IMG/VR virus record: IMGVR_UViG_3300021197_000592
Location: 34,439 to 98,438 of that record
From: a virus
DNA length: 64,000 nucleotides
Reading direction: 5' to 3' (one strand)
A program made the position numbers and the translations under genes. Of this stretch, positions 1 to 64,000 are shown one piece after another; within the stretch, counting starts at the first letter, position 1; every line of letters starts with the position of its first letter. The notes under the pieces are model-generated. The model was not told the origin of the DNA, made no database searches, and saw only the letters and a list, made by a program, of their open reading frames with translations.

Positions 1-1
1 A

Positions 2-1468
2 GCAACGAACAGGGCCAACGGATTTGAAACTGAGTTACAAGATATGGTTTCGGGGTTGTATGTAGGATGCATGGCAACTGTAACCGATGACAGTAATTCT
101 GATTTAGAAACTGTAGCCATGATTACCGCCAATGACGGGGACAGCATAACTTTCGATAGGGATGTCGCTAATGCAACTAGCAATGTCCTACATGTGAGAA
201 TACATGCCTTTGGCGCACCTGTCCCAGCAAAGACGGTGAACTTAGGAAGCGCAGACAGGCCAGTTCTTCTAGGAGACAACTGGTTGGGTCTTGTAAACAG
301 CATCACTCCTCCAACGGTGGATGTCGAACTAGGAGAAGTTCCCCTAGCATTGACTGGTAGGAACATGGGGTTCAGATTCAAGAAGGGAGAGACTGTCACT
401 GGTGGTTCGATGGACTTGTCCATGAGCAACGGAATGTGGTTGTACTACGCACTAGGAAAAATAAATTCGGTAGGCCACACAAAGGGTGCTGCCGCAGATA
501 CTAACACAAATGATTTCGTGACTTTAGGAGATAACTCCACAACCTTCGTAAGAGCAGAGAGTAACAAATTGTATCCTCCTGTTTTCGCTCCAAGTAGTCA
601 AACTGATTATACTACGATGAAAGCACCGGCAAATGCCTTTGTTCTTGGAACCGGAGCGATAACATATGGTTTCTCTGAACACAATGGGGATACTCTGCCC
701 TCCTTCGCATTAGAAGTCACGATGGAGAAAGACGGTCTTGCCAATGCCAACTACTATGTTGGCTCTGAGGGGACAGACACGGATGACACCACTAGGCCAT
801 TCAAGGACATTTACTCAAGGATATTCACTGGATGTCAAGTGAACACACTAACGATGAACTTTGAGGAAGGGCAAGAACTCAAGGCAAACCTAGACCTAGT
901 GAGTAGAAGAGCATTCGATTCTCCAAATGGCTATGTTCCCAAGAAGAACCAGAGAAGCACAACCAGTCTCAAGAATTACTCAAGCACCGAGGCAGACAAC
1001 CAACCATACCTTTTCTCTGAGGGGTTGATTCAGGTGTTCGGACAGGATGTCGCTAGAGTGAAGAGTGGAAGTCTGACTATAAACAACAACATCGCACCTC
1101 AAAGATTCATCGGCACATACGACAGAGGAATAACATCTGCTCACATTCCCGGTGCTAGGACATACGAGGTTTCCCTGAATCTACTAGTGACCGACACGGA
1201 TGTGTGGGATAACTTGAGAGCGGCTAACGAACATGGCTCTGGTGAGACACTAACTCTCAAATTCACAAAATCAGCAAATGATATCATACAGATACAATTA
1301 CAGGACTACATAGTGCAATCACTAGACGTACCCTTCCCCGAAGACAAGGGACCAATCGAGTATGCAATCACGCTTACGGCTAGAACTCTAGTGGCGGGAA
1401 GCGGTGTGACTGGCACTCCTGCTGGAACGTTCTACAAAGGTAAGTGGGTAATTCAAAACATAGATTAG
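2..1468 (+). CDS. Tail tube (major tail) protein, 5' end cut off by window
   Basis: The frame is open from base 2, so the ATG at 44 is probably internal and the gene starts outside the window. At least 489 codons are visible. The product is a soluble, beta-rich, Gly/Thr/Asn-rich protein without signal peptide or membrane segment. Identification rests mainly on position: it directly precedes a short chaperone gene with a frameshift site and then the tape measure gene, the standard order tube-G/GT-tape measure of long-tailed viruses. Size and the late-position acidic segment (GQELKANLDLV) fit a tube protein with an additional surface domain. A sheath protein is a less likely alternative. Ends just before a hairpin-rich spacer. 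Confidence 0.6.
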   Translation, partial: ATNRANGFETELQDMVSGLYVGCMATVTDDSNSDLETVAMITANDGDSITFDRDVANATSNVLHVRIHAFGAPVPAKTVNLGSADRPVLLGDNWLGLVNSITPPTVDVELGEVPLALTGRNMGFRFKKGETVTGGSMDLSMSNGMWLYYALGKINSVGHTKGAAADTNTNDFVTLGDNSTTFVRAESNKLYPPVFAPSSQTDYTTMKAPANAFVLGTGAITYGFSEHNGDTLPSFALEVTMEKDGLANANYYVGSEGTDTDDTTRPFKDIYSRIFTGCQVNTLTMNFEEGQELKANLDLVSRRAFDSPNGYVPKKNQRSTTSLKNYSSTEADNQPYLFSEGLIQVFGQDVARVKSGSLTINNNIAPQRFIGTYDRGITSAHIPGARTYEVSLNLLVTDTDVWDNLRAANEHGSGETLTLKFTKSANDIIQIQLQDYIVQSLDVPFPEDKGPIEYAITLTARTLVAGSGVTGTPAGTFYKGKWVIQNID

Positions 1469-1554
1469 GAGGGATATCAAGAGTAACGATATCTCTCAAA
1501 AACATTCCACCAACATCTGTTTGTTTGTTGGTTAGAAAAAAGGTGGAATAAAAT
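1469..1554 (+). promoter_or_regulatory. Spacer with two hairpins; second one masks the next ribosome binding site
   Basis: Hairpin 1 is 1469-1478 against 1488-1497, a GATATC core with nine-base loop. Hairpin 2 pairs ATTCCACC (1504-1511) with GGTGGAAT (1542-1549), and a nested CCAACA/TGTTGG stem lies inside. GGTGG at 1542-1546 is also the ribosome binding site, eight bases before the ATG at 1555. The stem would therefore reduce translation of the chaperone relative to the abundant tube protein. Pairing is seen; regulation is inferred. Confidence 0.5.
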
Positions 1555-1914
1555 ATGACAAATGTAGTAAATGATAAGAGTATGCTGTTCGCAAGAACAG
1601 AAACCGAATGCCATGAGTTGAGGGTCAGCCCTGACTCAGATGAAATAATGAAAGTGTGGGTAAAGGAACCTACTTGGCTTCAAGTCGAGAAGGCTACCTC
1701 TCAGTTGATGAAGGTAAATTCCAGAACCCAAGAGATGGAAGTTGACATGAACAGTCTCTACAAGTACCTAGTGACGGAGTTTGTAGAGAAGACAGAACCG
1801 CCATTAGAAGCGATAGACATGTTGAGGCTGAGTCCTTACATCGGCGCACAACTCAAGGAAGTCCTCCCAAATCCATTCATGGATGTGGAGGATGATATGG
1901 GAAAAGCAAGTTAA
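1555..1914 (+). CDS. Tail assembly chaperone, short form (gpG-like)
   Basis: This is a 119-aa acidic protein between tail tube and tape measure genes, where lambda-like tails carry gene G. It contains a central helical part (residues ~40-100) and ends in MGKAS. The role by analogy is to bind the tape measure protein and recruit tube subunits. The start is the ATG at 1555 with GGTGG eight bases upstream. The last codons read ATG GGA AAA GCA AGT TAA, which contain a perfect -1 slippery heptamer. The downstream -1 frame encodes the T-like extension listed separately. No family domain can be named from sequence alone; context is the main evidence. Confidence 0.7.
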   Translation: MTNVVNDKSMLFARTETECHELRVSPDSDEIMKVWVKEPTWLQVEKATSQLMKVNSRTQEMEVDMNSLYKYLVTEFVEKTEPPLEAIDMLRLSPYIGAQLKEVLPNPFMDVEDDMGKAS

Positions 1915-2117
1915 TTCAAAAGGCACTAAGAGGAGGAGAAATAGAACCGGAGTTAGCAATGAACATGATGCTATACTCCTACTGTAGAATATTCAATATC
2001 AATCCAATGGAGGCAAAGGATACACCGATTTCAAGAATGTTAGGAATGTTGCAGATACATGGGGAAGTTGAGACATACAAGAATGAAGAGTTAGAACGAA
2101 AAGCAAAGAAGAAGTGA
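1555..2117 (+). CDS. Tail assembly chaperone, -1 frameshift fusion (gpGT-like)
   Basis: Decoding to base 1905 in frame and slipping back one base on GGGAAAA (1899-1905) continues the frame as SKLIQKALRGGEIEPEL... to a TGA at 2115-2117, giving about 187 aa. The extension (70 codons from 1905) has no start codon suited to independent translation near its beginning and fills the otherwise empty gap exactly up to the tape measure ATG at 2122. It is rich in Met, Glu and Lys (ending in a lysine run), like T domains that bind tape measure proteins. In lambda the equivalent heptamer is GGGAAAG. The fusion is inferred, but site, spacing and reading frame all agree. Confidence 0.75.
1899..1905 (+). promoter_or_regulatory. 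-1 ribosomal frameshift slippery heptamer GGGAAAA
   Basis: Zero-frame codons are G GGA AAA, matching X_XXY_YYZ, three codons before the stop of the short chaperone ORF. Both tRNAs can re-pair after slipping one base (GGG, AAA). I did not find an unmistakable stimulatory pseudoknot in the next 40 bases, which are A/G-rich. Confidence 0.75.
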
Positions 2118-2121
2118 GTGA

Positions 2122-3399
2122 ATGGCAACCAAGGAGATTTATTCGATATCTGCGGCTAACAAAGCACTTGCAAGTAGTTATGATGAGTTATCTGAGAGTC
2201 TTTTATTGAATGACAAATTTCTGAAAGGCTGGACTATTGTTGCTAGAATTACCTCTGGTAGTGCTTTTTGGAGGGCGCAAAACAAGATACGTGCAATTGC
2301 AGACGCTTATGCTGTTATGGATAAGGCACAGAAAGATAATATCGAAAGCATGAGCAAAGCCGCTGAGACAATGGAGATGTTGAGAAAGGCTCAGAAGAAA
2401 ATGCCAAAGCGTAGTGAAATCACTAAAAAGTTTGACCCCGAAGAAATTAGGAAGACCAAGGAATTCAAGAACCAAAGAAAGGCATTCGCTATGGCTTATG
2501 GTAGTGAGGAAAAAGGCGATAAAGCACTAGAAAGCCAAATCATAGGTCAACTGACAACCAACGAGGATGTGATGGCTGGTATGCATAAGAGACAAGCAGA
2601 GGCTATTCGATATCAGGCAATGGGTTGGAGATTGGACAAGAAACTCGCATTCAAGACCATGAAGTTCATGCAATTCGTTGGTGGCGTTCTGAAAATGTCT
2701 GCCAAGTTCTTAGGCAATGCATTGCTATGGTCGTTCCTTCTCATACTGCTCATCCCACTTGCACTCAAGTTCTTCAAGAACTTCAAGAACATTTTGGGAG
2801 AAATGGGCATATCATTAGGGTTGGAAGACATCAAGAAAGCGTTGAACTTTGCAGTTGATATACTCAAGACGTTGTTTGAAGTATTTCAATTGGCCTTCTC
2901 AGGGGATGTGGTAGGCGCGTTGAAATTGTATGTTGGTGAGATACTAATCCCAATATTCGGGTTGGTTATGAAAGCCCTTCCAAAGATAATACTAGTAGTA
3001 TCCGCTTTGTTTGGTGCATTTGTCAGAACTCTCATAGAAACGGCCAAGGCCATACCCGGTATCATAATGAAAGAATTAAAGGCATCATTATTCAAAGGCA
3101 TGAAATCTGGTTTGGGCGGCAGCGTAAGTAAAGGAAGGATGTTTGCAAGTGGAGGTACTTCGGCTGGCGGTATGGCTTTAGTCGGTGAAAGAGGACCGGA
3201 ACTGGTGAATCTCCCTCCCGGTGCTAGGGTGCATTCCAATGCCGCTAGTAGGAACATGGGCGGTGGAGGGGCGATACACGTTCATGTCAACGGCAGAGTG
3301 GGTGCATCTGATGCTGAGATAAGGGACATCGCTCAGAAGGTCGCTAGGGAAATCAAACTACAGATGAACAGAACAGGAAGCGCGGTAGGTAGATTCTGA
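2122..3399 (+). CDS. Tail tape measure protein (short)
   Basis: 425 aa. The helical N-terminal part (1-185) is Lys/Glu/Met-rich. Strongly hydrophobic stretches follow (about 190-220, e.g. WSFLLILLIPLAL, and about 275-305). A Gly-rich C-terminal region carries LVGERGPELVNLPPGARVH, typical of tape measure C termini, followed by HVHVNGRVG and a helix. Tape measure proteins set tail length and may span the cell membrane at infection. At 425 aa this would predict an unusually short tail (roughly 60 nm by the usual length-per-residue rule). The stop overlaps the next start as TGATG. The start is an ATG four bases after the chaperone-fusion stop. Confidence 0.8.
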   Translation: MATKEIYSISAANKALASSYDELSESLLLNDKFLKGWTIVARITSGSAFWRAQNKIRAIADAYAVMDKAQKDNIESMSKAAETMEMLRKAQKKMPKRSEITKKFDPEEIRKTKEFKNQRKAFAMAYGSEEKGDKALESQIIGQLTTNEDVMAGMHKRQAEAIRYQAMGWRLDKKLAFKTMKFMQFVGGVLKMSAKFLGNALLWSFLLILLIPLALKFFKNFKNILGEMGISLGLEDIKKALNFAVDILKTLFEVFQLAFSGDVVGALKLYVGEILIPIFGLVMKALPKIILVVSALFGAFVRTLIETAKAIPGIIMKELKASLFKGMKSGLGGSVSKGRMFASGGTSAGGMALVGERGPELVNLPPGARVHSNAASRNMGGGGAIHVHVNGRVGASDAEIRDIAQKVAREIKLQMNRTGSAVGRF

Positions 3400-4100
3400 T
3401 GACAGGTGAGAACTTCTCCAACTTTCAGGTGTTCCTAGAACTACAAAGAAGAAACGATGAGGGTATTGGAATACAAACCGGAAACGTGAACAGGATACCA
3501 CTGATGGCTGACTCAATCACCATAAACACATCAAAGACCGTGATGAACATGGGGGTTCCATTCTCAGGAGCCGTGACTGGTGAATCACTGAACCTAGCCT
3601 TTGACACTGGCATGGCACAGAAAACCGTGAATATCTCTGGTACTCTTCTAGGGCAGACGATAACGAAGAAGAGAGATGGTGAAGATGCGAAGAGCAGAAA
3701 ACTAACGTCATATGAACTGGCCCAGTTGATTCACACATATGTAGACTCAAGCGCATTCCAAGACGACCAAAGCCTGAACAAACTCATCATACTAATTCCA
3801 AGTAGGGTTAATCAGGCATTTGAATACAGAAATGCGGCAGATGAGGATAAGGATTTACTTGAGTTGCCTAAAATACCATTCACTTTCAAGAATCGTGGGT
3901 ATGACAACGTATTCACATCACAGGGTAGCAACGAGGAGTTCTACGCGGCATACACCGGCTCAGAAGCAGATTCTATAGGATTAATGGGTTTCATACGGTC
4001 TTTCAATACTACATTGACAGGAATGGATTTCCCAGCAGTTACATTTACTCTCGACTTTGAGGAGGCGTTCGTTCTCGCTGAGAACTTCTTGGATGGGTGA
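3399..4100 (+). CDS. Tail tip/baseplate protein, possibly distal tail protein
   Basis: 233 aa, no signal or membrane segment. It lies immediately after the tape measure gene, overlapping it by one base, which is where siphovirus distal tail (Dit) proteins are encoded. The N-terminal half has alternating strands (MADSITINTSKTVMNMGVPFSG, AQKTVNISGTLLGQ) compatible with a beta-barrel. No diagnostic motif is recognised, so the role is inferred from order only. Its end overlaps the GTG at 4097 of the next gene. Confidence 0.45.
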   Translation: MTGENFSNFQVFLELQRRNDEGIGIQTGNVNRIPLMADSITINTSKTVMNMGVPFSGAVTGESLNLAFDTGMAQKTVNISGTLLGQTITKKRDGEDAKSRKLTSYELAQLIHTYVDSSAFQDDQSLNKLIILIPSRVNQAFEYRNAADEDKDLLELPKIPFTFKNRGYDNVFTSQGSNEEFYAAYTGSEADSIGLMGFIRSFNTTLTGMDFPAVTFTLDFEEAFVLAENFLDG

Positions 4101-7100
4101 ATATGGTCAATGCGTTTATTGAGAACTCGTACAAATTGGTATTTCCCCTAATGTCCAATGGGTATCTCAATCTTGATTACGACAAGGCTGTGAATCATGC
4201 GGCTGGTGCTGTTGAATCAAGTGGTGTTCTAGTTAACAATGGTAGTGGAATAGGAGCCACCTCTACAACAACGATAGCAGTTGATACTGTTGATGCTACA
4301 ACCAAGTTCTCAATCGAAGACAACGTGTTCGATGATACTGGTGCTTTGGTTGGAGTTGTAAGTGCAGTAACAGCCACACAGATAACACTGGTGGCAAACA
4401 ACGCAGTTGCATTGAACAACAATGAGAATCTCAAAAAAAACATAACACCAACGTCATCGTTGAGAGACAGAAGCATCTGGTCTGATAACGCTGACATAGG
4501 CATAGCAAACGGTTTCGTGTTAGAAGCCATAATTACCCCATACGATGTGAATGGAGCGGGTTCTAGGGCTTCGGGTAGGCATGGAGTGCTTGACTCCCAA
4601 AGAACGCCTCCATACCCCACAGATGCGATAACCGATAGAACGGTATACGAGAGTATAGATTACCTCGGTGCGTCTGCTTATCTAACTCAGAAGATGATGC
4701 TGTTTCACAATCAATATCTCAAGTTCTACTTGCAGAACACTACAAGCAGTTCTTACAATCAACCAGCAGAATACAAGTTGAAGGCTGAACTCAGCAATGC
4801 GGCTGGCTCCTCGGTTAGCATAGAGAGCGGTACTATCATCAGTGCGGATAGTGCCTTACAGGGATACTATGACGCAAGTGGATACTACAAAGGTCTGACT
4901 ACCAGTCATAGTAGGGTATCGGCATCTGCTAGTGGTAGTAATCCAAGCAACGTTGTGACCATTGGCACATTTGGTAATCTTGAGAAGAATACGAAGGCAA
5001 CTGGTCAGATTGTGGTTTCGGGTGATATAGCAAATTATATCAGTCCAGTTAACGCTACGGCTACTATAGGGATAGTAGATAGAAACGCATTGAACACTGA
5101 TGTATTTCCAGTGCTGGAACAGGGAGAGGTAGTCTTCGGTCCGACCAATCCGACAGATGCAGTATCGGCAGGTCTTATCAATAATCATATTCAACTAGTA
5201 CATGAGTTGGGCGGTGAAACAACAAAATGGTATGCTATAGCATCCGGAGGAAGTGTAAGCAATGGTGATGCTTTATCTGGTAACAATGGTGCTTTCACAT
5301 ATCCTAGTGGTTCCAGAGCATATCTGATAGGAGGCGATTTAGATACAACAGCATCTAATTTTGCAACTGCTGTAAATGCATATGATGCCGGTTTTGCTGG
5401 TACTGCTTCAAGTCCTAGAAACACGACAGACCTAAGCGGGGCCACCACAAAGAGCGTTACACTGACTGTAGTGCAAACTGCTTCTGCTCCAAACAGAATA
5501 GGCATCACTAGTGCCGCATTGACCACAGGCGCACAGGTTTCCAGTGGACAATTGAAGACAAACGATTTCAGTAGTGGTGCGGCGGTTGGTGCTGGACTTA
5601 ATGCCGGAGTCAATGAGTTGATTCTAGGTGAGTCTACTGGTTCAAATGACAACACAATCAACTACTTCACGATAACAGATAGTGCTGGTAATGTGAAGAA
5701 CTACTTTCCAGCACACGATTCATCTCAGTCTACTGGTTCTACTGGCACTAGGACATTAGATGACAGTAGCACTGTATCTGTGGTTTACTTCAATTTCGCA
5801 AGTAATGCAAGCAATACTACGGCGGCTATTGCATTAATATCAGCAATCAATGGGTCATCTGGACACCCAAGCACAATAACAGCACAGAACAACGGTAGTG
5901 GAAACATCGGATTATCTCATGATGTAACTGGAACTGCTGGTAACGGTGCGGCCTTAGCAAAGGCAAACATCGCTAACGGCGTAGGGACCATCTCTGGTGC
6001 TAATTTCACAGGAGGGGTCAATGAGGCAAATGCGACTAGCACCCCTTTCATACAACTAATAGACAACGAATCAAGCCCAACTACGAAGAAGTATGTCCCG
6101 GTAAAGAACGGGGATGCCTTGGGTAACGGAAATAACGGTGGAGGAAGCATCGGGGATGTCAGTGGTGGAATAGCGTTCCAAGAGGGAGGTAGTGCTTCTG
6201 CTACTGCTGATAATCTAAGAACTGCTATTGCTCATAGTAATGGTCACAATGGAACCATACTCACAGACTCAGCGGGTAGTGCTACAATCAACCTGACTCA
6301 GAACAAGATAGGTGCTAATACCGCCGCAATAACTCTAACCAATCTGCCTTCAAACATCAGCAGGACTAATTTCAGCGGTGGTGGAACACCCGATAACTTC
6401 CTTGGTCTGACAGATGCCGCTGGTACATTGAAGAAGTACAAGGCATCACAACATGAAACCACTGGAACAACAGATGGCACATATGTATTCTACAAAGCAG
6501 AAAGCAACAACGACACAACTGCCGCAAATCTAGAGACTGCTATAGACGGAGCAAATGGGCATAATGGTACTCTCATCACAACTAGAGCCAGCAATGCAGT
6601 TACAGTGAAGTTGAATCAAGCCGGAGCCGGAAGTTCAGCAGTAACAGAGAATGTCACAGGATTATCCACAAATCCAACTAGTGGAAATGGGTTCTCCACT
6701 AGCACTGCTAACACAGTTGAAGTCGGAAGCGGTGAAGCAGAGGGTATCAGTGCAGGAAACAAGATATACGATTCATCGACCACTCTCATAGGTACAGTGC
6801 AGAGCGTATCCGGAGATACAATCACGCTCGATGCCACACCTGCTACGGCTATTACTAGTACAGTATACACTGACCAATTGAAGGAGGCTCTATATCTTGA
6901 ACAGGTATACAAGGTAGCATTAGTATATACCAAAAGTACATTGTCTTTGTTTCTAAATGAGGAGTTAGTAAAGAAAGACACCCACACTCTCAATCCTTTC
7001 CATCTGCATCACAGTGATTGCAAGATAGGAAGGGGAGCGAACAACGCAGAGCAGTTCTTCGGTGAACTGTTTGAGATAGCAATGCACAAGGGAAAGAGGC

Positions 7101-7171
7101 CATCTTCCACACAAAAGACACTCACGCCGGGATTCTCGGACATCTTGTTTTACTATACGTTTGGTGAGTGA
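4097..7171 (+). CDS. Large tail protein with repeated beta modules and LamG-like C terminus
   Basis: About 1,024 aa. The start is GTG 4097 (overlapping the previous stop) or ATG 4103. It is rich in Gly, Ser, Thr, Asn. Residues ~40-115 form a module (TTTIAVDTVDATTKF ... VGVVS ... ITLVANNAVAL ... ENLKKN) that recurs in the next gene. A diverged copy lies near residues 875-925 (GNKIYDSSTTLIGTVQSVSGDTITLD). The middle is a series of Thr/Ser/Asn-rich repeats containing DSAGNVKNYF- and DAAGTLKKYK-like motifs. The last ~100 residues (YKVALVYTKSTLSLFLNEELV ... FGELFEIAMHKG) look like a concanavalin/LamG jelly-roll. Probable tail-side adhesin or tip component; exact role unknown. Confidence 0.6.
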   Translation: MNMVNAFIENSYKLVFPLMSNGYLNLDYDKAVNHAAGAVESSGVLVNNGSGIGATSTTTIAVDTVDATTKFSIEDNVFDDTGALVGVVSAVTATQITLVANNAVALNNNENLKKNITPTSSLRDRSIWSDNADIGIANGFVLEAIITPYDVNGAGSRASGRHGVLDSQRTPPYPTDAITDRTVYESIDYLGASAYLTQKMMLFHNQYLKFYLQNTTSSSYNQPAEYKLKAELSNAAGSSVSIESGTIISADSALQGYYDASGYYKGLTTSHSRVSASASGSNPSNVVTIGTFGNLEKNTKATGQIVVSGDIANYISPVNATATIGIVDRNALNTDVFPVLEQGEVVFGPTNPTDAVSAGLINNHIQLVHELGGETTKWYAIASGGSVSNGDALSGNNGAFTYPSGSRAYLIGGDLDTTASNFATAVNAYDAGFAGTASSPRNTTDLSGATTKSVTLTVVQTASAPNRIGITSAALTTGAQVSSGQLKTNDFSSGAAVGAGLNAGVNELILGESTGSNDNTINYFTITDSAGNVKNYFPAHDSSQSTGSTGTRTLDDSSTVSVVYFNFASNASNTTAAIALISAINGSSGHPSTITAQNNGSGNIGLSHDVTGTAGNGAALAKANIANGVGTISGANFTGGVNEANATSTPFIQLIDNESSPTTKKYVPVKNGDALGNGNNGGGSIGDVSGGIAFQEGGSASATADNLRTAIAHSNGHNGTILTDSAGSATINLTQNKIGANTAAITLTNLPSNISRTNFSGGGTPDNFLGLTDAAGTLKKYKASQHETTGTTDGTYVFYKAESNNDTTAANLETAIDGANGHNGTLITTRASNAVTVKLNQAGAGSSAVTENVTGLSTNPTSGNGFSTSTANTVEVGSGEAEGISAGNKIYDSSTTLIGTVQSVSGDTITLDATPATAITSTVYTDQLKEALYLEQVYKVALVYTKSTLSLFLNEELVKKDTHTLNPFHLHHSDCKIGRGANNAEQFFGELFEIAMHKGKRPSSTQKTLTPGFSDILFYYTFGE

Positions 7172-10100
7172 ATGGGTACGACAGACAAGGGCAAGGCACT
7201 ATTCGTGATGAATGCTGGTAAAACGGAGTCAGACATCACAGACGACAGTACGTCATTTGACTATGGTGACCATGCTACGAAGAAAACAGAGGCATATCTA
7301 TCTACATCTGTAAATCCTCTATTCGTACAGAACAATCTACAGTACGAGAACTCATTAATAGGCACAGACTCTACGTGTGATTACAATAATGACCCTACTA
7401 TTACAATGGATGATACGTCTATTTTAGTAGTGGGAATGGGAGTTTCGGGAACTGGAATACCATCAGGAGCAACAGTTGCAAGCATCACCAATAGTACAAC
7501 ATTTGAGTTAAGTGTATCTACTACTGGTGGTGCTGTAACTAATGGCACACTTACTTTTAGCAAACTTGTCAATTCAGCGAACTTCATAGAGATAAGAAAG
7601 GACTCTCATGGCGGGTCTATCAGCAATGATTTGGCAGATAAGGTAGGAAACAGATTGTATCCCGGTAACACTACGCTGACTTCCTTCGCTCAGAACAGAA
7701 ATGAGACACATTCCTTCAAACTAAAAGTATTTGACTCACAGGTTGCTAACTCTGAAACAAACAGGAAGTTAGTCTACTCCACATCTAATTATCCTGCTAC
7801 CGAGGAGATAGGGCTGGATATAGAGAACTATGACTACTTCGTTCTCTTGAATCCCGATACGGTCCAGATGGGTGCTGATGCAGTAAGACCACACTTTGCA
7901 AAGGTAACTAGAATCATAACGTTCGATGAGTTTGGAGATGGCTTAGAGTTCAGTCCACCGTACCCAACCGAGGTTCCCCTCAACACCAAGTTTGAGATAT
8001 ACAAGGGACCAGCGAAGACCGCTACTGATATCGTAGCAGTCAGTTATGGATTGAGAGGAGATACATCCTCTTCTACTCCGAAGCATGATAGGGTCAATGT
8101 ATGCAGTAGACCAACTTGGTACTTCTATGATGAGAGACTGGATGAGAAAAACCAGTTGGATTACATGACCAAGTACAACGCTACTCATCTACGATGGTGG
8201 GGATACTCAACGAACATATCCATCACCGAGGTAAAGGAACACGCACAGTTCGCAGTCGGCTCTAACACTGTCAAGTTCATCACTAGTGGTAGCAGTGATA
8301 CAAACAAACTCTCTGTGGGTATGTCTCTGTTCAATGCCAGTGATGTGTATCTAGGAAACATAGAAAGCATATCAAGCAACGATGTACTTCTGGACTTTGC
8401 AAGAATAGCAGTCAGTGCGACCACATCTGACTTCAACGTGAAAGTAGGTAAGACGATACAGAATGTGATATTCAGGACAGAGGGCAAGTTTGACAATACG
8501 ATACCAAGTCTAGGTAAAGAGAGATTAGATGCTGTTCTTGTTGATGCGAATCTGACCAGTGACGACTCAAATTCTAGTGATTTCTATCGATGGCAAAATG
8601 CATTCCCGAAGATGCATCGCCATACAGCGAATTCAGATACAACCACTGCTACTACATTGGATGGTAATCTTACTGGACCCGGAAAGTATGTTACCTTTGA
8701 ATTAGCGAATTTTAAGAACAATAGGATTCCTCATGTTATAGATGCTATAGTTAACAATCCTCGCAATAAAATGAGCCAAATAGGAAAGTTCAGCATAATA
8801 GACAACAGTGGACTGCAACACTTGAAGGTTCAAGAAGAGGACGATTTGATTATTCAGAAAAATATCCACAATGATGATTTAAAATTAATCGCTTTTCATG
8901 GCACAGCAGCAAGGGATTCATCTAACACCTCCTTGATTGTATTGAGTGATATCAAGAAGGAAACTGAACTGAGAGCAATACTCTCAACAAACGACATCGT
9001 TGAGATTGATGGCTATCAGTATGTGGTCAATGCGGTAAACGCACAGTCTAGCGGTACGCAATCATTCACGGTAAAGGACAAGAAACTCAGGACTGCCAAT
9101 ACTTGGACTGGCAGTGCAGTAGCAGAGAACTTCACTGGAAAGACGCTGTTCTTGACTCCTTACACAGGAGTTCTCAATACGGAGTTAGAACCTGATACCG
9201 AGTTCAACTATACGCAAAGCAGGTTGAATATTGATGGCATCACCGTAGAGAAGGAGAAGACCAAACTCTACAACGCTAGATTGGTGAATGGCATATTCAA
9301 CGGTCACGACAATAAGATAGACTATGGTGACAGGGACAACAAGTATCTCAAGATGCAAGACTCAGACAGGGTGTTCTACCAAAGAAGTAATGAGAACCTC
9401 AGTCGTTTCTACTACTACAAAGGAGCATATGCAGTCAGTGACACTGTATTCACTGGGATAGTGGAGGATGTGACCAGTAGTGCGGAGAATGGCCTCAGTA
9501 CCCTGAACATCGTGGGCAGGGATGAGACATCCCAACTACTCACTCAAACCATCACTAGGGATACTTTGCTCTTGGATGATGTGGTGCATACCAATGTGCC
9601 ACCAACATTGAGTCACGCAACTACCCTGACTGGTTTCGCTACGGAGGACAGTGGCGTGAATGTCAATGGCGCATTGAGTGCCGGGGCTTACAATTCGATT
9701 GTCGTGGATGGTACTGACCCTAGAACTAAATTCGTGGTAGGTGATAAAATCTACAAAGACGATGGAACATTCATTGGTGTCATTACTGTTATGGCAAATG
9801 CCAATACAATCTCCTTAGACTCTGCTGATTTAAGCACAAGACCAGCACTGGCTGATAATCACAATCTGCACAAGTCTGTAATCATAGACAACGGACAAGT
9901 CGTTGAAACTCTTTCTGGTAATGTAAATGCAACTGGATACATTAGCCTGTCTCCGGGTGGACTAAGTGACCTTAACGTTGCTCCGAAAAGAGGAGGAATA
10001 CTGATGAACCAAGCGGGGGAGTTCGTTGGGGTTGTCAAGGACACAAGCAATAATAGCGTCTTGTATCTATTCAATTCGCCTGTTTCCACGGCTACAGTCA

Positions 10101-13100
10101 CAACCGACTTGAAGTATTACCATCCGTATGATAGTTCATTCGTGAACGTAATGACCGGAACGAAGGTGTTAGCAAGCAACCCGAATAACTCTGGTCTACA
10201 GGGAATGGAATCCACCAGTGAACAGGGAATAAACTTCAACAGTGGATTGAAACTCATCTCGACTCCGGCTAACACCACTCAAACCATTACCACTAGTAAA
10301 CTGAGAGCAACCTCAAACGAAGGAACATACTCCAAAGATAGAACACTTGGATATGACATATCCAATGTCAAGTCGCTCTCTACAAATGACTCCTTCTTCT
10401 CCTTCAACCTTGCAAATGAGAACGGAGTAAGTTCCACAACTCAGGATATTAAGACTGTAGCGAAAGATATGTTCCACGTGGTTGACGTACAAGAGAAAGC
10501 AGAGGGTACGACTACGATGACTCTTGCTCCTAATATGCCAGTTGTGCTTGGAAGACTTGATTCCAACACCTCTGACACTAGAGGTAATACCGCCTTGTAC
10601 TTCGTTAATTCCAACTTGGATACTGGTGGTTTCGTTCATCGTCTAGCAGATACACACGTAGGCGCACATCTGAGTTTTGACCACGTTAACGGAGGAGGAA
10701 CCACGAAGGAACCCGGAATATACGGGACCAAGGAGACAATGAGGTATTGGGATTTTCAAAGATTGACGCCCGGCATACTAAGCACGACATACGATAGCAT
10801 ATACAACATTGGTCTAACACCTCAGAAGATACAGGGATATGCAATTGCCTACGGAACGAAACTAGATGGCACAGTAACCACCCCCTCTACCACTCCTACA
10901 GGAAAGCCGATTCATGGTAGTAATACCCTCAAGGGTTGGGAGTATATTGGTAATTTCTATGGGGGCGGAATAGACCCCGATACCCTTGTCGAATCATATG
11001 ATGCCTCCGATAGTGAGACTGCGTATGAGGCGGATATAGACTATGATGTCTTTGAGCAGATAGACCCACGGGCTACTACTTACGAACTACTGGCTACTGG
11101 TGATATATTGCCAAACTCAAAACTAAGAGATAATAACATTGGATACCACACTTTTAGTTTCGATGAGTTCGGTGTTCTTCTAGAATCAGAGCCTAACGTA
11201 ACGGGGACAACCAACCATGAGAAGTACACTGGAACAAGCCAAACTACATCCCAAACAGAGAACATGTTTGAGGAGAACTCAATACAATCTGCAACGATAA
11301 CCACTAACCAAATCAGGAGATTCGGGGTAATGAGACTAGTGGAGGCTACCTTTGATTGGCATTTCAATCCGGTTGAATTCGATGCTCTGAAGAAAAGCGA
11401 TGAGATTCCACTAGTAGGATACTTTGACTACATCACAATGAAAGACCCTACAGAACATCAAGACACTGGTAGCATCACTGTAAACAATAGTGGTACTATA
11501 ACTTCTGAATCCGTGACTGACACTGCGGGAGATATGTTCTATTCCTCTAACCTTGTCGGAGATTTCCCATTTAAATCCACACTGCCTACCCAAGTAGCGG
11601 GTATCAATGGGTTAGTTGCTATCAAGAAGACTGATAATAGTAGTTTTGTGAGTAATAATGCATTCACAATAAGCGGTGTAAATGGCTTTACTACTAGTGG
11701 GGAACTATTGAAATTTGCAGGAAGCAGTTCTAAACAAGGAGTACACCACTACAAGGTCTTTGGAACCACTGACTACAACATTGAAAGTCTAACCACTAGG
11801 GGCGGTCATGCTAATCTATTGACAGATTTGACACAGGGCAAGAACGCAATTAGATGGACTGATGTATTTATTGCTAGACCTAGTTACTTTGGAACGAACT
11901 TCAAGTATGCCTTATTACAAGAGGACAGTGGTGACGGGTCTGACACATACAACCCGCATAATATCATACTGCCATTGATTGTGGAGGAACAATCTGCTAA
12001 TGGGACTAATCGGACATCCAGAACCAAGCACCCATTCAGTATAGATGGGTTCACTGGATACAATCACATCTCAAGGGTGATTTGTGGATTGTCTGATAGA
12101 ACCTTCGCTACTCACGGTAGTAATTTCGGTGTAGGGGATAAGTTCGGACATGGGAATAGTGCCGCGATTGATGAGGGTAGCGCACACCCATATGCAGGTT
12201 GCATAGCACTGTTCAAGGATGTCAGAAGCAGTGCGGCGGGGGTCAAGTACGAATTGATGAGCAGTCCTTTGCAGTTGGACTCACACTCTAATTACACAGG
12301 ATATATCTCAACTATATCAGGTGAGAACGACCACGACCAGCACACTAGGAATTGCATGATACAAGAGTATGGCACTAACAATTTCCTTGCTATGCTAGGA
12401 ACCAAGACAAAGGATGTCCAATACTTGCAGAATCTAGATGATAGCAATCACGATAGGCTATTTGAGAACACAACAACTAATACCGCATTGGAAGCATCAG
12501 GAGTAACACTCAACGATGGTGGCGGTATTAATGCTAATTCTACAACTACTCTTACCGTTGATGGTAAGGATGCTACTGACCATTTCTCTGTAGGTGATAT
12601 TGTATTTGATGAGAGTAGCGTACTCATAGGTGTGGTGGCATCACTTGTGGATGACGAAATAACACTAGTTGCTAACAATGCAATTGCTGTGTCTGATAAT
12701 GAGAACCTAAAGAAGCATGTTGTTCCTATCTCAACTCGTCTTAGAGTTGATGACCATAACAGCCTAGTTAACTCTTCTAAGGGGACTAAGGTAGATTCAG
12801 CCCAACTGTTGTTGAAACCCACACTCAGGCTAGGCACTGGGCAGGGAGTAACATACAGTAATAGCAATAAAACGGCTACCTTCGTATTAGATGAATTGAA
12901 CTATGTTAGTAATGGGAACCCTTGGTTGAGTTACATGCCTGATTTGACGGGACATTACATTGTCTCAGAGGAAACTACCCTTGGAGTAGATATCACTGAG
13001 ACACAAACAAAGAGTTCACCTAAGTTCATCTCTAAGATAACCAGCCATGTAATCTCCACCGCCCCTTCCGGCTTTACTAATGAGCAACACACAATTACAT

Positions 13101-14788
13101 TTGATAGGGCTATCGACACCAGCACCAACGGCAATGACTATCGTTTGATGCGTCCAGCAGAAACGACCTTTGATTCCAAGAGAGATAACGTGGAATTCAA
13201 CATTATGGATGATACTGGGCTAAGAGGAGATGTAGTTGTTAGTGATTTCAGAGATGGTTCAACTAGTGGTGTCAGTGACAAGTACCGAGAAGGTGTGTTC
13301 TCCATGTACCTGTTAGTAGACATTGACCATTCCAATACGACTGGTAATCAGAACAAATACCTAGAGAAGAGAACTGGAACCGATGCGATTGCAGGTTTCA
13401 CTAATGGTGAGTCCATCGATGTGTTTGTCACTGATGGTATTAACTCTCAAAGAACTCTGTTGAATGTGAGTACGACTAGGAAAAAGGGAGGGGGTGCTGC
13501 TACGGAAAACATACTGAGTTTCACTTTCGATGGTACACTAGACGGTAATGGAGTCGTATCCGTTGGGGGAGTGTTTGACATAACGCTTGGAAAGAGGCCA
13601 CAATTGCAAAACCCGACTCGTTGTCATATAGGAACGACATACAGTGTTTCGTCACAATTGGAAAAAGAAGTCGAGAAGATTGTGAAGGAGGCTAACTTGG
13701 ACTACGACAATGCACGTAGTTTCGCTAACCCAACCGGCATGATAGTGAATAGCGGTACGACTTCCTCAACCTCGATAACATGCACAGAGAATGTAACTGG
13801 AATAAGCGCAGGTGACGTTCTATTCTCCTTTGATGGACATCTGATTGGTGAAGTAGCGAATGGTGGGATATCGAATGCAGTCATAACACTGACAAAGAAA
13901 TATTTCACTCCTTTGCAGTATGATGAATTAGTAAAGATAAACAAGAAGACGTTCGTAACTAACATTAAATTCAACAATGAGAATATGTATAGCGCAGTCA
14001 ACTCTTTAATCTCAAAACGCGGTTTAGATTACACTATCAAGAATGGGTCTTTCATTACAAGGAACATAGAGGACACTAGCATTCTCAGGAAACACGCATT
14101 GTCTTACAAGGAATCAAGTCGTTTGATAAAGGTCGGAAGCAACAAATCTATGTTTGACAAGGCGAATAAGATAATCGTTATTGGAGACAGGGTTCAATAC
14201 GAACTAGAACAACCTACCAAGAAACAAACAAGAGCCATAAAGGTAGTTGATTCAACGATAAAAACAAGAGTGGATGCTGAGACAAAGGCAGTTGAATTAA
14301 TGAGTATCTACAGCGGTGAAACTAGAAAGATAAACGTGGAAGTACAGAAGAAGGGACTTGAACTGATAGAGGCAGGTGACATAATCAGAATGAACTTCCC
14401 TAACCACAACATACCAGTCAATGACTACATCGTGTTTGAGATAGAGAACGTTCTATCTGGAACCCTGAAACTACAAGTCGGTACGTTTGACAAGACAATA
14501 GCAGAGAGATTAAGCGAACTGTCTTCTCAACAATCAGGGGACAGTACAGTGTTACTAGGTAGAGATGCTGAAATAAACAGTTCAGGTAAGTTCCTATTCG
14601 ATGCAATTAAACTAAAGAACATCAGTTTGTCCTATACAATTACAGGGTCTTCCAATGCACTTTCTCGTAACTCTAACATGGGATTCGATGACTTGGTTGG
14701 ATTCACCGAAGAAGTAGGATTTGAGCATAGTGTCGTTACCAAGAAGAGTTACAGAGATAGGTTCTACGAACAGGAGGACTACACATGA
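7172..14788 (+). CDS. Giant tail hub/tip protein
   Basis: 2,538 aa. The start ATG directly follows the previous stop (TGA-ATG). The long N-terminal part is Ser/Thr/Asp-rich with inserted copies of the beta module shared with the upstream protein: about 390-440, 845-905 (VVDGTDPRTKFVVGDKIYKDDG) and 1785-1850 (TTTLTVDGKDATDHFSVGD). The last ~400 residues differ. FVTNIKFNNENMYSAVNSL, a charged helix and a beta domain with KINVEVQKKGLELIEAGDIIRM and VFEIENVLSG resemble gp27/gp44-type baseplate hub proteins. It therefore probably forms the tail tip with adhesin-like decorations. Overlaps the next gene as ATGA. Confidence 0.6.
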   Translation: MGTTDKGKALFVMNAGKTESDITDDSTSFDYGDHATKKTEAYLSTSVNPLFVQNNLQYENSLIGTDSTCDYNNDPTITMDDTSILVVGMGVSGTGIPSGATVASITNSTTFELSVSTTGGAVTNGTLTFSKLVNSANFIEIRKDSHGGSISNDLADKVGNRLYPGNTTLTSFAQNRNETHSFKLKVFDSQVANSETNRKLVYSTSNYPATEEIGLDIENYDYFVLLNPDTVQMGADAVRPHFAKVTRIITFDEFGDGLEFSPPYPTEVPLNTKFEIYKGPAKTATDIVAVSYGLRGDTSSSTPKHDRVNVCSRPTWYFYDERLDEKNQLDYMTKYNATHLRWWGYSTNISITEVKEHAQFAVGSNTVKFITSGSSDTNKLSVGMSLFNASDVYLGNIESISSNDVLLDFARIAVSATTSDFNVKVGKTIQNVIFRTEGKFDNTIPSLGKERLDAVLVDANLTSDDSNSSDFYRWQNAFPKMHRHTANSDTTTATTLDGNLTGPGKYVTFELANFKNNRIPHVIDAIVNNPRNKMSQIGKFSIIDNSGLQHLKVQEEDDLIIQKNIHNDDLKLIAFHGTAARDSSNTSLIVLSDIKKETELRAILSTNDIVEIDGYQYVVNAVNAQSSGTQSFTVKDKKLRTANTWTGSAVAENFTGKTLFLTPYTGVLNTELEPDTEFNYTQSRLNIDGITVEKEKTKLYNARLVNGIFNGHDNKIDYGDRDNKYLKMQDSDRVFYQRSNENLSRFYYYKGAYAVSDTVFTGIVEDVTSSAENGLSTLNIVGRDETSQLLTQTITRDTLLLDDVVHTNVPPTLSHATTLTGFATEDSGVNVNGALSAGAYNSIVVDGTDPRTKFVVGDKIYKDDGTFIGVITVMANANTISLDSADLSTRPALADNHNLHKSVIIDNGQVVETLSGNVNATGYISLSPGGLSDLNVAPKRGGILMNQAGEFVGVVKDTSNNSVLYLFNSPVSTATVTTDLKYYHPYDSSFVNVMTGTKVLASNPNNSGLQGMESTSEQGINFNSGLKLISTPANTTQTITTSKLRATSNEGTYSKDRTLGYDISNVKSLSTNDSFFSFNLANENGVSSTTQDIKTVAKDMFHVVDVQEKAEGTTTMTLAPNMPVVLGRLDSNTSDTRGNTALYFVNSNLDTGGFVHRLADTHVGAHLSFDHVNGGGTTKEPGIYGTKETMRYWDFQRLTPGILSTTYDSIYNIGLTPQKIQGYAIAYGTKLDGTVTTPSTTPTGKPIHGSNTLKGWEYIGNFYGGGIDPDTLVESYDASDSETAYEADIDYDVFEQIDPRATTYELLATGDILPNSKLRDNNIGYHTFSFDEFGVLLESEPNVTGTTNHEKYTGTSQTTSQTENMFEENSIQSATITTNQIRRFGVMRLVEATFDWHFNPVEFDALKKSDEIPLVGYFDYITMKDPTEHQDTGSITVNNSGTITSESVTDTAGDMFYSSNLVGDFPFKSTLPTQVAGINGLVAIKKTDNSSFVSNNAFTISGVNGFTTSGELLKFAGSSSKQGVHHYKVFGTTDYNIESLTTRGGHANLLTDLTQGKNAIRWTDVFIARPSYFGTNFKYALLQEDSGDGSDTYNPHNIILPLIVEEQSANGTNRTSRTKHPFSIDGFTGYNHISRVICGLSDRTFATHGSNFGVGDKFGHGNSAAIDEGSAHPYAGCIALFKDVRSSAAGVKYELMSSPLQLDSHSNYTGYISTISGENDHDQHTRNCMIQEYGTNNFLAMLGTKTKDVQYLQNLDDSNHDRLFENTTTNTALEASGVTLNDGGGINANSTTTLTVDGKDATDHFSVGDIVFDESSVLIGVVASLVDDEITLVANNAIAVSDNENLKKHVVPISTRLRVDDHNSLVNSSKGTKVDSAQLLLKPTLRLGTGQGVTYSNSNKTATFVLDELNYVSNGNPWLSYMPDLTGHYIVSEETTLGVDITETQTKSSPKFISKITSHVISTAPSGFTNEQHTITFDRAIDTSTNGNDYRLMRPAETTFDSKRDNVEFNIMDDTGLRGDVVVSDFRDGSTSGVSDKYREGVFSMYLLVDIDHSNTTGNQNKYLEKRTGTDAIAGFTNGESIDVFVTDGINSQRTLLNVSTTRKKGGGAATENILSFTFDGTLDGNGVVSVGGVFDITLGKRPQLQNPTRCHIGTTYSVSSQLEKEVEKIVKEANLDYDNARSFANPTGMIVNSGTTSSTSITCTENVTGISAGDVLFSFDGHLIGEVANGGISNAVITLTKKYFTPLQYDELVKINKKTFVTNIKFNNENMYSAVNSLISKRGLDYTIKNGSFITRNIEDTSILRKHALSYKESSRLIKVGSNKSMFDKANKIIVIGDRVQYELEQPTKKQTRAIKVVDSTIKTRVDAETKAVELMSIYSGETRKINVEVQKKGLELIEAGDIIRMNFPNHNIPVNDYIVFEIENVLSGTLKLQVGTFDKTIAERLSELSSQQSGDSTVLLGRDAEINSSGKFLFDAIKLKNISLSYTITGSSNALSRNSNMGFDDLVGFTEEVGFEHSVVTKKSYRDRFYEQEDYT

Positions 14789-15117
14789 TAGTTAACACAG
14801 GGAAAGAAGCGTTGGCAACAACAATGGCAAGCACATACACGAAGGTAAAGGTTGGAAATGGAGGGGATGATACTGCTGCTTCACAAAGCGCGTTAGACTC
14901 CTTTGTGGCAGAGAAAACTGTCACTCCCTCTGTTATAGGGTCACAATTGGTTTGGACTGCAACATTCACAGGTGCAGAGTTAGGGACACAAGGAGTATCA
15001 GAACTAGGCATATTCGATACTTCCAACACGTTATTGAGCCGAGTCACGTTCACAAACACCGGGGTTGTAGCGTCAGCGGATACTGTGACATTTACAATTA
15101 GAGTGGAGGTAGACTGA
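14785..15117 (+). CDS. Small tail-collar/fibre-associated protein
   Basis: 110 aa beginning MIVNTGKEALATTMASTYTK and containing KVGNGGDDTAASQSALDSFV, then a beta-rich second half with ELGIFDTSNTLLSRVTF. The pattern 'G-x-GTT.A....T.AL' followed by 'ElGlF...g.l..R..f' is widespread in small phage tail proteins encoded just before fibre genes. Translationally coupled on both sides (ATGA before, TGATG after). Likely connects the fibre to the tail tip; assignment by pattern memory and context. Confidence 0.5.
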   Translation: MIVNTGKEALATTMASTYTKVKVGNGGDDTAASQSALDSFVAEKTVTPSVIGSQLVWTATFTGAELGTQGVSELGIFDTSNTLLSRVTFTNTGVVASADTVTFTIRVEVD

Positions 15118-18100
15118 TGGTTAATTCAAATCCGGGCTTTCTAACTACTTTATCCGCTACTCCAAATACAAGAATAGTAGATGGCACAGACAATATCCAC
15201 AGTGGAATAATCAATGCGCTGAATGTTGCAACTGGCGGTAATGCAGTCATCAGTGGGTTCAACATAACACAAGAGGATGGTGGTACATACACACAGTATG
15301 ATGTTGCGACTGGAAAGATACTGAGAGATGGAATATTAGTCAGCGTATCTGCTAGAAGTGATATCGCTCCGGGTGTAGGAGCAAGAGCAGACAATGACTG
15401 GTATGCTACAGTAGTGGTAGATTCTTCAAACGTAATACAAATCAGGACTGGCGGTAGTGGTGTATCTACTGCGTCTGTATCTACTCTAACGGCGAGCGAC
15501 ATTCCTGTTGCAATCATAAAATATCCAGCAGGAACAGACCATGATGCAGTAGACAGGCCTGTTCAGTTTCTAGGATACAATGGCTCTACCAGAGGGCTGA
15601 GCATACTCAACAGTGGTTCTGAGACACTCAGGATAAACGCAAATGCGACACTGACCAAAGGTTCAGCAACGCTGACTCTACCATCATCAACAGGAACGAT
15701 AGCACTCACATCAGACATAACATACACATCTGCCATATCAGAAGGAAATTCTGGACTTATACCAAGTGGTGGTGTAGGTACATCAAATATTGCAAATGAT
15801 GCAGTGACTTACGCTAAGATGCAGAATGTATCAGGCACAGACAAGATACTCGGAAGAGATAGTTCTGGTGCTGGAATAGTCGAGGAAATGACTCCTGCTA
15901 ATGTGAGAACGATGCTAGGCATCGAAACAGGTGCTACTGCTGACCAGAGCGATGCTGAGATTGAAACTGCATATCACAATCAGGTGGCACAAGTGTCCTC
16001 TGCTGAAAGAACAGCAGGAAACTCAACCGCAATCAAGAGGTATACTCCTGCTGATATCAAGAGCATGATTGATGCTCATCAGACAGATACAAACACTGAT
16101 GTCACTGTTGCTAACCTAAAAACCAAACTAAACTCAGATTTTGGTGGAGACTTTACCATTGGTACACAATCAAACGACACTGCGATATTAAGTGGTCATC
16201 TAACAGTCGGTGGGAATCTTACGGTAAATGGTGCGACCCAAACAATCAACTCGACAGTCGTAACAATCGATGACCCTGTATTCACTCTAGGAGGAGATAG
16301 TGCAGGAACCAATGATGATAAAGACAGAGGAATTGAATTCAAATGGCATGATGGTGCTAACCCCAAAGTAGGTTTCTTCGGGTTCGATGACAGTGTAGGT
16401 AAGTTCACATTCATACCAGATTCAACAAACTCAAGTGAGGTCTTCTCCGGCACTGCTGGAACCATTGTAGCAAACCTAGAGGGAGCAGTTACCGGAAACG
16501 CTTCCACTGCAACTGCTTTGGCTACATCTAGGAATTTTAGCATCACTGGTGATGTGACTGCGGGCGCAATTGGATTCACTGGTGCTGGTAATGTAGCGCT
16601 TTCAACTACCCTAGCAGATGATGCTGTGGCAACGGCCAAGATTGCTGACGATGCAGTTACCAGTGCTAAGATTGCAGATGCTACGATTGCCACAGGAAAC
16701 TTAGCCGATGATTCTGTTACATTCGCAAAGATGCAGGATACTTCGACTAACAACCGTGTGCTAGGCGCAACGACTGCTGGAACAATCGGAGAAGTGCAAG
16801 TCGCTACTGCAATGGTAGCAGACGATGCGATAACATCGGCAAAGATAGCAGATGATGCTGTTGGGGCTGACCAACTGGCCTCTAACGCTGTTGTGAACGC
16901 AAGTGTCGCTAGTAATGCGGCAATAGCACAAAGCAAGATAGATGGCTTGGTATCCGCTCTGAGTGGAAAGGAACCAAGTCAAACCATTGGTGATGGACTA
17001 GATAGAACTAGTGCTACATTGAAGGTTGACATCGATGGACTGACGATTGAGAACGGCATAGACAGAACTGCTGATTTCATAATGTATGATGATGCTACCA
17101 ATGGGCTTAGGAGAATCAATCCTGCTAACCTCTTTGGGCTACTGATTGCTTCCGATGTTCCTGATATTAGTTCTGCATACAGAGCAACTGGAACGGCTCT
17201 TGTGAATGCAGACATCTCAAACAGTGCTGCAATAAGCGCAGACAAGATTGCTGATGGTTCGACTAACAAGGTCTTCACGGCTACACTGAAATCAAAACTT
17301 GATGGAGTTGCCGCTGGTGCTACTGCTGGTGCTGACTGGTCTAGCAATGTGTCTAATATTTCTGTAGCCAACTCCCAACTTGCAGGTAGTATCGCTAATG
17401 CAAAACTTGCTAACTCATCAGTTACTATCAATAGCAACTCATTGAATCTCGGTGGGACTCTAACATTAGATACTGATGATTTCGCAGAGGGAACTAACAA
17501 GTTCTATACTGATGAAAGAGTTGATGACAGAGTAAACACTCTTATCACAGATGGAGAGGGAATAACCACTACTTACAATGATAGTTCAAACACCCTTACA
17601 CTAGCGGCAGAACTCGCTACCACATCGAACAAAGGTGTAGCATCTTTCTCCTCTGCTCACTTTGATGTAACATCAGGAGCAGTATCGATAAAGGCCGCTA
17701 GTATATCTGATTCACAAATAGCAAGTAATGGTAGTATAGCACAAAGCAAAATAGCAAATTTAGTTTCCAACCTTTCCGATAAGATTGAAAATCTAGGTGA
17801 TTTGAGCATCACCTCTTCTGCCACTGAGTTAAATGTCTTGGATGGGATACCAGCGACACTCACGGCAACTGAATTGGGATATGTTGACGGTGTAACCTCT
17901 GCCATACAGACTCAACTAAACAGTAAGTTGTCTTCAGTGGCAGTAGCAGATTTAACCGATATAAACTCACTAAGCACAAGCATCAACACTAACTCCACAC
18001 ATACTCAATTAGCCACGGCCAAGGCAGTTAAGGATTACATTACTCAACAGCAGGTAGAGGACCGAACATATACAATATCTGCGACACTAGACGGAGGAAG

Positions 18101-21100
18101 CACTCCTCTGCTTACGATATCAGACCAGTTTGGAGGTAGTTCTACTGTAGCCGTAACTGGTGGAGATAGAATAACTACTACGGTGATTTCTGATAGATTA
18201 CATATTTCTGATTCAGGAAAGGGAGGAGTCGCTAGTGCGGCTTTCAACCAAGGACTACTGACGCTAACTCACGATGATGGAACAACTACCACCGCTACTG
18301 TTCCTGACTCTACGACTGATGCTCATGGTCTAATGACTGACGACCAGTTTGATAAACTGGCGGCGATAGAAGCCCAAGCAGATGTTACCGATAAAGCAAA
18401 TGTGGTGGCTTCTCTTGGACTTCTTAATGAGAGCGACACTCTTTACCTTGGTGACGCTGGCAATGATACTACTGTTAGGGTCAGGGGTAATTTCTTCGTA
18501 GACGGGACGACCACCACAATTAATCAAACTGAGATTAACGTACAAGACGCAATCAAGTTTGAGGGGCAGACTGCTGATGACCACGAAACCATCCTTCGTA
18601 TCATAGACCCGACTGCTGACAGGGTAATTTCTCTACCTGATATCACTGGTACGGTTGTCACAACAGGAGATTCACAGACTATTGCTACTGGTATGATAGC
18701 AAATCTAGGAGTGACAACAGGCAAGATAGCGAGCAACGCAGTCAGTAGTGGTAAATTAGCAACAGGAGCAGTGGCAACTGCTAAGATTGCGGATGACGCT
18801 GTAACAGGAGCGAAGATTGATTTCATCGATGACTCAATTGCGGCTACAGATACTCACATAATGGTAGCAGATGGGACTGACTACAACAACGTAGCAATGT
18901 CGGGTGACGCAACTCTAGCCAATGATGGTGTCCTAACGATAGCAAACCTCGCAGTAGAGACAGGAATGTTGGCGAATCTAGGAGTGACCACTGCTAAGAT
19001 TGCCGCAGATGCAATCACTGGTGCTAAGATAGCAGATGATGCAATAAACTCTGAGCATTACACTAATGGGTCAATTGATGAGGCTCACATCGCAGACAAT
19101 GCAGTTACCGTTTCTAAGATAAGTGGGTTAACGAGTCTAGGCAGTGGAACTGTAATTAGTTCTGCTGAGAGAACCAAACTATCTGGAATAGCGACTTCTG
19201 CTGATGTTACTGGCACTACGAATGTAAATGCCGCAGGTGCGGTAATGCACACAGATATCCCTGATTCAGATACAGGATTCGTAAAGAGGACTGGTTCGGA
19301 GACTTATGACATTGATACTAATACATATCTTACTTCTCTAGCCGTTACTGGTTTAAGTGACATTGCCCAATTAGAACAGAATCTTGCAAGTATCACTGAT
19401 GACCATGCAGGGCTTGCTACTGCAAAGGCAGTCAAGGCTTATGTGGATAGCATTCCCGGTGGCGTAGGTGGAATGTCATTCGTCTTAGAAGACGGTGATG
19501 GAACAGAACTTACGATTGCTGATTCTAAGGAAATTAAGTTTGTACCTGCTTCAAGCCTTCTCACAATAAACTGGACAGATGTTGACAACGGTACGGATGC
19601 TGACCCATACGACCTGACTTTCACAGTAGACAATGACCTTGCAAACTATGACAACTCAAGCAGTTCATTCGCAACTACGACTGCATTGACTAATGCAACT
19701 GCGGCTACTGCGATAACTGGAAAGGTTCTGACAAATCTAGGAAGTGGGACTGGTGGAGCAATAGCGGCAGGAGATACGATTCTAGCCGCAATGCAGAAAC
19801 TAGAGACTAGGACTGCACTGAATGATGCTAAGGTAACCAACACGGATGTCAACGTAAACGTATCAAATCTAACTGCTAGACTACCACAGATTACTGAGAG
19901 TGTCACAATTGGTGATGCAACAGATGTCACTGTGACAACATCAGGAGCATTGGTCGTCACTGGTAACTTGACTGTCAACGGCACGACTACCACTCTTGAC
20001 ACTACGAACCTAGCAATCGAGGACAAGAACATAGTTCTAGGAACTGGTAACAGCGGCTCTGAGGTTCTGGATGCGACTGGTCTGACTCTAGAGGGAGGCT
20101 CTGGTGACGATGTTACGTTCCAGTATAATGCAAGTGCAGATAGGATGGAACTCAAGCATGGCTCTGCATTTGAGGATTTCAAAGCAGGTACAATCCTTGC
20201 AGCATTTACTGGTGACTTAACTGGTGATGTGACGGGTAATGCTGACACTGCTACAACTCTCGCTACGGCTAGAAGCATAGCAGGTAAGTCATTCAATGGC
20301 TCTGCTGATATTACCATAGCAACAACTGACCTATCTGACATCAGTGCATTAGATACTGACCTTTCATCTGTAAGTGCCAATGATGACTCTCTTGCTAGTG
20401 CGAAGGCAATCAAGGCTTATGTTGATGCTCAAGTAGATACTGAGGATACGATTGCTGAGTTGAATGACACGAACATCGGTTCTCTATCAGCAGGTCATCT
20501 ACTCATCTACGACTCTACTGCTGGTGTATTCGATAACGCTATACCAACAGGAAGCGATACTAGCACAATAGACATGACCGTAACTGGTGGAGATGGAACA
20601 CTAGCAATCTCTGCTGATTTGAAAGACCCGAATTCTCTGACTGAGATGACAGACGATGGTGCTAGTTCTACTCGGACTGCGGCAACTGCTGACCAGATAC
20701 TAGTTTGGGAGGATGACCCCGGTGCTTTCAGGAAGATGACACTGGCAAACCTATCAGACTTCGCTGTGCAAAATGGTGCTGGTGGTATCAGCACATTCAA
20801 GACGATATCAGTTAGTGGACAGGATGACATTGTAGCAGATGACACTGCTGATACTCTAACACTAACTGCGGGTTCAGGAATCACAATAGCAAATACTGCG
20901 GCAAGTGATACCATTGCATTCTCGATAGCGGCTGGTGCGATTGCTAATACAATGCTTGCAAATGACTCCGTGAGTTTCGGTGGAGTAAGTCTAGACTTAG
21001 GACAATCAGATGCCACACCAGCATTTGATTTGGCAGATGCCACTAATTATCCTACTTCATCTCTAAGTGGAACAATCACTAATGCTCAACTTGCAGGTTC

Positions 21101-24100
21101 TATTGCTAATGCGAAACTAGCAAACTCTAGCATTACCGTAAGTGATGGCTCTAACTCAACTGCTACTGCTCTTGGTGGAACGATTACCTTTGCAGGTACG
21201 AGTAATGAAACAACTGTAGCAGAAAGTAGTGGTACAGTTACAATAGGATTACCGGATGCGATAACTGCTAATGTTACTGGTGACTTAACAGGTAATGCTG
21301 ATACGGCAACTGCATTAGCAAATGCAAGAAACATCGGTGGAGTATCATTTGATGGAACTGCAAACATCAACTTACCGGGAGTAAACTCGGCAGGTAATCA
21401 ATCAACTTCAAGTCACGCAAGGTTCCTTTATTCTAATGATGATAGAGATTTAGCCCCCGAAGATTTGACTTATGGTAGATATGTGCATACGTTTTTCAGC
21501 ACTAAAACGGGTTTAACTACGGGTTCAGCAGGTTCAGATTATGTAGATGCAATAGTGCTAAACACTTATTCAGGACAAAGCGGTGGTGATGCAAACGTTC
21601 TCGCCTTTAACAAAAACGCAAGTTCCCCCGCTATTTATCATTACACGGCAGACCAAGCCGGTACTAATTGGGGAACGCCAAAAACATTAGCATATACTGA
21701 TAGCAATATTACAGGTAATGCCGCTACTGCAACTACTGCAACTGCTTTGGCAAATGCACGAACAATTAGCGGAGTATCATTTGATGGTTCTGCGAACATA
21801 AACCTAGTTACAGATAGTAGTGCTAACACCAACTTCCCTGTTGTTTTCACAAACGAAACCAGTGGTGCATTGCATGATGACACAGGAGCATTACGATACA
21901 ATCCTTCTACTGGAACTCTACTTGTTCCTAATTTGAATGTATCAGGAACCACTACTCAAGTGAATACTGTGACGATGGAAGCGGCGAATGCCATTGTGTT
22001 TGAAGGAGCGACATCTGATGCATATGAGACTACTCTTACAATAACAGACCCTACTGCGGATAGGACAATTACTCTGCCAAATGAAACAGGAACACTCGCA
22101 TTAATTTCCGATGTAACTTCTGCGGCAGGAGATGGAGTTACTCTAGCAAATGGTGTAGATAACAGAATAGTCACGGCTACTGGTGCGGCGGCATTGAATG
22201 GTGAGGCAAACCTAACATTCGATGGAAGCGTATTAACTGCACCTGCAATAACAATGGGTAATATTAAACTAAGAAGCACTAATGAAATTGAAACAGATAG
22301 TGGTGCAATACATCTACAATACAATACGGGTAATGCTGTCAATATCGGGTATGCTAGTTCAGACTCAATCCTAGCGCATTGGGGAGAATATGATTTAACA
22401 GGTAGAATACATATTGATAGAAATGTAGATTCTGCTACTGATGCAACGGGTTCTGCTGCTATATTCATTGATTATGATTCATCAGGAACTAATACTCCCG
22501 GTCAAGATAATGAGCATTATGCAATTTATATTGACCAAGATAACTCATCAACTGCTGGTGGTTCAGGTTCAGATGAAATAGAGATGGCAGGTATTTACGT
22601 TGACCAAAGACAAAGCGGTGATGCTAACAGACAATATGCTTTCCAAAGTTATCAAGAGTATGAACCTTCAACTGCACAAACTATTCATTCAATGGCTGCT
22701 GTGAGGACTTCTGTTAATTCTCATATGACTCATGCTAGTGCTACTTTAAGCAGCCTATATGGTCATTACAGCGATGTAAGAATAGAAAAGAATGGAGTTA
22801 ACACCAATTCCTATGCTGAATATAACTACATTGAAGTTAATGATGATAGGGAAAGTGATGTAGGGAACATCTATGGTTCATATAACCAAGTAGATATTGA
22901 AGGTGGTAATAGCAATTCAATATCAACAGGATATGTATATGGTGGTAGATACACAATAGACCACAACGATGACTCAGTTACCACCGCACATGGTTATCTC
23001 ATGTATCTTGATTGGCAAGGTGCTGCCAACGTAACTAATCCTTGGGGATTATATGTTACTGGTGAGACAAAGAATTACTTCTCAGGTAATGTCGGTATAG
23101 GCACTACGAGTCCTTCTGAAGCCCTGCACATTAGAAGTTCTAGCGACCATCCATTAGTATTGGAAAATGACCAAAATGCCGCTTATGTTGGTATCCAATT
23201 CAGCGACCACGCAGGAGGAAGTTATGCACAGAAGGGCGAGTTCAGATTCAATCACGCAGATGGTTCATCACAAGGTAGTGGTGCTTCGTTCACCTTTACT
23301 ACAACAGAATCAGACTTGAGTATAATTGGTGGTAAATTCATCAGCGCAGTTGGTTCAGCGAGTGAACCCGGATTTGGATTTAGTGGCGATGTGGATAATG
23401 GTATGTTCCATCCGGCAACAAATGAAATAGCATTTACTACCGCAGGGGCGGAAGCAGTAAGGTTAGATGCTTCAGGTAATGTCGGAATAGGCACTACGAG
23501 TCCCGATTATGCATTAGACGTAGCAGGTAATATCGGTGTAGACAATATAATTTATCATAATGGAGATGGTAATACTTACCTCAATTTCCAAGACGATGAT
23601 TTCAGAATTGTTGTAGGGAATGATTTAGCGTTCCATTATGATGAATCGGGTACTTCTGTCTTGCACCTATCGTATAACGGGGAAGCAGACGTAAACATTG
23701 GTAATGGTCATTTCTTCTTCGGAGGTTCACAAGGTTCGTATGATACTAAAATGGGAATAGGCACTACTGCTCCCGGTAAAACTCTACACGTTTCTGATGG
23801 TTCAACAAGCGGAATTACAGGTGGGACTAATGCCGCCTTATTGATTACTGATGATGCTAACCCGCGTATTTACTTTGAAGATGTAGGTGAGGGTTCAGGC
23901 GATAGAGTCATGGATATAATGTATGATTCTGAATCATTATCGTTTAACTCCCTAAATGACGCGGCATCTGCATATGATACTCAAAACATAATGGTGATAA
24001 ATCGAGATGGTAATGTCGGAATAGGCACTTCAAGCCCTGATGGTAATTTGCATATATCATCAGGAACTTCGGGAGATTGCACAGTTATCATAGGGGCAGA

Positions 24101-24905
24101 TACAGATAACAATGCAGAAGGAGATGTGCCTCGTCTTTGGTTTAGAGCAGATAACAACATAAACGAAGGTGCTATTCAACTGAGTGATAACGAATTAGAT
24201 ATCATATCAAACGCCAATACAAATAGCGCAATAAGATTCCTAACCGGAACTACTAGCAATACAGGAACAACCGACCCCGCTACAAGCGCATCTGAAAGAA
24301 TGAGAATTACATCTGCTGGTAAAGTTGCAATAGGTAGTACAAGCGCAACTGCCACACTAGATGTGACAGTCGTAGGAAGCAACACTAGCACAAGTGGTAT
24401 TGCTTTCGGTGATGCCAGTAAAGGATATTTGGCCGCAGGTTCAAGTTACGTTTCATTCGCAACAAATGACGGCACTACAAGAATAGCCATAGACAATGGT
24501 GGAGATAATGTAGGGAACGTAGGGATAGGAACTACAACTCCTACACATAAACTAGAGGTAAATGGTTCATTCGCCGCAACTACCAAGTCTTTCGATATAG
24601 AACACCCAACGAAAGAAGGCAAGAGATTGCATCACGGTTCTCTTGAAGGGCCGGAACACGGTGTCTACATCAGAGGTAGATTAGAAGGAGACACAATAGA
24701 ACTACCTGACTACTGGCTAGGTCTAGTTGATGAGGATACAATCACAGTTCAACTAACTCCTAACAAGGGATTCCAACAGATTTACGTTGACCACATAGAG
24801 GACAACAAGGTGTATGTCGGAACTCAGACTGATACTCCGATAGACTGCTTCTACTTCATACAGGCAGAGAGAAAGGATGTCGAGAAAATGGTGGTGGAAT
24901 ACTAA
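15117..24905 (+). CDS. Giant tail fibre/receptor-binding protein (3,262 aa)
   Basis: One uninterrupted 9.8-kb frame. The N-terminal ~200 residues look like a tail attachment domain. Long stretches contain repeats such as ADDAVTSAKIADDA, GNADTATALANAR and NLTVNGTTT, characteristic of marine phage fibres forming trimeric beta-helical shafts. Five or six copies of GNVGIGTTSP-like repeats lie at ~2,660-3,150. The C-terminal ~100 residues (HPTKEGKRLHHGSLEGPEHGVY ... LPDYWLGLV ... DCFYFIQAERKD) match a tip domain common in cyanophage and other marine fibres. Repeat blocks are in-frame, suggesting growth by duplication. Antisense ORFs over this gene are composition shadows. Likely main host-recognition fibre. 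Confidence 0.8.
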   Translation: MVNSNPGFLTTLSATPNTRIVDGTDNIHSGIINALNVATGGNAVISGFNITQEDGGTYTQYDVATGKILRDGILVSVSARSDIAPGVGARADNDWYATVVVDSSNVIQIRTGGSGVSTASVSTLTASDIPVAIIKYPAGTDHDAVDRPVQFLGYNGSTRGLSILNSGSETLRINANATLTKGSATLTLPSSTGTIALTSDITYTSAISEGNSGLIPSGGVGTSNIANDAVTYAKMQNVSGTDKILGRDSSGAGIVEEMTPANVRTMLGIETGATADQSDAEIETAYHNQVAQVSSAERTAGNSTAIKRYTPADIKSMIDAHQTDTNTDVTVANLKTKLNSDFGGDFTIGTQSNDTAILSGHLTVGGNLTVNGATQTINSTVVTIDDPVFTLGGDSAGTNDDKDRGIEFKWHDGANPKVGFFGFDDSVGKFTFIPDSTNSSEVFSGTAGTIVANLEGAVTGNASTATALATSRNFSITGDVTAGAIGFTGAGNVALSTTLADDAVATAKIADDAVTSAKIADATIATGNLADDSVTFAKMQDTSTNNRVLGATTAGTIGEVQVATAMVADDAITSAKIADDAVGADQLASNAVVNASVASNAAIAQSKIDGLVSALSGKEPSQTIGDGLDRTSATLKVDIDGLTIENGIDRTADFIMYDDATNGLRRINPANLFGLLIASDVPDISSAYRATGTALVNADISNSAAISADKIADGSTNKVFTATLKSKLDGVAAGATAGADWSSNVSNISVANSQLAGSIANAKLANSSVTINSNSLNLGGTLTLDTDDFAEGTNKFYTDERVDDRVNTLITDGEGITTTYNDSSNTLTLAAELATTSNKGVASFSSAHFDVTSGAVSIKAASISDSQIASNGSIAQSKIANLVSNLSDKIENLGDLSITSSATELNVLDGIPATLTATELGYVDGVTSAIQTQLNSKLSSVAVADLTDINSLSTSINTNSTHTQLATAKAVKDYITQQQVEDRTYTISATLDGGSTPLLTISDQFGGSSTVAVTGGDRITTTVISDRLHISDSGKGGVASAAFNQGLLTLTHDDGTTTTATVPDSTTDAHGLMTDDQFDKLAAIEAQADVTDKANVVASLGLLNESDTLYLGDAGNDTTVRVRGNFFVDGTTTTINQTEINVQDAIKFEGQTADDHETILRIIDPTADRVISLPDITGTVVTTGDSQTIATGMIANLGVTTGKIASNAVSSGKLATGAVATAKIADDAVTGAKIDFIDDSIAATDTHIMVADGTDYNNVAMSGDATLANDGVLTIANLAVETGMLANLGVTTAKIAADAITGAKIADDAINSEHYTNGSIDEAHIADNAVTVSKISGLTSLGSGTVISSAERTKLSGIATSADVTGTTNVNAAGAVMHTDIPDSDTGFVKRTGSETYDIDTNTYLTSLAVTGLSDIAQLEQNLASITDDHAGLATAKAVKAYVDSIPGGVGGMSFVLEDGDGTELTIADSKEIKFVPASSLLTINWTDVDNGTDADPYDLTFTVDNDLANYDNSSSSFATTTALTNATAATAITGKVLTNLGSGTGGAIAAGDTILAAMQKLETRTALNDAKVTNTDVNVNVSNLTARLPQITESVTIGDATDVTVTTSGALVVTGNLTVNGTTTTLDTTNLAIEDKNIVLGTGNSGSEVLDATGLTLEGGSGDDVTFQYNASADRMELKHGSAFEDFKAGTILAAFTGDLTGDVTGNADTATTLATARSIAGKSFNGSADITIATTDLSDISALDTDLSSVSANDDSLASAKAIKAYVDAQVDTEDTIAELNDTNIGSLSAGHLLIYDSTAGVFDNAIPTGSDTSTIDMTVTGGDGTLAISADLKDPNSLTEMTDDGASSTRTAATADQILVWEDDPGAFRKMTLANLSDFAVQNGAGGISTFKTISVSGQDDIVADDTADTLTLTAGSGITIANTAASDTIAFSIAAGAIANTMLANDSVSFGGVSLDLGQSDATPAFDLADATNYPTSSLSGTITNAQLAGSIANAKLANSSITVSDGSNSTATALGGTITFAGTSNETTVAESSGTVTIGLPDAITANVTGDLTGNADTATALANARNIGGVSFDGTANINLPGVNSAGNQSTSSHARFLYSNDDRDLAPEDLTYGRYVHTFFSTKTGLTTGSAGSDYVDAIVLNTYSGQSGGDANVLAFNKNASSPAIYHYTADQAGTNWGTPKTLAYTDSNITGNAATATTATALANARTISGVSFDGSANINLVTDSSANTNFPVVFTNETSGALHDDTGALRYNPSTGTLLVPNLNVSGTTTQVNTVTMEAANAIVFEGATSDAYETTLTITDPTADRTITLPNETGTLALISDVTSAAGDGVTLANGVDNRIVTATGAAALNGEANLTFDGSVLTAPAITMGNIKLRSTNEIETDSGAIHLQYNTGNAVNIGYASSDSILAHWGEYDLTGRIHIDRNVDSATDATGSAAIFIDYDSSGTNTPGQDNEHYAIYIDQDNSSTAGGSGSDEIEMAGIYVDQRQSGDANRQYAFQSYQEYEPSTAQTIHSMAAVRTSVNSHMTHASATLSSLYGHYSDVRIEKNGVNTNSYAEYNYIEVNDDRESDVGNIYGSYNQVDIEGGNSNSISTGYVYGGRYTIDHNDDSVTTAHGYLMYLDWQGAANVTNPWGLYVTGETKNYFSGNVGIGTTSPSEALHIRSSSDHPLVLENDQNAAYVGIQFSDHAGGSYAQKGEFRFNHADGSSQGSGASFTFTTTESDLSIIGGKFISAVGSASEPGFGFSGDVDNGMFHPATNEIAFTTAGAEAVRLDASGNVGIGTTSPDYALDVAGNIGVDNIIYHNGDGNTYLNFQDDDFRIVVGNDLAFHYDESGTSVLHLSYNGEADVNIGNGHFFFGGSQGSYDTKMGIGTTAPGKTLHVSDGSTSGITGGTNAALLITDDANPRIYFEDVGEGSGDRVMDIMYDSESLSFNSLNDAASAYDTQNIMVINRDGNVGIGTSSPDGNLHISSGTSGDCTVIIGADTDNNAEGDVPRLWFRADNNINEGAIQLSDNELDIISNANTNSAIRFLTGTTSNTGTTDPATSASERMRITSAGKVAIGSTSATATLDVTVVGSNTSTSGIAFGDASKGYLAAGSSYVSFATNDGTTRIAIDNGGDNVGNVGIGTTTPTHKLEVNGSFAATTKSFDIEHPTKEGKRLHHGSLEGPEHGVYIRGRLEGDTIELPDYWLGLVDEDTITVQLTPNKGFQQIYVDHIEDNKVYVGTQTDTPIDCFYFIQAERKDVEKMVVEY

Positions 24906-25669
24906 TGCACTACGGGCCGAAGATAGTCGTAGACAGTCTCGTATTCTGCTTCGATGCAGGTAGTGACAAATGCACAGATGCAGATGACGATTTGGCTAAT
25001 ATGAGAGACATTGGGCCAGTAGAGCATTCTTCTAGGACAGATAGGAGCATGGCTGGCGAGGGTATAACAGCGAATATCTCATTCCCGACTAATACAGGTG
25101 CGGCCAAGGCAATCAACACAGGAGTCACATGGAGAAGAAGCGATGATGACCCTGCTGACCCTTCTAATTTTAACAATAGAGTAGTAATGACCGATAATCT
25201 CGTATTCGCAGACGAATCTGCTTGGTCAATGGAGTTTTGGGCAAAGCCCGATTCTGATTCAGAACACACCTTCCTAAGTCTAGCAGGAAGGTCGGCAACG
25301 AATAACTGGATGATTTGGCAACAGGGAAGTAGCACATGGTATCCTCGTTATCGAGATAACAATTCTAATTATTACAGGGATAGTGCTAACACCAATGTTG
25401 CAGGACCGGATGACTGGCATCAAGTCGTGTTTACTGCTGATACAAGCAGAAACATCGGGTTCTATGTAGATGGTGCTTTGCTTGGTGGTACTACTCAAGC
25501 CGCAGATACACAAGCAACCGTGAATAGAATCATGGCTGGTTATTCCTCTGGAACTTCTAGGTATAATTTCCAAGGAAGTATGCTTTGTGCTAGAATCTAC
25601 GCTAAGACACTATCAGCCGCAGAGGTATTGCAGAACTTTAATGCCACAAGAGGGAGAGTGGGGATATGA
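24905..25669 (+). CDS. LamG-like lectin tail protein 1
   Basis: 254 aa. The N terminus MHYGPKIVVDSLVFCFDAGS is followed by a concanavalin A/LamG jelly-roll: WSMEFWAKPD, DDWHQVVFTADTSRNIGFYVDGALLGG, and the terminal strand-helix ARIYAKTLSAAEVLQNFNATRGR. LamG-type domains bind glycans, so a receptor-binding or decorating role at the fibre tip is likely. The start overlaps the fibre stop (TAATG). Its C-terminal motif is shared with the next three lectin-type ORFs, showing a tandem paralogue cassette. Confidence 0.75.
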   Translation: MHYGPKIVVDSLVFCFDAGSDKCTDADDDLANMRDIGPVEHSSRTDRSMAGEGITANISFPTNTGAAKAINTGVTWRRSDDDPADPSNFNNRVVMTDNLVFADESAWSMEFWAKPDSDSEHTFLSLAGRSATNNWMIWQQGSSTWYPRYRDNNSNYYRDSANTNVAGPDDWHQVVFTADTSRNIGFYVDGALLGGTTQAADTQATVNRIMAGYSSGTSRYNFQGSMLCARIYAKTLSAAEVLQNFNATRGRVGI

Positions 25670-25884
25670 AGTATAGAATAAACGGAGTATCTTATACTGA
25701 GGAAGAATTACAGAGTATCATCTCTGGTACTAATCCAGAGTATTGTGATGAAGAGGGTAACCCAATAGTGGAGTATCAAGACGCCGCTTTGGTTGCGATA
25801 GAAGGAGGTAGTAGTTTCATTCCACTCACATTTGAAGAGGCTATGATTCAATCTAGATTATTATACACTACGGAGGAGGAATAA
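25666..25884 (+). CDS. Small acidic protein in lectin cassette
   Basis: 72 aa, MKYRINGVSYTEEELQ..., acidic with EE at the end, no membrane segment. Overlaps the preceding lectin gene as ATGA and the next ORF as TAATG, so it is translated in the same operon. Function not recognised. The order lectin/small acidic protein recurs at 25884/26060, so it may be a chaperone or accessory of its lectin partner (inference). Confidence 0.6.
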   Translation: MKYRINGVSYTEEELQSIISGTNPEYCDEEGNPIVEYQDAALVAIEGGSSFIPLTFEEAMIQSRLLYTTEEE

Positions 25885-26063
25885 TGTCATTCCACAATGG
25901 TGCTAACGTAGTGACTGATGACATATTGATAAATCAGATTGTAGGCTCAAACACCGATGCTAACTTTCAAGGAGATGTTGCTCTATTCAGGCATTACGAT
26001 GTGGGATTGACAGGAGCAGAAGTAATACAGACCTACGAAGCGACTAGAGGTAGGTTTGTATGA
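25884..26063 (+). CDS. Internally deleted LamG-like protein (59 aa)
   Basis: ATG 25884 overlaps the previous TAA; the stop at 26061-26063 overlaps the next ATG. The N terminus MSFHNGANVVTDDI resembles the start of the next lectin (MGFGNGLTLASPHRI). The C terminus (VALFRHYDVGLTGAEVIQTYEATRGRFV) is the conserved last strand-helix of the LamG paralogues. The ~180-residue sandwich between them is missing, so this is a truncated paralogue that kept both ends and its overlaps. It may be a decaying copy or a small decoy/assembly peptide. Confidence 0.6.
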   Translation: MSFHNGANVVTDDILINQIVGSNTDANFQGDVALFRHYDVGLTGAEVIQTYEATRGRFV

Positions 26064-26182
26064 ATAAGGATTGCATTACAAGCACATTTCGCAGATTGGA
26101 ATTCAGGGATGTAATCAAGAGAGTAGAAGAAGAATATGCAGAAGAGCATTTGAATCCCTATATAGCATTGGAGGAAGAGTAA
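26060..26182 (+). CDS. Small acidic protein (40 aa)
   Basis: ATG 26060 to TAA 26180-26182, coding MNKDCITSTFRRLEFRDVI... and ending in EEE. It overlaps the ORFs on both sides (ATGA, TAATG). Acidic, helical, position equivalent to the 72-aa protein after lectin 1. Function unknown. Confidence 0.5.
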   Translation: MNKDCITSTFRRLEFRDVIKRVEEEYAEEHLNPYIALEEE

Positions 26183-26964
26183 TGGGTTTCGGTAATGGTC
26201 TTACTCTTGCTTCTCCCCACAGGATTCTCTTCAATGTAGATGCCAAGAATACTAAGTGCTATTCTGGTAGTGGTACAACCGTAACTGATTCTATCTCTGG
26301 AACCACTCTCTCATTGAACAATGGTGCGGCATTCTCCAATGGAGCGTTTGCCTTTGATGGTTCAAACGATGGACTGAAAGCAAGTGCGGTTATTCCCGGT
26401 ATGGATTTCCAATACACTCAGGAGTTCACGTTAGAAGTAGTCGCTAAGGTGAAGGAGACTGGTAATGGTTTTCTCATAAACAATAGAGGCGCAAGTGATG
26501 GTACGCAGAACTATCGTGGTTGGGCGTTATTCTCTTCCGGTAGTAGTCCCAATACGATTATCAAAGGGACTATCGGAATGTACAAGGATTCAGCACATCA
26601 TTGGGTTGGGACAGATTGCACCGCCGCAGATTTCACTAACATCGCATACGACAAATGGTGTCACATAGTCTACTCATACGCAGGTAATGGTATAGAGGCC
26701 AGTCTGTTTCTGAATGGTGTCGATAAGAGCGATTATGCCAACCCACCCAATGATAACACAGATGTGATTTATGATGCTAACAACGTAGCAGATACGATAA
26801 ACTACGATTCTGACAACCTGATTTCAATTGGTATAGATAGCGTGAATGACTCTTCCTACGCAAGTTATAGTGATATTGCAATCGCTAGAGTATATGATAT
26901 TGCGCTCACTCCAAAGGAAGTCTTGAAGAACTTCAATTCACTTAGAGGGAGGTTCGGATTGTAA
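26182..26964 (+). CDS. LamG-like lectin tail protein 2
   Basis: 260 aa from ATG 26182 (MGFGNGLTLASPHRILF). The frame is open further upstream, but the earlier codons belong to the overlapping 40-aa gene and this ATG shows the TAATG coupling used throughout the cassette. It is a LamG/concanavalin fold: FAFDGSNDGLKAS, FTLEVVAKV, YDKWCHIVYSYAGNGIEASLFLNGV, terminal AIARVYDIALTPKEVLKNFNSLRGRFGL. Predicted glycan-binding structural protein. Confidence 0.75.
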   Translation: MGFGNGLTLASPHRILFNVDAKNTKCYSGSGTTVTDSISGTTLSLNNGAAFSNGAFAFDGSNDGLKASAVIPGMDFQYTQEFTLEVVAKVKETGNGFLINNRGASDGTQNYRGWALFSSGSSPNTIIKGTIGMYKDSAHHWVGTDCTAADFTNIAYDKWCHIVYSYAGNGIEASLFLNGVDKSDYANPPNDNTDVIYDANNVADTINYDSDNLISIGIDSVNDSSYASYSDIAIARVYDIALTPKEVLKNFNSLRGRFGL

Positions 26965-28280
26965 TGGGAGTAGCAGGTGGTTCTAATATCGCTACGCCTA
27001 GCAGTCTAGGTTTCTCCTTCGACCAATACAACAGTAAGTCACAGAAGGGCAAGGCTTCTATCAACGTAGTGCTGAATCAAAATCTACATGCTGGATGGTC
27101 ACAAAGTTATACAGAAGGAATAGAGTGGAATATGATTGACCCGCCAGTAGGTATTACTGCTCCTGTTGTGTCTTTTCACGATGATGGAACCGGAAATGGT
27201 TATTGGTATTCCTACGGTGACCATGCACCACAGGCTAACAGTACCCAATATTCATATTCCATATATGTGAAGACGACAGATAAGACTGGTGCAAATATTA
27301 GAATGTACACCGCAAACAATCAGGAGAGCGATAGGGTGACTCTAGCATACAAGTATTTCACACCCGAAGGTGAGACAAATTCCTCATATGTTCTGCTTAC
27401 TGGTGCAGACGAGAACTTAGCAGATGAGAGAGGATGGATTAGATTAGAATGGGACAATGCCTTTACCACTGATTCGGATTGTGATTCAGATAGCGTCAGT
27501 CACAGATACAATAGTCTTCAATCAGACCCACACATAGAGAGACTATATCTCTGCGCTCCACAATTAGAGGCGAATGATGTTTGCACTCCTTATGTTCCAG
27601 TAGAAGACTTTGCAAATCAGTTAACGAGGAAACAAACTCCGACCAGTGGGTATAATCTAACATCGGTGAGAGGCAATGCATTGCACAATCTAGTTACTAG
27701 TGACGCTACGGCAACTGAGAACGTGACTTTCTTGGGAGACAATACGATTACCTTCGCAAGCGGAAATAACTTCCAAACAGGAGATATATCCTATCCTACT
27801 GCATTTGACCAAGACTTCTCACTTGAGATATGGATTTACCATGACAGTAGTAATACTTGGGCGAATTCATACAGGGGGAGATTAGTCGGTAGGGGTTCCT
27901 ATGCAGGTTCACATGGATTATGGCGACACCCTACTAATGGAGTAGTTAGTGCGTGGGTCAGGTCTGGTGGAACTAGCAAGGAAAGAACGACTACTTTGAA
28001 TGATAATGCTTGGAATCATGTAGTGATGACATGGGCAAATGATTCTCTTTTGGCGATATACAAGAATGGGGAACTAGGGCAATCATATGCCCCCGGCGAT
28101 ATATCAGGAAATGCACCAGATACAGGAACTTGGATAGTCGGAGGTTCCGGTGCGGCAAGTGGGGCTTCTGGTAGCAACTATATTGGCAAAATCGCCAAAG
28201 TACAAATATACAAAAGTGCGCTCACAGCCAATCAGGTGAAGCAGAACTTTGCGGCGCATAGGGTGAAATTCGGGTTGTGA
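26964..28280 (+). CDS. Two-domain lectin tail protein 3
   Basis: 438 aa. The N-terminal ~220 residues form a separate beta domain resembling carbohydrate-binding modules (YSYSIYVKTTDKTGANIRMY, RGWIRLEWDNAF, RLYLCAPQLEAND). The C-terminal half is a LamG domain (FSLEIWIYHDS, NAWNHVVMTWANDSLLAIYKNGEL) ending AKVQIYKSALTANQVKQNFAAHRVKFGL. TAATG overlap with lectin 2. The fused second domain suggests it contacts a different glycan or the fibre. Confidence 0.7.
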   Translation: MGVAGGSNIATPSSLGFSFDQYNSKSQKGKASINVVLNQNLHAGWSQSYTEGIEWNMIDPPVGITAPVVSFHDDGTGNGYWYSYGDHAPQANSTQYSYSIYVKTTDKTGANIRMYTANNQESDRVTLAYKYFTPEGETNSSYVLLTGADENLADERGWIRLEWDNAFTTDSDCDSDSVSHRYNSLQSDPHIERLYLCAPQLEANDVCTPYVPVEDFANQLTRKQTPTSGYNLTSVRGNALHNLVTSDATATENVTFLGDNTITFASGNNFQTGDISYPTAFDQDFSLEIWIYHDSSNTWANSYRGRLVGRGSYAGSHGLWRHPTNGVVSAWVRSGGTSKERTTTLNDNAWNHVVMTWANDSLLAIYKNGELGQSYAPGDISGNAPDTGTWIVGGSGAASGASGSNYIGKIAKVQIYKSALTANQVKQNFAAHRVKFGL

Positions 28281-28284
28281 TTAG

Positions 28285-29904
28285 ATGGCAGATAGTGACA
28301 AGGTAATTACGATAACGCCCAATACTAGCGTAGCGACTACGCACCCAGAAATCAAGTTCGTAGGGAAGGATAACTCTCCCATGTACCTGAGAGTATTGGA
28401 TGACAATTCACTGTCCTTTGAGGGAGCAGAAGGACAGGTCTTCTCAATGAGTCCCACTCTCTCTAGTGGAGATATATTCAGCGTGAATGATATCTCAGGA
28501 GTCCAAAGCATGTCAGTGAATGCTGATGGTACAATCACAATGGACGCTCAGACCAAATCAGTCACGATAAAGAACAACGCATCGGCCACTTCTACTCTCA
28601 TCCTAGAGAATACGAATGCTGATGCGGTTGATGGGCCTATATTGGAGTTCTATCGTAATACTCCTTCCCCCGCAGATGGTGATGATACTGGTGCTATCGT
28701 ATGGGCAATGAAGAATGACAATGGAGACAGACACGAATATGGTAGAATAGTCATGGAGTATAGCGATGCTTCTGATGGTAGTGAAGATGGTGAATTAATA
28801 TTCAAACTAACAGAAGCAGGTTCGGCAGAACAGGAGTTCATGAGACTTCGTGGTGGTTCTAGGCAGATTGAGTTGAATACTGCTCAAGATGACATAGACC
28901 TATGTTACAATTCTGATGCGACTGCTGATTTCTTCTACATCAATGCGAATACTCAACGGATAGGAGTTGGAGATGCAGGTACTGCTCCTGACTATCTATT
29001 ACACCTAGAGGGAATAGATGGTGGCAATGGAGAGTTATTTGTTGAGAGGGCTAGTGGTACAGGTATTCGTATTCAAGCACAGGCAAGTTTTGGGTCTATT
29101 GGGACTACAACCAATGACGATTTTGGTTTGATAAGTAATGGTTCAACTAGAGTGCATGTACAGAATGATGGCAAGGTTGGAATAGGTACTACTAGTCCGG
29201 GCGAACTTCTTCATCTAAGTAGTGGGGCGGCAGGGGATAGCGTTTCCTTGAAGGTCACAAATACTGATGATACTAATAACGCATCCATTGCTTCTCTTCA
29301 TCTTGAAAGCCAAAAGGGAACAGATAGCAATTTCTATATTGAGCATGATGCTTATGGTGTAACTAAATTCTATAACGGTCAGGGAGCAAAGACTCATGCT
29401 TTGACTATAAATGCGTCAGGAAATATAGACATAGTTGGAAAATTACAATCAACTAATGATGATGGTTGGAATCTTTTCCAGAAACTAACATTCGGTAAGT
29501 TGGATTACGGAACTGCCGCAGGTGGTGGTTCAGGACTTACTTCTTTTACTATTGATGACAATGAAGCAGGGACTGGTTCTGTTGGCATACCCAAAGACAT
29601 CACAATAAGAGCCGTACACTTTAGAACAAACGGAGTAGTTCTGTCTGGGACAACTGCACAGGTTTGGAGAATATTCGCAAATGGGGATGCAGGGCAAGGA
29701 ACGTTGACTAACATATCTCTTAACGCTGGCAACTTCACAAGGCAGAATTCCGAGAATGCTAATGCAACAGGACATAATTATGTTGTAACTGGCCTAAGTG
29801 CATCCTACGATGCTGGTGATGTTATGTCTGTAAGGAGAGAATCGGGTGCGGTAGATATGGGTGATGTATTCGTGGATATCTATTACAGTGTAGATAACGC
29901 ATAG
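28285..29904 (+). CDS. Tail fibre-like protein with GIGTTSP repeat
   Basis: 539 aa, starting MADSDKVITITPNTSVATTHPEIKF. It contains a GKVGIGTTSPGELLHLSS repeat like those in the 3,262-aa fibre and an FAP-like central region (DGPILEFYRN ... GDDTGAIVWAMKNDNGDRHEYGRI) common in marine phage fibres. The C-terminal ~130 residues are a separate beta domain. Probably a secondary fibre or whisker; shared repeats indicate exchange with the giant fibre. Confidence 0.65.
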   Translation: MADSDKVITITPNTSVATTHPEIKFVGKDNSPMYLRVLDDNSLSFEGAEGQVFSMSPTLSSGDIFSVNDISGVQSMSVNADGTITMDAQTKSVTIKNNASATSTLILENTNADAVDGPILEFYRNTPSPADGDDTGAIVWAMKNDNGDRHEYGRIVMEYSDASDGSEDGELIFKLTEAGSAEQEFMRLRGGSRQIELNTAQDDIDLCYNSDATADFFYINANTQRIGVGDAGTAPDYLLHLEGIDGGNGELFVERASGTGIRIQAQASFGSIGTTTNDDFGLISNGSTRVHVQNDGKVGIGTTSPGELLHLSSGAAGDSVSLKVTNTDDTNNASIASLHLESQKGTDSNFYIEHDAYGVTKFYNGQGAKTHALTINASGNIDIVGKLQSTNDDGWNLFQKLTFGKLDYGTAAGGGSGLTSFTIDDNEAGTGSVGIPKDITIRAVHFRTNGVVLSGTTAQVWRIFANGDAGQGTLTNISLNAGNFTRQNSENANATGHNYVVTGLSASYDAGDVMSVRRESGAVDMGDVFVDIYYSVDNA

Positions 29905-29912
29905 GTGATAAT

Positions 29913-30236
29913 ATGGTTGAAGACGAAATAGAAGAAGAAGAAACACCAAGCAACCCAAGCAATGTCACGGTGCATTACAACGTAGGGCCGGGTCACTCGG
30001 AGTATGATGGAGATGCACATATTAGTTTTGCTTGGGATGAACTGAGAGCGAAAAGAAACTTCCGCTTGAAGAAAGTAGATGTGTATCAGGGTGTCTTACT
30101 TTACAACGCCTTGACAGAAACAGAACAAAACGAGTTGGCTACATACAGACAAGCACTTCTGGATTTGCCAAGTGACTATGATGACCCATATGAAGCAATG
30201 GCAAACCTACCAGCCAAACCATCTTGGCTAAATTAA
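29913..30236 (+). CDS. Tail fibre assembly chaperone (XkdW/Phage_tail_APC-like)
   Basis: 107 aa. An acidic N terminus is followed by FRLKKVDVYQGVLLYNALTETEQNELATYRQALLDLP and AMANLPAKPSWLN. The 'R...LL..sD.......LT..e...l..YRqaLrDlP......... lP..P.W' pattern is characteristic of phage tail assembly chaperones encoded after fibre genes. GGTGAT lies six bases before the ATG. Last gene of the rightward operon. Confidence 0.75.
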   Translation: MVEDEIEEEETPSNPSNVTVHYNVGPGHSEYDGDAHISFAWDELRAKRNFRLKKVDVYQGVLLYNALTETEQNELATYRQALLDLPSDYDDPYEAMANLPAKPSWLN

Positions 30237-30241
30237 CTCGC

Positions 30242-30295
30242 AATTCCACCAATGGAATTTAGTCAGTTTAACTTTTTTTAGCGGCAATTTTTTTT
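30242..30295 (+). terminator. Rightward operon terminator
   Basis: Hairpin AATTCCA/TGGAATT (30242-30248, 30253-30259, loop CCAA), then T7 at 30273-30279 and T8 at 30288-30295. Poly-T tracts are the core archaeal termination signal; the two tracts immediately follow the last tail gene. Confidence 0.7.
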
Positions 30296-30393
30296 CCATA
30301 TAATCTCTCACAAGTGGCACAATATGTGAATGACTTTCTGGTCATTCTGCGTTCGCACCTAGCGCATTTGTATTCGTCATCGAGCAATCTCAA
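30268..30393 (-). CDS. Tiny zinc-ribbon protein at operon end
   Basis: 41 aa if started at TTG 30393 (an in-frame TTG at 30411 would add six residues). C-x2-C-x11-C-x2-C (Cys 10, 13, 25, 28) with basic residues between, ending GKKIAAKKS. The lysine codons are the complement of the rightward poly-T terminator, so the two operons overlap at their 3' ends. No ATG is available and no clear ribosome binding site is seen; support comes from the four-cysteine pattern and open frame. A chance ORF cannot be excluded. Confidence 0.4.
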   Translation of the reverse strand: MRLLDDEYKCARCERRMTRKSFTYCATCERLYGKKIAAKKS

Positions 30394-30441
30394 AATGAAA
30401 CCCCATTGCAAATATGAAACGCAGTTAAGCGTTCTACCCCC

Positions 30442-30645
30442 CTATTGCGAAGACGCATATTCAATATCCAAATCTTCGTAGTCTTCGGGTACATCATTCC
30501 ATTGGTTCAGCCATGCATACTCTCGCATCATTGCACCAAAGGCAAACAATCCGAGGGTCAGGGCGAAGAACAACAGAATGAGTATAGGTCGAACATCACC
30601 CCAACCTACCAAATCACCCGATGCTACGTCATTTACTGTAAACAT
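30442..30645 (-). CDS. Small single-span membrane protein
   Basis: 67 aa. A polar N terminus (~20 residues) is followed by a hydrophobic segment ILILLFFALTLGLFAFGAMM and then an acidic C terminus (EDYEDLDIEYASSQ). AGGAGCGTGA precedes the ATG and overlaps the stop of the upstream gene. Late position in the leftward operon. Function unknown; a membrane-associated viral accessory protein. Confidence 0.6.
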   Translation of the reverse strand: MFTVNDVASGDLVGWGDVRPILILLFFALTLGLFAFGAMMREYAWLNQWNDVPEDYEDLDIEYASSQ

Positions 30646-30649
30646 TTTA

Positions 30650-30910
30650 TCACGCTCCTAGTTCGTTATTTCTTACAATCTGACAACAGAAGCGAATCTT
30701 CTGTGTCGAATGTAAATTCCAAAAGTGGTCATCATCCACCTTGAATTGCGCTTCTATGTATGTGCAAAGTTCTCTTCGTGACATCACTTCAAAATCTTCG
30801 TCAATCTCTAGACCTAATACCGGACCTGTCTCATGGACTAGTTTCCTATCTAACCAAACATAGGTGTTACCCATGATGGAAAGTAGTTTCTTAATTATCC
30901 ACTGACGCAC
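30650..30910 (-). CDS. Conserved-looking hypothetical protein
   Basis: 86 aa starting at GTG 30910 with AAGGAGAG eight bases upstream. Basic amphipathic N terminus (MRQWIIKKLLSIM), then a mixed alpha/beta body with two adjacent cysteines near the end. No motif recognised. Four bases separate it from the membrane protein gene, so co-translated. Confidence 0.55.
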   Translation of the reverse strand: MRQWIIKKLLSIMGNTYVWLDRKLVHETGPVLGLEIDEDFEVMSRRELCTYIEAQFKVDDDHFWNLHSTQKIRFCCQIVRNNELGA

Positions 30911-30964
30911 GATATATCTCTCCTTGATTGTATAATATTTTGAAATTTATGTCTGTAGTGAAAA

Positions 30965-31054
30965 TCATCTGACCTGTGCCACCCAATAATCCCAATTCCA
31001 ATCTGGATGTTTTTTCTTCATCGAATCAATATGCCTATCTTTCTCATTAGCCAC
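30965..31054 (-). CDS. Possible 29-aa peptide gene
   Basis: GTG 31054 with GGAGG eight bases upstream, coding MANEKDRHIDSMKKKHPDWNW and ending in VAQVR. Charged and Trp-rich. It sits between the promoter-like region and the GTG-started gene at 30910. Supported only by the good ribosome binding site and codon-like composition. Confidence 0.35.
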   Translation of the reverse strand: MANEKDRHIDSMKKKHPDWNWDYWVAQVR

Positions 31055-31333
31055 TCGGTTTTCCTCCCGACATCCATGTAGTGTAGAATTTACACCACTA
31101 GTTATTTTACTTTTTTATTAGATGTGAAGGTTTTTCATGTTTAATGCAGAGTTTCGATAGAACCGCGACAGGTTTCTAGTGTGAAAAATCACACATTTCC
31201 GAGGTTTATATGCGGATAGAACGGGTAGTTACACAGAAAAAACATTTATTCCTAATGCAGAACGAATTCGTGAGGATTCGACTAGTAAAAGCCACAATTT
31301 TTGCGATAAAAAAAGCAGAGCCTTGGCCGAAAA
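31055..31333. promoter_or_regulatory. Non-coding spacer with palindrome and TATA-like sequence
   Basis: No convincing gene. A perfect palindrome GTGTGA-AAAA-TCACAC lies at 31179-31194, and TTTATAT at 31205-31211 eleven bases away. Read leftward, the TATA-like box and palindrome have the spacing expected of a promoter with an operator over the transcription start, which would serve the genes at 31054-30268. A7 at 31308-31314 (T7 on the leftward strand) follows the stop at 31334 and can terminate the preceding transcript. Confidence 0.4.
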
Positions 31334-31468
31334 TTAATCCGACCAAAGCCCCTTACATTCTCTACACTGCCAAATCTTCATCTTGGCAGGAGAGCCTACT
31401 ATCTGTCCCTGTATGCGAATGGGTATGGTTGTCTTACCACAGAACCTACATGTTTCCTTGAGAGCCAC
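31334..31468 (-). CDS. Small zinc-ribbon protein (44 aa)
   Basis: GTG 31468 with GAGGAG seven to eight bases upstream; overlaps the end of the 55-aa membrane gene by 23 bases. Sequence MALKETCRFCGKTTIPIR... with Cys 7, 10, 35, 38 (C-x2-C-x24-C-x2-C), ending GLWSD. A classic zinc-ribbon layout. Followed directly by a poly-T terminator. Function unknown, probably nucleic-acid or protein contact. Confidence 0.6.
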   Translation of the reverse strand: MALKETCRFCGKTTIPIRIQGQIVGSPAKMKIWQCRECKGLWSD

Positions 31469-31613
31469 GTTCCATCTCCTCAGAAATTAACTTGTCCATG
31501 TACTCTTCTATATTAGTCTCTGAATACTTAGAACCACCAAACGCGGCAAAGAAAAGTAAACTAATTATCATCACAAATACTGTCCATGCTACCCACTCTA
31601 ATGCTGTTGCCAT
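31446..31613 (-). CDS. Small single-span membrane protein (55 aa)
   Basis: ATG 31613 overlaps the stop of the exonuclease gene (TAATG). MATALEWVAWTVFVMIISLL forms an N-terminal membrane segment (to ~residue 24), followed by a charged C-terminal tail with SETNIEEYMDKLISEEME. Translational coupling supports it. Role unknown. Confidence 0.6.
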   Translation of the reverse strand: MATALEWVAWTVFVMIISLLFFAAFGGSKYSETNIEEYMDKLISEEMERGSQGNM

Positions 31614-32206
31614 TACCAATCAACTCCTAAATCGAGGACTTCCTCTTGGTCTATGGAGAACCCCTTTACCATTTGATTGTTTTGGCCGTATTGCCAAAGG
31701 TCATACACTAATTGACAGTCTTTTAGACAGTAATCTGCTACCTCTGAGTACCCTCCGGCCTTCCATACTTCGGGAGCCATTGCACTCTCCATCATCTTGT
31801 CAGTACCAAGGGTATGTTGTACCAAGTTCGATAGCGAGTATCTTTCTCCGTATTCTTTGTTAAGTATTCTACTAGTGTCGATATATGCTCTGTTATCCAG
31901 ATACTTCTTAATGCAATAGATATCCATTGCGTTCTTCAATACAGGCAAGTCGAAGCCAGCGATATTGTGACCAAGCAATGTGCCTCCTTTCTCAAGGTGG
32001 TCATCCAAATCAAACTTCAATTGTGAAAGAGGCTTGACTTCTATGTTGCTTTTCTTCAAGTCATCTACTGCTTTGTCGATGTAAATGGTTCCCTTATCTC
32101 CATCCCATGTGCATACCGTTGACACTTGAAACATATGGGTATTACCCCAGCCGCCTATGTCGTGAGACATGTTCTTTGTTTCCAAGTCTATTGCTAAAAC
32201 GCTCAT
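31613..32206 (-). CDS. DEDD-family 3'-5' exonuclease
   Basis: 197 aa with the ribonuclease H-like exonuclease motifs in order: ExoI AIDLET (Asp7, Glu9), ExoII GHNIAGFDLPVL (Asp86) and ExoIII YCLKDC (Tyr159, Asp163), giving the DEDDy arrangement of polymerase proofreading and related nucleases. It stands alone without polymerase domain. The virus polymerase also carries its own proofreading motifs, so this enzyme may act in repair, recombination end trimming or host DNA degradation. ATGA overlap with the upstream gene. Confidence 0.8.
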   Translation of the reverse strand: MSVLAIDLETKNMSHDIGGWGNTHMFQVSTVCTWDGDKGTIYIDKAVDDLKKSNIEVKPLSQLKFDLDDHLEKGGTLLGHNIAGFDLPVLKNAMDIYCIKKYLDNRAYIDTSRILNKEYGERYSLSNLVQHTLGTDKMMESAMAPEVWKAGGYSEVADYCLKDCQLVYDLWQYGQNNQMVKGFSIDQEEVLDLGVDW

Positions 32207-32448
32207 TTCTTGCCCTCATCACCAGACCATAACTCTGCAATCTTACTTTGCTTAGTTTGTTCAGGGTCGGGAGCCTCTAGCATTGTAGCCTTTTTCATCC
32301 AAGCAACGATGTATTCACCATCGTTGATAGTAACCATCGTAGCCAATTCCCAACCTTCAGCGCCGTCAGTATTCAGGGATTCTAGAATAACTTTGGGTCC
32401 ATCACTGGTGTTAAAGACAACATATTTGTTCTCAACTATCCTACTCAT
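32203..32448 (-). CDS. DUF4177-like small protein
   Basis: 81 aa from ATG 32448 (MSRIVENKYVVF); a longer frame exists upstream, but this ATG has GGAGG about 11 bases before it and an eight-base overlap with the helicase end. The LNTDGAEGWELATMV motif is typical of DUF4177-like proteins, a small beta-alpha fold of unknown role. Overlaps the exonuclease start as ATGA. Confidence 0.55.
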   Translation of the reverse strand: MSRIVENKYVVFNTSDGPKVILESLNTDGAEGWELATMVTINDGEYIVAWMKKATMLEAPDPEQTKQSKIAELWSGDEGKK

Positions 32449-33916
32449 TGCCCTCTGCCTCCTTGAACCGCACATAAGCCCTTCGCCCTATCATCTTTGT
32501 CTCAAAATTGTCGCCTAAGTCATTGAACCATCGATAAACAGTGGCTTGTCCCTTACGACTTTCCTTTCTAACGGAGTCTAACATCGCTGTTTTATTCACC
32601 CAATCATCGTTTCCTTTGCGTAGTTGCTTGTATGTTTTCTTGAATACTGCTAGGTTTGCCCTGTCCCTCAATCCATTCGCCTGAACCTTAAGAGCCATAT
32701 CCAACCAAGAAACCAATGATTGATAGCACTGTCTTACTAGGAACGAAGCCTGTCTTACGTTTCTCTCAGTAACTATGAATCTCTTTGATTTGTCTTTGAT
32801 GCTCGGTGCTTCTGCTATTGCAGAGAGAACTGCCATCCTGATTAGAGTACCATTCAACCTAGTGATGAAGTTGCTTGCAATCTCAAATACTTCGGGTCTA
32901 CTGTTGGTAACGTAATTACGCATCTTCCATGATTCGTTCTTCAAGGCATCTATGACACCATCGCCGAACTTCACTGTGGACAACGGGTCTTCCCCGCCCT
33001 CCTCGTAGTGTTCCTTCAATACCTCATACATCTTCACGAAGTTGTTGGCGAACTTAGTGATGGGCAAGTCTCTGTTTCTAATTGTGCCTACCTCTTCCAA
33101 TATAGCATCACGAAGTTCATCCTGAATCGTCTGAGGAACTTCACGGATGTAGATAGCACATCTCTGAATCACACCCTTTTCAGCAATAACACCAGTTAGT
33201 GACTTGGGGATGTATGTCGTAGCGAACAACGACCTTCTACATCTGCACTCAATAGTATCTCCTTCCTTGAGTTTCTTTGTAATAATCCAATTCTCACCAT
33301 GTAAAGAATTCATAAATGTGTTAAGATACATCACTACATTCTCTTTGTGCTGTGATTGCTTGAACACACCAGAATACTCAAACTCGTCATACGCCGCTAA
33401 TCCTTCACCTTCCAATGCTCCATCGATTTGAACGGAAACCTGTCTTCTGACTGTATTGCCGTTATCATCCTCTTCCTCTTCAAAGTCACTTCCCATAGAA
33501 CCAACTAGTGCCGCATCGGTAGTATCCTTCACTGAGAATATGTCAAACTGCGTGCGATGCTTCTGATTGATTAGGTCAAACGTCAATCTGGACACAGGCC
33601 CAAAGAAATCGTACAATGTGGACTTACCAGTGCCGGATGTCTGCATCCATAGGAACTGTATCCTAGTGTCGTCTACTCTCCTACCGTGTGGTATTGCAAC
33701 CATGTCCTTGCATAACTGCCCTAGTAGGACATAGAAAGACATGGCAGAGGGAACCGGATTGTGCAGAGATACCTCCGATGCACTTCTCATGTATGCCTCT
33801 ACTACCTTCGGTAGAACCGACTGTTGCGTTCTTCTCTGTATCTGAGCAAAGGATGCTTTGTTCTCCTGTTGTTCAAAATACAGTCTGTCATCTTCATCAT
33901 TATCATATATTTCCAT
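32441..33916 (-). CDS. Replicative helicase-like AAA+/P-loop ATPase
   Basis: 491 aa. Walker A TSGTGKST at residues 93-100, Walker B-like GLAAYDEFE around 175-183, an Arg-finger-like region (CRRSLFATTYIP), and a C-terminal segment resembling a winged helix (KESRKGQATVYRWFNDLGDNF ... IGRRAYVRF). General layout resembles MCM/DUF3987-type viral helicases. Directly downstream of primase and ERCC4-nuclease genes, the natural place for a replicative helicase. GGTGAT lies six bases before the ATG. The assignment to a specific helicase superfamily is tentative. Confidence 0.65.
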   Translation of the reverse strand: MEIYDNDEDDRLYFEQQENKASFAQIQRRTQQSVLPKVVEAYMRSASEVSLHNPVPSAMSFYVLLGQLCKDMVAIPHGRRVDDTRIQFLWMQTSGTGKSTLYDFFGPVSRLTFDLINQKHRTQFDIFSVKDTTDAALVGSMGSDFEEEEDDNGNTVRRQVSVQIDGALEGEGLAAYDEFEYSGVFKQSQHKENVVMYLNTFMNSLHGENWIITKKLKEGDTIECRCRRSLFATTYIPKSLTGVIAEKGVIQRCAIYIREVPQTIQDELRDAILEEVGTIRNRDLPITKFANNFVKMYEVLKEHYEEGGEDPLSTVKFGDGVIDALKNESWKMRNYVTNSRPEVFEIASNFITRLNGTLIRMAVLSAIAEAPSIKDKSKRFIVTERNVRQASFLVRQCYQSLVSWLDMALKVQANGLRDRANLAVFKKTYKQLRKGNDDWVNKTAMLDSVRKESRKGQATVYRWFNDLGDNFETKMIGRRAYVRFKEAEGNE

Positions 33917-34600
33917 TTATATCACCTGTTTATCTTCTGAGTTTAACAACCCATGAATTCTTTCTGCTAACACCTTGCCGAACCCATCTAGCATAGCAAT
34001 CTCCGATGGTGGCGTTTCTCCTATTTCCATAACAGAACCAAACTCATCAATGAGTAGTTTGGCTTTCTTCTCACTTATTCCCGGTATGGTTGTGAGTACA
34101 TCTAATCTCAAATCAGTGGTACTGATTCTCTTTTGTTTAATCAGTCTAGGATTGTACACATCCCTAGCGATTGGTTGCATCTTGCAGACCACACAAATCA
34201 TGTGAGCCGCAGTCTTCGCATCTTTGACCCATAGGATGCTTGAGTCCAAATCAAGTATTATCTTACCCATAGCCCCATGAAACTTATTGGATACCGTGTT
34301 GAAGTGTCCTTGACCATATGCCTTGTAGGAATCGAATGCTGACTTGAAGTCACCATGCACAATCACCACGTTGTTGTCGAATGCTCTATCCATGTTGTCT
34401 AGTTGGTTCCACAGTCTCTTGTTCATCACGGACTGTAGGAAATCAAACGAAGATTTGGCTTCAAAACAAACGTCATTGAAAACATAGTCACCAATGTCCA
34501 ACCATACCTTCTCGTATGGGATGTTCATCTTCGTAGCCTTGTCGATAACATAAGCAGTCAAATCAGAGTCTTCCCTACTATCAATAACTAACTTACTCAT
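33917..34600 (-). CDS. XPF/ERCC4-family structure-specific nuclease
   Basis: 227 aa. The ERCC4 nuclease domain has VIDSRED (Asp7, Arg9, Glu10), IGDYVF (Asp38) and FEAKSSFDFLQSV. The usual ERK signature is EAK here (Glu47, Lys49), conserving the metal ligand and lysine. C-terminal tandem helix-hairpin-helix: LTTIPGISEKKAKLLIDEFGS and LDGFGKVLAERI. Lacks the helicase of Hef, so it resembles the short euryarchaeal/viral form. Would cleave branched replication or recombination intermediates. Start set by GGAGGTATCACG-ATG; overlaps primase by eight bases. Confidence 0.85.
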   Translation of the reverse strand: MSKLVIDSREDSDLTAYVIDKATKMNIPYEKVWLDIGDYVFNDVCFEAKSSFDFLQSVMNKRLWNQLDNMDRAFDNNVVIVHGDFKSAFDSYKAYGQGHFNTVSNKFHGAMGKIILDLDSSILWVKDAKTAAHMICVVCKMQPIARDVYNPRLIKQKRISTTDLRLDVLTTIPGISEKKAKLLIDEFGSVMEIGETPPSEIAMLDGFGKVLAERIHGLLNSEDKQVI

Positions 34601-35573
34601 CGTGATACCTCCAACACTTGCCTACACAATATCCCTGTGGTATCAATACGTTCTTGCAACCGGGAGCATGATACCCACGGTTGACGATAAAATCCACATG
34701 GCTCTTCGTTTTAGCCTCATCCCAATCCAACCATATCTCATCATTACTGGCAATGGTTGTCAGTTCATTCATTATTCTACTAGTAATTTGCTTCCTTGAA
34801 TCCATGTCCACATCACGCACACCAAGGCTCAACAAGTCACGATACCACTGAACCAGATACACCCTAGCATAGTGACTAGGGTTCTCTACAGTGATAGCAT
34901 TGTGCAAACAGGGAAGTATCGGTAGAGTACCTAATGACTCAGGCACTTCTATCTCTACTTCTGATATTGCGACTGGCTTTACTTTCGGCCATCGTATTAG
35001 TTTGTCACCAAACTGGAAGCGGCTAAGTGGGTGTCCGTTTCGACCCATATCTATATGCCAATCTCTAGGATTGACGGGCATACAATATAGACCATCTGTG
35101 CTAAGATTCATCGTATTAGGAATCCTACGAAGTCTATTGGTTTGTATGCCAGTTCTATCAAGCGTAGGGTAATCCTTAGCCATCTCGGAATAATACCGTT
35201 GAACGCTTCGGATATCATCAGCCAACTCACCGTAAGCGATGATGTGAAATCCTTTCCCCGAAAATATAGTGTCATGCTTGATATTGTTACTACGGAAGTA
35301 TTCGTGGACTGCCCTGAAATCCTCATACGCATTCTTAAGAGGCTCATCATGAGCATCGAAATCTAGAAACATTCTATCTATTACGACAGATGAATCCACC
35401 TTCGCATTGTCAGTGAAATCAGCATAGTCATACACTGTCGTATAGCAGTTCATCCTACCGTTGTAGGTGTTAACCCAATCAACGAATTCCTGCTTACTCT
35501 TCACTATTCTTCTTTTCATTTGTGGTGCGTTTCTTAGGTGACTTCCTGCCCACACTTCCCTTGGGAACCTCAT
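34593..35573 (-). CDS. Archaeo-eukaryotic primase with fused PriL-like Cys domain
   Basis: 326 aa from ATG 35573, chosen because GGAGGAG lies a few bases upstream; the in-frame ATG 35588 would overlap that site. AEP catalytic motifs: MFLDFDAHD (Asp71, Asp73), FSGKGFHI (~105-112) and a C-terminal region with four spaced cysteines (LPCLHNAI, APGCKNV, YCVGKC) like the iron-sulfur domain of PriL. It thus combines the small-subunit catalytic core and a large-subunit-like C-terminal domain in one chain. Synthesises primers for the virus polymerase. Neighbours are helicase and nuclease genes. Confidence 0.75.
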   Translation of the reverse strand: MRFPREVWAGSHLRNAPQMKRRIVKSKQEFVDWVNTYNGRMNCYTTVYDYADFTDNAKVDSSVVIDRMFLDFDAHDEPLKNAYEDFRAVHEYFRSNNIKHDTIFSGKGFHIIAYGELADDIRSVQRYYSEMAKDYPTLDRTGIQTNRLRRIPNTMNLSTDGLYCMPVNPRDWHIDMGRNGHPLSRFQFGDKLIRWPKVKPVAISEVEIEVPESLGTLPILPCLHNAITVENPSHYARVYLVQWYRDLLSLGVRDVDMDSRKQITSRIMNELTTIASNDEIWLDWDEAKTKSHVDFIVNRGYHAPGCKNVLIPQGYCVGKCWRYHDE

Positions 35574-35898
35574 TCTTATCTCCTCCATTAAAATTTACAT
35601 TCGCATTCATTAGTTCTTCTTTCAGGTATTGCGCTACCCAAGCCTTCAATGTGTTCTGTCTTACAACCCAAAACAAATCGCCAAAGGTCTGATACAAAGG
35701 CATACCATCACCTGTTGTTTCCTTCATCGTTTCTACGATGGGTTCTCCTTCACATAATCTAGTGATGAAACCGTAGTCCAGTTCCTTCTCTAGGATATCG
35801 GCAAACTCCTTCACAATGCCTTCCATGTTCTGCAAGTCTGCAAAAGTCCACTCCTTTTCGTTCAACAATTCTTTAACTCTATTTTCTATTTTTTCCAT
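35494..35898 (-). CDS. Hypothetical helical protein
   Basis: 134 aa. Helical, acidic N-terminal two thirds (MEKIENRVKELLNEKEWTFADLQN), then a basic, Lys/Arg/Ser-rich tail (KGSVGRKSPKKRT). The tail overlaps the primase start region. No known motif. A primase- or DNA-associated accessory role is possible from context only. Confidence 0.55.
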   Translation of the reverse strand: MEKIENRVKELLNEKEWTFADLQNMEGIVKEFADILEKELDYGFITRLCEGEPIVETMKETTGDGMPLYQTFGDLFWVVRQNTLKAWVAQYLKEELMNANVNFNGGDKNEVPKGSVGRKSPKKRTTNEKKNSEE

Positions 35899-36036
35899 TT
35901 ATATCAACTCAAATACTTTCGCTATCAATACTAACGACAGGAATATGTTCACCCCTGCCGCTAAAGTCCTAAACAAGGCCATCGTAGCGAAATGGTCTTG
36001 CCCCCAATGTTCTATGTCATCTCCGTTCAGAACCAC
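35899..36036 (-). CDS. Small membrane protein overlapping polymerase end
   Basis: 45 aa if started at GTG 36036, which overlaps the polymerase stop; an ATG at 36087 in the same frame would lengthen it into the polymerase gene. A hydrophobic helix NIFLSLVLIAKVFEL sits at the C terminus. Ends three bases before the next ATG. Start uncertain, function unknown. Confidence 0.45.
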   Translation of the reverse strand: MVLNGDDIEHWGQDHFATMALFRTLAAGVNIFLSLVLIAKVFELI

Positions 36037-36899
36037 TCCCCCAACGTGCTTTGGCTCAAATCCCTCTTTATCTGCATTGTGTCCCAACCCATCGCTCTGA
36101 AAACCGGCTCTGCCTTCTTAACAACTGAATCAGCATAGTGCGCCCAATCCGGGTCATACACATCAAAGTCAGCCTCAGTCAAACCTGCCACATAGTTAGG
36201 TGTGACATAATCCTGCTTAATTGGATGCCAATACTTGATGTGCCTCTCTTTGACTCTGAGAAAGAGATACGAGTCCTCAATAGGAATATCATTCATAGTG
36301 TTGTAGTAAACAACTCCCTCGACACCAGCACCAACTGTTGGCCTCTTACCCTCAAGGGTTTGAAGGTTCAAGTTGTTACAACATGGTCCCTTGGTCAACT
36401 CATTCAGAGTCTTCTTCCTCTTGCAATTAGAACACTTAACTGAAAACCTAGCCTCTCTATATCGACTACGCTTCAATACCTCACTAATCGGAATCTGTCC
36501 TGATAAAACTTGATTATATCTATCTCTCAAAAAATCCGCTATTTCTTGTTCAGTATTATTCTCAACCCACATGTTGAGTACAGCCAACTGAGTTTCTTTC
36601 GCAAGTTTGGTTTCTGATAATCTCTTAGCAGTAAACCCTGTCATCACGAACTCTTTCTCATCCAAGAACTTACCATCCTTCCAAGTAATCAAACCAGCAT
36701 TCCTGTTCTTCGTTGCTCCAACACCTAGACTCTCAAAGTATTTCTCAAACTCTATGGCGACTGGATGTTCATCTAACTCTAGTAAGTTGGGAAAGAACTT
36801 TCTGACATGTTCATTCAGTTCCTCAAGCACTCCTTCTGCTTGCTCTACTGAATCGACAGTACAGTATATCGAATCTGTATGTCCATAAACCACCTTCAT
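36027..36899 (-). CDS. polB: Family B DNA polymerase, C-terminal subunit (motif C, thumb, PIP box)
   Basis: 290 aa beginning exactly at motif C: MKVVYGHTDSIYC. The usual YGDTDS is YGHTDS; the second, metal-binding aspartate (Asp9) is kept. It continues with KNRNAGL-type KxY-like region, a CSNCKRKKTL...PCC Cys-containing insertion, and ends DLSQSTLGEWF, a good PIP box (Q-x2-L-x2-W-F) for the sliding clamp. The N-terminal two thirds of the enzyme is encoded separately at 37538-39223. Must associate with it to be active. Start ATG overlaps the upstream small gene's TGA. Confidence 0.85.
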   Translation of the reverse strand: MKVVYGHTDSIYCTVDSVEQAEGVLEELNEHVRKFFPNLLELDEHPVAIEFEKYFESLGVGATKNRNAGLITWKDGKFLDEKEFVMTGFTAKRLSETKLAKETQLAVLNMWVENNTEQEIADFLRDRYNQVLSGQIPISEVLKRSRYREARFSVKCSNCKRKKTLNELTKGPCCNNLNLQTLEGKRPTVGAGVEGVVYYNTMNDIPIEDSYLFLRVKERHIKYWHPIKQDYVTPNYVAGLTEADFDVYDPDWAHYADSVVKKAEPVFRAMGWDTMQIKRDLSQSTLGEWF

Positions 36900-36994
36900 T
36901 CTTCCTCATCTCCTAATTGCTTTCGCAGTTGCTTCACGTTCATCTTACCTTGGTTCAGTCTATGCATCATAGACCAGTACATACCAGAATTCAT
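36896..36994 (-). CDS. Tiny protein between polymerase halves (32 aa)
   Basis: ATG 36994 overlaps the stop of the 78-aa gene and its TGA overlaps the ATG of the polymerase C-terminal gene. MNSGMYWSMMHRLNQGKMNV then a charged helix ending GDEEE. Coupling on both sides supports translation. Not recognisable as polymerase sequence. Confidence 0.5.
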   Translation of the reverse strand: MNSGMYWSMMHRLNQGKMNVKQLRKQLGDEEE

Positions 36995-37227
36995 TCTTCT
37001 CTCTCCATATACTCTGGATGTTCTTTCGGCAACTTATGTTGCCTCCTATCCATCATGTTTCGTAGATATCCACTGATGTTAGTTGCGCCCTTTCTGAATC
37101 TCTTCTCGGCAACCTTGTCTCCTTCTGGAACCATATCAGCCATCAGACCATCTAACCATGCTCTACGTCCAACCCATTCTAGTATCTCATATTCCACATG
37201 GGCTACGCTTCTTGCTCTACGGGTCAT
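36991..37227 (-). CDS. Small basic protein between polymerase halves
   Basis: 78 aa, Arg/Lys-rich (MTRRARSVAHVEYEILEWVGRRAWL ... AEKRFRKGATNISGYLRNMMDRRQHK). Helical; possibly nucleic-acid binding from its charge. Overlaps both neighbours as ATGA. No homing endonuclease motif. Function unknown. Confidence 0.55.
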   Translation of the reverse strand: MTRRARSVAHVEYEILEWVGRRAWLDGLMADMVPEGDKVAEKRFRKGATNISGYLRNMMDRRQHKLPKEHPEYMEREE

Positions 37228-37442
37228 TCTTCCTCACCCCCAAGTGCGACATTATCTATCCAGTCTCTAATGTAGCCCCAACTCTTCAAATCTTCTTCGG
37301 TCCAAGGGTTTCTCATCTTGATGACATCACCAACTAATTGATTGATGCATCTAGGACATACCATGCCGTGTGTAGTGCTTTGTAGGGTTATTACACCTTT
37401 AACATCATTACCACCTACTCTATTACAAATTACACATTTCAT
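37224..37442 (-). CDS. Zinc-ribbon protein between polymerase halves
   Basis: 72 aa. MKCVICN...GMVCPRCINQLVG gives C-x2-C-x22-C-x2-C (Cys 3, 6, 29, 32), then a Trp-rich helical tail. Its first residues MKCVICN are identical to the 61-aa zinc protein at 39186-39371 on the other side of the polymerase gene, suggesting paralogues. Overlaps neighbours by four bases. Confidence 0.6.
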   Translation of the reverse strand: MKCVICNRVGGNDVKGVITLQSTTHGMVCPRCINQLVGDVIKMRNPWTEEDLKSWGYIRDWIDNVALGGEEE

Positions 37443-37537
37443 TTTTTATCCCTCTTTTCCATATTACGTTGGTATCGTTCCCATGTCATGCCTTCATCAA
37501 AGGTCAACCAAGCCCAAAGTTTCTTCAGCCATTTCAC
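37439..37537 (-). CDS. Tiny basic protein after polymerase N-terminal gene (32 aa)
   Basis: GTG 37537 follows the polymerase stop directly (TAA-GTG) with GGAG eight bases upstream; the TGA overlaps the next ATG. MKWLKKLWAWLTFDEGMTWE then a basic tail ending EKRDKK. Amphipathic Trp/Lys helix at the N terminus, so membrane- or DNA-contacting is possible. Confidence 0.5.
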   Translation of the reverse strand: MKWLKKLWAWLTFDEGMTWERYQRNMEKRDKK

Positions 37538-39223
37538 TTAACTCATCTCCTTGACTTTGAAAGCGGCTAGACGTATTGCTTCTCTCGCACTAGCAGTGAT
37601 GCAAGCGGCAAGTTCGACATTAGCCCATCCGAATCCTTGATACGCGATGATACCATAGAAAGATGCCATGAGCCTCTTGACTGCAAGTTGGTTATTATTC
37701 CACTTGTTGTAATCACTTTGGGACTCAGCATTCCTCGCCAAGGATTTGTATTCGTTTCTCAGTTGTTTCAACTCTAGAACTGCCTTTGGTAGTAGGCCCA
37801 AATCATCCACCTTGAAATATTTCATATCGTATTCCTTTACATCGCTGAAATCTTTTGGGGTTCTGATATTGACTGCAAACGCAGTAGGTTCTTCCGATAC
37901 GGTTTCCCAACTTATATTCCTAGCGATTATCATAGATGGATACAGTTGTGCGTAGTCGAATGCAGCGACACCTAAATGGAGTCCATTTGTAGACTCACTG
38001 AGAGGGTCATACACCATCGCACCATCATAGGACACCCGCTGCCCTTTCACGCCCGTAGGAGCCTTCCAAGGGGCGTTACGCATGAAGTATATCCCACCCA
38101 TGTTGCTTGCGTAGAAACAAGCATCGAAGGGAGCCTTGAGAAGCCTTTGGAGTGATACGATTGCTTCTGTTGTGTGTTGCATTTCATCTATTCGGACTAA
38201 TAGTTCAACGTCTACTTTAGCATACTCAATATATCTCTGAGTGTCCTCAAGCCATCCTCTAGCAAAGAACTCGTTCTTATCGGGAAACTTTTCACTGACT
38301 AACTTCTTCTGTCCTAGAACAGTTTCAGAAATGTAATCAAGAGCCATTGATGCAAGTGTTCCTCTCTGTGCATCGTTCCATTGTCTCTCAAATGCCAAGT
38401 CAAGCGGAACACAAATTCTACCCTTGATTGGTTGCGATATGGGAGAGTACGAAGTAACTGTTCCTTCATCCATTGTTGGCTTACTCTTGTTCCAAGAGAC
38501 ACCAATAACTTCATTCCACGGTGACATTAGTTTCGGGTCCACTCCATGATACACCATTCTCTCAATCAACTTCGGTAAGTCGAACTTCCAACCGAACCAA
38601 GAGATGAGCATGTCGGGGTCTTTGTCTATCATATCAGATAGGAAGCATATCAACATCTTCTCCTCAGAGTCGAACAGATGGCTAGTTGGAACATCATACC
38701 CTTGCTCCAAGAATGACTCCATGTCTGGTTGCCAAAAGTAAGTACGATACTTCCTATCATAGTTATCATACATGGCGATACATGTGATAGCACCATCATG
38801 CTCACCGCCTTGCATCCACTCCATGTCCCAATACCACTTACGCATCTTGTACTCAGGCATCTCATCGATGCAATCAACAGCGTACCTGTAGTGGTGTGAA
38901 ACATCTGCTTCGTATGTCTCAGGGAAATGATTCCTCAGACGATATGAGTATGATGGTCTTGATGGACTCCAAGTCACCTTTACTAGTTCATCTCCTTCTA
39001 GGCTCTCGTAATCGCCTTCTTCGTATTTCGCTTTCAACTTGAAGTGTCCCCACTTGTCCTTGAACTGAATTGTGCTTTCTTGGCCGTCTTCATACTCAGG
39101 ACTCTTCTTCACGAAGAAGTGTGGTGGAAACTCATGGAAGGAAACCTCCTTGCTCTCTCTTTCAAGAGTCTCGGGGTTTCTCCATCTAAGTCCTATTCCT
39201 TCTTTCACTTTGTCTATTATCAT
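37538..39223 (-). CDS. polB: Family B DNA polymerase, N-terminal subunit (exonuclease, motifs A and B)
   Basis: 561 aa. Proofreading motifs: WYWDMEW (Asp133, Glu135), LISWFGWKFDLP (Asp215), and YIEYAKVDVELLVRID. Polymerase motif A is AFDYAQLYPSMI (~430) and motif B QLAVKRLMASFYGIIAYQGF (~520). The frame stops at VKEMS just before motif C, which is in the gene at 36027-36899. Four small genes lie between. No intein sequence is seen at the break. The intact catalytic residues argue for a functional two-subunit enzyme rather than a pseudogene. Confidence 0.9.
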   Translation of the reverse strand: MIIDKVKEGIGLRWRNPETLERESKEVSFHEFPPHFFVKKSPEYEDGQESTIQFKDKWGHFKLKAKYEEGDYESLEGDELVKVTWSPSRPSYSYRLRNHFPETYEADVSHHYRYAVDCIDEMPEYKMRKWYWDMEWMQGGEHDGAITCIAMYDNYDRKYRTYFWQPDMESFLEQGYDVPTSHLFDSEEKMLICFLSDMIDKDPDMLISWFGWKFDLPKLIERMVYHGVDPKLMSPWNEVIGVSWNKSKPTMDEGTVTSYSPISQPIKGRICVPLDLAFERQWNDAQRGTLASMALDYISETVLGQKKLVSEKFPDKNEFFARGWLEDTQRYIEYAKVDVELLVRIDEMQHTTEAIVSLQRLLKAPFDACFYASNMGGIYFMRNAPWKAPTGVKGQRVSYDGAMVYDPLSESTNGLHLGVAAFDYAQLYPSMIIARNISWETVSEEPTAFAVNIRTPKDFSDVKEYDMKYFKVDDLGLLPKAVLELKQLRNEYKSLARNAESQSDYNKWNNNQLAVKRLMASFYGIIAYQGFGWANVELAACITASAREAIRLAAFKVKEMS

Positions 39224-39371
39224 TGTTTATCATCCTCATTCTCATTGGTAGCACAACGCTATAATTGCACTGACTACAACATCTTCCTTCCTTGACAGGA
39301 GATGCATTGTGACCATGTTTCCATCCATAGTCCTCCTCTTCTATCTCTATGTTGCAAATTACGCACTTCAT
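39186..39371 (-). CDS. Small zinc-ribbon protein upstream of polymerase
   Basis: 61 aa from ATG 39371, which has GAGGTGATGAC just upstream; the longer frame reads into the clamp gene and is rejected. MKCVICNIEIEEEDYGWKHG...CCSQCNYS: C-x2-C ... C-x2-C, then a basic Arg/Asn-rich tail. Overlaps the polymerase start by 38 bases. Paralogue-like to 37224-37442. Confidence 0.6.
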   Translation of the reverse strand: MKCVICNIEIEEEDYGWKHGHNASPVKEGRCCSQCNYSVVLPMRMRMINNDNRQSERRNRT

Positions 39372-39375
39372 GTCA

Positions 39376-40188
39376 TCACCTCGATAGATAGGGTGCTTTG
39401 ATGAGCAACCTGTTTGGTGAGTAGAACATAACAGGACTATCATCCTTTAGGAACACACTTACAAGCCCATTGACGAAACCACTGAATGGCCCGGTGAACT
39501 CAACGGTTGAATCAACACCATCGGCATGTACCATATCCACTGTCACCTCGACTCTATCAACCTCGGTCTTCTTAGAAGATATCGTGAGTTTGGTATCCCT
39601 TGTGTTTGAGTTTGGTAACACATCACCAGATGTGAAGTCAAACTTGTATCTAGCCAAGTTAAGCACATCACATGCCTTTGCCGCATCGACTACATCATCC
39701 TCAAGCAGGGTAACCACACTGTCAAACAATGTCTTACCAAACTGCACTGTACCCAACTGACCCGCTCTCTGTGACCTCGATAGTGGGTCAAGGTCGTAGT
39801 CCAATATCCTGTTTATCATATCCATGTGTGGATGTGTCAGTGCCTTGGACAATGATGCCTTCTTGGTACTATCAGTCATTATTATGTGGTCATTGCAGGT
39901 GAAGGTCATATCACCACTGAACACCTTTAGATGTTTGAGAACGTTGTCGATGTCAATGATACATGCTCCTTGACTAACATCCTGCTCATCCGTAAAGTGG
40001 TGGTCTATTCTACAGGCAACAGACGGACTTGCATTCGCAATCCTCAATTCACCTGTATCCTCTACTGACATCATTGCATAATCAGAAAGTATGCTGTTCT
40101 TCGATGATGTACCATCGTAATACTTACCCTTTAGGTATACGTCTTCTAAGTAATTCTTCAATTTTTTTGCTTCTATTTCTATTTTCAT
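39376..40188 (-). CDS. Sliding clamp (PCNA-like), divergent
   Basis: 270 aa from ATG 40188 (GAGGAG eight to ten bases upstream; a TTG two codons earlier is less likely). Beta-rich with two similar halves: VEDTGELRIANASPSVACRI with IIDIDNVLKHLKVFSGDMTFTCND, and KLTISSKKTEVDRVEVTVDMV. The end PVMFYSPNRLLIKAPYLSR is typical of PCNA C termini ('P....... l...laP'). Located next to the polymerase; two operon proteins end in PIP boxes that would bind it. Divergent, so checked mainly by fold pattern. Confidence 0.7.
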   Translation of the reverse strand: MKIEIEAKKLKNYLEDVYLKGKYYDGTSSKNSILSDYAMMSVEDTGELRIANASPSVACRIDHHFTDEQDVSQGACIIDIDNVLKHLKVFSGDMTFTCNDHIIMTDSTKKASLSKALTHPHMDMINRILDYDLDPLSRSQRAGQLGTVQFGKTLFDSVVTLLEDDVVDAAKACDVLNLARYKFDFTSGDVLPNSNTRDTKLTISSKKTEVDRVEVTVDMVHADGVDSTVEFTGPFSGFVNGLVSVFLKDDSPVMFYSPNRLLIKAPYLSR

Positions 40189-41051
40189 AACCAACTCTCC
40201 TCGTTAGCCGCATCACAGATTCCGTAGAAACTGCAACTCGCGCACGTTCTTGCGAAGTATTTCGTAGGGAAGATGCCTTGCTCATACGAGTGTAGCATCT
40301 GTGCGATACCCTTGATGACTGATGTGTAACTGCCTTTCTTCGCTGGTTCCACATACACGTAGTTTGATGCAGGATAGAACCAACCCCAGTGTGTGATTGG
40401 CACATCACCGTCAAGACCGTGAGTTTCCAATAGTTCTCTTGGGCAGTTCTCAAACAACAACTGATAGAATGCCATCTCCTTCCTCATCATTGTTCTCTTG
40501 TAGTCCTTCCAAAGACCAGTCTTCAATTCCATTGGAATATAAGACCCCTCTTCGTAGAACATGCGGTCTACTATTCCCTGTAGATGAACCACGTAGTCTC
40601 TAGAGAGGGGATACTTGTCTGTCGTGTCTGCATCTATCGTTATCTCTGCGTCAAACATAATCTCATTGACGACAGGCACGAAGTTATCCAACGTTCCTTC
40701 ATCCTTAGACTCTAGAAACCTATTGGCCTCAAAGATGGATATTGTCTCGTACATCTCACTGTAGTCATCTATGGGATGTAGGCTCATGTTGTAGTTTACG
40801 AGTTCCGAGTAGGAGAGGTTCTCCGCCTTCTTTATGTCGAAGGCATTGAAGAAGTCCTCTCTAGCATTGTGAACGATAGTTCCCTTTGCCATTGCCTCAG
40901 TCTGGTCTTGGGGCAACCTCTCGATATAACTGAACTCGTACTTCTTGGGACACCACTGATAGGAACCGAAAGACGATTTCGTTATCTTCAAAACCGGGGC
41001 TTCGGGATTATCATAGTTCTCAGGCAAGAACTGATATGTGTACTCTCTCAT
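40185..41051 (-). CDS. RecB/Cas4-like PD-(D/E)XK nuclease with Fe-S cysteines
   Basis: 288 aa from ATG 41051 (AAGGAG upstream, ATGA coupling). Motifs: N-terminal SYQWCPKKYEF cysteine, GTIVHNARED, LQGIVDRMF with the metal Asp, and IPMELKTGLWKDYKR for the E-x-K. C-terminal CASCSFYGIC supplies three cysteines for a 4Fe-4S cluster, as in Cas4/AddB. Located beside a Sak4/RadA-like ATPase, so a recombination end-processing 5'-3' exonuclease is likely. Confidence 0.75.
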   Translation of the reverse strand: MREYTYQFLPENYDNPEAPVLKITKSSFGSYQWCPKKYEFSYIERLPQDQTEAMAKGTIVHNAREDFFNAFDIKKAENLSYSELVNYNMSLHPIDDYSEMYETISIFEANRFLESKDEGTLDNFVPVVNEIMFDAEITIDADTTDKYPLSRDYVVHLQGIVDRMFYEEGSYIPMELKTGLWKDYKRTMMRKEMAFYQLLFENCPRELLETHGLDGDVPITHWGWFYPASNYVYVEPAKKGSYTSVIKGIAQMLHSYEQGIFPTKYFARTCASCSFYGICDAANEESWL

Positions 41052-41905
41052 AGTTCTCCTTCCTTGAGGAAGGGAAGACCAGACCAATCAACCTTGCCGT
41101 TCTCGATAGAGAGAACAGTATGTCTAGTACCAATCAGTTCGGGTCTACTAGCACTTGCCTCAATCAATGCGACATATGTGGTAGGCCCGTTCTTCTTTAT
41201 CTTGCGCTCCATTCTGATTGTAGATGTGAAGATGTCCTCTGTGGAGTCATGCCAATTGGCGACTACACCAACGGGGTTGGCATCCACGTACTTCTCCTTT
41301 GAATGTGCTATCACGACTCTGTGACAGTCCATCTCTAGTATCTTCTTGTGCAAGAAGTTCTTGTATGGCGTGTTCCTATCTCCCCATACGAAAGGCATCT
41401 GCTTGATTACAGTGTCAGCATCTAGGTTGTGCTTGACTCGCATGTATGTCTCACACACATCAGTCAGGAACTTGTCGGCCCCATCGACTATCACTGCTTT
41501 CAGTTTGCCATCTTTCAGGTATGACATAGCCTCCTCGTAATGCATCTGCGCATTGTGCTTGGTGGCATCGATGTCTACCAATGTGTCAGGATGTCTCTCA
41601 ATGGGATTGAACACAACGAGGTTCTCGATGTTGGCGTAATGATTCCTCTTTACGTCAATGAACCTATTGTCATAGTCCCATACGAAGACATGCATATCAT
41701 TCGCTATATCCTCTTCCGTGAGGATATCTGCGGCTATTCCGGACTTGGCTGATTTAGCCTCGCCCCAAATACCAACACAAAGGAAGTTCTTGTTCCTCTC
41801 CTGCGCTTCCTGTCTCTTAGCGAGATACGCTTCCCTTCCCAATGCAAAGGAACCCTTCTCTTTTTCAGTCGTTGTTATTGCTTCTGTCTTACTTGTACTC
41901 CATGC
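41048..41905 (-). CDS. RecA/Sak4-like ATPase
   Basis: 285 aa from ATG 41905 (GGTGATGAGA upstream); the 15 codons further upstream overlap the neighbouring gene. Walker A is the unusual GEAKSAKS (~residues 45-52) keeping Lys-Ser; Walker B KAVIVDGADKF; sensor strand CHRVVIAHSKEKY. The size and strand order fit Sak4/AAA_24-type single-strand annealing or RadA-core proteins common in phages. Together with the Cas4-like nuclease and the putative single-strand binding protein it forms a recombination module. Confidence 0.65.
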   Translation of the reverse strand, partial: AWSTSKTEAITTTEKEKGSFALGREAYLAKRQEAQERNKNFLCVGIWGEAKSAKSGIAADILTEEDIANDMHVFVWDYDNRFIDVKRNHYANIENLVVFNPIERHPDTLVDIDATKHNAQMHYEEAMSYLKDGKLKAVIVDGADKFLTDVCETYMRVKHNLDADTVIKQMPFVWGDRNTPYKNFLHKKILEMDCHRVVIAHSKEKYVDANPVGVVANWHDSTEDIFTSTIRMERKIKKNGPTTYVALIEASASRPELIGTRHTVLSIENGKVDWSGLPFLKEGEL

Positions 41906-42173
41906 CATTCTCATCACCATTCTCATCATAATGTACCATACTATTTCCACAGGTTGTTAGTATCCTGTTGAGGTCTTCGTATGAAACCTTCAATCTCACT
42001 TCCTTACCAGACATTGTGTGGAGTTTAACCCAAAACTCGCCTGTCTCATGGTTCTTCTTCCAAGTAACGAAGTCCACGTTACTAGCGGGGATAGCGTAAC
42101 TACCCCCATGTATCACATGGTCATCATCTCGATAGTTGCTGATGTGATACGACTTGTAATATCCCTTGCTCAT
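41889..42173 (-). CDS. Hypothetical protein
   Basis: 94 aa from ATG 42173 (ATGA coupling with the upstream gene; the longer frame is rejected). MSKGYYKSYHISNYRDDDHVIHGGSYAIPASNVDFVTWKK... mostly beta with TWKKNHETGEFWVKLHTMSGKEV. Acidic tail (DENGDENGMEYK). Lies inside the recombination module; function unknown. Confidence 0.55.
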   Translation of the reverse strand: MSKGYYKSYHISNYRDDDHVIHGGSYAIPASNVDFVTWKKNHETGEFWVKLHTMSGKEVRLKVSYEDLNRILTTCGNSMVHYDENGDENGMEYK

Positions 42174-43390
42174 GAGAAAAACCAATCCGTTTCTTCTTCC
42201 TCGTTGAACTCAATAGCGTCAGGGCTACCGCCTCTTGACTTGAGAACATGAAGTCCTGTCACGTTTATCGTTACGTTCTGTAGGTTGCCTTCCATGTCTG
42301 TTGACTGTGAGGTTCTACCTACTACAACCACGTTTGAACCTATACCGAACTCAATCTCCATGTGTGGTGGTATCCAACATGTGGTTCCGCTCCAACCATC
42401 ACTGTCAAAGTCGAAGTCGGTGTTCAGGTCATCAAGCGTCAGAATCCTGTTACCGTTCTTGGTAGGAGTCATGTTGATGCTCGTAACACTGCCATCAGTG
42501 AAAACGAACCTGTCGTTGTATTCCTTCTGTCCGACTGTGCTGTGGAACCTCTCCAAGTCAATCAGCGGGCTGAAGTTGCCTTCTGACTGTTCCATGAGGG
42601 AGTCCTGTATCGATATGTCAGATACATCCATTGCATCAGGTAGGTCACTGTTGTAGACCAGCGAAGAAGCAGTTGTGTCTGTGACACCGTGTATCCTCTC
42701 TGCCCTGCTTGAGTTGACGATGCATGTGAACTGCACGAACTCAAACGTCTTCGGATTGAAGTTGACCGAGTGTGGACCCTTGTAGTTGAAGAAGTATTTG
42801 CCTAGATTGCCAGCAACCTCTCCAATGAACACTCCTCCTCTCCTGAATTCTGACTTCGGTAGTGGCTTGCCGTAGTTCTTGTTGACATACGTGCCGTACT
42901 TCTCAGTCGCATCAAGAGGGACTAGGAACTCTCCACTGTCCAACTCAACGTGGTTCTCAGGTAGTTTGGGGAATACTCGGTTCACGACCTCCCCATCCTT
43001 TACCATTGAGCCATCATACTTTCCATCATTCATGGGTGTGAAGATAGCAACCTTACCCATGTCAAACGTAGTGTCTGCGTCCCTGTGGTAATCTGCTAGA
43101 ATCCTATCCCTCTGTATTGCCATCATGTCCCTTGCTTCGTCAACGGATATGAAGAAACCAAAAGCAGTCTTCAATAGGTCATTGTCACCTGTTGATGATG
43201 CTGGTCTTTGCTGTGCTAGTCTTGCACTGCTAAAATACTGTCTCCACAGTCCCTTGGCTAACAGAGGTTCATCTGTAGCATTCAAATTGTTCTGAGCGCA
43301 GATGTCGTTGAACTTAGCCAACGCTTCCTCTTCACTCATGCCGAGTAGTTCGGCGGCTTTCTTTATCTCATTCATTATTTCATCATTCAT
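42170..43390 (-). CDS. Putative single-stranded DNA-binding (RPA-like) protein
   Basis: 406 aa. The N-terminal helical region has LLGMSEEEALAKFNDICA. The centre is beta-rich. The C-terminal segment GSNVVVVGRTSQSTDMEGNLQNVTINVTGLHVL resembles an OB-fold strand pattern, followed by an acidic tail FNEEEETDWFFS like the C termini that recruit partners in SSB proteins. No zinc motif. It precedes the Sak4-like ATPase and Cas4-like nuclease, the usual place for an SSB in viral recombination modules. Assignment is structural inference only. Confidence 0.4.
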   Translation of the reverse strand: MNDEIMNEIKKAAELLGMSEEEALAKFNDICAQNNLNATDEPLLAKGLWRQYFSSARLAQQRPASSTGDNDLLKTAFGFFISVDEARDMMAIQRDRILADYHRDADTTFDMGKVAIFTPMNDGKYDGSMVKDGEVVNRVFPKLPENHVELDSGEFLVPLDATEKYGTYVNKNYGKPLPKSEFRRGGVFIGEVAGNLGKYFFNYKGPHSVNFNPKTFEFVQFTCIVNSSRAERIHGVTDTTASSLVYNSDLPDAMDVSDISIQDSLMEQSEGNFSPLIDLERFHSTVGQKEYNDRFVFTDGSVTSINMTPTKNGNRILTLDDLNTDFDFDSDGWSGTTCWIPPHMEIEFGIGSNVVVVGRTSQSTDMEGNLQNVTINVTGLHVLKSRGGSPDAIEFNEEEETDWFFS

Positions 43391-43631
43391 TTTTATTCAC
43401 CTTCTTTCTTGTTTGTAAGATTTCCAATATGGCTTCTGCACTTATGACAACACCTGCCAATATCCAGAACCAATCGGAATCTAATGTCCATACCCCTGCT
43501 AGTTTTAGCATGGGCAATATGATTAGGAGTACACCCCCAACCAATATTATCTCATAGCGTAGCATCAAGTGTTTGATGTCTTCTATGTCCGTCTTTCCGT
43601 CTTTGTTAAAATCTAATATATTTCTTACCAT
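43383..43631 (-). CDS. EF-hand-like two-span membrane protein
   Basis: 82 aa from ATG 43631, two bases after the stop of the tiny upstream ORF (43658 would be an alternative start). DFNKDGKTDIEDI (~residues 7-19) is a good single EF-hand/dockerin-type calcium loop (D-x-N-x-D-G-x-x-D-x-x-D). Two hydrophobic helices (ILVGGVLLIILPMLKLAGVW; WFWILAGVVISAEAIL) follow. An unusual combination for a viral protein; possible membrane calcium sensor or holin-like factor. Confidence 0.6.
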   Translation of the reverse strand: MVRNILDFNKDGKTDIEDIKHLMLRYEIILVGGVLLIILPMLKLAGVWTLDSDWFWILAGVVISAEAILEILQTRKKVNKNE

Positions 43632-43632
43632 T

Positions 43633-43719
43633 TTAATTCCATCTTCTATCATTATCAAATATTATTTTGTATAGCCCTCTCATTATTACGAATGCAAAGA
43701 AGACCTCTATTCCAGTCAT
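43633..43719 (-). CDS. Tiny hydrophobic peptide (28 aa)
   Basis: ATG 43719 overlaps the clamp-loader stop as ATGA; TAA 43633-43635. MTGIEVFFAFVIMRGLYKII then FDNDRRWN: a short membrane helix with charged tail. Supported by coupling only. Confidence 0.4.
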   Translation of the reverse strand: MTGIEVFFAFVIMRGLYKIIFDNDRRWN

Positions 43720-44627
43720 ATCATCTGTCCTATCATCCAAGAAGCAAGTACCTTTGGGGTCATGCTATTACTCCGCCACTCTGCTTCTCCGACAACACGT
43801 AGTAATTTGAATTTTTCATTGGGTGTCATATCCGTCTTGATGATGGTATCATGCAATCCAACGCATACAGCCTTCATCTCAACAGAGTCGTATAGTAGGT
43901 TATGCACTTTCTCCACCGCATTCGTATATTCATTGTTATTTACTAATTCTAATAATTCAGTGTAGGGCATCAACTGTTTGTCTATCATGTTTAGCAGACT
44001 GGACTTGCTTGAAACAGCCGCTTGTAACTCTGTCAGCCCTCTCCTCAAGTCTCCATGTAGGGAGCCTATGAAGATTTCCAAGTCATCCTCGCTGATGTGA
44101 GTGACTCTTTCCTTTTCCAGTACATCGAATATTACATTCCTAATGGCATCGTTATTCAGTCTCTTGAATGAATAGTTAGCGCATCTCGATATGAGAGGGT
44201 GGATAATCTTGTGCCTGTCATTGCAAGTTATGATGAACCTACAGTTGTCAGCATACCTTTCCATTATTCTCTTGAGCGCATTCTGCGCATCTCTAGTCAT
44301 ACCGTCCATCTCATCAAGGAGTATAATCTTGAATGGTGCTTCACCTATCTTGCTCGTTGAAGCAATCTCCTTGATTCGGGTTCTGACTGTCTCCAACTTC
44401 CTGTCATCTGATGCATTGATTTCAAAGAAGTTAGCCTTGACATCATCACCTAGCATATCATTCGCTAGGGATAGACCTGCGGCAGTCTTTCCTACACCCG
44501 CTATACCATACAACAGGACGTTTGGCATCTCTTGATTAGTCACCCAATGCTCTGCATCTAGCACAAAGTTAGATTGTCCTACGACATGCATTAGTTTGGT
44601 TGGTCTGTATTTCTCTGTCCATAGCAT
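43716..44627 (-). CDS. rfcS: Clamp loader ATPase (RFC small subunit)
   Basis: 303 aa. Clear RFC-S signature: WTEKYRPTKLMHVVGQ at the N terminus, Walker A GIAGVGKT (41-48), FFEINASDDR, Walker B ILLDEMDGM, sensor-1 FIITCN, SRC motif HPLISRCANY and sensor-2 GDLRRGLTELQ. Slightly shorter than cellular RFC-S (~320 aa). Loads the sliding clamp; partner is probably the degenerate large subunit-like gene at 45129-45980. GGAGTGATG upstream; TAATG coupling. Confidence 0.92.
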   Translation of the reverse strand: MLWTEKYRPTKLMHVVGQSNFVLDAEHWVTNQEMPNVLLYGIAGVGKTAAGLSLANDMLGDDVKANFFEINASDDRKLETVRTRIKEIASTSKIGEAPFKIILLDEMDGMTRDAQNALKRIMERYADNCRFIITCNDRHKIIHPLISRCANYSFKRLNNDAIRNVIFDVLEKERVTHISEDDLEIFIGSLHGDLRRGLTELQAAVSSKSSLLNMIDKQLMPYTELLELVNNNEYTNAVEKVHNLLYDSVEMKAVCVGLHDTIIKTDMTPNEKFKLLRVVGEAEWRSNSMTPKVLASWMIGQMI

Positions 44628-44860
44628 TACTCATCACTCCTCATCTCTGCAAGTAGCAGATTAGTCCTGTCCATGAAACGATTTATTTCGTCCTCAGACT
44701 GTTGCCTAAATTCTAGCATCTGTAGGGTTAGTTCGTTTGCTTTCTTATTGTGCCATCTAATGATGTCCATTGCTTCCATAGCAATCTGTGCAGGATACCC
44801 TACCGCATTGCTTACCTTCTCTATTATTTCATTTAGATGTTCATTATGATTTCCATTCAT
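44627..44860 (-). CDS. Small coiled-coil protein
   Basis: 77 aa from ATG 44860 with GGAGG seven bases upstream (the longer frame is rejected). Nearly all helix with heptad-like hydrophobics (LNEIIEKVSNAVGYPAQIAME ... LTLQMLEFRQQ). Between two clamp-loader-related genes. Function unknown. Confidence 0.55.
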   Translation of the reverse strand: MNGNHNEHLNEIIEKVSNAVGYPAQIAMEAMDIIRWHNKKANELTLQMLEFRQQSEDEINRFMDRTNLLLAEMRSDE

Positions 44861-44862
44861 GT

Positions 44863-45129
44863 TTATTCCTCCTCTAGTTCTCCAATGTACTGCCATTGTC
44901 CTGTTTGTTCTGTGACTGACGGGTGGAACCGAAAGTCGGGGTGTATTCTTATCAGACTAGTTAGTTGTATGGCAGTAGTAGCCGCTTGTTGGCTTATTCT
45001 TCCACTAACTCCGATGTAGTTATTCATATAATGTCTCATTTCCGAAAGGTAGAACGGTTCTCTTTTCTTCATCTTACCGAACTTTACCATTGCTCTTTTC
45101 TTGTATTTGTGCTTAATTGGCCCAGCCAT
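44863..45129 (-). CDS. Small basic DNA-binding-like protein
   Basis: 88 aa from ATG 45129 (TGATG coupling). Basic start MAGPIKHKYKKRAMVKFGKMKK, then a helix-turn-helix-like segment (MRHYMNNYIGVSGRISQQAATTAIQL) and FRFHPSV. The latter half could be a winged helix. Specific role not recognised. Confidence 0.5.
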   Translation of the reverse strand: MAGPIKHKYKKRAMVKFGKMKKREPFYLSEMRHYMNNYIGVSGRISQQAATTAIQLTSLIRIHPDFRFHPSVTEQTGQWQYIGELEEE

Positions 45130-45980
45130 CACAACCACTCCTCAAGGGTTCCCTGTGGAATGATTGGAGCATATCGCTTCTTCCTCTTCTTCTCACCTAA
45201 CTTCAACATCCTACATTCAGTGTTGTCTAGTTTGGTTTTAGCATATTCCTTGAATTGCTCGTCCTTCAACAAGTCCTTCAATAGATGAGCATCTGCTCTC
45301 CTGAGTCTCAACTTATAGCATATCTTTGGTATGGTGGAATACGCCCTTCTCTTGGGCATTACCATCTTTCTCTGCATCCTGCCATCATGAGAGTATGCTA
45401 ACATCTCGTAGAAGTATTCGTTAGACCACCTTCTTTTCACATAGAAGTCAATGAATCCTAGTTTGTTGGGGTGTATGTTCGGTGCTATCCAAGACAGTAG
45501 TTGTATGTCTGGTGGTTTGCTCACCATCAACATGTCCTTCACCTCCTCCCTGTCAGTATTACGAAGGTACTCACGTATCAACGAGAAGATATCCACATCG
45601 AAGTTCACTGGTTCGTCTGACCTTGGTGCTATCTCCTTAATCTCCTCAAGCATCGTCTTCTTCGTAGCCCTCTTCAACTGGCAGATGCTCAACAGTTTCT
45701 TGGATACATCCTTCTGGTTGTCAGATAACAGGACTACCTGTCCTCTGTATTCCAATATCGTCTTGCGTATCAAATCGATGTTCGCTCTGTAATGCACCTC
45801 ATCTATTATGATACCACGTTCAGGTGGCATCGAATAGTTGTCAGTTATGTCATACTCATTGGCATATACAACTATCGGGTCATCGGAAACGAAGGTCATT
45901 GCCTTCTTCATCTTCTCTGTGTCTGTCTTCCCTACTACTATTATTGCTCTATTCTGATTCATCGTTTTCTTTAGGCTCAT
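45129..45980 (-). CDS. Degenerate clamp-loader-like protein with C-terminal PIP box
   Basis: 283 aa (an ATG at 45962 would remove six residues). N-terminal half looks like a reduced AAA+ domain: IIVVGKTDTEKMKKAM in place of Walker A, RGIIIDEVHY for Walker B and VVLLSDNQ for sensor 1. The C-terminal part is helical and basic, ending IPQGTLEEWL, which fits a PIP box. An RFC large subunit also ends in a PIP box and has a collar domain. Adjacent to RFC-S genes, so proposed as the large-subunit equivalent, without obvious ATPase motif integrity. Inference. Confidence 0.5.
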   Translation of the reverse strand: MSLKKTMNQNRAIIVVGKTDTEKMKKAMTFVSDDPIVVYANEYDITDNYSMPPERGIIIDEVHYRANIDLIRKTILEYRGQVVLLSDNQKDVSKKLLSICQLKRATKKTMLEEIKEIAPRSDEPVNFDVDIFSLIREYLRNTDREEVKDMLMVSKPPDIQLLSWIAPNIHPNKLGFIDFYVKRRWSNEYFYEMLAYSHDGRMQRKMVMPKRRAYSTIPKICYKLRLRRADAHLLKDLLKDEQFKEYAKTKLDNTECRMLKLGEKKRKKRYAPIIPQGTLEEWL

Positions 45981-46275
45981 CTATAACCCTCACTTCCATT
46001 ATCTCTTCGTACTTCGCTTCGCATTTATCACAGTGGACTTGAAGTATAAACCACTTCAAATTGTTCTCTTCCTTCACACCAGCCTGATAACCGAAGTCAT
46101 TGTTACCACACTCCACACAACCGCGCTTGACTCTCTCAAAGATGTGGTGTTCTATTATCTCCGCATCTGTGACCATATTCGCCTTTGTTTTGTTCAGGGT
46201 GACAGTCACATGACAAGCACCACAGAGTTCCCCCACTGAAGAGGGGCGAAGATTACAGCGCGGGCATCTCTTCAT
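45949..46275 (-). CDS. Double zinc-ribbon protein
   Basis: 108 aa. First ribbon MKRCPRCNLRPSSVGELCGACH (Cys 4, 7, 18, 21); second GCVECGN...VHCDKCEA (C-x2-C pairs about 30 residues apart), the second resembling TFIIS/RPB9-type ribbons. Acidic C terminus overlapping the next gene. May be a transcription factor or DNA-binding accessory; TFIIS catalytic DE hairpin not seen. Confidence 0.6.
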   Translation of the reverse strand: MKRCPRCNLRPSSVGELCGACHVTVTLNKTKANMVTDAEIIEHHIFERVKRGCVECGNNDFGYQAGVKEENNLKWFILQVHCDKCEAKYEEIMEVRVIDEPKENDESE

Positions 46276-46667
46276 ATGGAACCCTTCATCTCCAATATCT
46301 TGTCAAGTCCCTTTTGTGTCAGGTGTTCGCCATTCTGACACATCTCCAATATGTCTCGGAAGACATGCCAAAATGGATTACAGGGTAAGTCGGGTATCAA
46401 TTGCCCACAAACCTTGTCTACGTTTTCCAATCCATTGATTAGTAGTATCGGCCTTGGTCTAGCCTTACTCTCCTTTTGCTTGTATGTGGCGTCTATCTCA
46501 TGTTGTAAGAGGGAGCGCTGTATCGCTGAAAGAAACACACCATGTCCCCTCAATGATATTCGTAGTCTCACACGATACCCTAGTCTCACACCATTGTCCT
46601 TTGCAACAATAACCTCTGGTTTGCTTGATGCCAGCATTATACCTTGCAGTTGGTGTCTGTTAAACAC
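46272..46667 (-). CDS. LAGLIDADG-fold-like protein without catalytic motif (tentative)
   Basis: 131 aa from GTG 46667 (start uncertain; ATG eleven codons later possible). GYRVRLRISLRGHGVFLSAIQRSLLQHEIDATYKQ and RPRPILLINGLENVDKVCGQLIPD resemble the beta-strand/loop pattern of single LAGLIDADG-like domains, but the acidic catalytic helix is absent. It sits between ligase and zinc-ribbon genes. May be a DNA-binding derivative; low certainty. Confidence 0.4.
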   Translation of the reverse strand: MFNRHQLQGIMLASSKPEVIVAKDNGVRLGYRVRLRISLRGHGVFLSAIQRSLLQHEIDATYKQKESKARPRPILLINGLENVDKVCGQLIPDLPCNPFWHVFRDILEMCQNGEHLTQKGLDKILEMKGSI

Positions 46668-46698
46668 AGGCCATCGTCTGCAAATTGGTATTAATATT

Positions 46699-48228
46699 TT
46701 ATGCCATTGCTACAACGTCTTCCATCTTGTTGATGTCCGAAACATATTTGTCTCTTCTGATTCTCTTTACCCTTGGAAACCTGACTGAGTATTTACCGTC
46801 AACATCCCTCGTTATCAAATCGGCTGTTATCTCAATGACCACTCTTGGAAGAAAGTGGAAGGTGTTGTTGTCATATACATCCACTATTCTCTTCAATTCG
46901 GTGGTTAACACCATCAAATCAGTGTCAGAGAATCCACTGCCCACGGAGCCTATCTCTGTAAATTGCCCATGACCATCGTTTACCGATACACCAAACGAAC
47001 CGAATACATCTGACCTCTTGCCCTGACCGTACTTAGCAGATGTGATAACAACGTCAAGTTCTATTCTCGCTGGCTTGTGTTTCAGTATGGTCTTAGACCT
47101 CTTGCCTACATCATATGCCATTGTCGTGTCCTTTATCATCACACCCTCATAACCCAAACTTATCGCTATATTGTAAGCGGCTTCGATTGAGTGGTTGTTA
47201 TCCCATGATATTGCCCTGTATTCACTAGGAAAGTCCTGAACATGGCTTAGTCTGGTGGAGTATGGTTTGTCTATCATCGACTCTTCCATGTAATACAACA
47301 CATCGAAGATAGCGAGATTAACAGGACACTCACGAACTGCCATAGCCTTGTCTTTGGAATGTACTCTTTTCGCAAGTAACTTATGTTCAGCAGGTCTACC
47401 TCTGGTATCAATGGGATATATCTCAGTATCAACAATAAACTGATGAGCATTGAATTGCTTCACGATGTCAACTACATCAGGATACTGCTCAGTAACAACA
47501 TTGCCCTTCCTATTGAATATGATGACACTATCATCCATTCTGTGTATCTGGTATCTGTTGCCGTCATACTTCACATCAACGTGATAGTGTTCTGGAATTT
47601 TACCATTGAAGGGCTTTGCCAAAACGCAAGGTATGAACCCCCCATGTAAAACTGTACATGGTGGGGTTTGTTCATTAACGAGATACCTGTAGACAATCGA
47701 AGCCTTGTGGAACTTACCATAGAGTAGGACATCTTTACCAGAGAAGTAATCTGCTAGTGCCTTCTCTACTGTAGATACTGATACACCGTTCCTCGGCGTT
47801 CTCAACCAGTACCGCAAGAACCACTTGAGTTCAATACCTGACATGTTGTTAACTGACTCCTTGAACAAATGATAGGATTGCCCATCACTTCTTGCGCAAT
47901 CCATTGTCAAGAGATTCATCAGTGTCTTCAATGAGATGTCAGAATCCTCCTTGTCCAAACCAATGAACTGATTCATTCCCTCTCCGATATCAGACCACGT
48001 TCTTTCCGCGTTTTCTACTTCTTCATCGAAGATACCAAACGATGTTGCTATCCATTTCCTCGCAGTCTTCTCTCCGATGTTATTAGATTCATACTCCTCG
48101 CATAGTATACGAACAAACAACTCACCATCAGAGAAGGAAGACAGGTTCTCGGATAGAGTCTGTCTCTTCTTCGTTGGCTTCTGCTTCTCTAATACTTCAC
48201 ATAGTCTACTGAACTTACTCAGCGTCAT
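46699..48228 (-). CDS. lig: ATP-dependent DNA ligase
   Basis: 509 aa. The nucleotidyltransferase motif I is DVKYDGNRYQIHR (lysine in KYDG about residue 225), motif III FIVDTEIYP, IV EGVMIKD, V KTILKHKPARIELDVVI, then an OB-fold end. The N-terminal ~200 residues match the DNA-binding domain of archaeal/eukaryotic ligases (CGELFVRILCEE-like, GIELKWFLRYWLR). Slightly shorter than archaeal ligase (~560 aa). No PIP box found. Seals nicks from lagging-strand synthesis. Confidence 0.92.
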   Translation of the reverse strand: MTLSKFSRLCEVLEKQKPTKKRQTLSENLSSFSDGELFVRILCEEYESNNIGEKTARKWIATSFGIFDEEVENAERTWSDIGEGMNQFIGLDKEDSDISLKTLMNLLTMDCARSDGQSYHLFKESVNNMSGIELKWFLRYWLRTPRNGVSVSTVEKALADYFSGKDVLLYGKFHKASIVYRYLVNEQTPPCTVLHGGFIPCVLAKPFNGKIPEHYHVDVKYDGNRYQIHRMDDSVIIFNRKGNVVTEQYPDVVDIVKQFNAHQFIVDTEIYPIDTRGRPAEHKLLAKRVHSKDKAMAVRECPVNLAIFDVLYYMEESMIDKPYSTRLSHVQDFPSEYRAISWDNNHSIEAAYNIAISLGYEGVMIKDTTMAYDVGKRSKTILKHKPARIELDVVITSAKYGQGKRSDVFGSFGVSVNDGHGQFTEIGSVGSGFSDTDLMVLTTELKRIVDVYDNNTFHFLPRVVIEITADLITRDVDGKYSVRFPRVKRIRRDKYVSDINKMEDVVAMA

Positions 48229-48436
48229 CTATATCATCCACTATCTTATTGAGAGCCTTTGAGAGTAGCACTGCTTCTTCCATGTTCACTCTCAGTCCTT
48301 TCTTGGTGGGTTTTCCGTTGTTGAACCATCTCAGGTCAACTACATCCAACTTCCAATACTTACCGCTCTTCACAATAACTTCGTTGTTTGAGTCTCTTTG
48401 TATTCTTGCTATTATCTTCCAATCATCATTGTCCAT
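48215..48436 (-). CDS. PC4-like single-stranded DNA-binding/transcription protein
   Basis: 73 aa with VIVKSGKYWKLDVVDLRWFNNGKPTKKGLRVNMEEAVLLSKAL, matching the PC4/p15 signature 'vDlR.wy..dg...pTkKGi.l....w..L...l'. PC4 folds dimerise and bind single-stranded DNA; viral examples act in replication or late transcription. GGAGG upstream of ATG 48436. Overlaps ligase start by 14 bases. Confidence 0.75.
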   Translation of the reverse strand: MDNDDWKIIARIQRDSNNEVIVKSGKYWKLDVVDLRWFNNGKPTKKGLRVNMEEAVLLSKALNKIVDDIDDAE

Positions 48437-48836
48437 CTTGTATTCCTCCTTTGAATTCCTGTAGTTGTACTAATGACTTGAAGTATCTAGGAGACTCCAA
48501 TTCATCTACTCTGTGTGCTACCCATACAACACCACCCAGACTACTAATCTTCACTAGTTCATATGTCTTCTCCCCAACTTGAAACATATCCTCTGTCTCC
48601 ACATTAGGCATCAAACCAAAATGCTTGGTTAGTTCAAAGGATATGGAATTTAGATTCTCAGCAACATACTGAACAATCAGGTGTCTCTGAATAGGAACCT
48701 TAGCATCAACAGTGACTTCTATTCTTCCCCTCATTTCACATACCCTACATTTGTTTCCCTCACATATGGGGCAGGGAATCTCAGCAGGTAGTGGTGCGGG
48801 GAACCTAACAGTCACTGCGCGTTTCACAGTTTCCAC
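48426..48836 (-). CDS. Hypothetical zinc-binding protein
   Basis: 136 aa starting at GTG 48836 (or GTG 48827). IPCPICEGNKCRVCEMRG gives a CxxC...CxxC zinc knuckle at residues ~22-34. The rest is a beta-rich domain (IEVTVDAKVPIQRHLIV ... EKTYELVKISSLGGVVWVAHRV). No known function. Overlaps the PC4-like gene. Confidence 0.5.
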   Translation of the reverse strand: METVKRAVTVRFPAPLPAEIPCPICEGNKCRVCEMRGRIEVTVDAKVPIQRHLIVQYVAENLNSISFELTKHFGLMPNVETEDMFQVGEKTYELVKISSLGGVVWVAHRVDELESPRYFKSLVQLQEFKGGIQDGQ

Positions 48837-49207
48837 AACCTATACACAATCGTACAGTTGTAGTCATAGCCCTTCATCTCCATCAAATCCATTGTGACTT
48901 CACCCATTGCAGGTGCATGTTGTTGCTTGAACATTACATCCCTTACTATGAAGTAGGGTTTCATCTCAACTGTTAGATTGACAGTCTCGTTATACATGGT
49001 CACACTTGCTGAGTGTATCTCTACAAGAGTGGAGTTATCTCCGAATGTAATCACAGGTAATGTGCTATTGTTGGTATCCTCGTATGTGAAGTTGTGATAC
49101 TCCGTAGTCCAGATGGGGTCATTTCCCTCAACTGGTGGGTCGGGTATCATCTCTGCACATCCAGCGAGAGAGGATGATACGAGAAGTAGTATTACCAAAC
49201 TCCTCAT
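48824..49207 (-). CDS. Putative viral lipoprotein
   Basis: 127 aa. The N terminus MRSLVILLLVSSSLAGC is a signal peptide with lipobox LAGC (Cys17), followed by an extracellular Asn/Thr-rich beta domain with several N-glycosylation sequons (NFT, NNST, NDST-like, NLT). Archaeal lipoproteins of this type are exported and membrane-anchored, so it would modify the infected-cell surface, e.g. superinfection exclusion. GAGGAGG seven bases before ATG. Confidence 0.65.
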   Translation of the reverse strand: MRSLVILLLVSSSLAGCAEMIPDPPVEGNDPIWTTEYHNFTYEDTNNSTLPVITFGDNSTLVEIHSASVTMYNETVNLTVEMKPYFIVRDVMFKQQHAPAMGEVTMDLMEMKGYDYNCTIVYRLWKL

Positions 49208-49209
49208 AT

Positions 49210-49305
49210 CTATTCCTCCTCATCGGATTTCTTCGTAAAGGTAAACCCGTATTCTTCCAGCGTTGTTTGTCTTGTGTTTTCTCCGGTTATTTTTCTCATT
49301 TTCAT
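49210..49305 (-). CDS. Tiny PIP-box peptide (31 aa)
   Basis: ATG 49305 overlaps the upstream JAMM gene's stop (ATGA); GGAGGAGG lies just upstream. Sequence MKMRKITGENTRQTTLEEYG then FTFTKKSDEEE. RQTTLEEYGF resembles a PIP box (Q-x2-L-x2-aromatic) and shares T-L-[E/G]-E-[W/Y] with the two other clamp-binding C termini in this operon. A free PIP peptide could inhibit or redirect the sliding clamp of host or virus. Coding supported by spacing and coupling; role inferred. Confidence 0.5.
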   Translation of the reverse strand: MKMRKITGENTRQTTLEEYGFTFTKKSDEEE

Positions 49306-49847
49306 TCCTCCTCCTTTTTTATTTGTTCATCTATTTCTATTACAGACAGTTCCTCTTCCTCTGTCTTGTAGTCTATCACTGTCTCCGGTGGTTCCATTAG
49401 TCCGAACAACACCTTCTTGCCAATCTTTGTCTTCAAGTCATAAGCAAGATACTCGTTGTCGCCCAGCACAATCGCCGACTCTAGGACAGGCTGCCACGTT
49501 TTCAAAGATTTCCAATCAGTCATGCTCCAAAAGGCAGTGCCAAATGGATGCGTGTGTATCCAACATTTGATTGGTAACTTCATCGGTGAGCCATTGATTA
49601 ACTCGTCTTCGTGTCCCTCAAAGGATACGAAACCGGGTGTCCCGTAACTGATGTACAGGTTCTCATTCGCATCAATCATCACTTGTACTTCCCTCGGTAT
49701 GTCGAATGCCTTCTTTGATGCATTCCAAATCACACTTAGGAAAGTCTCAGTCGTATTGTTAGGATACAACCAGACTATATCATCGTTCATCTGCTCATAT
49801 GCTTCTCTTATATTTTGCTTCCAATTCTTATTCATTATTTCTTCCAT
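49302..49847 (-). CDS. JAMM/MPN metalloprotease (deubiquitinase-like)
   Basis: 181 aa. WIHTHPFGTAFWSMTDWKSL contains the complete zinc motif H98-x-H100-x7-S108-x2-D111 of JAB/MPN+ isopeptidases; PREVQVMI (~51-58) provides the strand carrying the upstream glutamate. C-terminal tail is acidic and charged. JAMM enzymes remove ubiquitin-like modifiers or trim their precursors. The same operon encodes an E1-like enzyme and a beta-grasp protein with residues after its GG, which this enzyme could process. Start fixed by GGAGGACAATAAA-ATG. Confidence 0.85.
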   Translation of the reverse strand: MEEIMNKNWKQNIREAYEQMNDDIVWLYPNNTTETFLSVIWNASKKAFDIPREVQVMIDANENLYISYGTPGFVSFEGHEDELINGSPMKLPIKCWIHTHPFGTAFWSMTDWKSLKTWQPVLESAIVLGDNEYLAYDLKTKIGKKVLFGLMEPPETVIDYKTEEEELSVIEIDEQIKKEEE

Positions 49848-49848
49848 T

Positions 49849-50091
49849 TTATTGTCCTCCCATTTGCACCATCAGTGAATCTTGGCTGTTCTGGAACTCA
49901 TGATATGCTTGGTGTCCCGCTATGAAACCACCAGCATGTCTCTTCGTTCCCAAGAACTCCTCTCCACAAACAGGACATGTTACCTTCACTATCTCTGCTT
50001 GCAGATAATACCCATCCGTGGATATTATATCCATTATTTTATCTAAGTCATCATCTGTTAAATCGTCTATATTACTATCTTCTTTACTCAT
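49849..50091 (-). CDS. C2H2 zinc-finger protein
   Basis: 80 aa. Acidic N terminus (DDLTDDDLDKIMD), then VTCPVCGEEFLGTKRHAGGFIAGHQAYH, a C-x2-C...H...H finger (Cys 39, 42; histidines in RHAGG/GHQAYH), with a Gln-rich tail. C2H2 fingers are common in archaeal viruses as small DNA or protein binders. The gene sits between JAMM and E1-like genes' region; role unknown. Confidence 0.6.
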   Translation of the reverse strand: MSKEDSNIDDLTDDDLDKIMDIISTDGYYLQAEIVKVTCPVCGEEFLGTKRHAGGFIAGHQAYHEFQNSQDSLMVQMGGQ

Positions 50092-50657
50092 TCTTCTTCA
50101 CTCCATTCTCTTTTCTTTTCCCAGTTCTCATATTGTTCATCATAGTGTTCAAAATACCCGGTATCATGCGGATTGAACATCTTCACCTCATGTATGTAGC
50201 ATTCCCTGCACATGATGTGTCTAGCAATTACTGGCATCTTCCCGCTACTTCTAAAAGGAACATAATCCTTAGCACCTCCAACTAGGTACTCTTCGCAGTT
50301 GAAGCAAACGGTATCTCTATTCTCATTGCTCTTCACTAACAAAGTCAAGGGAACCATGTACTTGCTACCACGCGAGTAGAGAGTTCCTCTCACAATGTTT
50401 GGTAATCGACCAATTGCCCTAGCAAAGTAATCCTTAGATGTATACAGTTGCTTCAAACCTACTTTGCGATTTTGTGACCTATGCCTCGGATGTACGTCTT
50501 TCAATCTAGTCAATGGCACAGTCGTCAGGTATTCCAATACCTCACGCATCGTACACATGTCACCCACATTCAGATAATCAAAGAACTCCGCAAGGACTTC
50601 CTTCACTTTCTTGTGGTTGAAATTTATTACTTGTCCTTTGGGCATACTATCACACAT
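50088..50657 (-). CDS. Hypothetical zinc-binding protein
   Basis: 189 aa. N-terminal helix pair (VINFNHKKVKEVLAEFFDYL), basic central region (HPRHRSQNRKVGLKQLYTSK), and a C-terminal zinc site VCFNCEEYLVGG...IMCRECYIHEV (two CxxC pairs ~35 residues apart). Acidic end. Overlaps the E1-like start by eight bases and the zinc-finger gene by four. Not recognised; proximity to E1 and JAMM genes is suggestive only. Confidence 0.5.
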   Translation of the reverse strand: MCDSMPKGQVINFNHKKVKEVLAEFFDYLNVGDMCTMREVLEYLTTVPLTRLKDVHPRHRSQNRKVGLKQLYTSKDYFARAIGRLPNIVRGTLYSRGSKYMVPLTLLVKSNENRDTVCFNCEEYLVGGAKDYVPFRSSGKMPVIARHIMCRECYIHEVKMFNPHDTGYFEHYDEQYENWEKKREWSEEE

Positions 50658-51249
50658 TCATAATTATCTTGTCAATAACATCATCATGATTGTTCCACCA
50701 TCTCTGAATCCATTGTGTGGCAATGCCAGCAATCGCCATATGCATAGTGTTCATCGTGTCAGCCGCGCCTTCCCATCCCTCTCCTTGACAGGAGAAGGAA
50801 CCATCGGGTCCACTAAGCAGGGCATCGACCAAATCCTCATCCACCTTGTATGAGATGAGTGCCGCATTCCTACCCTGTGCGCGTAAATCTAGCCACTTAA
50901 TCTTGGCAGAGTCTCCATACCCCTGTCGGTATAGAAGACGGCGTACTGCAAGGTTATCTGCACAACAGATTACCAAGTCATATCCCTTGAGTTGCTTGTC
51001 AAGTAGGACTTGATAGGGATGCACAGTACAACTGCCTGACCATGTGTCTACCTTCAATTCACCAACATCGTGTTCGCTATACATCTGGTTTCCAAGATTG
51101 CTCTTCTCAACCGTGTCATCATCGAACACTGTGATGTTGTATAGATGCACACCGGGGGTGTCTGTTCTACATCTCTGGTTTATTCTATTCAGGTTGTGAA
51201 TAAGGTAACTACCTATTCCACCTGCTCCTATTATCATTATCTTTCTCAT
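50650..51249 (-). CDS. E1/ThiF-like adenylating enzyme
   Basis: 199 aa. Nucleotide-binding GAGGIGS (8-14), ITVFDDDTVEKSNLGNQMY (39-57; the conserved D..N..R/Q), GELKVD (63-68), and YDLVICCADNLAVRRLL (90-106, the conserved D-x-V-x-x-x-x-D-N). A candidate catalytic cysteine is C154 in SFSCQGEG before a helix; the zinc CxxC pairs of MoeB are absent. The minimal E1 fold activates a ubiquitin-like C terminus. Works plausibly with the 68-aa beta-grasp protein at 55895-56101 and the JAMM enzyme. Confidence 0.85.
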   Translation of the reverse strand: MRKIMIIGAGGIGSYLIHNLNRINQRCRTDTPGVHLYNITVFDDDTVEKSNLGNQMYSEHDVGELKVDTWSGSCTVHPYQVLLDKQLKGYDLVICCADNLAVRRLLYRQGYGDSAKIKWLDLRAQGRNAALISYKVDEDLVDALLSGPDGSFSCQGEGWEGAADTMNTMHMAIAGIATQWIQRWWNNHDDVIDKIIMNV

Positions 51250-51334
51250 TGTTTTTCATCTCCATATATTGTTCTAGTGTCAAGTTTAGTCCTCTTTCCT
51301 TCATCTCAAAATACAACTGCTTGACCAGTCCCAT
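51209..51334 (-). CDS. Small protein overlapping E1 start (41 aa)
   Basis: ATG 51334 with GGAGA seven bases upstream; stop TAG 51209-51211. MGLVKQLYFEMKERGLNLTL then EQYMEMKNNE and a basic/Asn end. Overlaps the E1-like gene by 41 bases in another frame. Helical. Supported by site and coupling only. Confidence 0.4.
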   Translation of the reverse strand: MGLVKQLYFEMKERGLNLTLEQYMEMKNNEKDNDNRSRWNR

Positions 51335-51335
51335 C

Positions 51336-51446
51336 TCAAGTTCTCCGTCTTTCTGCTCTCTTTTGTTTCAAGTAGCATCTATCGCATATGATGTAGGAAC
51401 GTCTGTACTTCTTCCTACCACACTTGCAATAATCCTCTCCTTTCAA
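51336..51446 (-). CDS. Tiny basic zinc-knuckle protein
   Basis: 36 aa from TTG 51446, which overlaps the TFB stop: MKGEDYCKCGRKKYRRSYII then CDRCYLKQKRAERRRT. Two Cys pairs (C-x-C and C-x2-C) and a strongly basic tail. The frame is also open upstream through a further Cys pair (CIGCALLKGEDYCKC) but lacks a standard start there, so the real protein may be longer by an unusual start or a frameshift from TFB. Confidence 0.4.
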   Translation of the reverse strand: MKGEDYCKCGRKKYRRSYIICDRCYLKQKRAERRRT

Positions 51447-52354
51447 TAGCGCACACCCGATACAAAGTCCTCGACTTGCATATCAGATAATGTCTTCCTC
51501 TCTATTTGGAATATCTCACTCAATGTCACCACTGCTCCTCTCAGGCCAACATGTGAAGAGTTCCAGTGTTTACAGATGGCAGATTGTGTTATGTCATACC
51601 TCGACATCATCTGACCCGACATCCATATGCAAGCCGCTAACATCGTATCTGCGAATCTCATATCCAATGATTCGATGTGTCTTGCCACATACTCGACTAC
51701 TCTCAATGCATTTGCCCTGAAATAATCATCTATATCCACTTCCATTCTTGACATCAGAGTTTGCGCTCTCTGCTCATGGTTCCTAGTAATGAACACACCA
51801 GAGTTTCTCTGATGTCTCGCTATTCTTCTAGCGAACTTTGAGATGTCATTTGGTTTGACCCGCGTTCTTCTAGAATGTTCCTGTATGTTACATACAATGT
51901 CTGCTTCTTTGAGAACATAGAACGTAAGAGAGGCGCATCTTCTCTCAACGTCCAAACCGCGAAACAATTCTCTCTTCATCATATCATAGTATTTCTGCGT
52001 TCTTCTCTTCAAGTCGCTTGATACATTGTAGTACGAGAGTGTGCTGTTGATGAGGAGTCTTGCTGTTTTGTCTGCTTCGGTTTCAGGCTGGGTTCTCACT
52101 TGCTCCCTGTAGAGAGCGAACCTATCCTTGTTACCATAGGCATCTGACTTCCTAATGAAGGAACCCAAACTACCAATGGTCTTGCTTCTTTTATCCTCAT
52201 CGGATATTGAAATCATGTGTGTAGTCTCCTCAAAGGGATTCACCACAAGAACAAGACCACACTCATCACAAGTCTTCTCACCCAATCTATCGATGTAAGT
52301 GAAAGCCGTGCTACCGCACTCTTTGCATGATTCACTGACTGTCATAGGATTCAT
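51443..52354 (-). CDS. tfb: Transcription initiation factor TFB
   Basis: 303 aa. The N-terminal zinc ribbon is SCKECGSTAFTYIDRLGEKTCDECGLV (C-x2-C...C-x2-C). A B-finger/linker region follows (SLGSFIRKSDAYGNKDRFAL). Then come two cyclin folds (~95-190 and ~195-295) including RVVEYVARHIESLD and DTMLAACIWMSGQMMSRYDITQ. Complete domain set of archaeal TFB. It recruits host RNA polymerase to TATA promoters; a virus copy could direct polymerase to virus-specific promoters such as the repeated element at 60.9-63.5 kb. ATGA overlap with the upstream gene. Confidence 0.9.
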   Translation of the reverse strand: MNPMTVSESCKECGSTAFTYIDRLGEKTCDECGLVLVVNPFEETTHMISISDEDKRSKTIGSLGSFIRKSDAYGNKDRFALYREQVRTQPETEADKTARLLINSTLSYYNVSSDLKRRTQKYYDMMKRELFRGLDVERRCASLTFYVLKEADIVCNIQEHSRRTRVKPNDISKFARRIARHQRNSGVFITRNHEQRAQTLMSRMEVDIDDYFRANALRVVEYVARHIESLDMRFADTMLAACIWMSGQMMSRYDITQSAICKHWNSSHVGLRGAVVTLSEIFQIERKTLSDMQVEDFVSGVRY

Positions 52355-53598
52355 TTGTTCATCGCCCCTATGTTGTACTTCTTGTATCTTGCATCCTTTC
52401 TCTTATCGTAAGGGATGAGAAAATCATTGAATCTATTCTTACCGAACCACTCCTCTACCATAGGTGATAGTTGTCTGAGTGTGTATATCATCTCACCTGC
52501 ACCCTTGTCATTCATCAGCATCATCGCCCTTGATGATAGTTGGTCACCAATGCTAGAGTTGTGGTGTAGGTTGTCGATGCATATCGGTCCCTCCCACTTT
52601 TCGCCATTCCAATAGAACGTGTTGACGTTCTGGTGTCCACGCTTCCATCCCTTGTTGGCATCTGCGACAATCCAGTCAGCATGAATACCTCTAACGAACA
52701 GAGCCATGTATCCCTCATGCATAACCACTTGGATGTTATCGAACTCATCGGCTAGTTCATAGACTAACTCAAACGCTCTTTCCTCTACCATTTTCTGCGT
52801 TCTGTTCTGTAGTAACCATGCTATCATCAGTTTCTTCTGACTCTCAGATGGTTCCTCACCCATGAGTGCAGTCCACAGTCTCGTAGGTGATATGCGATAC
52901 CACTTCTTGGAACGGCTTGAGTTCAGACCGAATGTGTTTACGAATGTGTTTAGTTCTGAGATGGTCATCGAACCCCATATTCCCTCTGATATCTCAAGTG
53001 CGATATCCTTCTTACCAACCATCTTCGTGTTGATTCTGACTTCACGCCTAATCCCTCCGTCCCAAAAGACATAGGGGGTTCTGTTCTCTAGAGCGTACAT
53101 CACATGTGGTGGTGTATCAAGCACCCTATCGATATACTCCTCAAGACTGATTGCGCTTCTATCCATAACGCTCCTGTAGAATATCTTAGCCAAGGCCAAT
53201 GATATGTCATTCAATGACATCCTCTGACTGTTCATGGAATACACGGTGTTGTTCTTCTGTATCCATATCATGGCATCTCCATCATCTCTCTTGAAAGTGA
53301 TGATAGTAGTCCACTTCTCATATGCACTGTTGTCATAATTATAGTACCTGCTTCTTCTTCCATGTGTGTTTGGTAACACGTGATGTCTGATAGTGTAGGC
53401 AATGTTCTCCGTCATCGGTTCAAGCGTCTTGGTGAACCTGCTCGTAATATCCAACGGGGGGACTCTAACCCTTCTCTCACCTATACGGGTCGGAGTCGTT
53501 CCCACCTTCCAACGAACGCCATTGACGCGCATGAGAAAAGTAGTCTTATCGCTTTCTGAACCATCACCTGTTCTCGGTATTGTAAATCGTATTTTCAT
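52351..53598 (-). CDS. Hypothetical protein with weak E2-like motif
   Basis: 415 aa from ATG 53598 (GGTGAT seven bases upstream; four extra codons rejected). N-terminal ~100 residues basic/beta, mid region helical. Around 321-345 it has GHQNVN...GEKWEGPICIDNLHH, where C340 follows the pattern 'H-x-N-V...G-x-I-C-x-D' of ubiquitin-conjugating enzymes. The flanking strands (NIQVVMHEGYMALFVRGIHA) are compatible with such a fold, but the match is weak. It is adjacent to TFB and not far from the E1/Ubl genes. Otherwise unrecognised. Confidence 0.35.
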   Translation of the reverse strand: MKIRFTIPRTGDGSESDKTTFLMRVNGVRWKVGTTPTRIGERRVRVPPLDITSRFTKTLEPMTENIAYTIRHHVLPNTHGRRSRYYNYDNSAYEKWTTIITFKRDDGDAMIWIQKNNTVYSMNSQRMSLNDISLALAKIFYRSVMDRSAISLEEYIDRVLDTPPHVMYALENRTPYVFWDGGIRREVRINTKMVGKKDIALEISEGIWGSMTISELNTFVNTFGLNSSRSKKWYRISPTRLWTALMGEEPSESQKKLMIAWLLQNRTQKMVEERAFELVYELADEFDNIQVVMHEGYMALFVRGIHADWIVADANKGWKRGHQNVNTFYWNGEKWEGPICIDNLHHNSSIGDQLSSRAMMLMNDKGAGEMIYTLRQLSPMVEEWFGKNRFNDFLIPYDKRKDARYKKYNIGAMNK

Positions 53599-53878
53599 AA
53601 TAATCACCATATTCTTCTTTATTCACTCTGTAGTATTCCTTTCTATCATACAGTTCTTGTATGTCATCCATGTCCTGTAAAGCCGAATACCCTTGCTTCA
53701 CAAGTCTCAATATCCCATGTCTCAATTCTCCTAATGAGATTGGGGATGGAGCCAAGGCATCTTCACTACCCTTGTATCTCCAATACCAAGTACGAACGCT
53801 TTCCTTAGCGCCCGCATTTGTCATTGAGTCTACTATTTCTTCCTCTATCGATAACCATGCCTTCGGATTATATTTCAC
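53564..53878 (-). CDS. Hypothetical protein
   Basis: 104 aa from GTG 53878 (GGTGG upstream, overlapping the ribonucleotide reductase stop). MKYNPKAWLSIEEEIVDSMT, then a helical segment with a possible winged-helix pattern (LGELRHGILRLVKQGYSALQ). Tyr/Asp/Glu-rich tail. Possibly DNA-binding. Confidence 0.5.
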   Translation of the reverse strand: MKYNPKAWLSIEEEIVDSMTNAGAKESVRTWYWRYKGSEDALAPSPISLGELRHGILRLVKQGYSALQDMDDIQELYDRKEYYRVNKEEYGDYYENTIYNTENR

Positions 53879-55736
53879 AAGCACCACCTGCACAAGCAAC
53901 TTCGCCTTGCAGATTGGTATTATCATTGTATTCCTTGACCTGTGTTAGGTCAATCGATTGTAATTTAGCGAACATGTCCTCATATTGTTCTTTCTCGATA
54001 GCCTCAAACGGTGCTTGTGTGTAAACACCGTTATCGAATGGTAGAACAGAGATGCCATTGTAGTGTTCTCTGTTATCCCACATCCATTCTTTCACTACAT
54101 CCCACTCGTCATCTCTGACGTTGACTGTAGCAGAGACATTGTGTGAGTTGACTCCACTCACATGTCCCCTTCGTACCCACTCGATTGAATACTGCTTCAA
54201 TCTCTTCAACATGGAAAGAGCAGACTCCTCCCTTGTGATGATGTCACCTCTAGGTGCTTTCTGTGGTATGGCAAGTATTGCTTGATTGTCGTCCCACTCA
54301 TCATCTTCTACTAACTCAGGCAGCATCTCATTGAGATACAGATACATTGATTCATTCTTCATAACCCTGATTCTTCTTATGTAATACTCGGAGTACCAAG
54401 CATGTATTCCAGAAGAAGTGCCTAGTACCAAACTGGTAGTACCGGCGGGTTTCACACAAGTCACTCTTGCGGCTGAGTTTATCCCGAATTTGTCAGCATA
54501 TGCCTTGTTGACGATGACTGCACAATCAGACGCTCTTTCAAGGTTCAAGTCCTTTAGAGCATTGCTTGCTATACCAGTCATTGATATTCCGACAAGTGCT
54601 TCCCTCTCTGTTGTGGTCTTCCACGTTTGTCGTAGATAATGGAAGTCCGTGTAGCATGCTTGCATCGTTCCTATGATGGTAGCGGCTTCCACTCTCTCTT
54701 CCAAGTCCTTCTGACTGGAAACAGTGGATACGTTAATTTCACAGAGATTGCAGAACTGATGGTTCTTCAAGGAAATCTCCGCACATGGGTTTGTTCCCCA
54801 ATTCTTGTCATTGGAGAAGAATATCCCCGGCTCGCCAGTCTTGTTGGCCCTCGTCCTGTTCCAGAGGTCATCGAAGAACTCCTTCTCACACTTCTCTCTG
54901 ATGAGAACTGCTGAGTTGTTCGCTCTTGCTCTTTGTGGGTTAGTCTCCCAATAAAGACCGTTCTTTGAGTTAATCATCTCGTTGTCGTCTGCATTGAACA
55001 GACTAATCATAGCCGCTCTTCTGATACCACCAGCAAGGACGGCATCTGCGATGTGGCACATCATATCATGTGCTTCGATTGGTGTAATGTGATGACCATC
55101 CTCCATGTTCAGTAGCATGTTCTCTATGGTAACTATGCACTTCTTCAATGGGGCAGGGCCGGGTGCTTTACCACCGCTAGTCTTCAACGGGCTTCCCTTT
55201 GGTCTAATGTCTGAGTAGTCGAACCTTGGTGTTGTTCTCCTATCTCCTGTGTATGCGTTAAATAATACCTTGACTGCATCTGCCCATCCTTCTATCGAAT
55301 CAGCAACCAGATGCCTGTAAGTCCTCTCAGGATTAGGCTTCTGTATACTATCCAATTGTGATACGTGGTGTCTCTGAACAGAATACCCAACTCCTGTGCC
55401 GCCCAGCAACAGGAACATGGCTTCTGAAAACGCTATTGTAGAATCAATAGCCATGTACGCACAGTTGTATATTCTGTTCGGAGACAAGTCAATCGGCTTC
55501 CCTGCAAATTGCATGGAGCGCATGGATGGTAGCACTTTCTTGGTTAGAACGAAGTTGTCATAGACATAATCTATCTTCTCGTCAAACCCTTGAATGTGTG
55601 TGAATTTCCTCTTATGCATTTCCTTGTTTCTTCCTACAATCTCTGTCCAAGATTCCCTCCTGAATTCAAGAGGCAAGTATTTTGCATACTTCATGTTCGT
55701 TGTTATTTCTGACAATATTTCTTGTTGTAATTCCAT
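53868..55736 (-). CDS. Class II (cobalamin-dependent) ribonucleotide reductase, RTPR type
   Basis: 622 aa, single chain. Active-site features: IYNCAYM (N-terminal redox cysteine), WGTNPCAEISLKN (catalytic N-x-C-x-E), NLCEINVST (second cysteine), VKPAGTTSLVLGTSSGIH, and C-terminal VACAGGACE swinging-arm pair. Shorter than the class I alpha subunit with no beta subunit gene nearby, so the monomeric adenosylcobalamin-dependent type (L. leichmannii-like) is most likely. Makes dNTPs for virus replication from host precursors. GGAGAGAG before ATG; preceded by a structured leader. Confidence 0.88.
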   Translation of the reverse strand: MELQQEILSEITTNMKYAKYLPLEFRRESWTEIVGRNKEMHKRKFTHIQGFDEKIDYVYDNFVLTKKVLPSMRSMQFAGKPIDLSPNRIYNCAYMAIDSTIAFSEAMFLLLGGTGVGYSVQRHHVSQLDSIQKPNPERTYRHLVADSIEGWADAVKVLFNAYTGDRRTTPRFDYSDIRPKGSPLKTSGGKAPGPAPLKKCIVTIENMLLNMEDGHHITPIEAHDMMCHIADAVLAGGIRRAAMISLFNADDNEMINSKNGLYWETNPQRARANNSAVLIREKCEKEFFDDLWNRTRANKTGEPGIFFSNDKNWGTNPCAEISLKNHQFCNLCEINVSTVSSQKDLEERVEAATIIGTMQACYTDFHYLRQTWKTTTEREALVGISMTGIASNALKDLNLERASDCAVIVNKAYADKFGINSAARVTCVKPAGTTSLVLGTSSGIHAWYSEYYIRRIRVMKNESMYLYLNEMLPELVEDDEWDDNQAILAIPQKAPRGDIITREESALSMLKRLKQYSIEWVRRGHVSGVNSHNVSATVNVRDDEWDVVKEWMWDNREHYNGISVLPFDNGVYTQAPFEAIEKEQYEDMFAKLQSIDLTQVKEYNDNTNLQGEVACAGGACEI

Positions 55737-55894
55737 TCTTCTCTCTCCGAAAATTTGGTTGTCGGGCTTCTCACCCGATTGGCAACAATCCTACCCGTTG
55801 CTGGGGTTTTTTGCGTTATTCAGCAGACCTATAATGCTTAGGCAAAAAATGCAGAGTTGCACTTAAGCATTGCTCAGTTGAGAACGAGTTAGGC
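55737..55894 (-). ncRNA. Structured leader upstream of ribonucleotide reductase
   Basis: 158-base gene-free gap in an otherwise packed operon. Pairings: 8-bp stem AATGCTTA/TAAGCATT (55833-55840, 55864-55871) with a GC/T6-containing loop; TCGGG/CCCGA (55762-55766, 55774-55778) near the reductase start, flanked by GTTG/CAAC; competing GCAAC/GTTGC stem. GGCTCA/TGAGCC (55892-55906) lies at the upstream gene's stop. Could be a riboregulator of reductase, but the B12-box consensus was not found. Confidence 0.4.
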
Positions 55895-56101
55895 TCAGAG
55901 TGAGCCTCCGACCATTGCCGGAATTAGGTTGACAGTATCAACCTCGTCCCAACTGATGTTCGGGATTTCCTGTCTCGATACCATCTCACCCTCAACGAAA
56001 ACCCAGTGTGTGGGGTGGTCGTTGATTTGGTCGATGACATCTGAAACAGTTACGTCTTCTAATACAGTGTGTCCTGTGTCATTCATTATTCTTAATTTCA
56101 T
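55895..56101 (-). CDS. Ubiquitin-like beta-grasp protein with diglycine tail
   Basis: 68 aa. MKLRIMNDTGHTVLEDVTVSD (two strands and turn), helix DVIDQIND, strands WVFVEGEMVSRQ, then DEVDTVNLIPAMVGGSL. The end 'D-x-V-x-L-I-P-A-x-x-G-G' is the ThiS/MoaD/SAMP-type C terminus with diglycine at 65-66 plus two extra residues (Ser-Leu), so it would need trimming before activation. The same operon encodes an E1-like enzyme and a JAMM protease. Could be a protein modifier, or a sulfur carrier for tRNA or cofactor thiolation. AAGGAGG seven bases upstream. Confidence 0.75.
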   Translation of the reverse strand: MKLRIMNDTGHTVLEDVTVSDVIDQINDHPTHWVFVEGEMVSRQEIPNISWDEVDTVNLIPAMVGGSL

Positions 56102-56137
56102 TCAGATTCCTCCTTAATCGTTCCACTAAGTCAGAGT

Positions 56138-56395
56138 CTATGAAGACTCCGGTGCGTTCTGCTGTTGCTGTAGTTGCTCCACCAACCTCTGCTGTTCTTG
56201 GAGCCTACCTGTGAGGATGTTAATCGTCTGCTCGTAGTGCTTGCATAGTTGCATGTACTGAGACAGTTGATTAGCAAGGTTCTGTGCAGTTCCTTGTAGG
56301 TTCAGTGCGTTCTGTTGCAATTCAGCAAGAGCCGCCTGAGCCTCTTCCTCGTCTTTCTTCGTTGTTGCTTTCTTTGTTGTTTTCTTATCACTCAT
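56138..56395 (-). CDS. Coiled-coil protein
   Basis: 85 aa from ATG 56395 (GGTGAAAAAA upstream, overlapping the previous stop). Lys/Thr-rich basic N terminus (MSDKKTTKKATTKKDEEE), then a Gln/Leu-rich helix (ALAELQQNALNLQGTAQNLA ... LVEQLQQQQNA), a clear coiled coil. May oligomerise or scaffold; unknown function. Confidence 0.6.
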   Translation of the reverse strand: MSDKKTTKKATTKKDEEEAQAALAELQQNALNLQGTAQNLANQLSQYMQLCKHYEQTINILTGRLQEQQRLVEQLQQQQNAPESS

Positions 56396-57533
56396 TTTTT
56401 TCACCTTTCAGTTTGTCTATTATTATGGATACTTGCCTACTCGTCATCTCTGATGTGTCTTCTTCGTATCCTAATGCTACAACATACGCCAGTTGCTTAA
56501 CACTCGCTGGCCTATCGTTGCGATTTATTATCTTATTTAGTTGTTCAGCCTGTCTTTCGGTAGGCTCATGGTTTTGTAGGATTCTGTTCTTCATGTCAAT
56601 CAGGAATCTTCTCTCCCAATCGTTGGTTCCATCAGTCTTATCGAAGGCCCTCCAACCGTAGTAGTCACAGGATATCTTGAACCTCTCATGCTCCTTCTCT
56701 TTCCTTGCGGATTCGGCAATAGCATACTGTTCCATTCTCCTCTCCCTACGTGCAAGAACCTCTTGCTGATGGTTCTCCATCTCTTCGATTCTCAGAGCGA
56801 CCTTCTTATCCATTAGAGCAACCTTCTCCTTGTGTTGCTCGATGAAAGCCCAAAACATAGTCAAGTCCTTCCACAGTTTGTCATTTGGATAACCCCTTGT
56901 GTTAACTTGCGCTCTTGGGTTGTCGGGATGATTCCATCTCCATACGATGGATGACATCTCGTAGTCGGGGTCACCGAACTTACCACTCGATACCTTACGA
57001 ATGGCAGAGATGTCCTCGTAATACTGCAACTCCTGATTGTAGATTCTCTTACCAGTCTGCCTGACGTTCAATCTCAAGTCAAGTTCCTTGATGTCATCGA
57101 ACATCTCAGTGAAGTCATCACCATGAGTGTTCCACCAAGCAGTCTTGATGAGAGCATCGACTCTCACTGTCACCCACTCATCAATCATGGAGTCAGTAAT
57201 CTCGCCATCTTTCAGACCAGTCTCCTCACGGATTGCTCTCATAATTAGGTACGAGTTGATATGGTCTGAACCAACGGCCATCCTTGCGTTAGTCTCCGTG
57301 TTGTGTATCTCATAATGATACACGATATGGTGACCGCACAGGCAATAGCCCTCCCTGTCAACCCAACTAGGTTGGGGTATTCTCAGACCCCTCCACCAAA
57401 CATCACCAGTGGCAATCCACTCATGCTTGGCTTCATCGTAGTCTTCAGCCTTGGACAGTGTAACCATGTTCTCCTTCAGTTTCCTGTCCCAGCGACCATC
57501 ACCTAGTTCTCTCTTGTACTTCACATCACTCAT
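56388..57533 (-). CDS. Hypothetical protein with CxCGH virus domain
   Basis: 381 aa. Residues ~75-110 (REGYCLCGHHIVYHYEIHNTETNARMAVGSDHI) match a recurrent virus/phage domain 'C-x-C-G..i...y.i.N......vGs.ci'. Mid region is a charged helix (HKEKVALMDKKVALRIEEM). C terminus ASVKQLAYVVALGYEEDTSEMTSRQVSIIIDKL resembles the last helix pair in proteins of this group. Possibly nucleic-acid binding. Adjacent start to the upstream stop (TGA-ATG). Confidence 0.5.
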   Translation of the reverse strand: MSDVKYKRELGDGRWDRKLKENMVTLSKAEDYDEAKHEWIATGDVWWRGLRIPQPSWVDREGYCLCGHHIVYHYEIHNTETNARMAVGSDHINSYLIMRAIREETGLKDGEITDSMIDEWVTVRVDALIKTAWWNTHGDDFTEMFDDIKELDLRLNVRQTGKRIYNQELQYYEDISAIRKVSSGKFGDPDYEMSSIVWRWNHPDNPRAQVNTRGYPNDKLWKDLTMFWAFIEQHKEKVALMDKKVALRIEEMENHQQEVLARRERRMEQYAIAESARKEKEHERFKISCDYYGWRAFDKTDGTNDWERRFLIDMKNRILQNHEPTERQAEQLNKIINRNDRPASVKQLAYVVALGYEEDTSEMTSRQVSIIIDKLKGEKNE

Positions 57534-57770
57534 TCAGTCCATCCTCTCGTATGCGCGTTGCTCCTGTAGGTGTGCTGTGAGCAACTCTTCTATCTTCTCA
57601 TACAGAGCCTCTGCACAACCACCTATGGTCTTGCGATGTAACGCAAGCCATATCTGGTGGTCGGCATTCAACACAACCTTCGGGCTGTCGTTGTCATTCA
57701 TCGTTATCACAATAGGTGGCATCTCCTCATCGTTGACCAACCTAAATTCTACATTTGTTTCATTTCTCAT
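57534..57770 (-). CDS. Hypothetical protein
   Basis: 78 aa from ATG 57770 (GGAGG seven bases upstream; the earlier ATG 57776 is too close to it). MRNETNVEFRLVNDEEMPPI then helix LHRKTIGGCAEALYEKIEEL. No motif recognised. Directly precedes the CxCGH gene. Confidence 0.5.
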   Translation of the reverse strand: MRNETNVEFRLVNDEEMPPIVITMNDNDSPKVVLNADHQIWLALHRKTIGGCAEALYEKIEELLTAHLQEQRAYERMD

Positions 57771-57846
57771 TTTCATTCCTCCAATTTCTTATTCATTCCA
57801 TTCATCTTCTCTCTCTTCTTTCCATGATTTCCTTTCATTCATATTC

Positions 57847-58359
57847 TCATTCCTTACTTATCTGACAATCCATGTTGTCATTGCCGTTCCATATGTAATC
57901 GGCCTTCTCGTCACTTCTCAGGTACGCATTGTACGCTGTGTTCATTCGTAGTCTCGTTGAGTCTACTATCGACTGTGCGTAATCCTCTGCGGTTGTGAAG
58001 AACCCTCCACCACTTCGCTTGTTCCTGACAAGCAACTGTTGCATTTGCGGGGACTTCTCCCATGCTTCTGCTAGTGCCTTCTTCAACAACTCCAACTGTC
58101 CATCTCTGAACGATTGAATCTCATCAGGCATCGCACTCTTCTTCCCTGTTGTGAAGGGCTTGTCGGCGATATCCGAGAAACAAGTCCTGATTGCACTGTA
58201 AAGCGCGACTCTCTTCGCGGGCTTGTTGTCACCTGCCTGAACTAGGTTGGGAACCGATATCAGTTCGATATGTTCCGACTCCCAATCCTCATGGTTGGAG
58301 AACCATAGGTCTATCTTCGTTTTTATTGCATTCCATCTTTCATCTGTCATTTCTGCCAT
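57847..58359 (-). CDS. Hypothetical protein, paralogue of 60953-61414
   Basis: 170 aa, GGAGG seven bases before ATG. No named domain. Its layout (WNAIKT...; GDNKPAKRVALYSAIRTCFSDIAD; QLLVRNKRSGGGFF; DSTRLRMNTAYNA) aligns loosely with the protein at 60953-61414 (WNEFKT...; GDNNVTTQTKVTSAIKTMLED; GLVLPNGRSKISHF; GVMRRNAISASKA), sharing GDN, SAI-T and N-RS landmarks in the same order. Likely diverged duplicates; abundant early proteins or nucleoid-like factors are possible. Confidence 0.5.
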   Translation of the reverse strand: MAEMTDERWNAIKTKIDLWFSNHEDWESEHIELISVPNLVQAGDNKPAKRVALYSAIRTCFSDIADKPFTTGKKSAMPDEIQSFRDGQLELLKKALAEAWEKSPQMQQLLVRNKRSGGGFFTTAEDYAQSIVDSTRLRMNTAYNAYLRSDEKADYIWNGNDNMDCQISKE

Positions 58360-58361
58360 TC

Positions 58362-58649
58362 TTATTCCTCCTTGTTATATCTTGGTAGTTGCCTTGAGAT
58401 AAAATCCCAAGAGGCCTCCAACTCTACGTTGTCCTCTACAACTTCCTCGACTGTCTTGTTACCACGCATCACATCCTTTATCTCATCACCCCATAATGTG
58501 AGCAATGACCATGCATACGCTGGTATCATCAATTGGATTGCCATGTCATCACCAAGGAACTCTTGGATTAGATACCATGTTGCAACCATCGATGTCAGTA
58601 ATGTGGATGTTATTCCACTTGCTATTGTTTTAATTATTATTCCATTCAT
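58362..58649 (-). CDS. Two-span membrane protein
   Basis: 95 aa from ATG 58649 with AGGTGA upstream (GTG 58658 also in frame). Hydrophobic helices IIIKTIASGITSTLLTSMVATWYLI and MAIQLMIPAYAWSLLTLW; acidic C-terminal domain EVVEDNVELEASWDFISRQ. Holin-like topology but no other support. Confidence 0.5.
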   Translation of the reverse strand: MNGIIIKTIASGITSTLLTSMVATWYLIQEFLGDDMAIQLMIPAYAWSLLTLWGDEIKDVMRGNKTVEEVVEDNVELEASWDFISRQLPRYNKEE

Positions 58650-58854
58650 TTCATTCACCTTTTATCTCTCTAGATTTCATTTGTTTTATTTTCCAGTGTA
58701 ACAGAAGTCATCTGGAAACATAGGTAGGTCACGGGTGACCCCTTGAAGCAGGGAAAACGGATTCGTGCTACAGAAGAGAGAAAGAAATTGAACACTATTC
58801 CAATGATTAGAAACCTTTCCCGTTTTTACTTGGTAAACCCTGCTCTTGCGAGTG
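58650..58854. other. Gene-free spacer with inverted repeat
   Basis: About 200 bases without a supported gene. GGTCAC-GG-GTGACC (near 58727-58740) is a perfect inverted repeat. CTC-TTGC-GAG lies at the far end near the preceding gene's stop, and AAAATAAAAC near 58690 could be a TATA-like box for the membrane protein gene. Otherwise nothing seen. Confidence 0.35.
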
Positions 58855-59352
58855 TTATGCTGTGAACCAACTTGGCCTCTCGGTCTTCCAAGAAGCAAAG
58901 TGGTTTTTGTCGTGCATGTAATACGCACGGTATTTATCGACAACTGACATTTCGTCAAAGTCGTCTAGTTTTCTACAGTTCATATCGTCAGATATTGCAA
59001 CTGCAAATGGAGTTAATCCGATGTCTGGTAGTTCGGACTCCAAGGTAATCCATGTGGCATCATACTCAGTGAGACACCATTCTACCTTGTGGCGCTTACC
59101 ATACCTGCGAGTGTACTCCTTGCAAAGCGCAAGGGTATGCTCTCGCAACCAATTGAAGTTCTGCCTTGATTGTCTAGCCCAAATCGTGCAAGGGTGATTC
59201 AGCATCACGGGAGCAAATGGAGTTTGGTAGTCATGTAGATTCGCAATGGTACACATCATCTGCATACTCTCGGTCGGCATCTTGACTACGTGTTTATCCA
59301 CCATCATCTTCGCACTCTCTGTTGGGCATTCGCTTAATACAAATATATTCAT
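58855..59352 (-). CDS. Conserved marine-virus protein (HPCTIW/YRAYY family)
   Basis: 165 aa from ATG 59352 (AGGTGA nine bases upstream; ATG 59358 is too near). MNIFVLSECPTESAKMMVDKHVVKMPTES, then LNHPCTIWARQSRQNFNWLREHTLALCKEYTRRYGKRH and KYRAYYMHDKNHFASWKTERPSWF. This set of motifs is familiar from many marine phage genomes, but I know no firm function (annotations vary). Histidine/acid pattern suggests an enzyme acting on DNA or nucleotides. Confidence 0.6.
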   Translation of the reverse strand: MNIFVLSECPTESAKMMVDKHVVKMPTESMQMMCTIANLHDYQTPFAPVMLNHPCTIWARQSRQNFNWLREHTLALCKEYTRRYGKRHKVEWCLTEYDATWITLESELPDIGLTPFAVAISDDMNCRKLDDFDEMSVVDKYRAYYMHDKNHFASWKTERPSWFTA

Positions 59353-59899
59353 TTTCATTCACCTGTTATTTTGTTGTGGGGAAGGACAGAGGAACCACCC
59401 TCGTTGCTACAGTACGGAACTAATGGCAAGCCAAAACGTTAAACAGAACTGTCCTTTTTATTCGCAACAAACCCCGTTTCTCTACCATCGGATGTGAAAT
59501 GTAAACATTCCGCTCTGACAGTTGGAGTCTAATTGTTACAGAGAAGTAGTCGTTCTATGCCGAAGTCTTCGGGTGGGAACTAGTGGACTCTACAGCCATT
59601 TCGTGCATTGAAAGTCTCTCGACTCTCTTGCCTTACTAGTGGGTAGAGATGGTTTCCACATCTCAATATCCAAACGTGATTTACTTTGCTTTACACGTTT
59701 TACTGTTGTCAACATATGCGTATTTATCGCGGTCTGATTCGCTACGACTTAATCGGTGATATCAAGCCAATGCGTTCCGGTATAATGTTCCTATTAATGG
59801 AAAATCAGATACGGCAACATACCCTATCACTTTCTACTTTTTATTTTTACAAACTCTGTTTTATTCCCAAGGAGACACCACTCTACCTTGGTTTTCACT
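59353..59899. other. Gene-free structured region
   Basis: About 550 bases without a supported gene in either strand. Hairpins: CCGAA-GTC-TTCGG (59560-59572), GAGATG-GTTTCCA-CATCTC (59646-59664), CCAAGG...CCTTGG (about 59870-59894), and repeated ACTAGTGG (two copies about 60 bases apart). Region resembles the silent zone at 62.7-63.4 kb in base mix. Could encode a structured RNA or the leader of the 58855 gene. No promoter element of the ACCATATGGT type here. Confidence 0.4.
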
Positions 59900-60352
59900 T
59901 CAAGCGTCCTTTTGGGACACTAGGAGTAATACGAGATATCCTATCAAATCCTTGATAACATCCTCATCGCTTTCCATTGAATCATTGCCTAGCATTAGGC
60001 GATTCAACTTGTCGTCAATCCTGACCTTGATTTGCTCATCCGTGGATGCCTTGGAGAATATGCGGTTCGGACTCAATGCCGAATCCCCATACTGCTCGTT
60101 CTTTGCCAAGAGCATCTTCTTCACTTCCTCAATTACTTCTTCTATTCTTTTCTGACTATCACTTTCTGTCATGTTCTTCACTTCCTTCCACTTTCCATCT
60201 GGTGCTGGTTGCATATGCTGCATACCGTTGAAAGGCTGGGTTGTCACCTGTGCCTTCGGTCCTAGAGTTGGCTTATACTCCTGCTTGAAGTTTGCAACCA
60301 TCTCATCTATTTCATTTTCACTTTCACTTTCAGTTTTCTTCTTCCATGCCAC
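59900..60352 (-). CDS. DUF1599/Nmad1-like protein
   Basis: 150 aa from GTG 60352 (AGGTG eight bases upstream; GTG 60361 also in frame). Ser/Glu-rich N-terminal half, then KNEQYGDSALSPNRIFSKASTDEQIKVRIDDKLNRLMLG and EDVIKDLIGYLVLLLVSQ. The 'YGdS...P...f.k......i..RidDKl.Rl.....ed...DliGYl.ll' pattern is that of DUF1599 (nucleotide modification-associated domain 1). Probably nucleotide metabolism. First gene of the leftward operon; its start lies next to iteron-like repeats. Confidence 0.6.
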   Translation of the reverse strand: MAWKKKTESESENEIDEMVANFKQEYKPTLGPKAQVTTQPFNGMQHMQPAPDGKWKEVKNMTESDSQKRIEEVIEEVKKMLLAKNEQYGDSALSPNRIFSKASTDEQIKVRIDDKLNRLMLGNDSMESDEDVIKDLIGYLVLLLVSQKDA

Positions 60353-60611
<259 letters not shown>

Positions 60612-60682
60612 GCAATTCATATTACATATTCTATACTATTATACCATTTCATATTACATATATTATATTGTATTAATATGCA

Positions 60683-60724
60683 TACCAGCATAGAGAGGGA
60701 GAGAAATGTCTCCCTATACTGGTA
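60683..60724. repeat. Imperfect 42-bp inverted repeat
   Basis: TACCAG (60683-60688) pairs with CTGGTA (60719-60724), continued by ATA/TAT and GGGAGA/TCTCCC around a GAAATG loop. Followed by T6. Further hairpins nearby: AGTCGC/GCGACT near 60777-60798, and AAGGGTTT/AAACCC-CTT near 60809-60833. Terminator or origin hairpins. Confidence 0.6.
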
Positions 60725-60891
60725 GCGATATTTTTTAACAAAAGAGTAGAGTCGGTTAAGTATAGATTAGGAATAAGTCGCAGATAGAAGCGACTCAGGA
60801 TTCTCACTAAGGGTTTGGCTAAAACCCCTTTAAACGGACCCCGCGCTCATCTGTACCTTTTCCAAGTTTATTTCTGAGATTAAAAGTTGCT

Positions 60892-60913
60892 ACCATATGG
60901 TGGGAAACTTTGT
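60892..60913 (+). promoter_or_regulatory. ACCATATGGT promoter-like element, copy A
   Basis: ACCATATGGT at 60892-60901, five bases, ACTTTGT at 60907-60913, then ACCCTAATG, a weaker match to the downstream ACC-TCATAAG part. It points rightward into the 3' end of the leftward gene at 60953-61414, so it could drive an antisense transcript. Leftward half is weak (AACTTTTA). Confidence 0.5.
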
Positions 60914-60952
60914 GTTCACCCTAATGTGTGCCGGGAAGACAACATCACCGAC

Positions 60953-61414
60953 TTAGTTAGCCTCCTGAAAACTAACTAGGCTGTCGGCAGAGCCGTCCCA
61001 ACCTGCTTTGCTGGCTGAGATTGCGTTTCTGCGCATGACTCCAATCATGAAGTCTGCCCAAGCATCCCCATCACGGAAGTGCGATATCTTGCTCCTTCCG
61101 TTTGGTAGGACAAGCCCAGCAATAGCCGGGTGCGAATCGAAGACGGTTGAAACCGCCTTGATTGCCTCACTTGCCTGAGTGAAGGTCGTCAATGCCTCAC
61201 CGGATAGAGCGGATGCCCTGCCCACTGGTGCGCCATCGAAGTCCTCTAGCATGGTCTTGATTGCTGAGGTTACCTTCGTCTGTGTCGTTACGTTGTTGTC
61301 TCCCTTACCGATTAGTACCTTACAGGTTGATGCAGTCATTTCATCGACTGAACCTCCCTTTAGGAAACTGTTCACGGTGGTCTTAAATTCATTCCAATTT
61401 TCCATTTGTGCCAT
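60953..61414 (-). CDS. Hypothetical protein, paralogue of 57847-58359
   Basis: 153 aa from ATG 61414 (AAGGAG upstream; the frame starting at 61471 overlaps the promoter and is rejected). MAQMENWNEFKTTVNSFLKGGSVDEM..., Ser/Thr/Ala-rich with IGKGDNNVTTQTKVTSAIKTMLE and GLVLPNGRSKISHFRDGDAW. No named domain. Transcribed leftward from the shared bidirectional promoter at 61474-61542, opposite the small gene set. Abundant-protein composition; likely expressed early. Confidence 0.6.
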   Translation of the reverse strand: MAQMENWNEFKTTVNSFLKGGSVDEMTASTCKVLIGKGDNNVTTQTKVTSAIKTMLEDFDGAPVGRASALSGEALTTFTQASEAIKAVSTVFDSHPAIAGLVLPNGRSKISHFRDGDAWADFMIGVMRRNAISASKAGWDGSADSLVSFQEAN

Positions 61415-61473
61415 ATTTCTTTCTCTCCTTTGTTGGTTGTGTCTTTCCCGACATCTAAGAGGCTGAAACAACT

Positions 61474-61542
61474 CTTATGAGGTAGCATTTACAAAGTTAT
61501 ACTACCATATGGTAAGACACTTTGTCGGCGTACCCTCATAAG
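61474..61542. promoter_or_regulatory. Bidirectional promoter, copy B of the repeated element
   Basis: A shared palindrome ACCATATGGT (61504-61513) has ACTTTGT on both sides at similar spacing: rightward 61519-61525, then ACCCTCATAAG ending 61542; leftward complement of ACAAAGT 61491-61497, then ACCTCATAAG ending at 61474. Each side is followed by a gene start (ATG 61563 rightward, ATG 61414 leftward). Central CATATG may act as a symmetric TATA-like box with initiation near ATAAG about 30 bases away. Strong evidence that the motif is a promoter. Confidence 0.75.
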
Positions 61543-61562
61543 GCTGAAAAAATCTGTTGGGT

Positions 61563-61799
61563 ATGAGAACTGAGATTGAATACGAGTCATATATCAAAAA
61601 TGGTGGCTTGATTGAGAGAAAAACGATGGTCTACTTTGACAGTGATGAAGAACTGATAGATTACTGGGAAAGCCTCGGTGAATTTGCCGAAAAGGTCTAT
61701 GGAAGCATGAGGCAAAGGTGGTTAGTCACCAAGACCGAGTGGGTCACACTAGCGGAATACAAGAAAGACATGATTTTAACAGGAGATGAAGAAGAATGA
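61563..61799 (+). CDS. Small early-type protein 1
   Basis: 78 aa from ATG 61563, about 20 bases after the ATAAG of the promoter. MRTEIEYESYIKNGGLIERK..., acidic, Tyr/Glu/Trp-rich with EELIDYWESLGEFAEKVYG; ends GDEEE. No known domain. First gene of a three-gene operon with ATGA and TAATG overlaps. Confidence 0.6.
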   Translation: MRTEIEYESYIKNGGLIERKTMVYFDSDEELIDYWESLGEFAEKVYGSMRQRWLVTKTEWVTLAEYKKDMILTGDEEE

Positions 61800-61978
61800 T
61801 AACAGAAGCAAAGGAAATGATAAAGCCATTCAAGTACGAACTAGAAGTTGGACACTCCAAGTCTGGTTCAGACCACGTAATCATCATCAAGAGCCTTAGA
61901 GTTCGCGGTGATGACCTAGCGGAATCACTCGCAGAGTTGAAAGCCGCACTAGTCGCATTCAGGGAGATGAACCTTTAA
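61796..61978 (+). CDS. Small early-type protein 2
   Basis: 60 aa, MITEAKEMIKPFKYELEVGHS, one alpha/beta unit with VIIIKSLRVRGDDLAESLAELKAALVAFREM. Overlaps the previous stop (ATGA). Looks like a compact beta-beta-alpha protein. Function unknown. Confidence 0.55.
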   Translation: MITEAKEMIKPFKYELEVGHSKSGSDHVIIIKSLRVRGDDLAESLAELKAALVAFREMNL

Positions 61979-62373
61979 TGCCTCTAATCGTTGGAATCGT
62001 CAACGGACCTGACAAAGGCTTCACAAGTCGAGAAATATCACTAGTCAACGGGTTCGGCTTTGGTATACTGGCGACCCAAGCGGGTGTTGGTCACATTGGT
62101 GATAGGTACGGGACAAAAATGACCCCTGCTGAGTTCAGGCGAAGAATGCTCATGGTCAACCTAGCCAATGAGATATTCGACATGGGTGACTTCTATGATG
62201 TTATGACTCTTGAGTTCTGTGAGAGATTGGCTGAGGCTGATTGGTCTTGTAATACAACCAATTGGGATAAGAGGAAGTTCAACAACGAGTTCAAGAACTG
62301 GTTGGTTCGTTTGGAGGAAACAAAATTGAGAGATTTTGAGAGGAAACACGCAAAGAGTCGTGAGGAAGAGTAA
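61978..62373 (+). CDS. Small early-type protein 3
   Basis: 131 aa. MPLIVGIVNGPDKGFTSREISLVNGFGFGILATQAG..., then GDRYGTKMTPAEFRRRMLMVNLANEIFDMGDFYDVMTLEFCERL and a charged tail RKHAKSREEE. Mixed alpha/beta, no motif known. TAATG coupling. Ends before copy C of the promoter element. Confidence 0.55.
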   Translation: MPLIVGIVNGPDKGFTSREISLVNGFGFGILATQAGVGHIGDRYGTKMTPAEFRRRMLMVNLANEIFDMGDFYDVMTLEFCERLAEADWSCNTTNWDKRKFNNEFKNWLVRLEETKLRDFERKHAKSREEE

Positions 62374-62412
62374 TTCTTCTCACTTCTCAAGGTGGTCCCC
62401 CAAAGTGTCCCC

Positions 62413-62451
62413 ACCATATGGTAGTGCAACTTTGTAGAGACTACCTTAAGA
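62413..62451 (+). promoter_or_regulatory. Promoter-like element, copy C
   Basis: ACCATATGGT 62413-62422, six bases, ACTTTGT 62429-62435, seven bases, then ACC-TTAAG. Ten bases later is GGGTATG, the same context as the gene start after copy B, but that ORF is only three codons; the real gene starts at 62502 behind a GGAGG site. Confidence 0.65.
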
Positions 62452-62501
62452 GATGTGGGTATGACACCCTAGCATGAATACAAAGAAATGGAGGAAGAAT
62501 A

Positions 62502-62693
62502 ATGCCGACATACAAGATTATCCGCTTTAGGTTTGAAGGCAGGAATAGAACCATCAAGAGGGGATTAACCCTTGAAGAGGCTCAAGAGCATTGCAAAGAC
62601 CCGGAGACATCCGGTAGTACCTGCTCAGACTTGAAGAAGCGTGGCATGTGGTTTGATGGTTACGACATTGAAGGCGGAGATAGGTACTCTTAG
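62502..62693 (+). CDS. Small conserved phage protein (GLTLEEAQ..HC.DPETS family)
   Basis: 63 aa: MPTYKIIRFRFEGRNRTIKR, GLTLEEAQEHCKDPETSGSTC, MWFDGYDIEGGDRYS. The combination IRF, GLTLEEAQ-x-HC-x-DPETS and WFDGY is very widespread in marine phages and other tailed viruses, without a known function. GGAGG seven bases upstream. Its presence here links this archaeal virus to bacteriophage gene pools. Immediately followed by a structured RNA candidate. Confidence 0.8.
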   Translation: MPTYKIIRFRFEGRNRTIKRGLTLEEAQEHCKDPETSGSTCSDLKKRGMWFDGYDIEGGDRYS

Positions 62694-62701
62694 TGAACTC
62701 A

Positions 62702-62807
62702 AGCCCCGATGATAGGTGAATCGCACCCTCCCCGGTAACTCGGTGTTGGCATACGTGTCAAACAGAAAGTGCCGGGGGCATGGGCGCACTGAATATCATT
62801 CGGGGCT
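62702..62807 (+). ncRNA. Candidate structured RNA
   Basis: Closed by a 13-bp stem with one bulge: AGCCCCGA-TGATA (62702-62714) against TATCA-T-TCGGGGCT (62794-62807). Inside: GGTG-AATCG-CACC (about 62715-62727) and CCCCGG ... CCGGGG (about 62730-62735 with 62772-62777). No ORF of useful length. It lies directly downstream of the 62502 gene and just before copy D. GC-rich against an AT-rich surround. A tRNA was considered but anticodon/T-arm features are not convincing. Confidence 0.6.
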
Positions 62808-62835
62808 GGTTCCAATGGGGGTTCTGCAAAGCACA

Positions 62836-62874
62836 ACCATATGGTAAGCAAACTTTGTATGCGCACCTCATAAG
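62836..62874 (+). promoter_or_regulatory. Promoter-like element, copy D
   Basis: ACCATATGGT 62836-62845, six bases, ACTTTGT 62852-62858, six bases, ACCTCATAAG ending 62874. Best match to consensus. No gene of normal size follows for 630 bases, so it most likely transcribes an RNA or a leader. Confidence 0.7.
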
Positions 62875-63440
62875 TCATAACAACGCCCCCTTATTGTCAG
62901 TTGACGGACTGACACGGTAGTGACGGAATACCCCCCACCGGGGTAACGTGCAGTATCCCCTGTCGTGGGGCAATCACACCTAGAGATAGGAGTCGTTGGA
63001 AAGGATGGTAACGCATCTGATACTGGCTGGTGTCGTAAATTTACTTAATGTAGGTGAAGGAACACTATTCGGGTACACATAACTCCCGACTACCACTCAC
63101 ATTCCCCACGGAACTGATGGGTGTCAAGACACTAGAAGTGCGCTTGGTTGAAGGTTGAGGTCTTGAATGAACTCCCTTACCTAGACTTCAACGATGATGT
63201 CCTCTCCCCTGACGTTCTATTCACATTCCTTAAGGAACTGACGGAGATAAAGTAGCCAAAGGGGGTAAAGCCTCGTAAAACGCGATTTATCAAAAACTTG
63301 CGACAACAGTGGTGTAAGACGCGGAGAATTCTAGATAAACACTCCACGCTGTAATGCCTGTCCCTCCATGTATGAAACGGTATGCTTGCTGCCGCTGTCT
63401 CCTAACGTTCCTTCAGGGATGCTAGGTAGTCTGCCAAAGT
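62875..63440 (+). ncRNA. Transcribed-looking region without a normal gene
   Basis: 566 bases downstream of copy D. Contains hairpins (CCCC...GGGG twice near 62937-62975; GTGTC-AA-GACAC near 63119-63132). A duplicated segment (63083-63120 and 63203-63244) keeps CACATTCC-N4-GGAACTGA around changed loop bases. A possible 30-35-aa ORF (TTG 63148 or 63163 to TAG 63253-63255, with LPYLDFNDDVLSPDVLFTFL) overlaps it. Either a non-coding RNA or a leader with tiny ORFs. Confidence 0.5.
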
Positions 63441-63446
63441 CTTCCT

Positions 63447-63485
63447 ACCATATGGTAAGTAAACTTTGTAAACGCACCATATAAG
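63447..63485 (+). promoter_or_regulatory. Promoter-like element, copy E
   Basis: ACCATATGGT 63447-63456, six bases, ACTTTGT 63463-63469, six bases, ACC-ATATAAG ending 63485. Followed 23 bases later by the ATG of the 58-aa cysteine-rich gene. Confidence 0.7.
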
Positions 63486-63507
63486 ATATTGAAACCGGCC
63501 TTAGTTG

Positions 63508-63684
63508 ATGTATTACGATATGGAATGCGAATGTTGTGGCAAAATAGTGGAGATAACTGGGGCCTACCTCGGTTTGATTCAGGATGCATACTGTGAGGTA
63601 TGTGGGTTTGATGGTGAGGAATGTGGCCTTGTCTGTCAAGACCTTGAGAGTGAGCATAAACAGTATGAAAAGGGGGAGAACTGA
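63508..63684 (+). CDS. Cysteine-rich small early protein (58 aa)
   Basis: ATG 63508 (an in-frame ATG at 63520 is an alternative), MYYDMECECCGKIVEITGAYLGLIQDAYCEVCGF then DGEECGLVCQ and a charged tail. Eight cysteines in C-x-CC, C-x2-C and C-x3-C arrangements, consistent with one or two zinc sites. First gene after copy E. Function unknown. Confidence 0.6.
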   Translation: MYYDMECECCGKIVEITGAYLGLIQDAYCEVCGFDGEECGLVCQDLESEHKQYEKGEN

Positions 63685-63686
63685 TT

Positions 63687-63854
63687 ATGTTTCAGAGGAG
63701 ACACTTCAACTGGATGATTGACCTAATGGTTGAACTTGACTTGAATAAGGTTCAGGAAGAATGGATGATTATCAGACTATCAGAGACAAACGAGAATTTC
63801 AAGCATGATAGATTTAGGGCAGCACTACACGCAGAAAAGGACAGATATGAATAA
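63687..63854 (+). CDS. Small helical early protein (55 aa)
   Basis: ATG 63687 with GGGGAG nine bases upstream, three bases after the previous stop. MFQRRHFNWMIDLMVELDLN, then KVQEEWMIIRLSETNENFKH and basic-acidic helix ending KDRYE. No motif. Followed by AT-rich DNA. Confidence 0.55.
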   Translation: MFQRRHFNWMIDLMVELDLNKVQEEWMIIRLSETNENFKHDRFRAALHAEKDRYE

Positions 63855-64000
63855 ACAGGAGAATATGAATAATCGGGATTCGTCCCACTTGGGGTTATCT
63901 CAAAGTTCACAACCATATGGCTTTGCTTTTCAAATTTTTTTTTCTATTTGTTTTCTGTTATGCATTCTAAATGCTGAATTTAATCAAGAATGAATAAAAT
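63855..64000. other. AT-rich window end with T tract and motif copy F
   Basis: No supported gene; an ORF over 63847-63993 is T-rich and unlikely. T9 at 63935-63943 can terminate the rightward transcript. A leftward-oriented, partial repeat of the element lies at 63901-63920 (CAAAGT, five bases and a, CCATATGG). Confidence 0.45.
63901..63920 (-). promoter_or_regulatory. Partial promoter-like element, copy F (leftward)
   Basis: Read on the minus strand: CCATATGGT, spacer, ACTTTG, then GAGATAACC. The palindrome's right arm is degraded (GGC) and the ATAAG part is missing. It may be a decayed copy or face leftward genes outside view. Confidence 0.35.

Follow-up and report, generated by a model that had tools for sequence, protein, structure and literature searches.

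The window analysed here is a stretch of 64,000 nucleotides, positions 34,439 to 98,438 of the IMG/VR virus record IMGVR_UViG_3300021197_000592. It includes a cluster of genes, all on the minus strand, with a ubiquitin-like protein (Ubl), an E1-like enzyme and a JAMM metalloprotease among them. An earlier note, made from the letters of this DNA alone, had proposed these three, and their open reading frames are all found at the positions and on the strand that it gave. The features of the cluster, in the direction in which it is read, are the following.

55895..56101, minus strand: Ubl, a beta-grasp ubiquitin-like precursor of 68 aa with C-terminus LIPAMVGGSL (VGG-SL); from Pfam, AlphaFold2, Foldseek and homologues
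53868..55736, minus strand: B12-dependent ribonucleotide reductase (RNR), adjoining Ubl; from Pfam; in 57 of 79 viral loci
52351..53610, minus strand: p419, with a conserved GPICIDN motif; between Ubl and E1 in 79 of 79 loci
51443..52354, minus strand: TFB-like transcription factor, within the cluster; TFIIB zinc-binding match at E=1.5e-4; in 67 of 79 loci
50650..51249, minus strand: E1-like (ThiF-fold) protein of 199 aa, a single domain without rhodanese and without CxxC zinc motifs; from Pfam and alignment
49849..50091, minus strand: zf80, 80 aa, zinc-finger-like (CPxCGEEFxGTKRHAGGFIAGHxxxHEF), itself ending in GG plus one residue; from alignment
49302..49847, minus strand: JAMM metalloprotease of 181 aa, with motif HTHPFGTAFWSMTD and invariant Glu53; from profile, AlphaFold2 and fold search

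A putative modifier precursor, a protease and an E1-like protein

The only significant family match of Ubl is to Pfam ThiS, with E=8e-4 over residues 13-66, slightly under the curated cut-off. A profile of the Ubl family compared to PDB sequences finds no ubiquitin, just a short chance-like match, and thus a fold search was needed. The AlphaFold2 model (pLDDT 87) is arranged as strand-strand-helix-strand-strand-(helix)-strand, and when it is searched against the PDB using Foldseek, nearly all the top matches are ubiquitin, with probabilities of 0.8-0.99 and modest TM scores of about 0.4-0.5. Model and matches bear out the reading of this protein as a beta-grasp. The earlier note made its reading depend on conservation of the GG-SL end in relatives. 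The GG is kept in 72 of 72 distinct viral homologues, while the tail that follows it, of 0-3 residues, is freely variable (C, Y, Q, SQ, SL, NY, RF and others). Such free variation is more in keeping with a propeptide that is trimmed off than conservation of the tail would have been. The last basic residue ahead of the GG is R43, from which trypsin would leave a remnant of 23 residues.

In the JAMM protein, WIHTHPFGTAFWSMTD matches HxHx7SxxD; residues E53, H98, H100, S108 and D111 are invariant, and the motif is whole in 97 of 98 distinct homologues. The Pfam score of the single sequence is weak (0.098); the family profile matches AMSH-LP/AMSH/Sst2 and the Caldiarchaeum Rpn11 at 3e-5 to 5e-4, and the fold search with the AlphaFold2 model (pLDDT 88) is headed by the Caldiarchaeum ubiquitin:Rpn11 complex. 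A tblastn search against named phages gives no match. Motif, family profile and fold all agree with the protease first proposed.

The E1-like protein is recognised by Pfam as ThiF (E=2.5e-16), and its family profile matches Uba4, MccB, UBA5, MoeB and Cap2, in agreement with the original E1/ThiF assignment. How much of an E1 active site does it have? The viral set retains GxGGxG and the equivalents of MoeB D62, N70, Q74, K86, D130 and C187. MoeB Arg73, which together with Lys86 and Asp130 is part of the conserved E1 active site (PMC12355090), has no equivalent in the whole family, viral and host: the residue is N or Y in viruses, and H or Y in cellular homologues. Absent from the family, again viral and host, are the N-terminal helix that bears Arg14 and the two CxxC zinc motifs, and the lack of these cysteines, together with scores far under the curated cut-offs, sets the protein apart from MoeB/ThiF proper. 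With the Arg73 equivalent, the Arg14 helix and the zinc motifs all missing, E1 activity is putative. A non-enzymatic remnant, a scaffold for nucleotide or Ubl that carries out no adenylation, would agree with this family-wide loss of both arginines, but the other MoeB equivalents named above are all kept, the GG of Ubl is strictly retained, and two arginines that are invariant in viral E1 (R123 and R127) could, judging from the alignment, substitute for the lost one. We regard a remnant as very improbable.

In a tree of E1 sequences, which is a quick search with long branches to the outgroups, the viral proteins form one clade (SH-aLRT 92) beside a separate host clade (SH-aLRT 99). Recent capture of the E1 from present hosts is thus unsupported.

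Conservation in the virus group and neighbouring genes

Ubl, E1 and JAMM are core genes kept by the whole virus group. Starting from E1 loci, Ubl is present in 64 of 64 with enough upstream DNA, and JAMM in 64 of 64 with enough downstream DNA; starting from Ubl, E1 and JAMM are both present in all 61 loci with enough flanking DNA. The order of the three genes is identical in 79 of 79 distinct viral loci, and because of that fixed order the cluster is not due to chance. Their divergence is correlated (Mantel r 0.49-0.71). When contigs are picked by their terminase, the three genes occur together in the same 19 of 24, and the five without them are fragments of 61-77 kb that are also without the adjacent ligase. 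The earlier note made its reading depend on co-occurrence of E1 and Ubl across related viruses, which is what we observe, and it treated the three genes as a functional set, for which co-occurrence from both the Ubl and the E1 side, fixed order and correlated divergence all provide support.

Magrovirales have genomes of 90-110 kb with opposed replication and morphogenesis modules, and carry PolB, ligase, an ERCC4 nuclease and portal/terminase/MCP (PMC12999244, PMC10160649). The viral record, of 98.4 kb, agrees in size and in its opposed modules, and has every one of these marker genes. The terminase compared to named phage records matches only distant phages and no named magrovirus record, so that on its gene content the source virus is only a probable member of Magrovirales. 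This virus family probably infects abundant marine archaea, with Poseidoniales as the likely hosts.

Of the neighbouring genes, p419 has a cysteine, Cys344, that is invariant in a 10-sequence set and conserved at >90% across 76 sequences. It has no significant match in Pfam or the PDB. By eye it looks like PRTRC protein B, and in an hhalign comparison using a seven-sequence profile the Cys region does align, but with E-values of 0.05-0.12 and a probability of about 1% the match is not significant. In Pfam, none of the neighbours p419, p381, p120 and p189 matches an E2 family; a PDB search with the p419 and p381 profiles finds no E2 either; and no UBC or RING family (E2/E3) appears among the virus proteins scanned, a search that distant forms could escape. 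From its sequence, p419 is a candidate, and a candidate only, for a transfer (E2-like) enzyme.

The zf80 gene is present in 45 of 64 loci; its C-terminal GG is invariant in the alignment, and 45 of 48 distinct homologues end in GG plus one residue.

Adjacency of an RNR, seen in the window, in three host loci (L145, L150 and L152) and in crAss001, had hinted at a partnership. Between Ubl and E1 the RNR is missing in 22 of the 79 viral loci, and we rejected it as an obligatory partner.

A putative tagging pathway and its relatives in Poseidoniales

Poseidoniales chromosomes carry homologous Ubl (GHT...W...GG), E1 and JAMM genes. As compared with the virus, the host Ubl is often tandem, in poly-Ubl precursors of 2-4 repeats with GG at every junction, and some are fused to E1 (Ubl-Ubl-E1 proteins); an E1-JAMM fusion was also found, and the host E1 is a clade of its own. 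Of the Poseidoniales genomes searched, roughly one in two has the related system: 61 have both Ubl and E1, 5 have E1 only, 7 have Ubl only and 73 have neither (Fisher p=1e-26). Two host genomes that were examined have in addition a separate E1 of the MoeB/UbaA type, which has NLQRQ and whose C-terminal part is rhodanese-like, and thus the E1 of the Ubl system is not the housekeeping sulfur E1. The viral kit is related to a tagging system, itself seemingly undescribed, of the likely host genomes. We found no description in the literature of the viral Ubl/E1/JAMM kit or of the Poseidoniales system, and an earlier annotation in the magrovirus literature is possible.

The logic of the first reading, with a GG plus tail, a JAMM and an E1, holds, and we think it rather probable that the virus has a reversible pathway of its own for ubiquitin-like modification of proteins. 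Ubl would be made as an inactive precursor, VGG with a short tail, which JAMM would cleave after the GG. The E1-like enzyme would activate the exposed glycine with ATP, and its invariant Cys154 would probably hold the activated Ubl. Ubl would then be joined to target proteins, from which the same JAMM could detach it again. We infer each of these steps (cleavage, activation, thioester, conjugation and removal), and likewise the targets and the benefit to the virus; the viral structural, clamp or host proteins named in the earlier note are conjectural targets. Given the related poly-Ubl system of the hosts, the viral set probably works in parallel with the tagging of the host, or takes precedence over it. 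Against the pathway count the lack of an E2 or E3 among the proteins scanned, the missing E1 residues and zinc motifs, and the modest TM scores of Ubl. A stronger version is tentative: an autonomous pathway, parallel to the undescribed poly-ubiquitin-like system of Poseidoniales, that would have a new E1 subfamily (without Arg73 equivalent, without zinc) and p419 as a new Cys-dependent transfer enzyme, and would put new tags on host or viral proteins in the course of an infection.

JAMM trimming also serves sulfur-carrier pathways. In a carrier of the QbsE/HcyS/CysO type, JAMM would trim Ubl, E1 would adenylate it, and the thiocarboxylate would deliver sulfur to a small molecule, a tRNA or a cofactor. 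The match of Ubl to ThiS and to no other family agrees with this, as does the ThiF fold of E1, and bacteria have operons for siderophore and sulfur metabolism that combine JAB, ThiS/MoaD and E1 (PMC1779556, rows 4a-4e). But no sulfur enzyme (rhodanese, desulfurase, PP-loop sulfur acceptor) was found among the virus proteins scanned, as opposed to the linked sulfur-metabolism enzyme or rhodanese of the QbsCDE/HcyDFS/CysO operons, and the viral E1 is without rhodanese and zinc motifs. The separate rhodanese-type E1 of the two host genomes and the inconstant RNR neighbour count against a sulfur carrier as well, and so do the poly-Ubl precursors of the host relatives, since we know of no catalytic sulfur carrier in the form of a 2-4-fold poly-Ubl. 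We consider this explanation unlikely.

The prevalence of the system in Poseidoniales suggests another possibility, that the virus interferes with it: Ubl would serve mainly as a decoy, E1 as a competitor and JAMM as a deconjugase, which would strip or block a host Ubl of defence or regulation. Bacteria use ubiquitin-like conjugation against phages, and Borgs have been proposed to turn multicopy JAMM deSAMPylases on host tagging (PMC12660748). For interference, however, a deconjugase alone would suffice, and the fact that E1 and a Ubl whose GG can be activated are strictly kept favours use of the tag. In the loci examined, the host cassettes have a recurrent gene context and not an obvious defence island. 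PADLOC matches are limited to the ThiF core of E1, which is why we also rejected filing the system under defence. Interference seems to us quite unlikely.

Comparison with known systems

The proposed modification pathway resembles the archaeal SAMP/UbaA/HvJAMM1 system of Haloferax in having a beta-grasp modifier, a single ThiF-fold E1 and a JAMM, with no E2/E3 found; a dedicated E2 is not known to be needed for SAMP conjugation in archaea. It differs in the post-GG tail of the viral Ubl, in the grouping of the viral genes in one cluster, and in the viral E1, which is without zinc motifs and Arg14 and Arg73 equivalents, and with 32 bits against the 450-bit cut-off of NCBIfam UbaA falls outside the SAMP-activating family. 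In Caldiarchaeum, CsRpn11, the closest structural match of the viral JAMM, cuts the ubiquitin precursor exactly after GG, with nine residues removed (PMC6043591). The Caldiarchaeum system also has an E2 and small RING E3 proteins (PMC5654768), whereas neither was found among the virus proteins scanned.

The best NCBIfam match of the viral E1 is PRTRC_ThiF (1e-16), although its 61.1 bits are under the cut-off of 144.75 and leave it outside that family. PRTRC cassettes (ThiF, JAMM and the E2-like protein B) are carried by mobile elements and also by one phage, and PRTRC-like phage cassettes hold E1+JAMM+E2 sets. The PRTRC E1 retains Arg73, unlike the viral one, and the virus has no significant match to the E2-like protein B. 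In lambda/T1-type phages, TAPI and TAPK are also a phage-encoded Ubl and JAMM, but they have an NlpC partner and belong to a tail module without E1 (PMC1779556); the virus kit is in a replication-side cluster with an E1. The gp76-gp77 pair of crAss-like phages (ThiF and a JAMM-motif metalloprotease) places E1 and JAMM next to each other (HSHNNMATFFSGTD), has also lost the Arg73 equivalent, and has a B12 RNR in the region. In contrast to the viral kit, the crAss E1 has a long N-terminal extension and no separate small GG Ubl gene was identified there; the two E1s have a long-branch relationship only. Bacterial Bil/Bub and 6A-type E1-E2-JAB systems share the logic of Ubl, E1 and JAMM, but theirs are E1-E2 fusions, and the viral E1 is a single domain.

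Eukaryotic viruses usually hijack ubiquitin. If conjugation is shown, it would bring into view a contest between virus and host over protein tagging, set in marine archaea that are among the most abundant, and would provide a compact system in which to study minimal, E2-less or new-E2 ubiquitin-like conjugation. The tandem poly-Ubl genes of the hosts, with their Ubl-E1 and E1-JAMM fusions, recall polyubiquitin genes, here in archaea that belong neither to Asgard nor to Caldiarchaeum. The viral Ubl appears to be a trimmable precursor, as in eukaryotes, and while the known phage Ubl/JAB pairs come without E1, the modifier system kept throughout this virus group has all three parts.

Gene cluster and virus identity

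The three open reading frames that the earlier note read as a ubiquitin-like toolkit lie exactly at the coordinates it gave, all on the minus strand, and TFB and other genes do stand between them. In minus-strand order, with neighbour proteins named by their length, the cluster reads:

55895-56101, minus: Ubl, 68-aa beta-grasp protein, first of the cluster
Between Ubl and E1, minus: B12-dependent RNR, p120, p419 (52351-53610), TFB-like protein
50650-51249, minus: E1, 199-aa ThiF-fold protein, after the TFB-like protein and before p189
Between E1 and JAMM, minus: p189, then zf80, an 80-aa Cys/His protein (49849-50091)
49302-49847, minus: JAMM, 181-aa metalloprotease, directly after zf80
Beyond JAMM: small predicted lipoprotein, p136, p73, ATP-dependent DNA ligase

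The virus encodes a B-family DNA polymerase in two pieces, an ERCC4 nuclease, an RFC-like ATPase, a pyrimidine-dimer glycosylase, a portal, a terminase, an SU10-type capsid protein and a Laminin_G_3 protein. The virus record is 98,438 bases long, and the window covers its positions 34439-98438. This gene content, the record size and the two opposed modules agree with Magrovirales, an order of viruses associated with Poseidoniales (PMC12999244, PMC10160649), to which the record probably belongs; because named magrovirus records gave no match, the placement is probable and not proven. The polymerase pieces (36027-36899 and 37538-39223, minus, with a gap of about 640 bases) may reflect a split gene, an insertion or a frameshift. 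The structural module, in the same record outside the window, includes a small GTPase-like protein (L014 11244-11915; Arf/SRPRB match in a proteome scan, E about 2e-4 to 9e-4) and a second ATP-dependent ligase-domain protein of 880 aa (L014 4058-6700), also found in most relatives searched.

The gene order is kept in the first relatives fetched. Viral loci were fetched from the E1 side and from the Ubl side, giving 95 distinct E1 genes. Ubl is present in 64/64 viral E1 loci with at least 7.5 kb upstream, JAMM in 64/64 with at least 4 kb downstream, and E1 and JAMM together in 61/61 loci that were found by Ubl and extend 9 kb or more downstream of it. The same-strand order Ubl-E1-JAMM is identical in all 79 distinct loci with all three genes, their pairwise divergences correlate (Mantel r 0.71, 0.52, 0.49), and between Ubl and E1 we find RNR in 57, TFB in 67 and p419 in all 79. 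Because these loci were found through the cluster genes themselves, we added 24 long contigs chosen by terminase: the three genes are present in the same 19, and the other five, fragments of 61-77 kb, have none of them, nor the neighbouring ligase, only the distant second one. The co-occurrence of E1 and Ubl across related viruses, as the toolkit reading supposed, holds in both sets.

The three proteins and a putative trimming pathway

As a single sequence, Ubl matches ThiS in Pfam (E=8e-4), slightly under the curated cut-off. Its AlphaFold2 model, built with 32 relatives, is a confident beta-grasp (pLDDT 87), and nearly all top matches in a PDB fold search are ubiquitin (best E 6e-3, probability 0.8-0.99, TM 0.4-0.5), which supports the fold proposed from sequence; in a viral library it matched giant-virus ubiquitin-like proteins and tail proteins. 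ThiS and MoaD normally terminate at GG itself. All 72 distinct viral Ubl C-terminal halves keep the GG, which is followed by no residue in 4, one in 37, two in 30 and three in 1; these residues are nearly arbitrary in kind (C, Y, Q, SQ, NY, NQ, SL, L, RF, F, WA, IN etc.). Of the GG-SL end that the earlier note expected to be conserved, then, GG stands and SL drifts freely among relatives. An invariant GG with a short drifting tail is what one expects of a propeptide cut off after GG and, judging from these sequences, the viral Ubl is most likely made as a precursor.

The single-sequence Pfam match of JAMM is weak (0.098), and a 34-sequence profile matches AMSH-LP, AMSH, Sst2 and Caldiarchaeum Rpn11 (3e-5 to 5e-4). 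The best fold match of its predicted model (pLDDT 88) is the Caldiarchaeum ubiquitin:Rpn11 complex (E 5.5e-4, probability 1.0). Glu53, His98, His100, Ser108 and Asp111 are invariant in the alignment, and the HxHx7SxxD motif, reported as intact in the window protein, is kept in 97/98 distinct sequences. CsRpn11 cuts the Caldiarchaeum ubiquitin precursor exactly after GG, with nine residues lost (PMC6043591).

The E1/ThiF-like assignment of 50650-51249 is borne out by a family profile that matches Uba4, MccB, UBA5, MoeB, Cap2 and ubiquitin E1s; among curated families PRTRC_ThiF scores best (1e-16, 61 bits, under its 144.75-bit cut-off). An alignment to MoeB and ThiF of E. coli shows that, in MoeB numbering, E1 retains GxGGxG, Asp62, Asn70, Gln74, Lys86, Asp130 and Cys187, and is without both zinc CxxC pairs and the N-terminal helix that bears Arg14; it also has no rhodanese domain. 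The Arg73 position is Asn or Tyr. Since it is His in Poseidoniales homologues and Tyr in those of Methanoperedens, the loss is a family trait and not the decay of a single gene. MoeB Arg73, Lys86 and Asp130 are counterparts of UBA1 Arg515, Lys528 and Asp576 (PMC12355090), and because the missing arginine is the equivalent of Arg515, E1 activity is only putative. Three Methanoperedens-type contigs (L148, L149, L154) carry the related single-domain E1 with Tyr, with no Ubl or JAMM detectable beside it.

The most likely pathway is one in which JAMM would trim the Ubl precursor after GG, E1 would activate the exposed glycine, the activated tag would be attached to proteins, and JAMM would take it off again. 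The trimming step is proposed because of the GG with its drifting tail, the Rpn11-like protease and the CsRpn11 precedent.

Two neighbours may belong to the system. The cysteine of the p419 motif GPICIDN is invariant in a 10-sequence alignment and conserved in >90% over 76 sequences. By eye this region resembles the active-site loop of E2 enzymes as well as PRTRC protein B; p419 has no recognisable family and its best local hhalign match to PRTRC protein B, at the Cys region, is non-significant (E 0.05-0.12, ~1% probability), so that p419 is a candidate only. zf80, whose Cys/His motif looks like a zinc finger, has a C-terminal GG followed by just one residue in 45/48 distinct homologues, and is possibly a second JAMM substrate or a tail mimic. 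A small archaeal non-beta-grasp family with a conserved GG end, arCOG06308, was noted earlier (PMC2948915).

Poseidoniales relatives and the role of the tag

When genomes were scanned with the E1 alignment, full-length homologues turned up in MAGs of Poseidoniales, the likely hosts, with JAMM directly after E1. Among 146 Poseidoniales genomes, full-length E1 is present in 66 and Ubl in 68, both in 61 and neither in 73 (Fisher p=1e-26); JAMM lies in the same stretch in 28/30 host E1 loci read, one of which (L241) has a 402-aa E1-JAMM fusion adjoining a Ubl that ends VGGN. Many host Ubl genes encode 2, 3 or 4 tandem repeats, each with a GG end (L220, L222, L223, L376, L383, L387), with terminal tails such as L, RC, RFC, QYC or RAC; repeat second halves are identical in L220 and L223. 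Two Ubl repeats and E1 are fused in a single ORF in L370 and L371, and again in L401, where a JAMM gene follows, and L402. Contig G042:C1 (>600 kb) carries a Ubl array, E1 of this family and a second E1-type match, which argues against contamination. These poly-Ubl precursors and fusions, a by-product of the virus analysis, apparently constitute an undescribed archaeal ubiquitin-like system: the literature searched holds no earlier account of it, and a 2014 survey mentioned, for one marine group II genome, only DUB and RING genes (PMC4327156). In one host locus (L180, 1997-3400) a Cdc48/VCP-like AAA ATPase and TFB lie in the same gene run as Ubl, E1 and JAMM, a possible unfoldase link.

The earlier note left the virus with either its own modification or a sulfur-transfer pathway. 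The three-gene set and the trimming pattern give partial support to a virus-run pathway, and conjugation is favoured as the likelier reading because host relatives have poly-Ubl arrays and fusions, because rhodanese and zinc motifs are missing, because no sulfur enzyme was found among the virus proteins scanned, and because both host genomes checked encode, apart from this E1, another of MoeB/UbaA type that contains NLQRQ and ends in a rhodanese-like part. Sulfur transfer is disfavoured on the same grounds. The main alternative benefit to the virus would be a role of the set against host tagging, a purpose for which Borgs are proposed to carry JAMM deSAMPylases (PMC12660748). TFB in the cluster offers at most a hint as to targets when set beside Haloferax TBP2, whose turnover PMC4895103 ascribes to a ubiquitin-like pathway. 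In the tree the viral E1s group as a single clade (SH-aLRT 92), with the Poseidoniales clade (99) next to it, a placement that suggests long residence of the set in the virus lineage and not a recent capture.

Comparison with known systems

We found no mention of a Ubl/E1/JAMM set in magroviruses in the literature searched; because magrovirus papers were covered incompletely, its novelty for this group is provisional. A 2010 archaeal survey found JAB genes seldom linked to Ubl genes (PMC2948915). Phage JAMM/Ubl pairs without E1 were already known, as the earlier note stated: Iyer et al. 2006 described them, together with bacterial Ubl/JAB/E1 operons (PMC1779556). Phage BgVeeders33 carries a PRTRC-like set. 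In crAss001 (MH675552 75670-88047, L212) the ThiF-like gp76 adjoins gp77, a metalloprotease with the HxHx7SxxD JAMM motif, and a B12 RNR (gp69) is nearby. An N-terminal stretch of gp76, 'IIIQTAIVGGSTY', recalls a Ubl C-terminus, and gp76 has lost the Arg73 equivalent, as has the viral E1.
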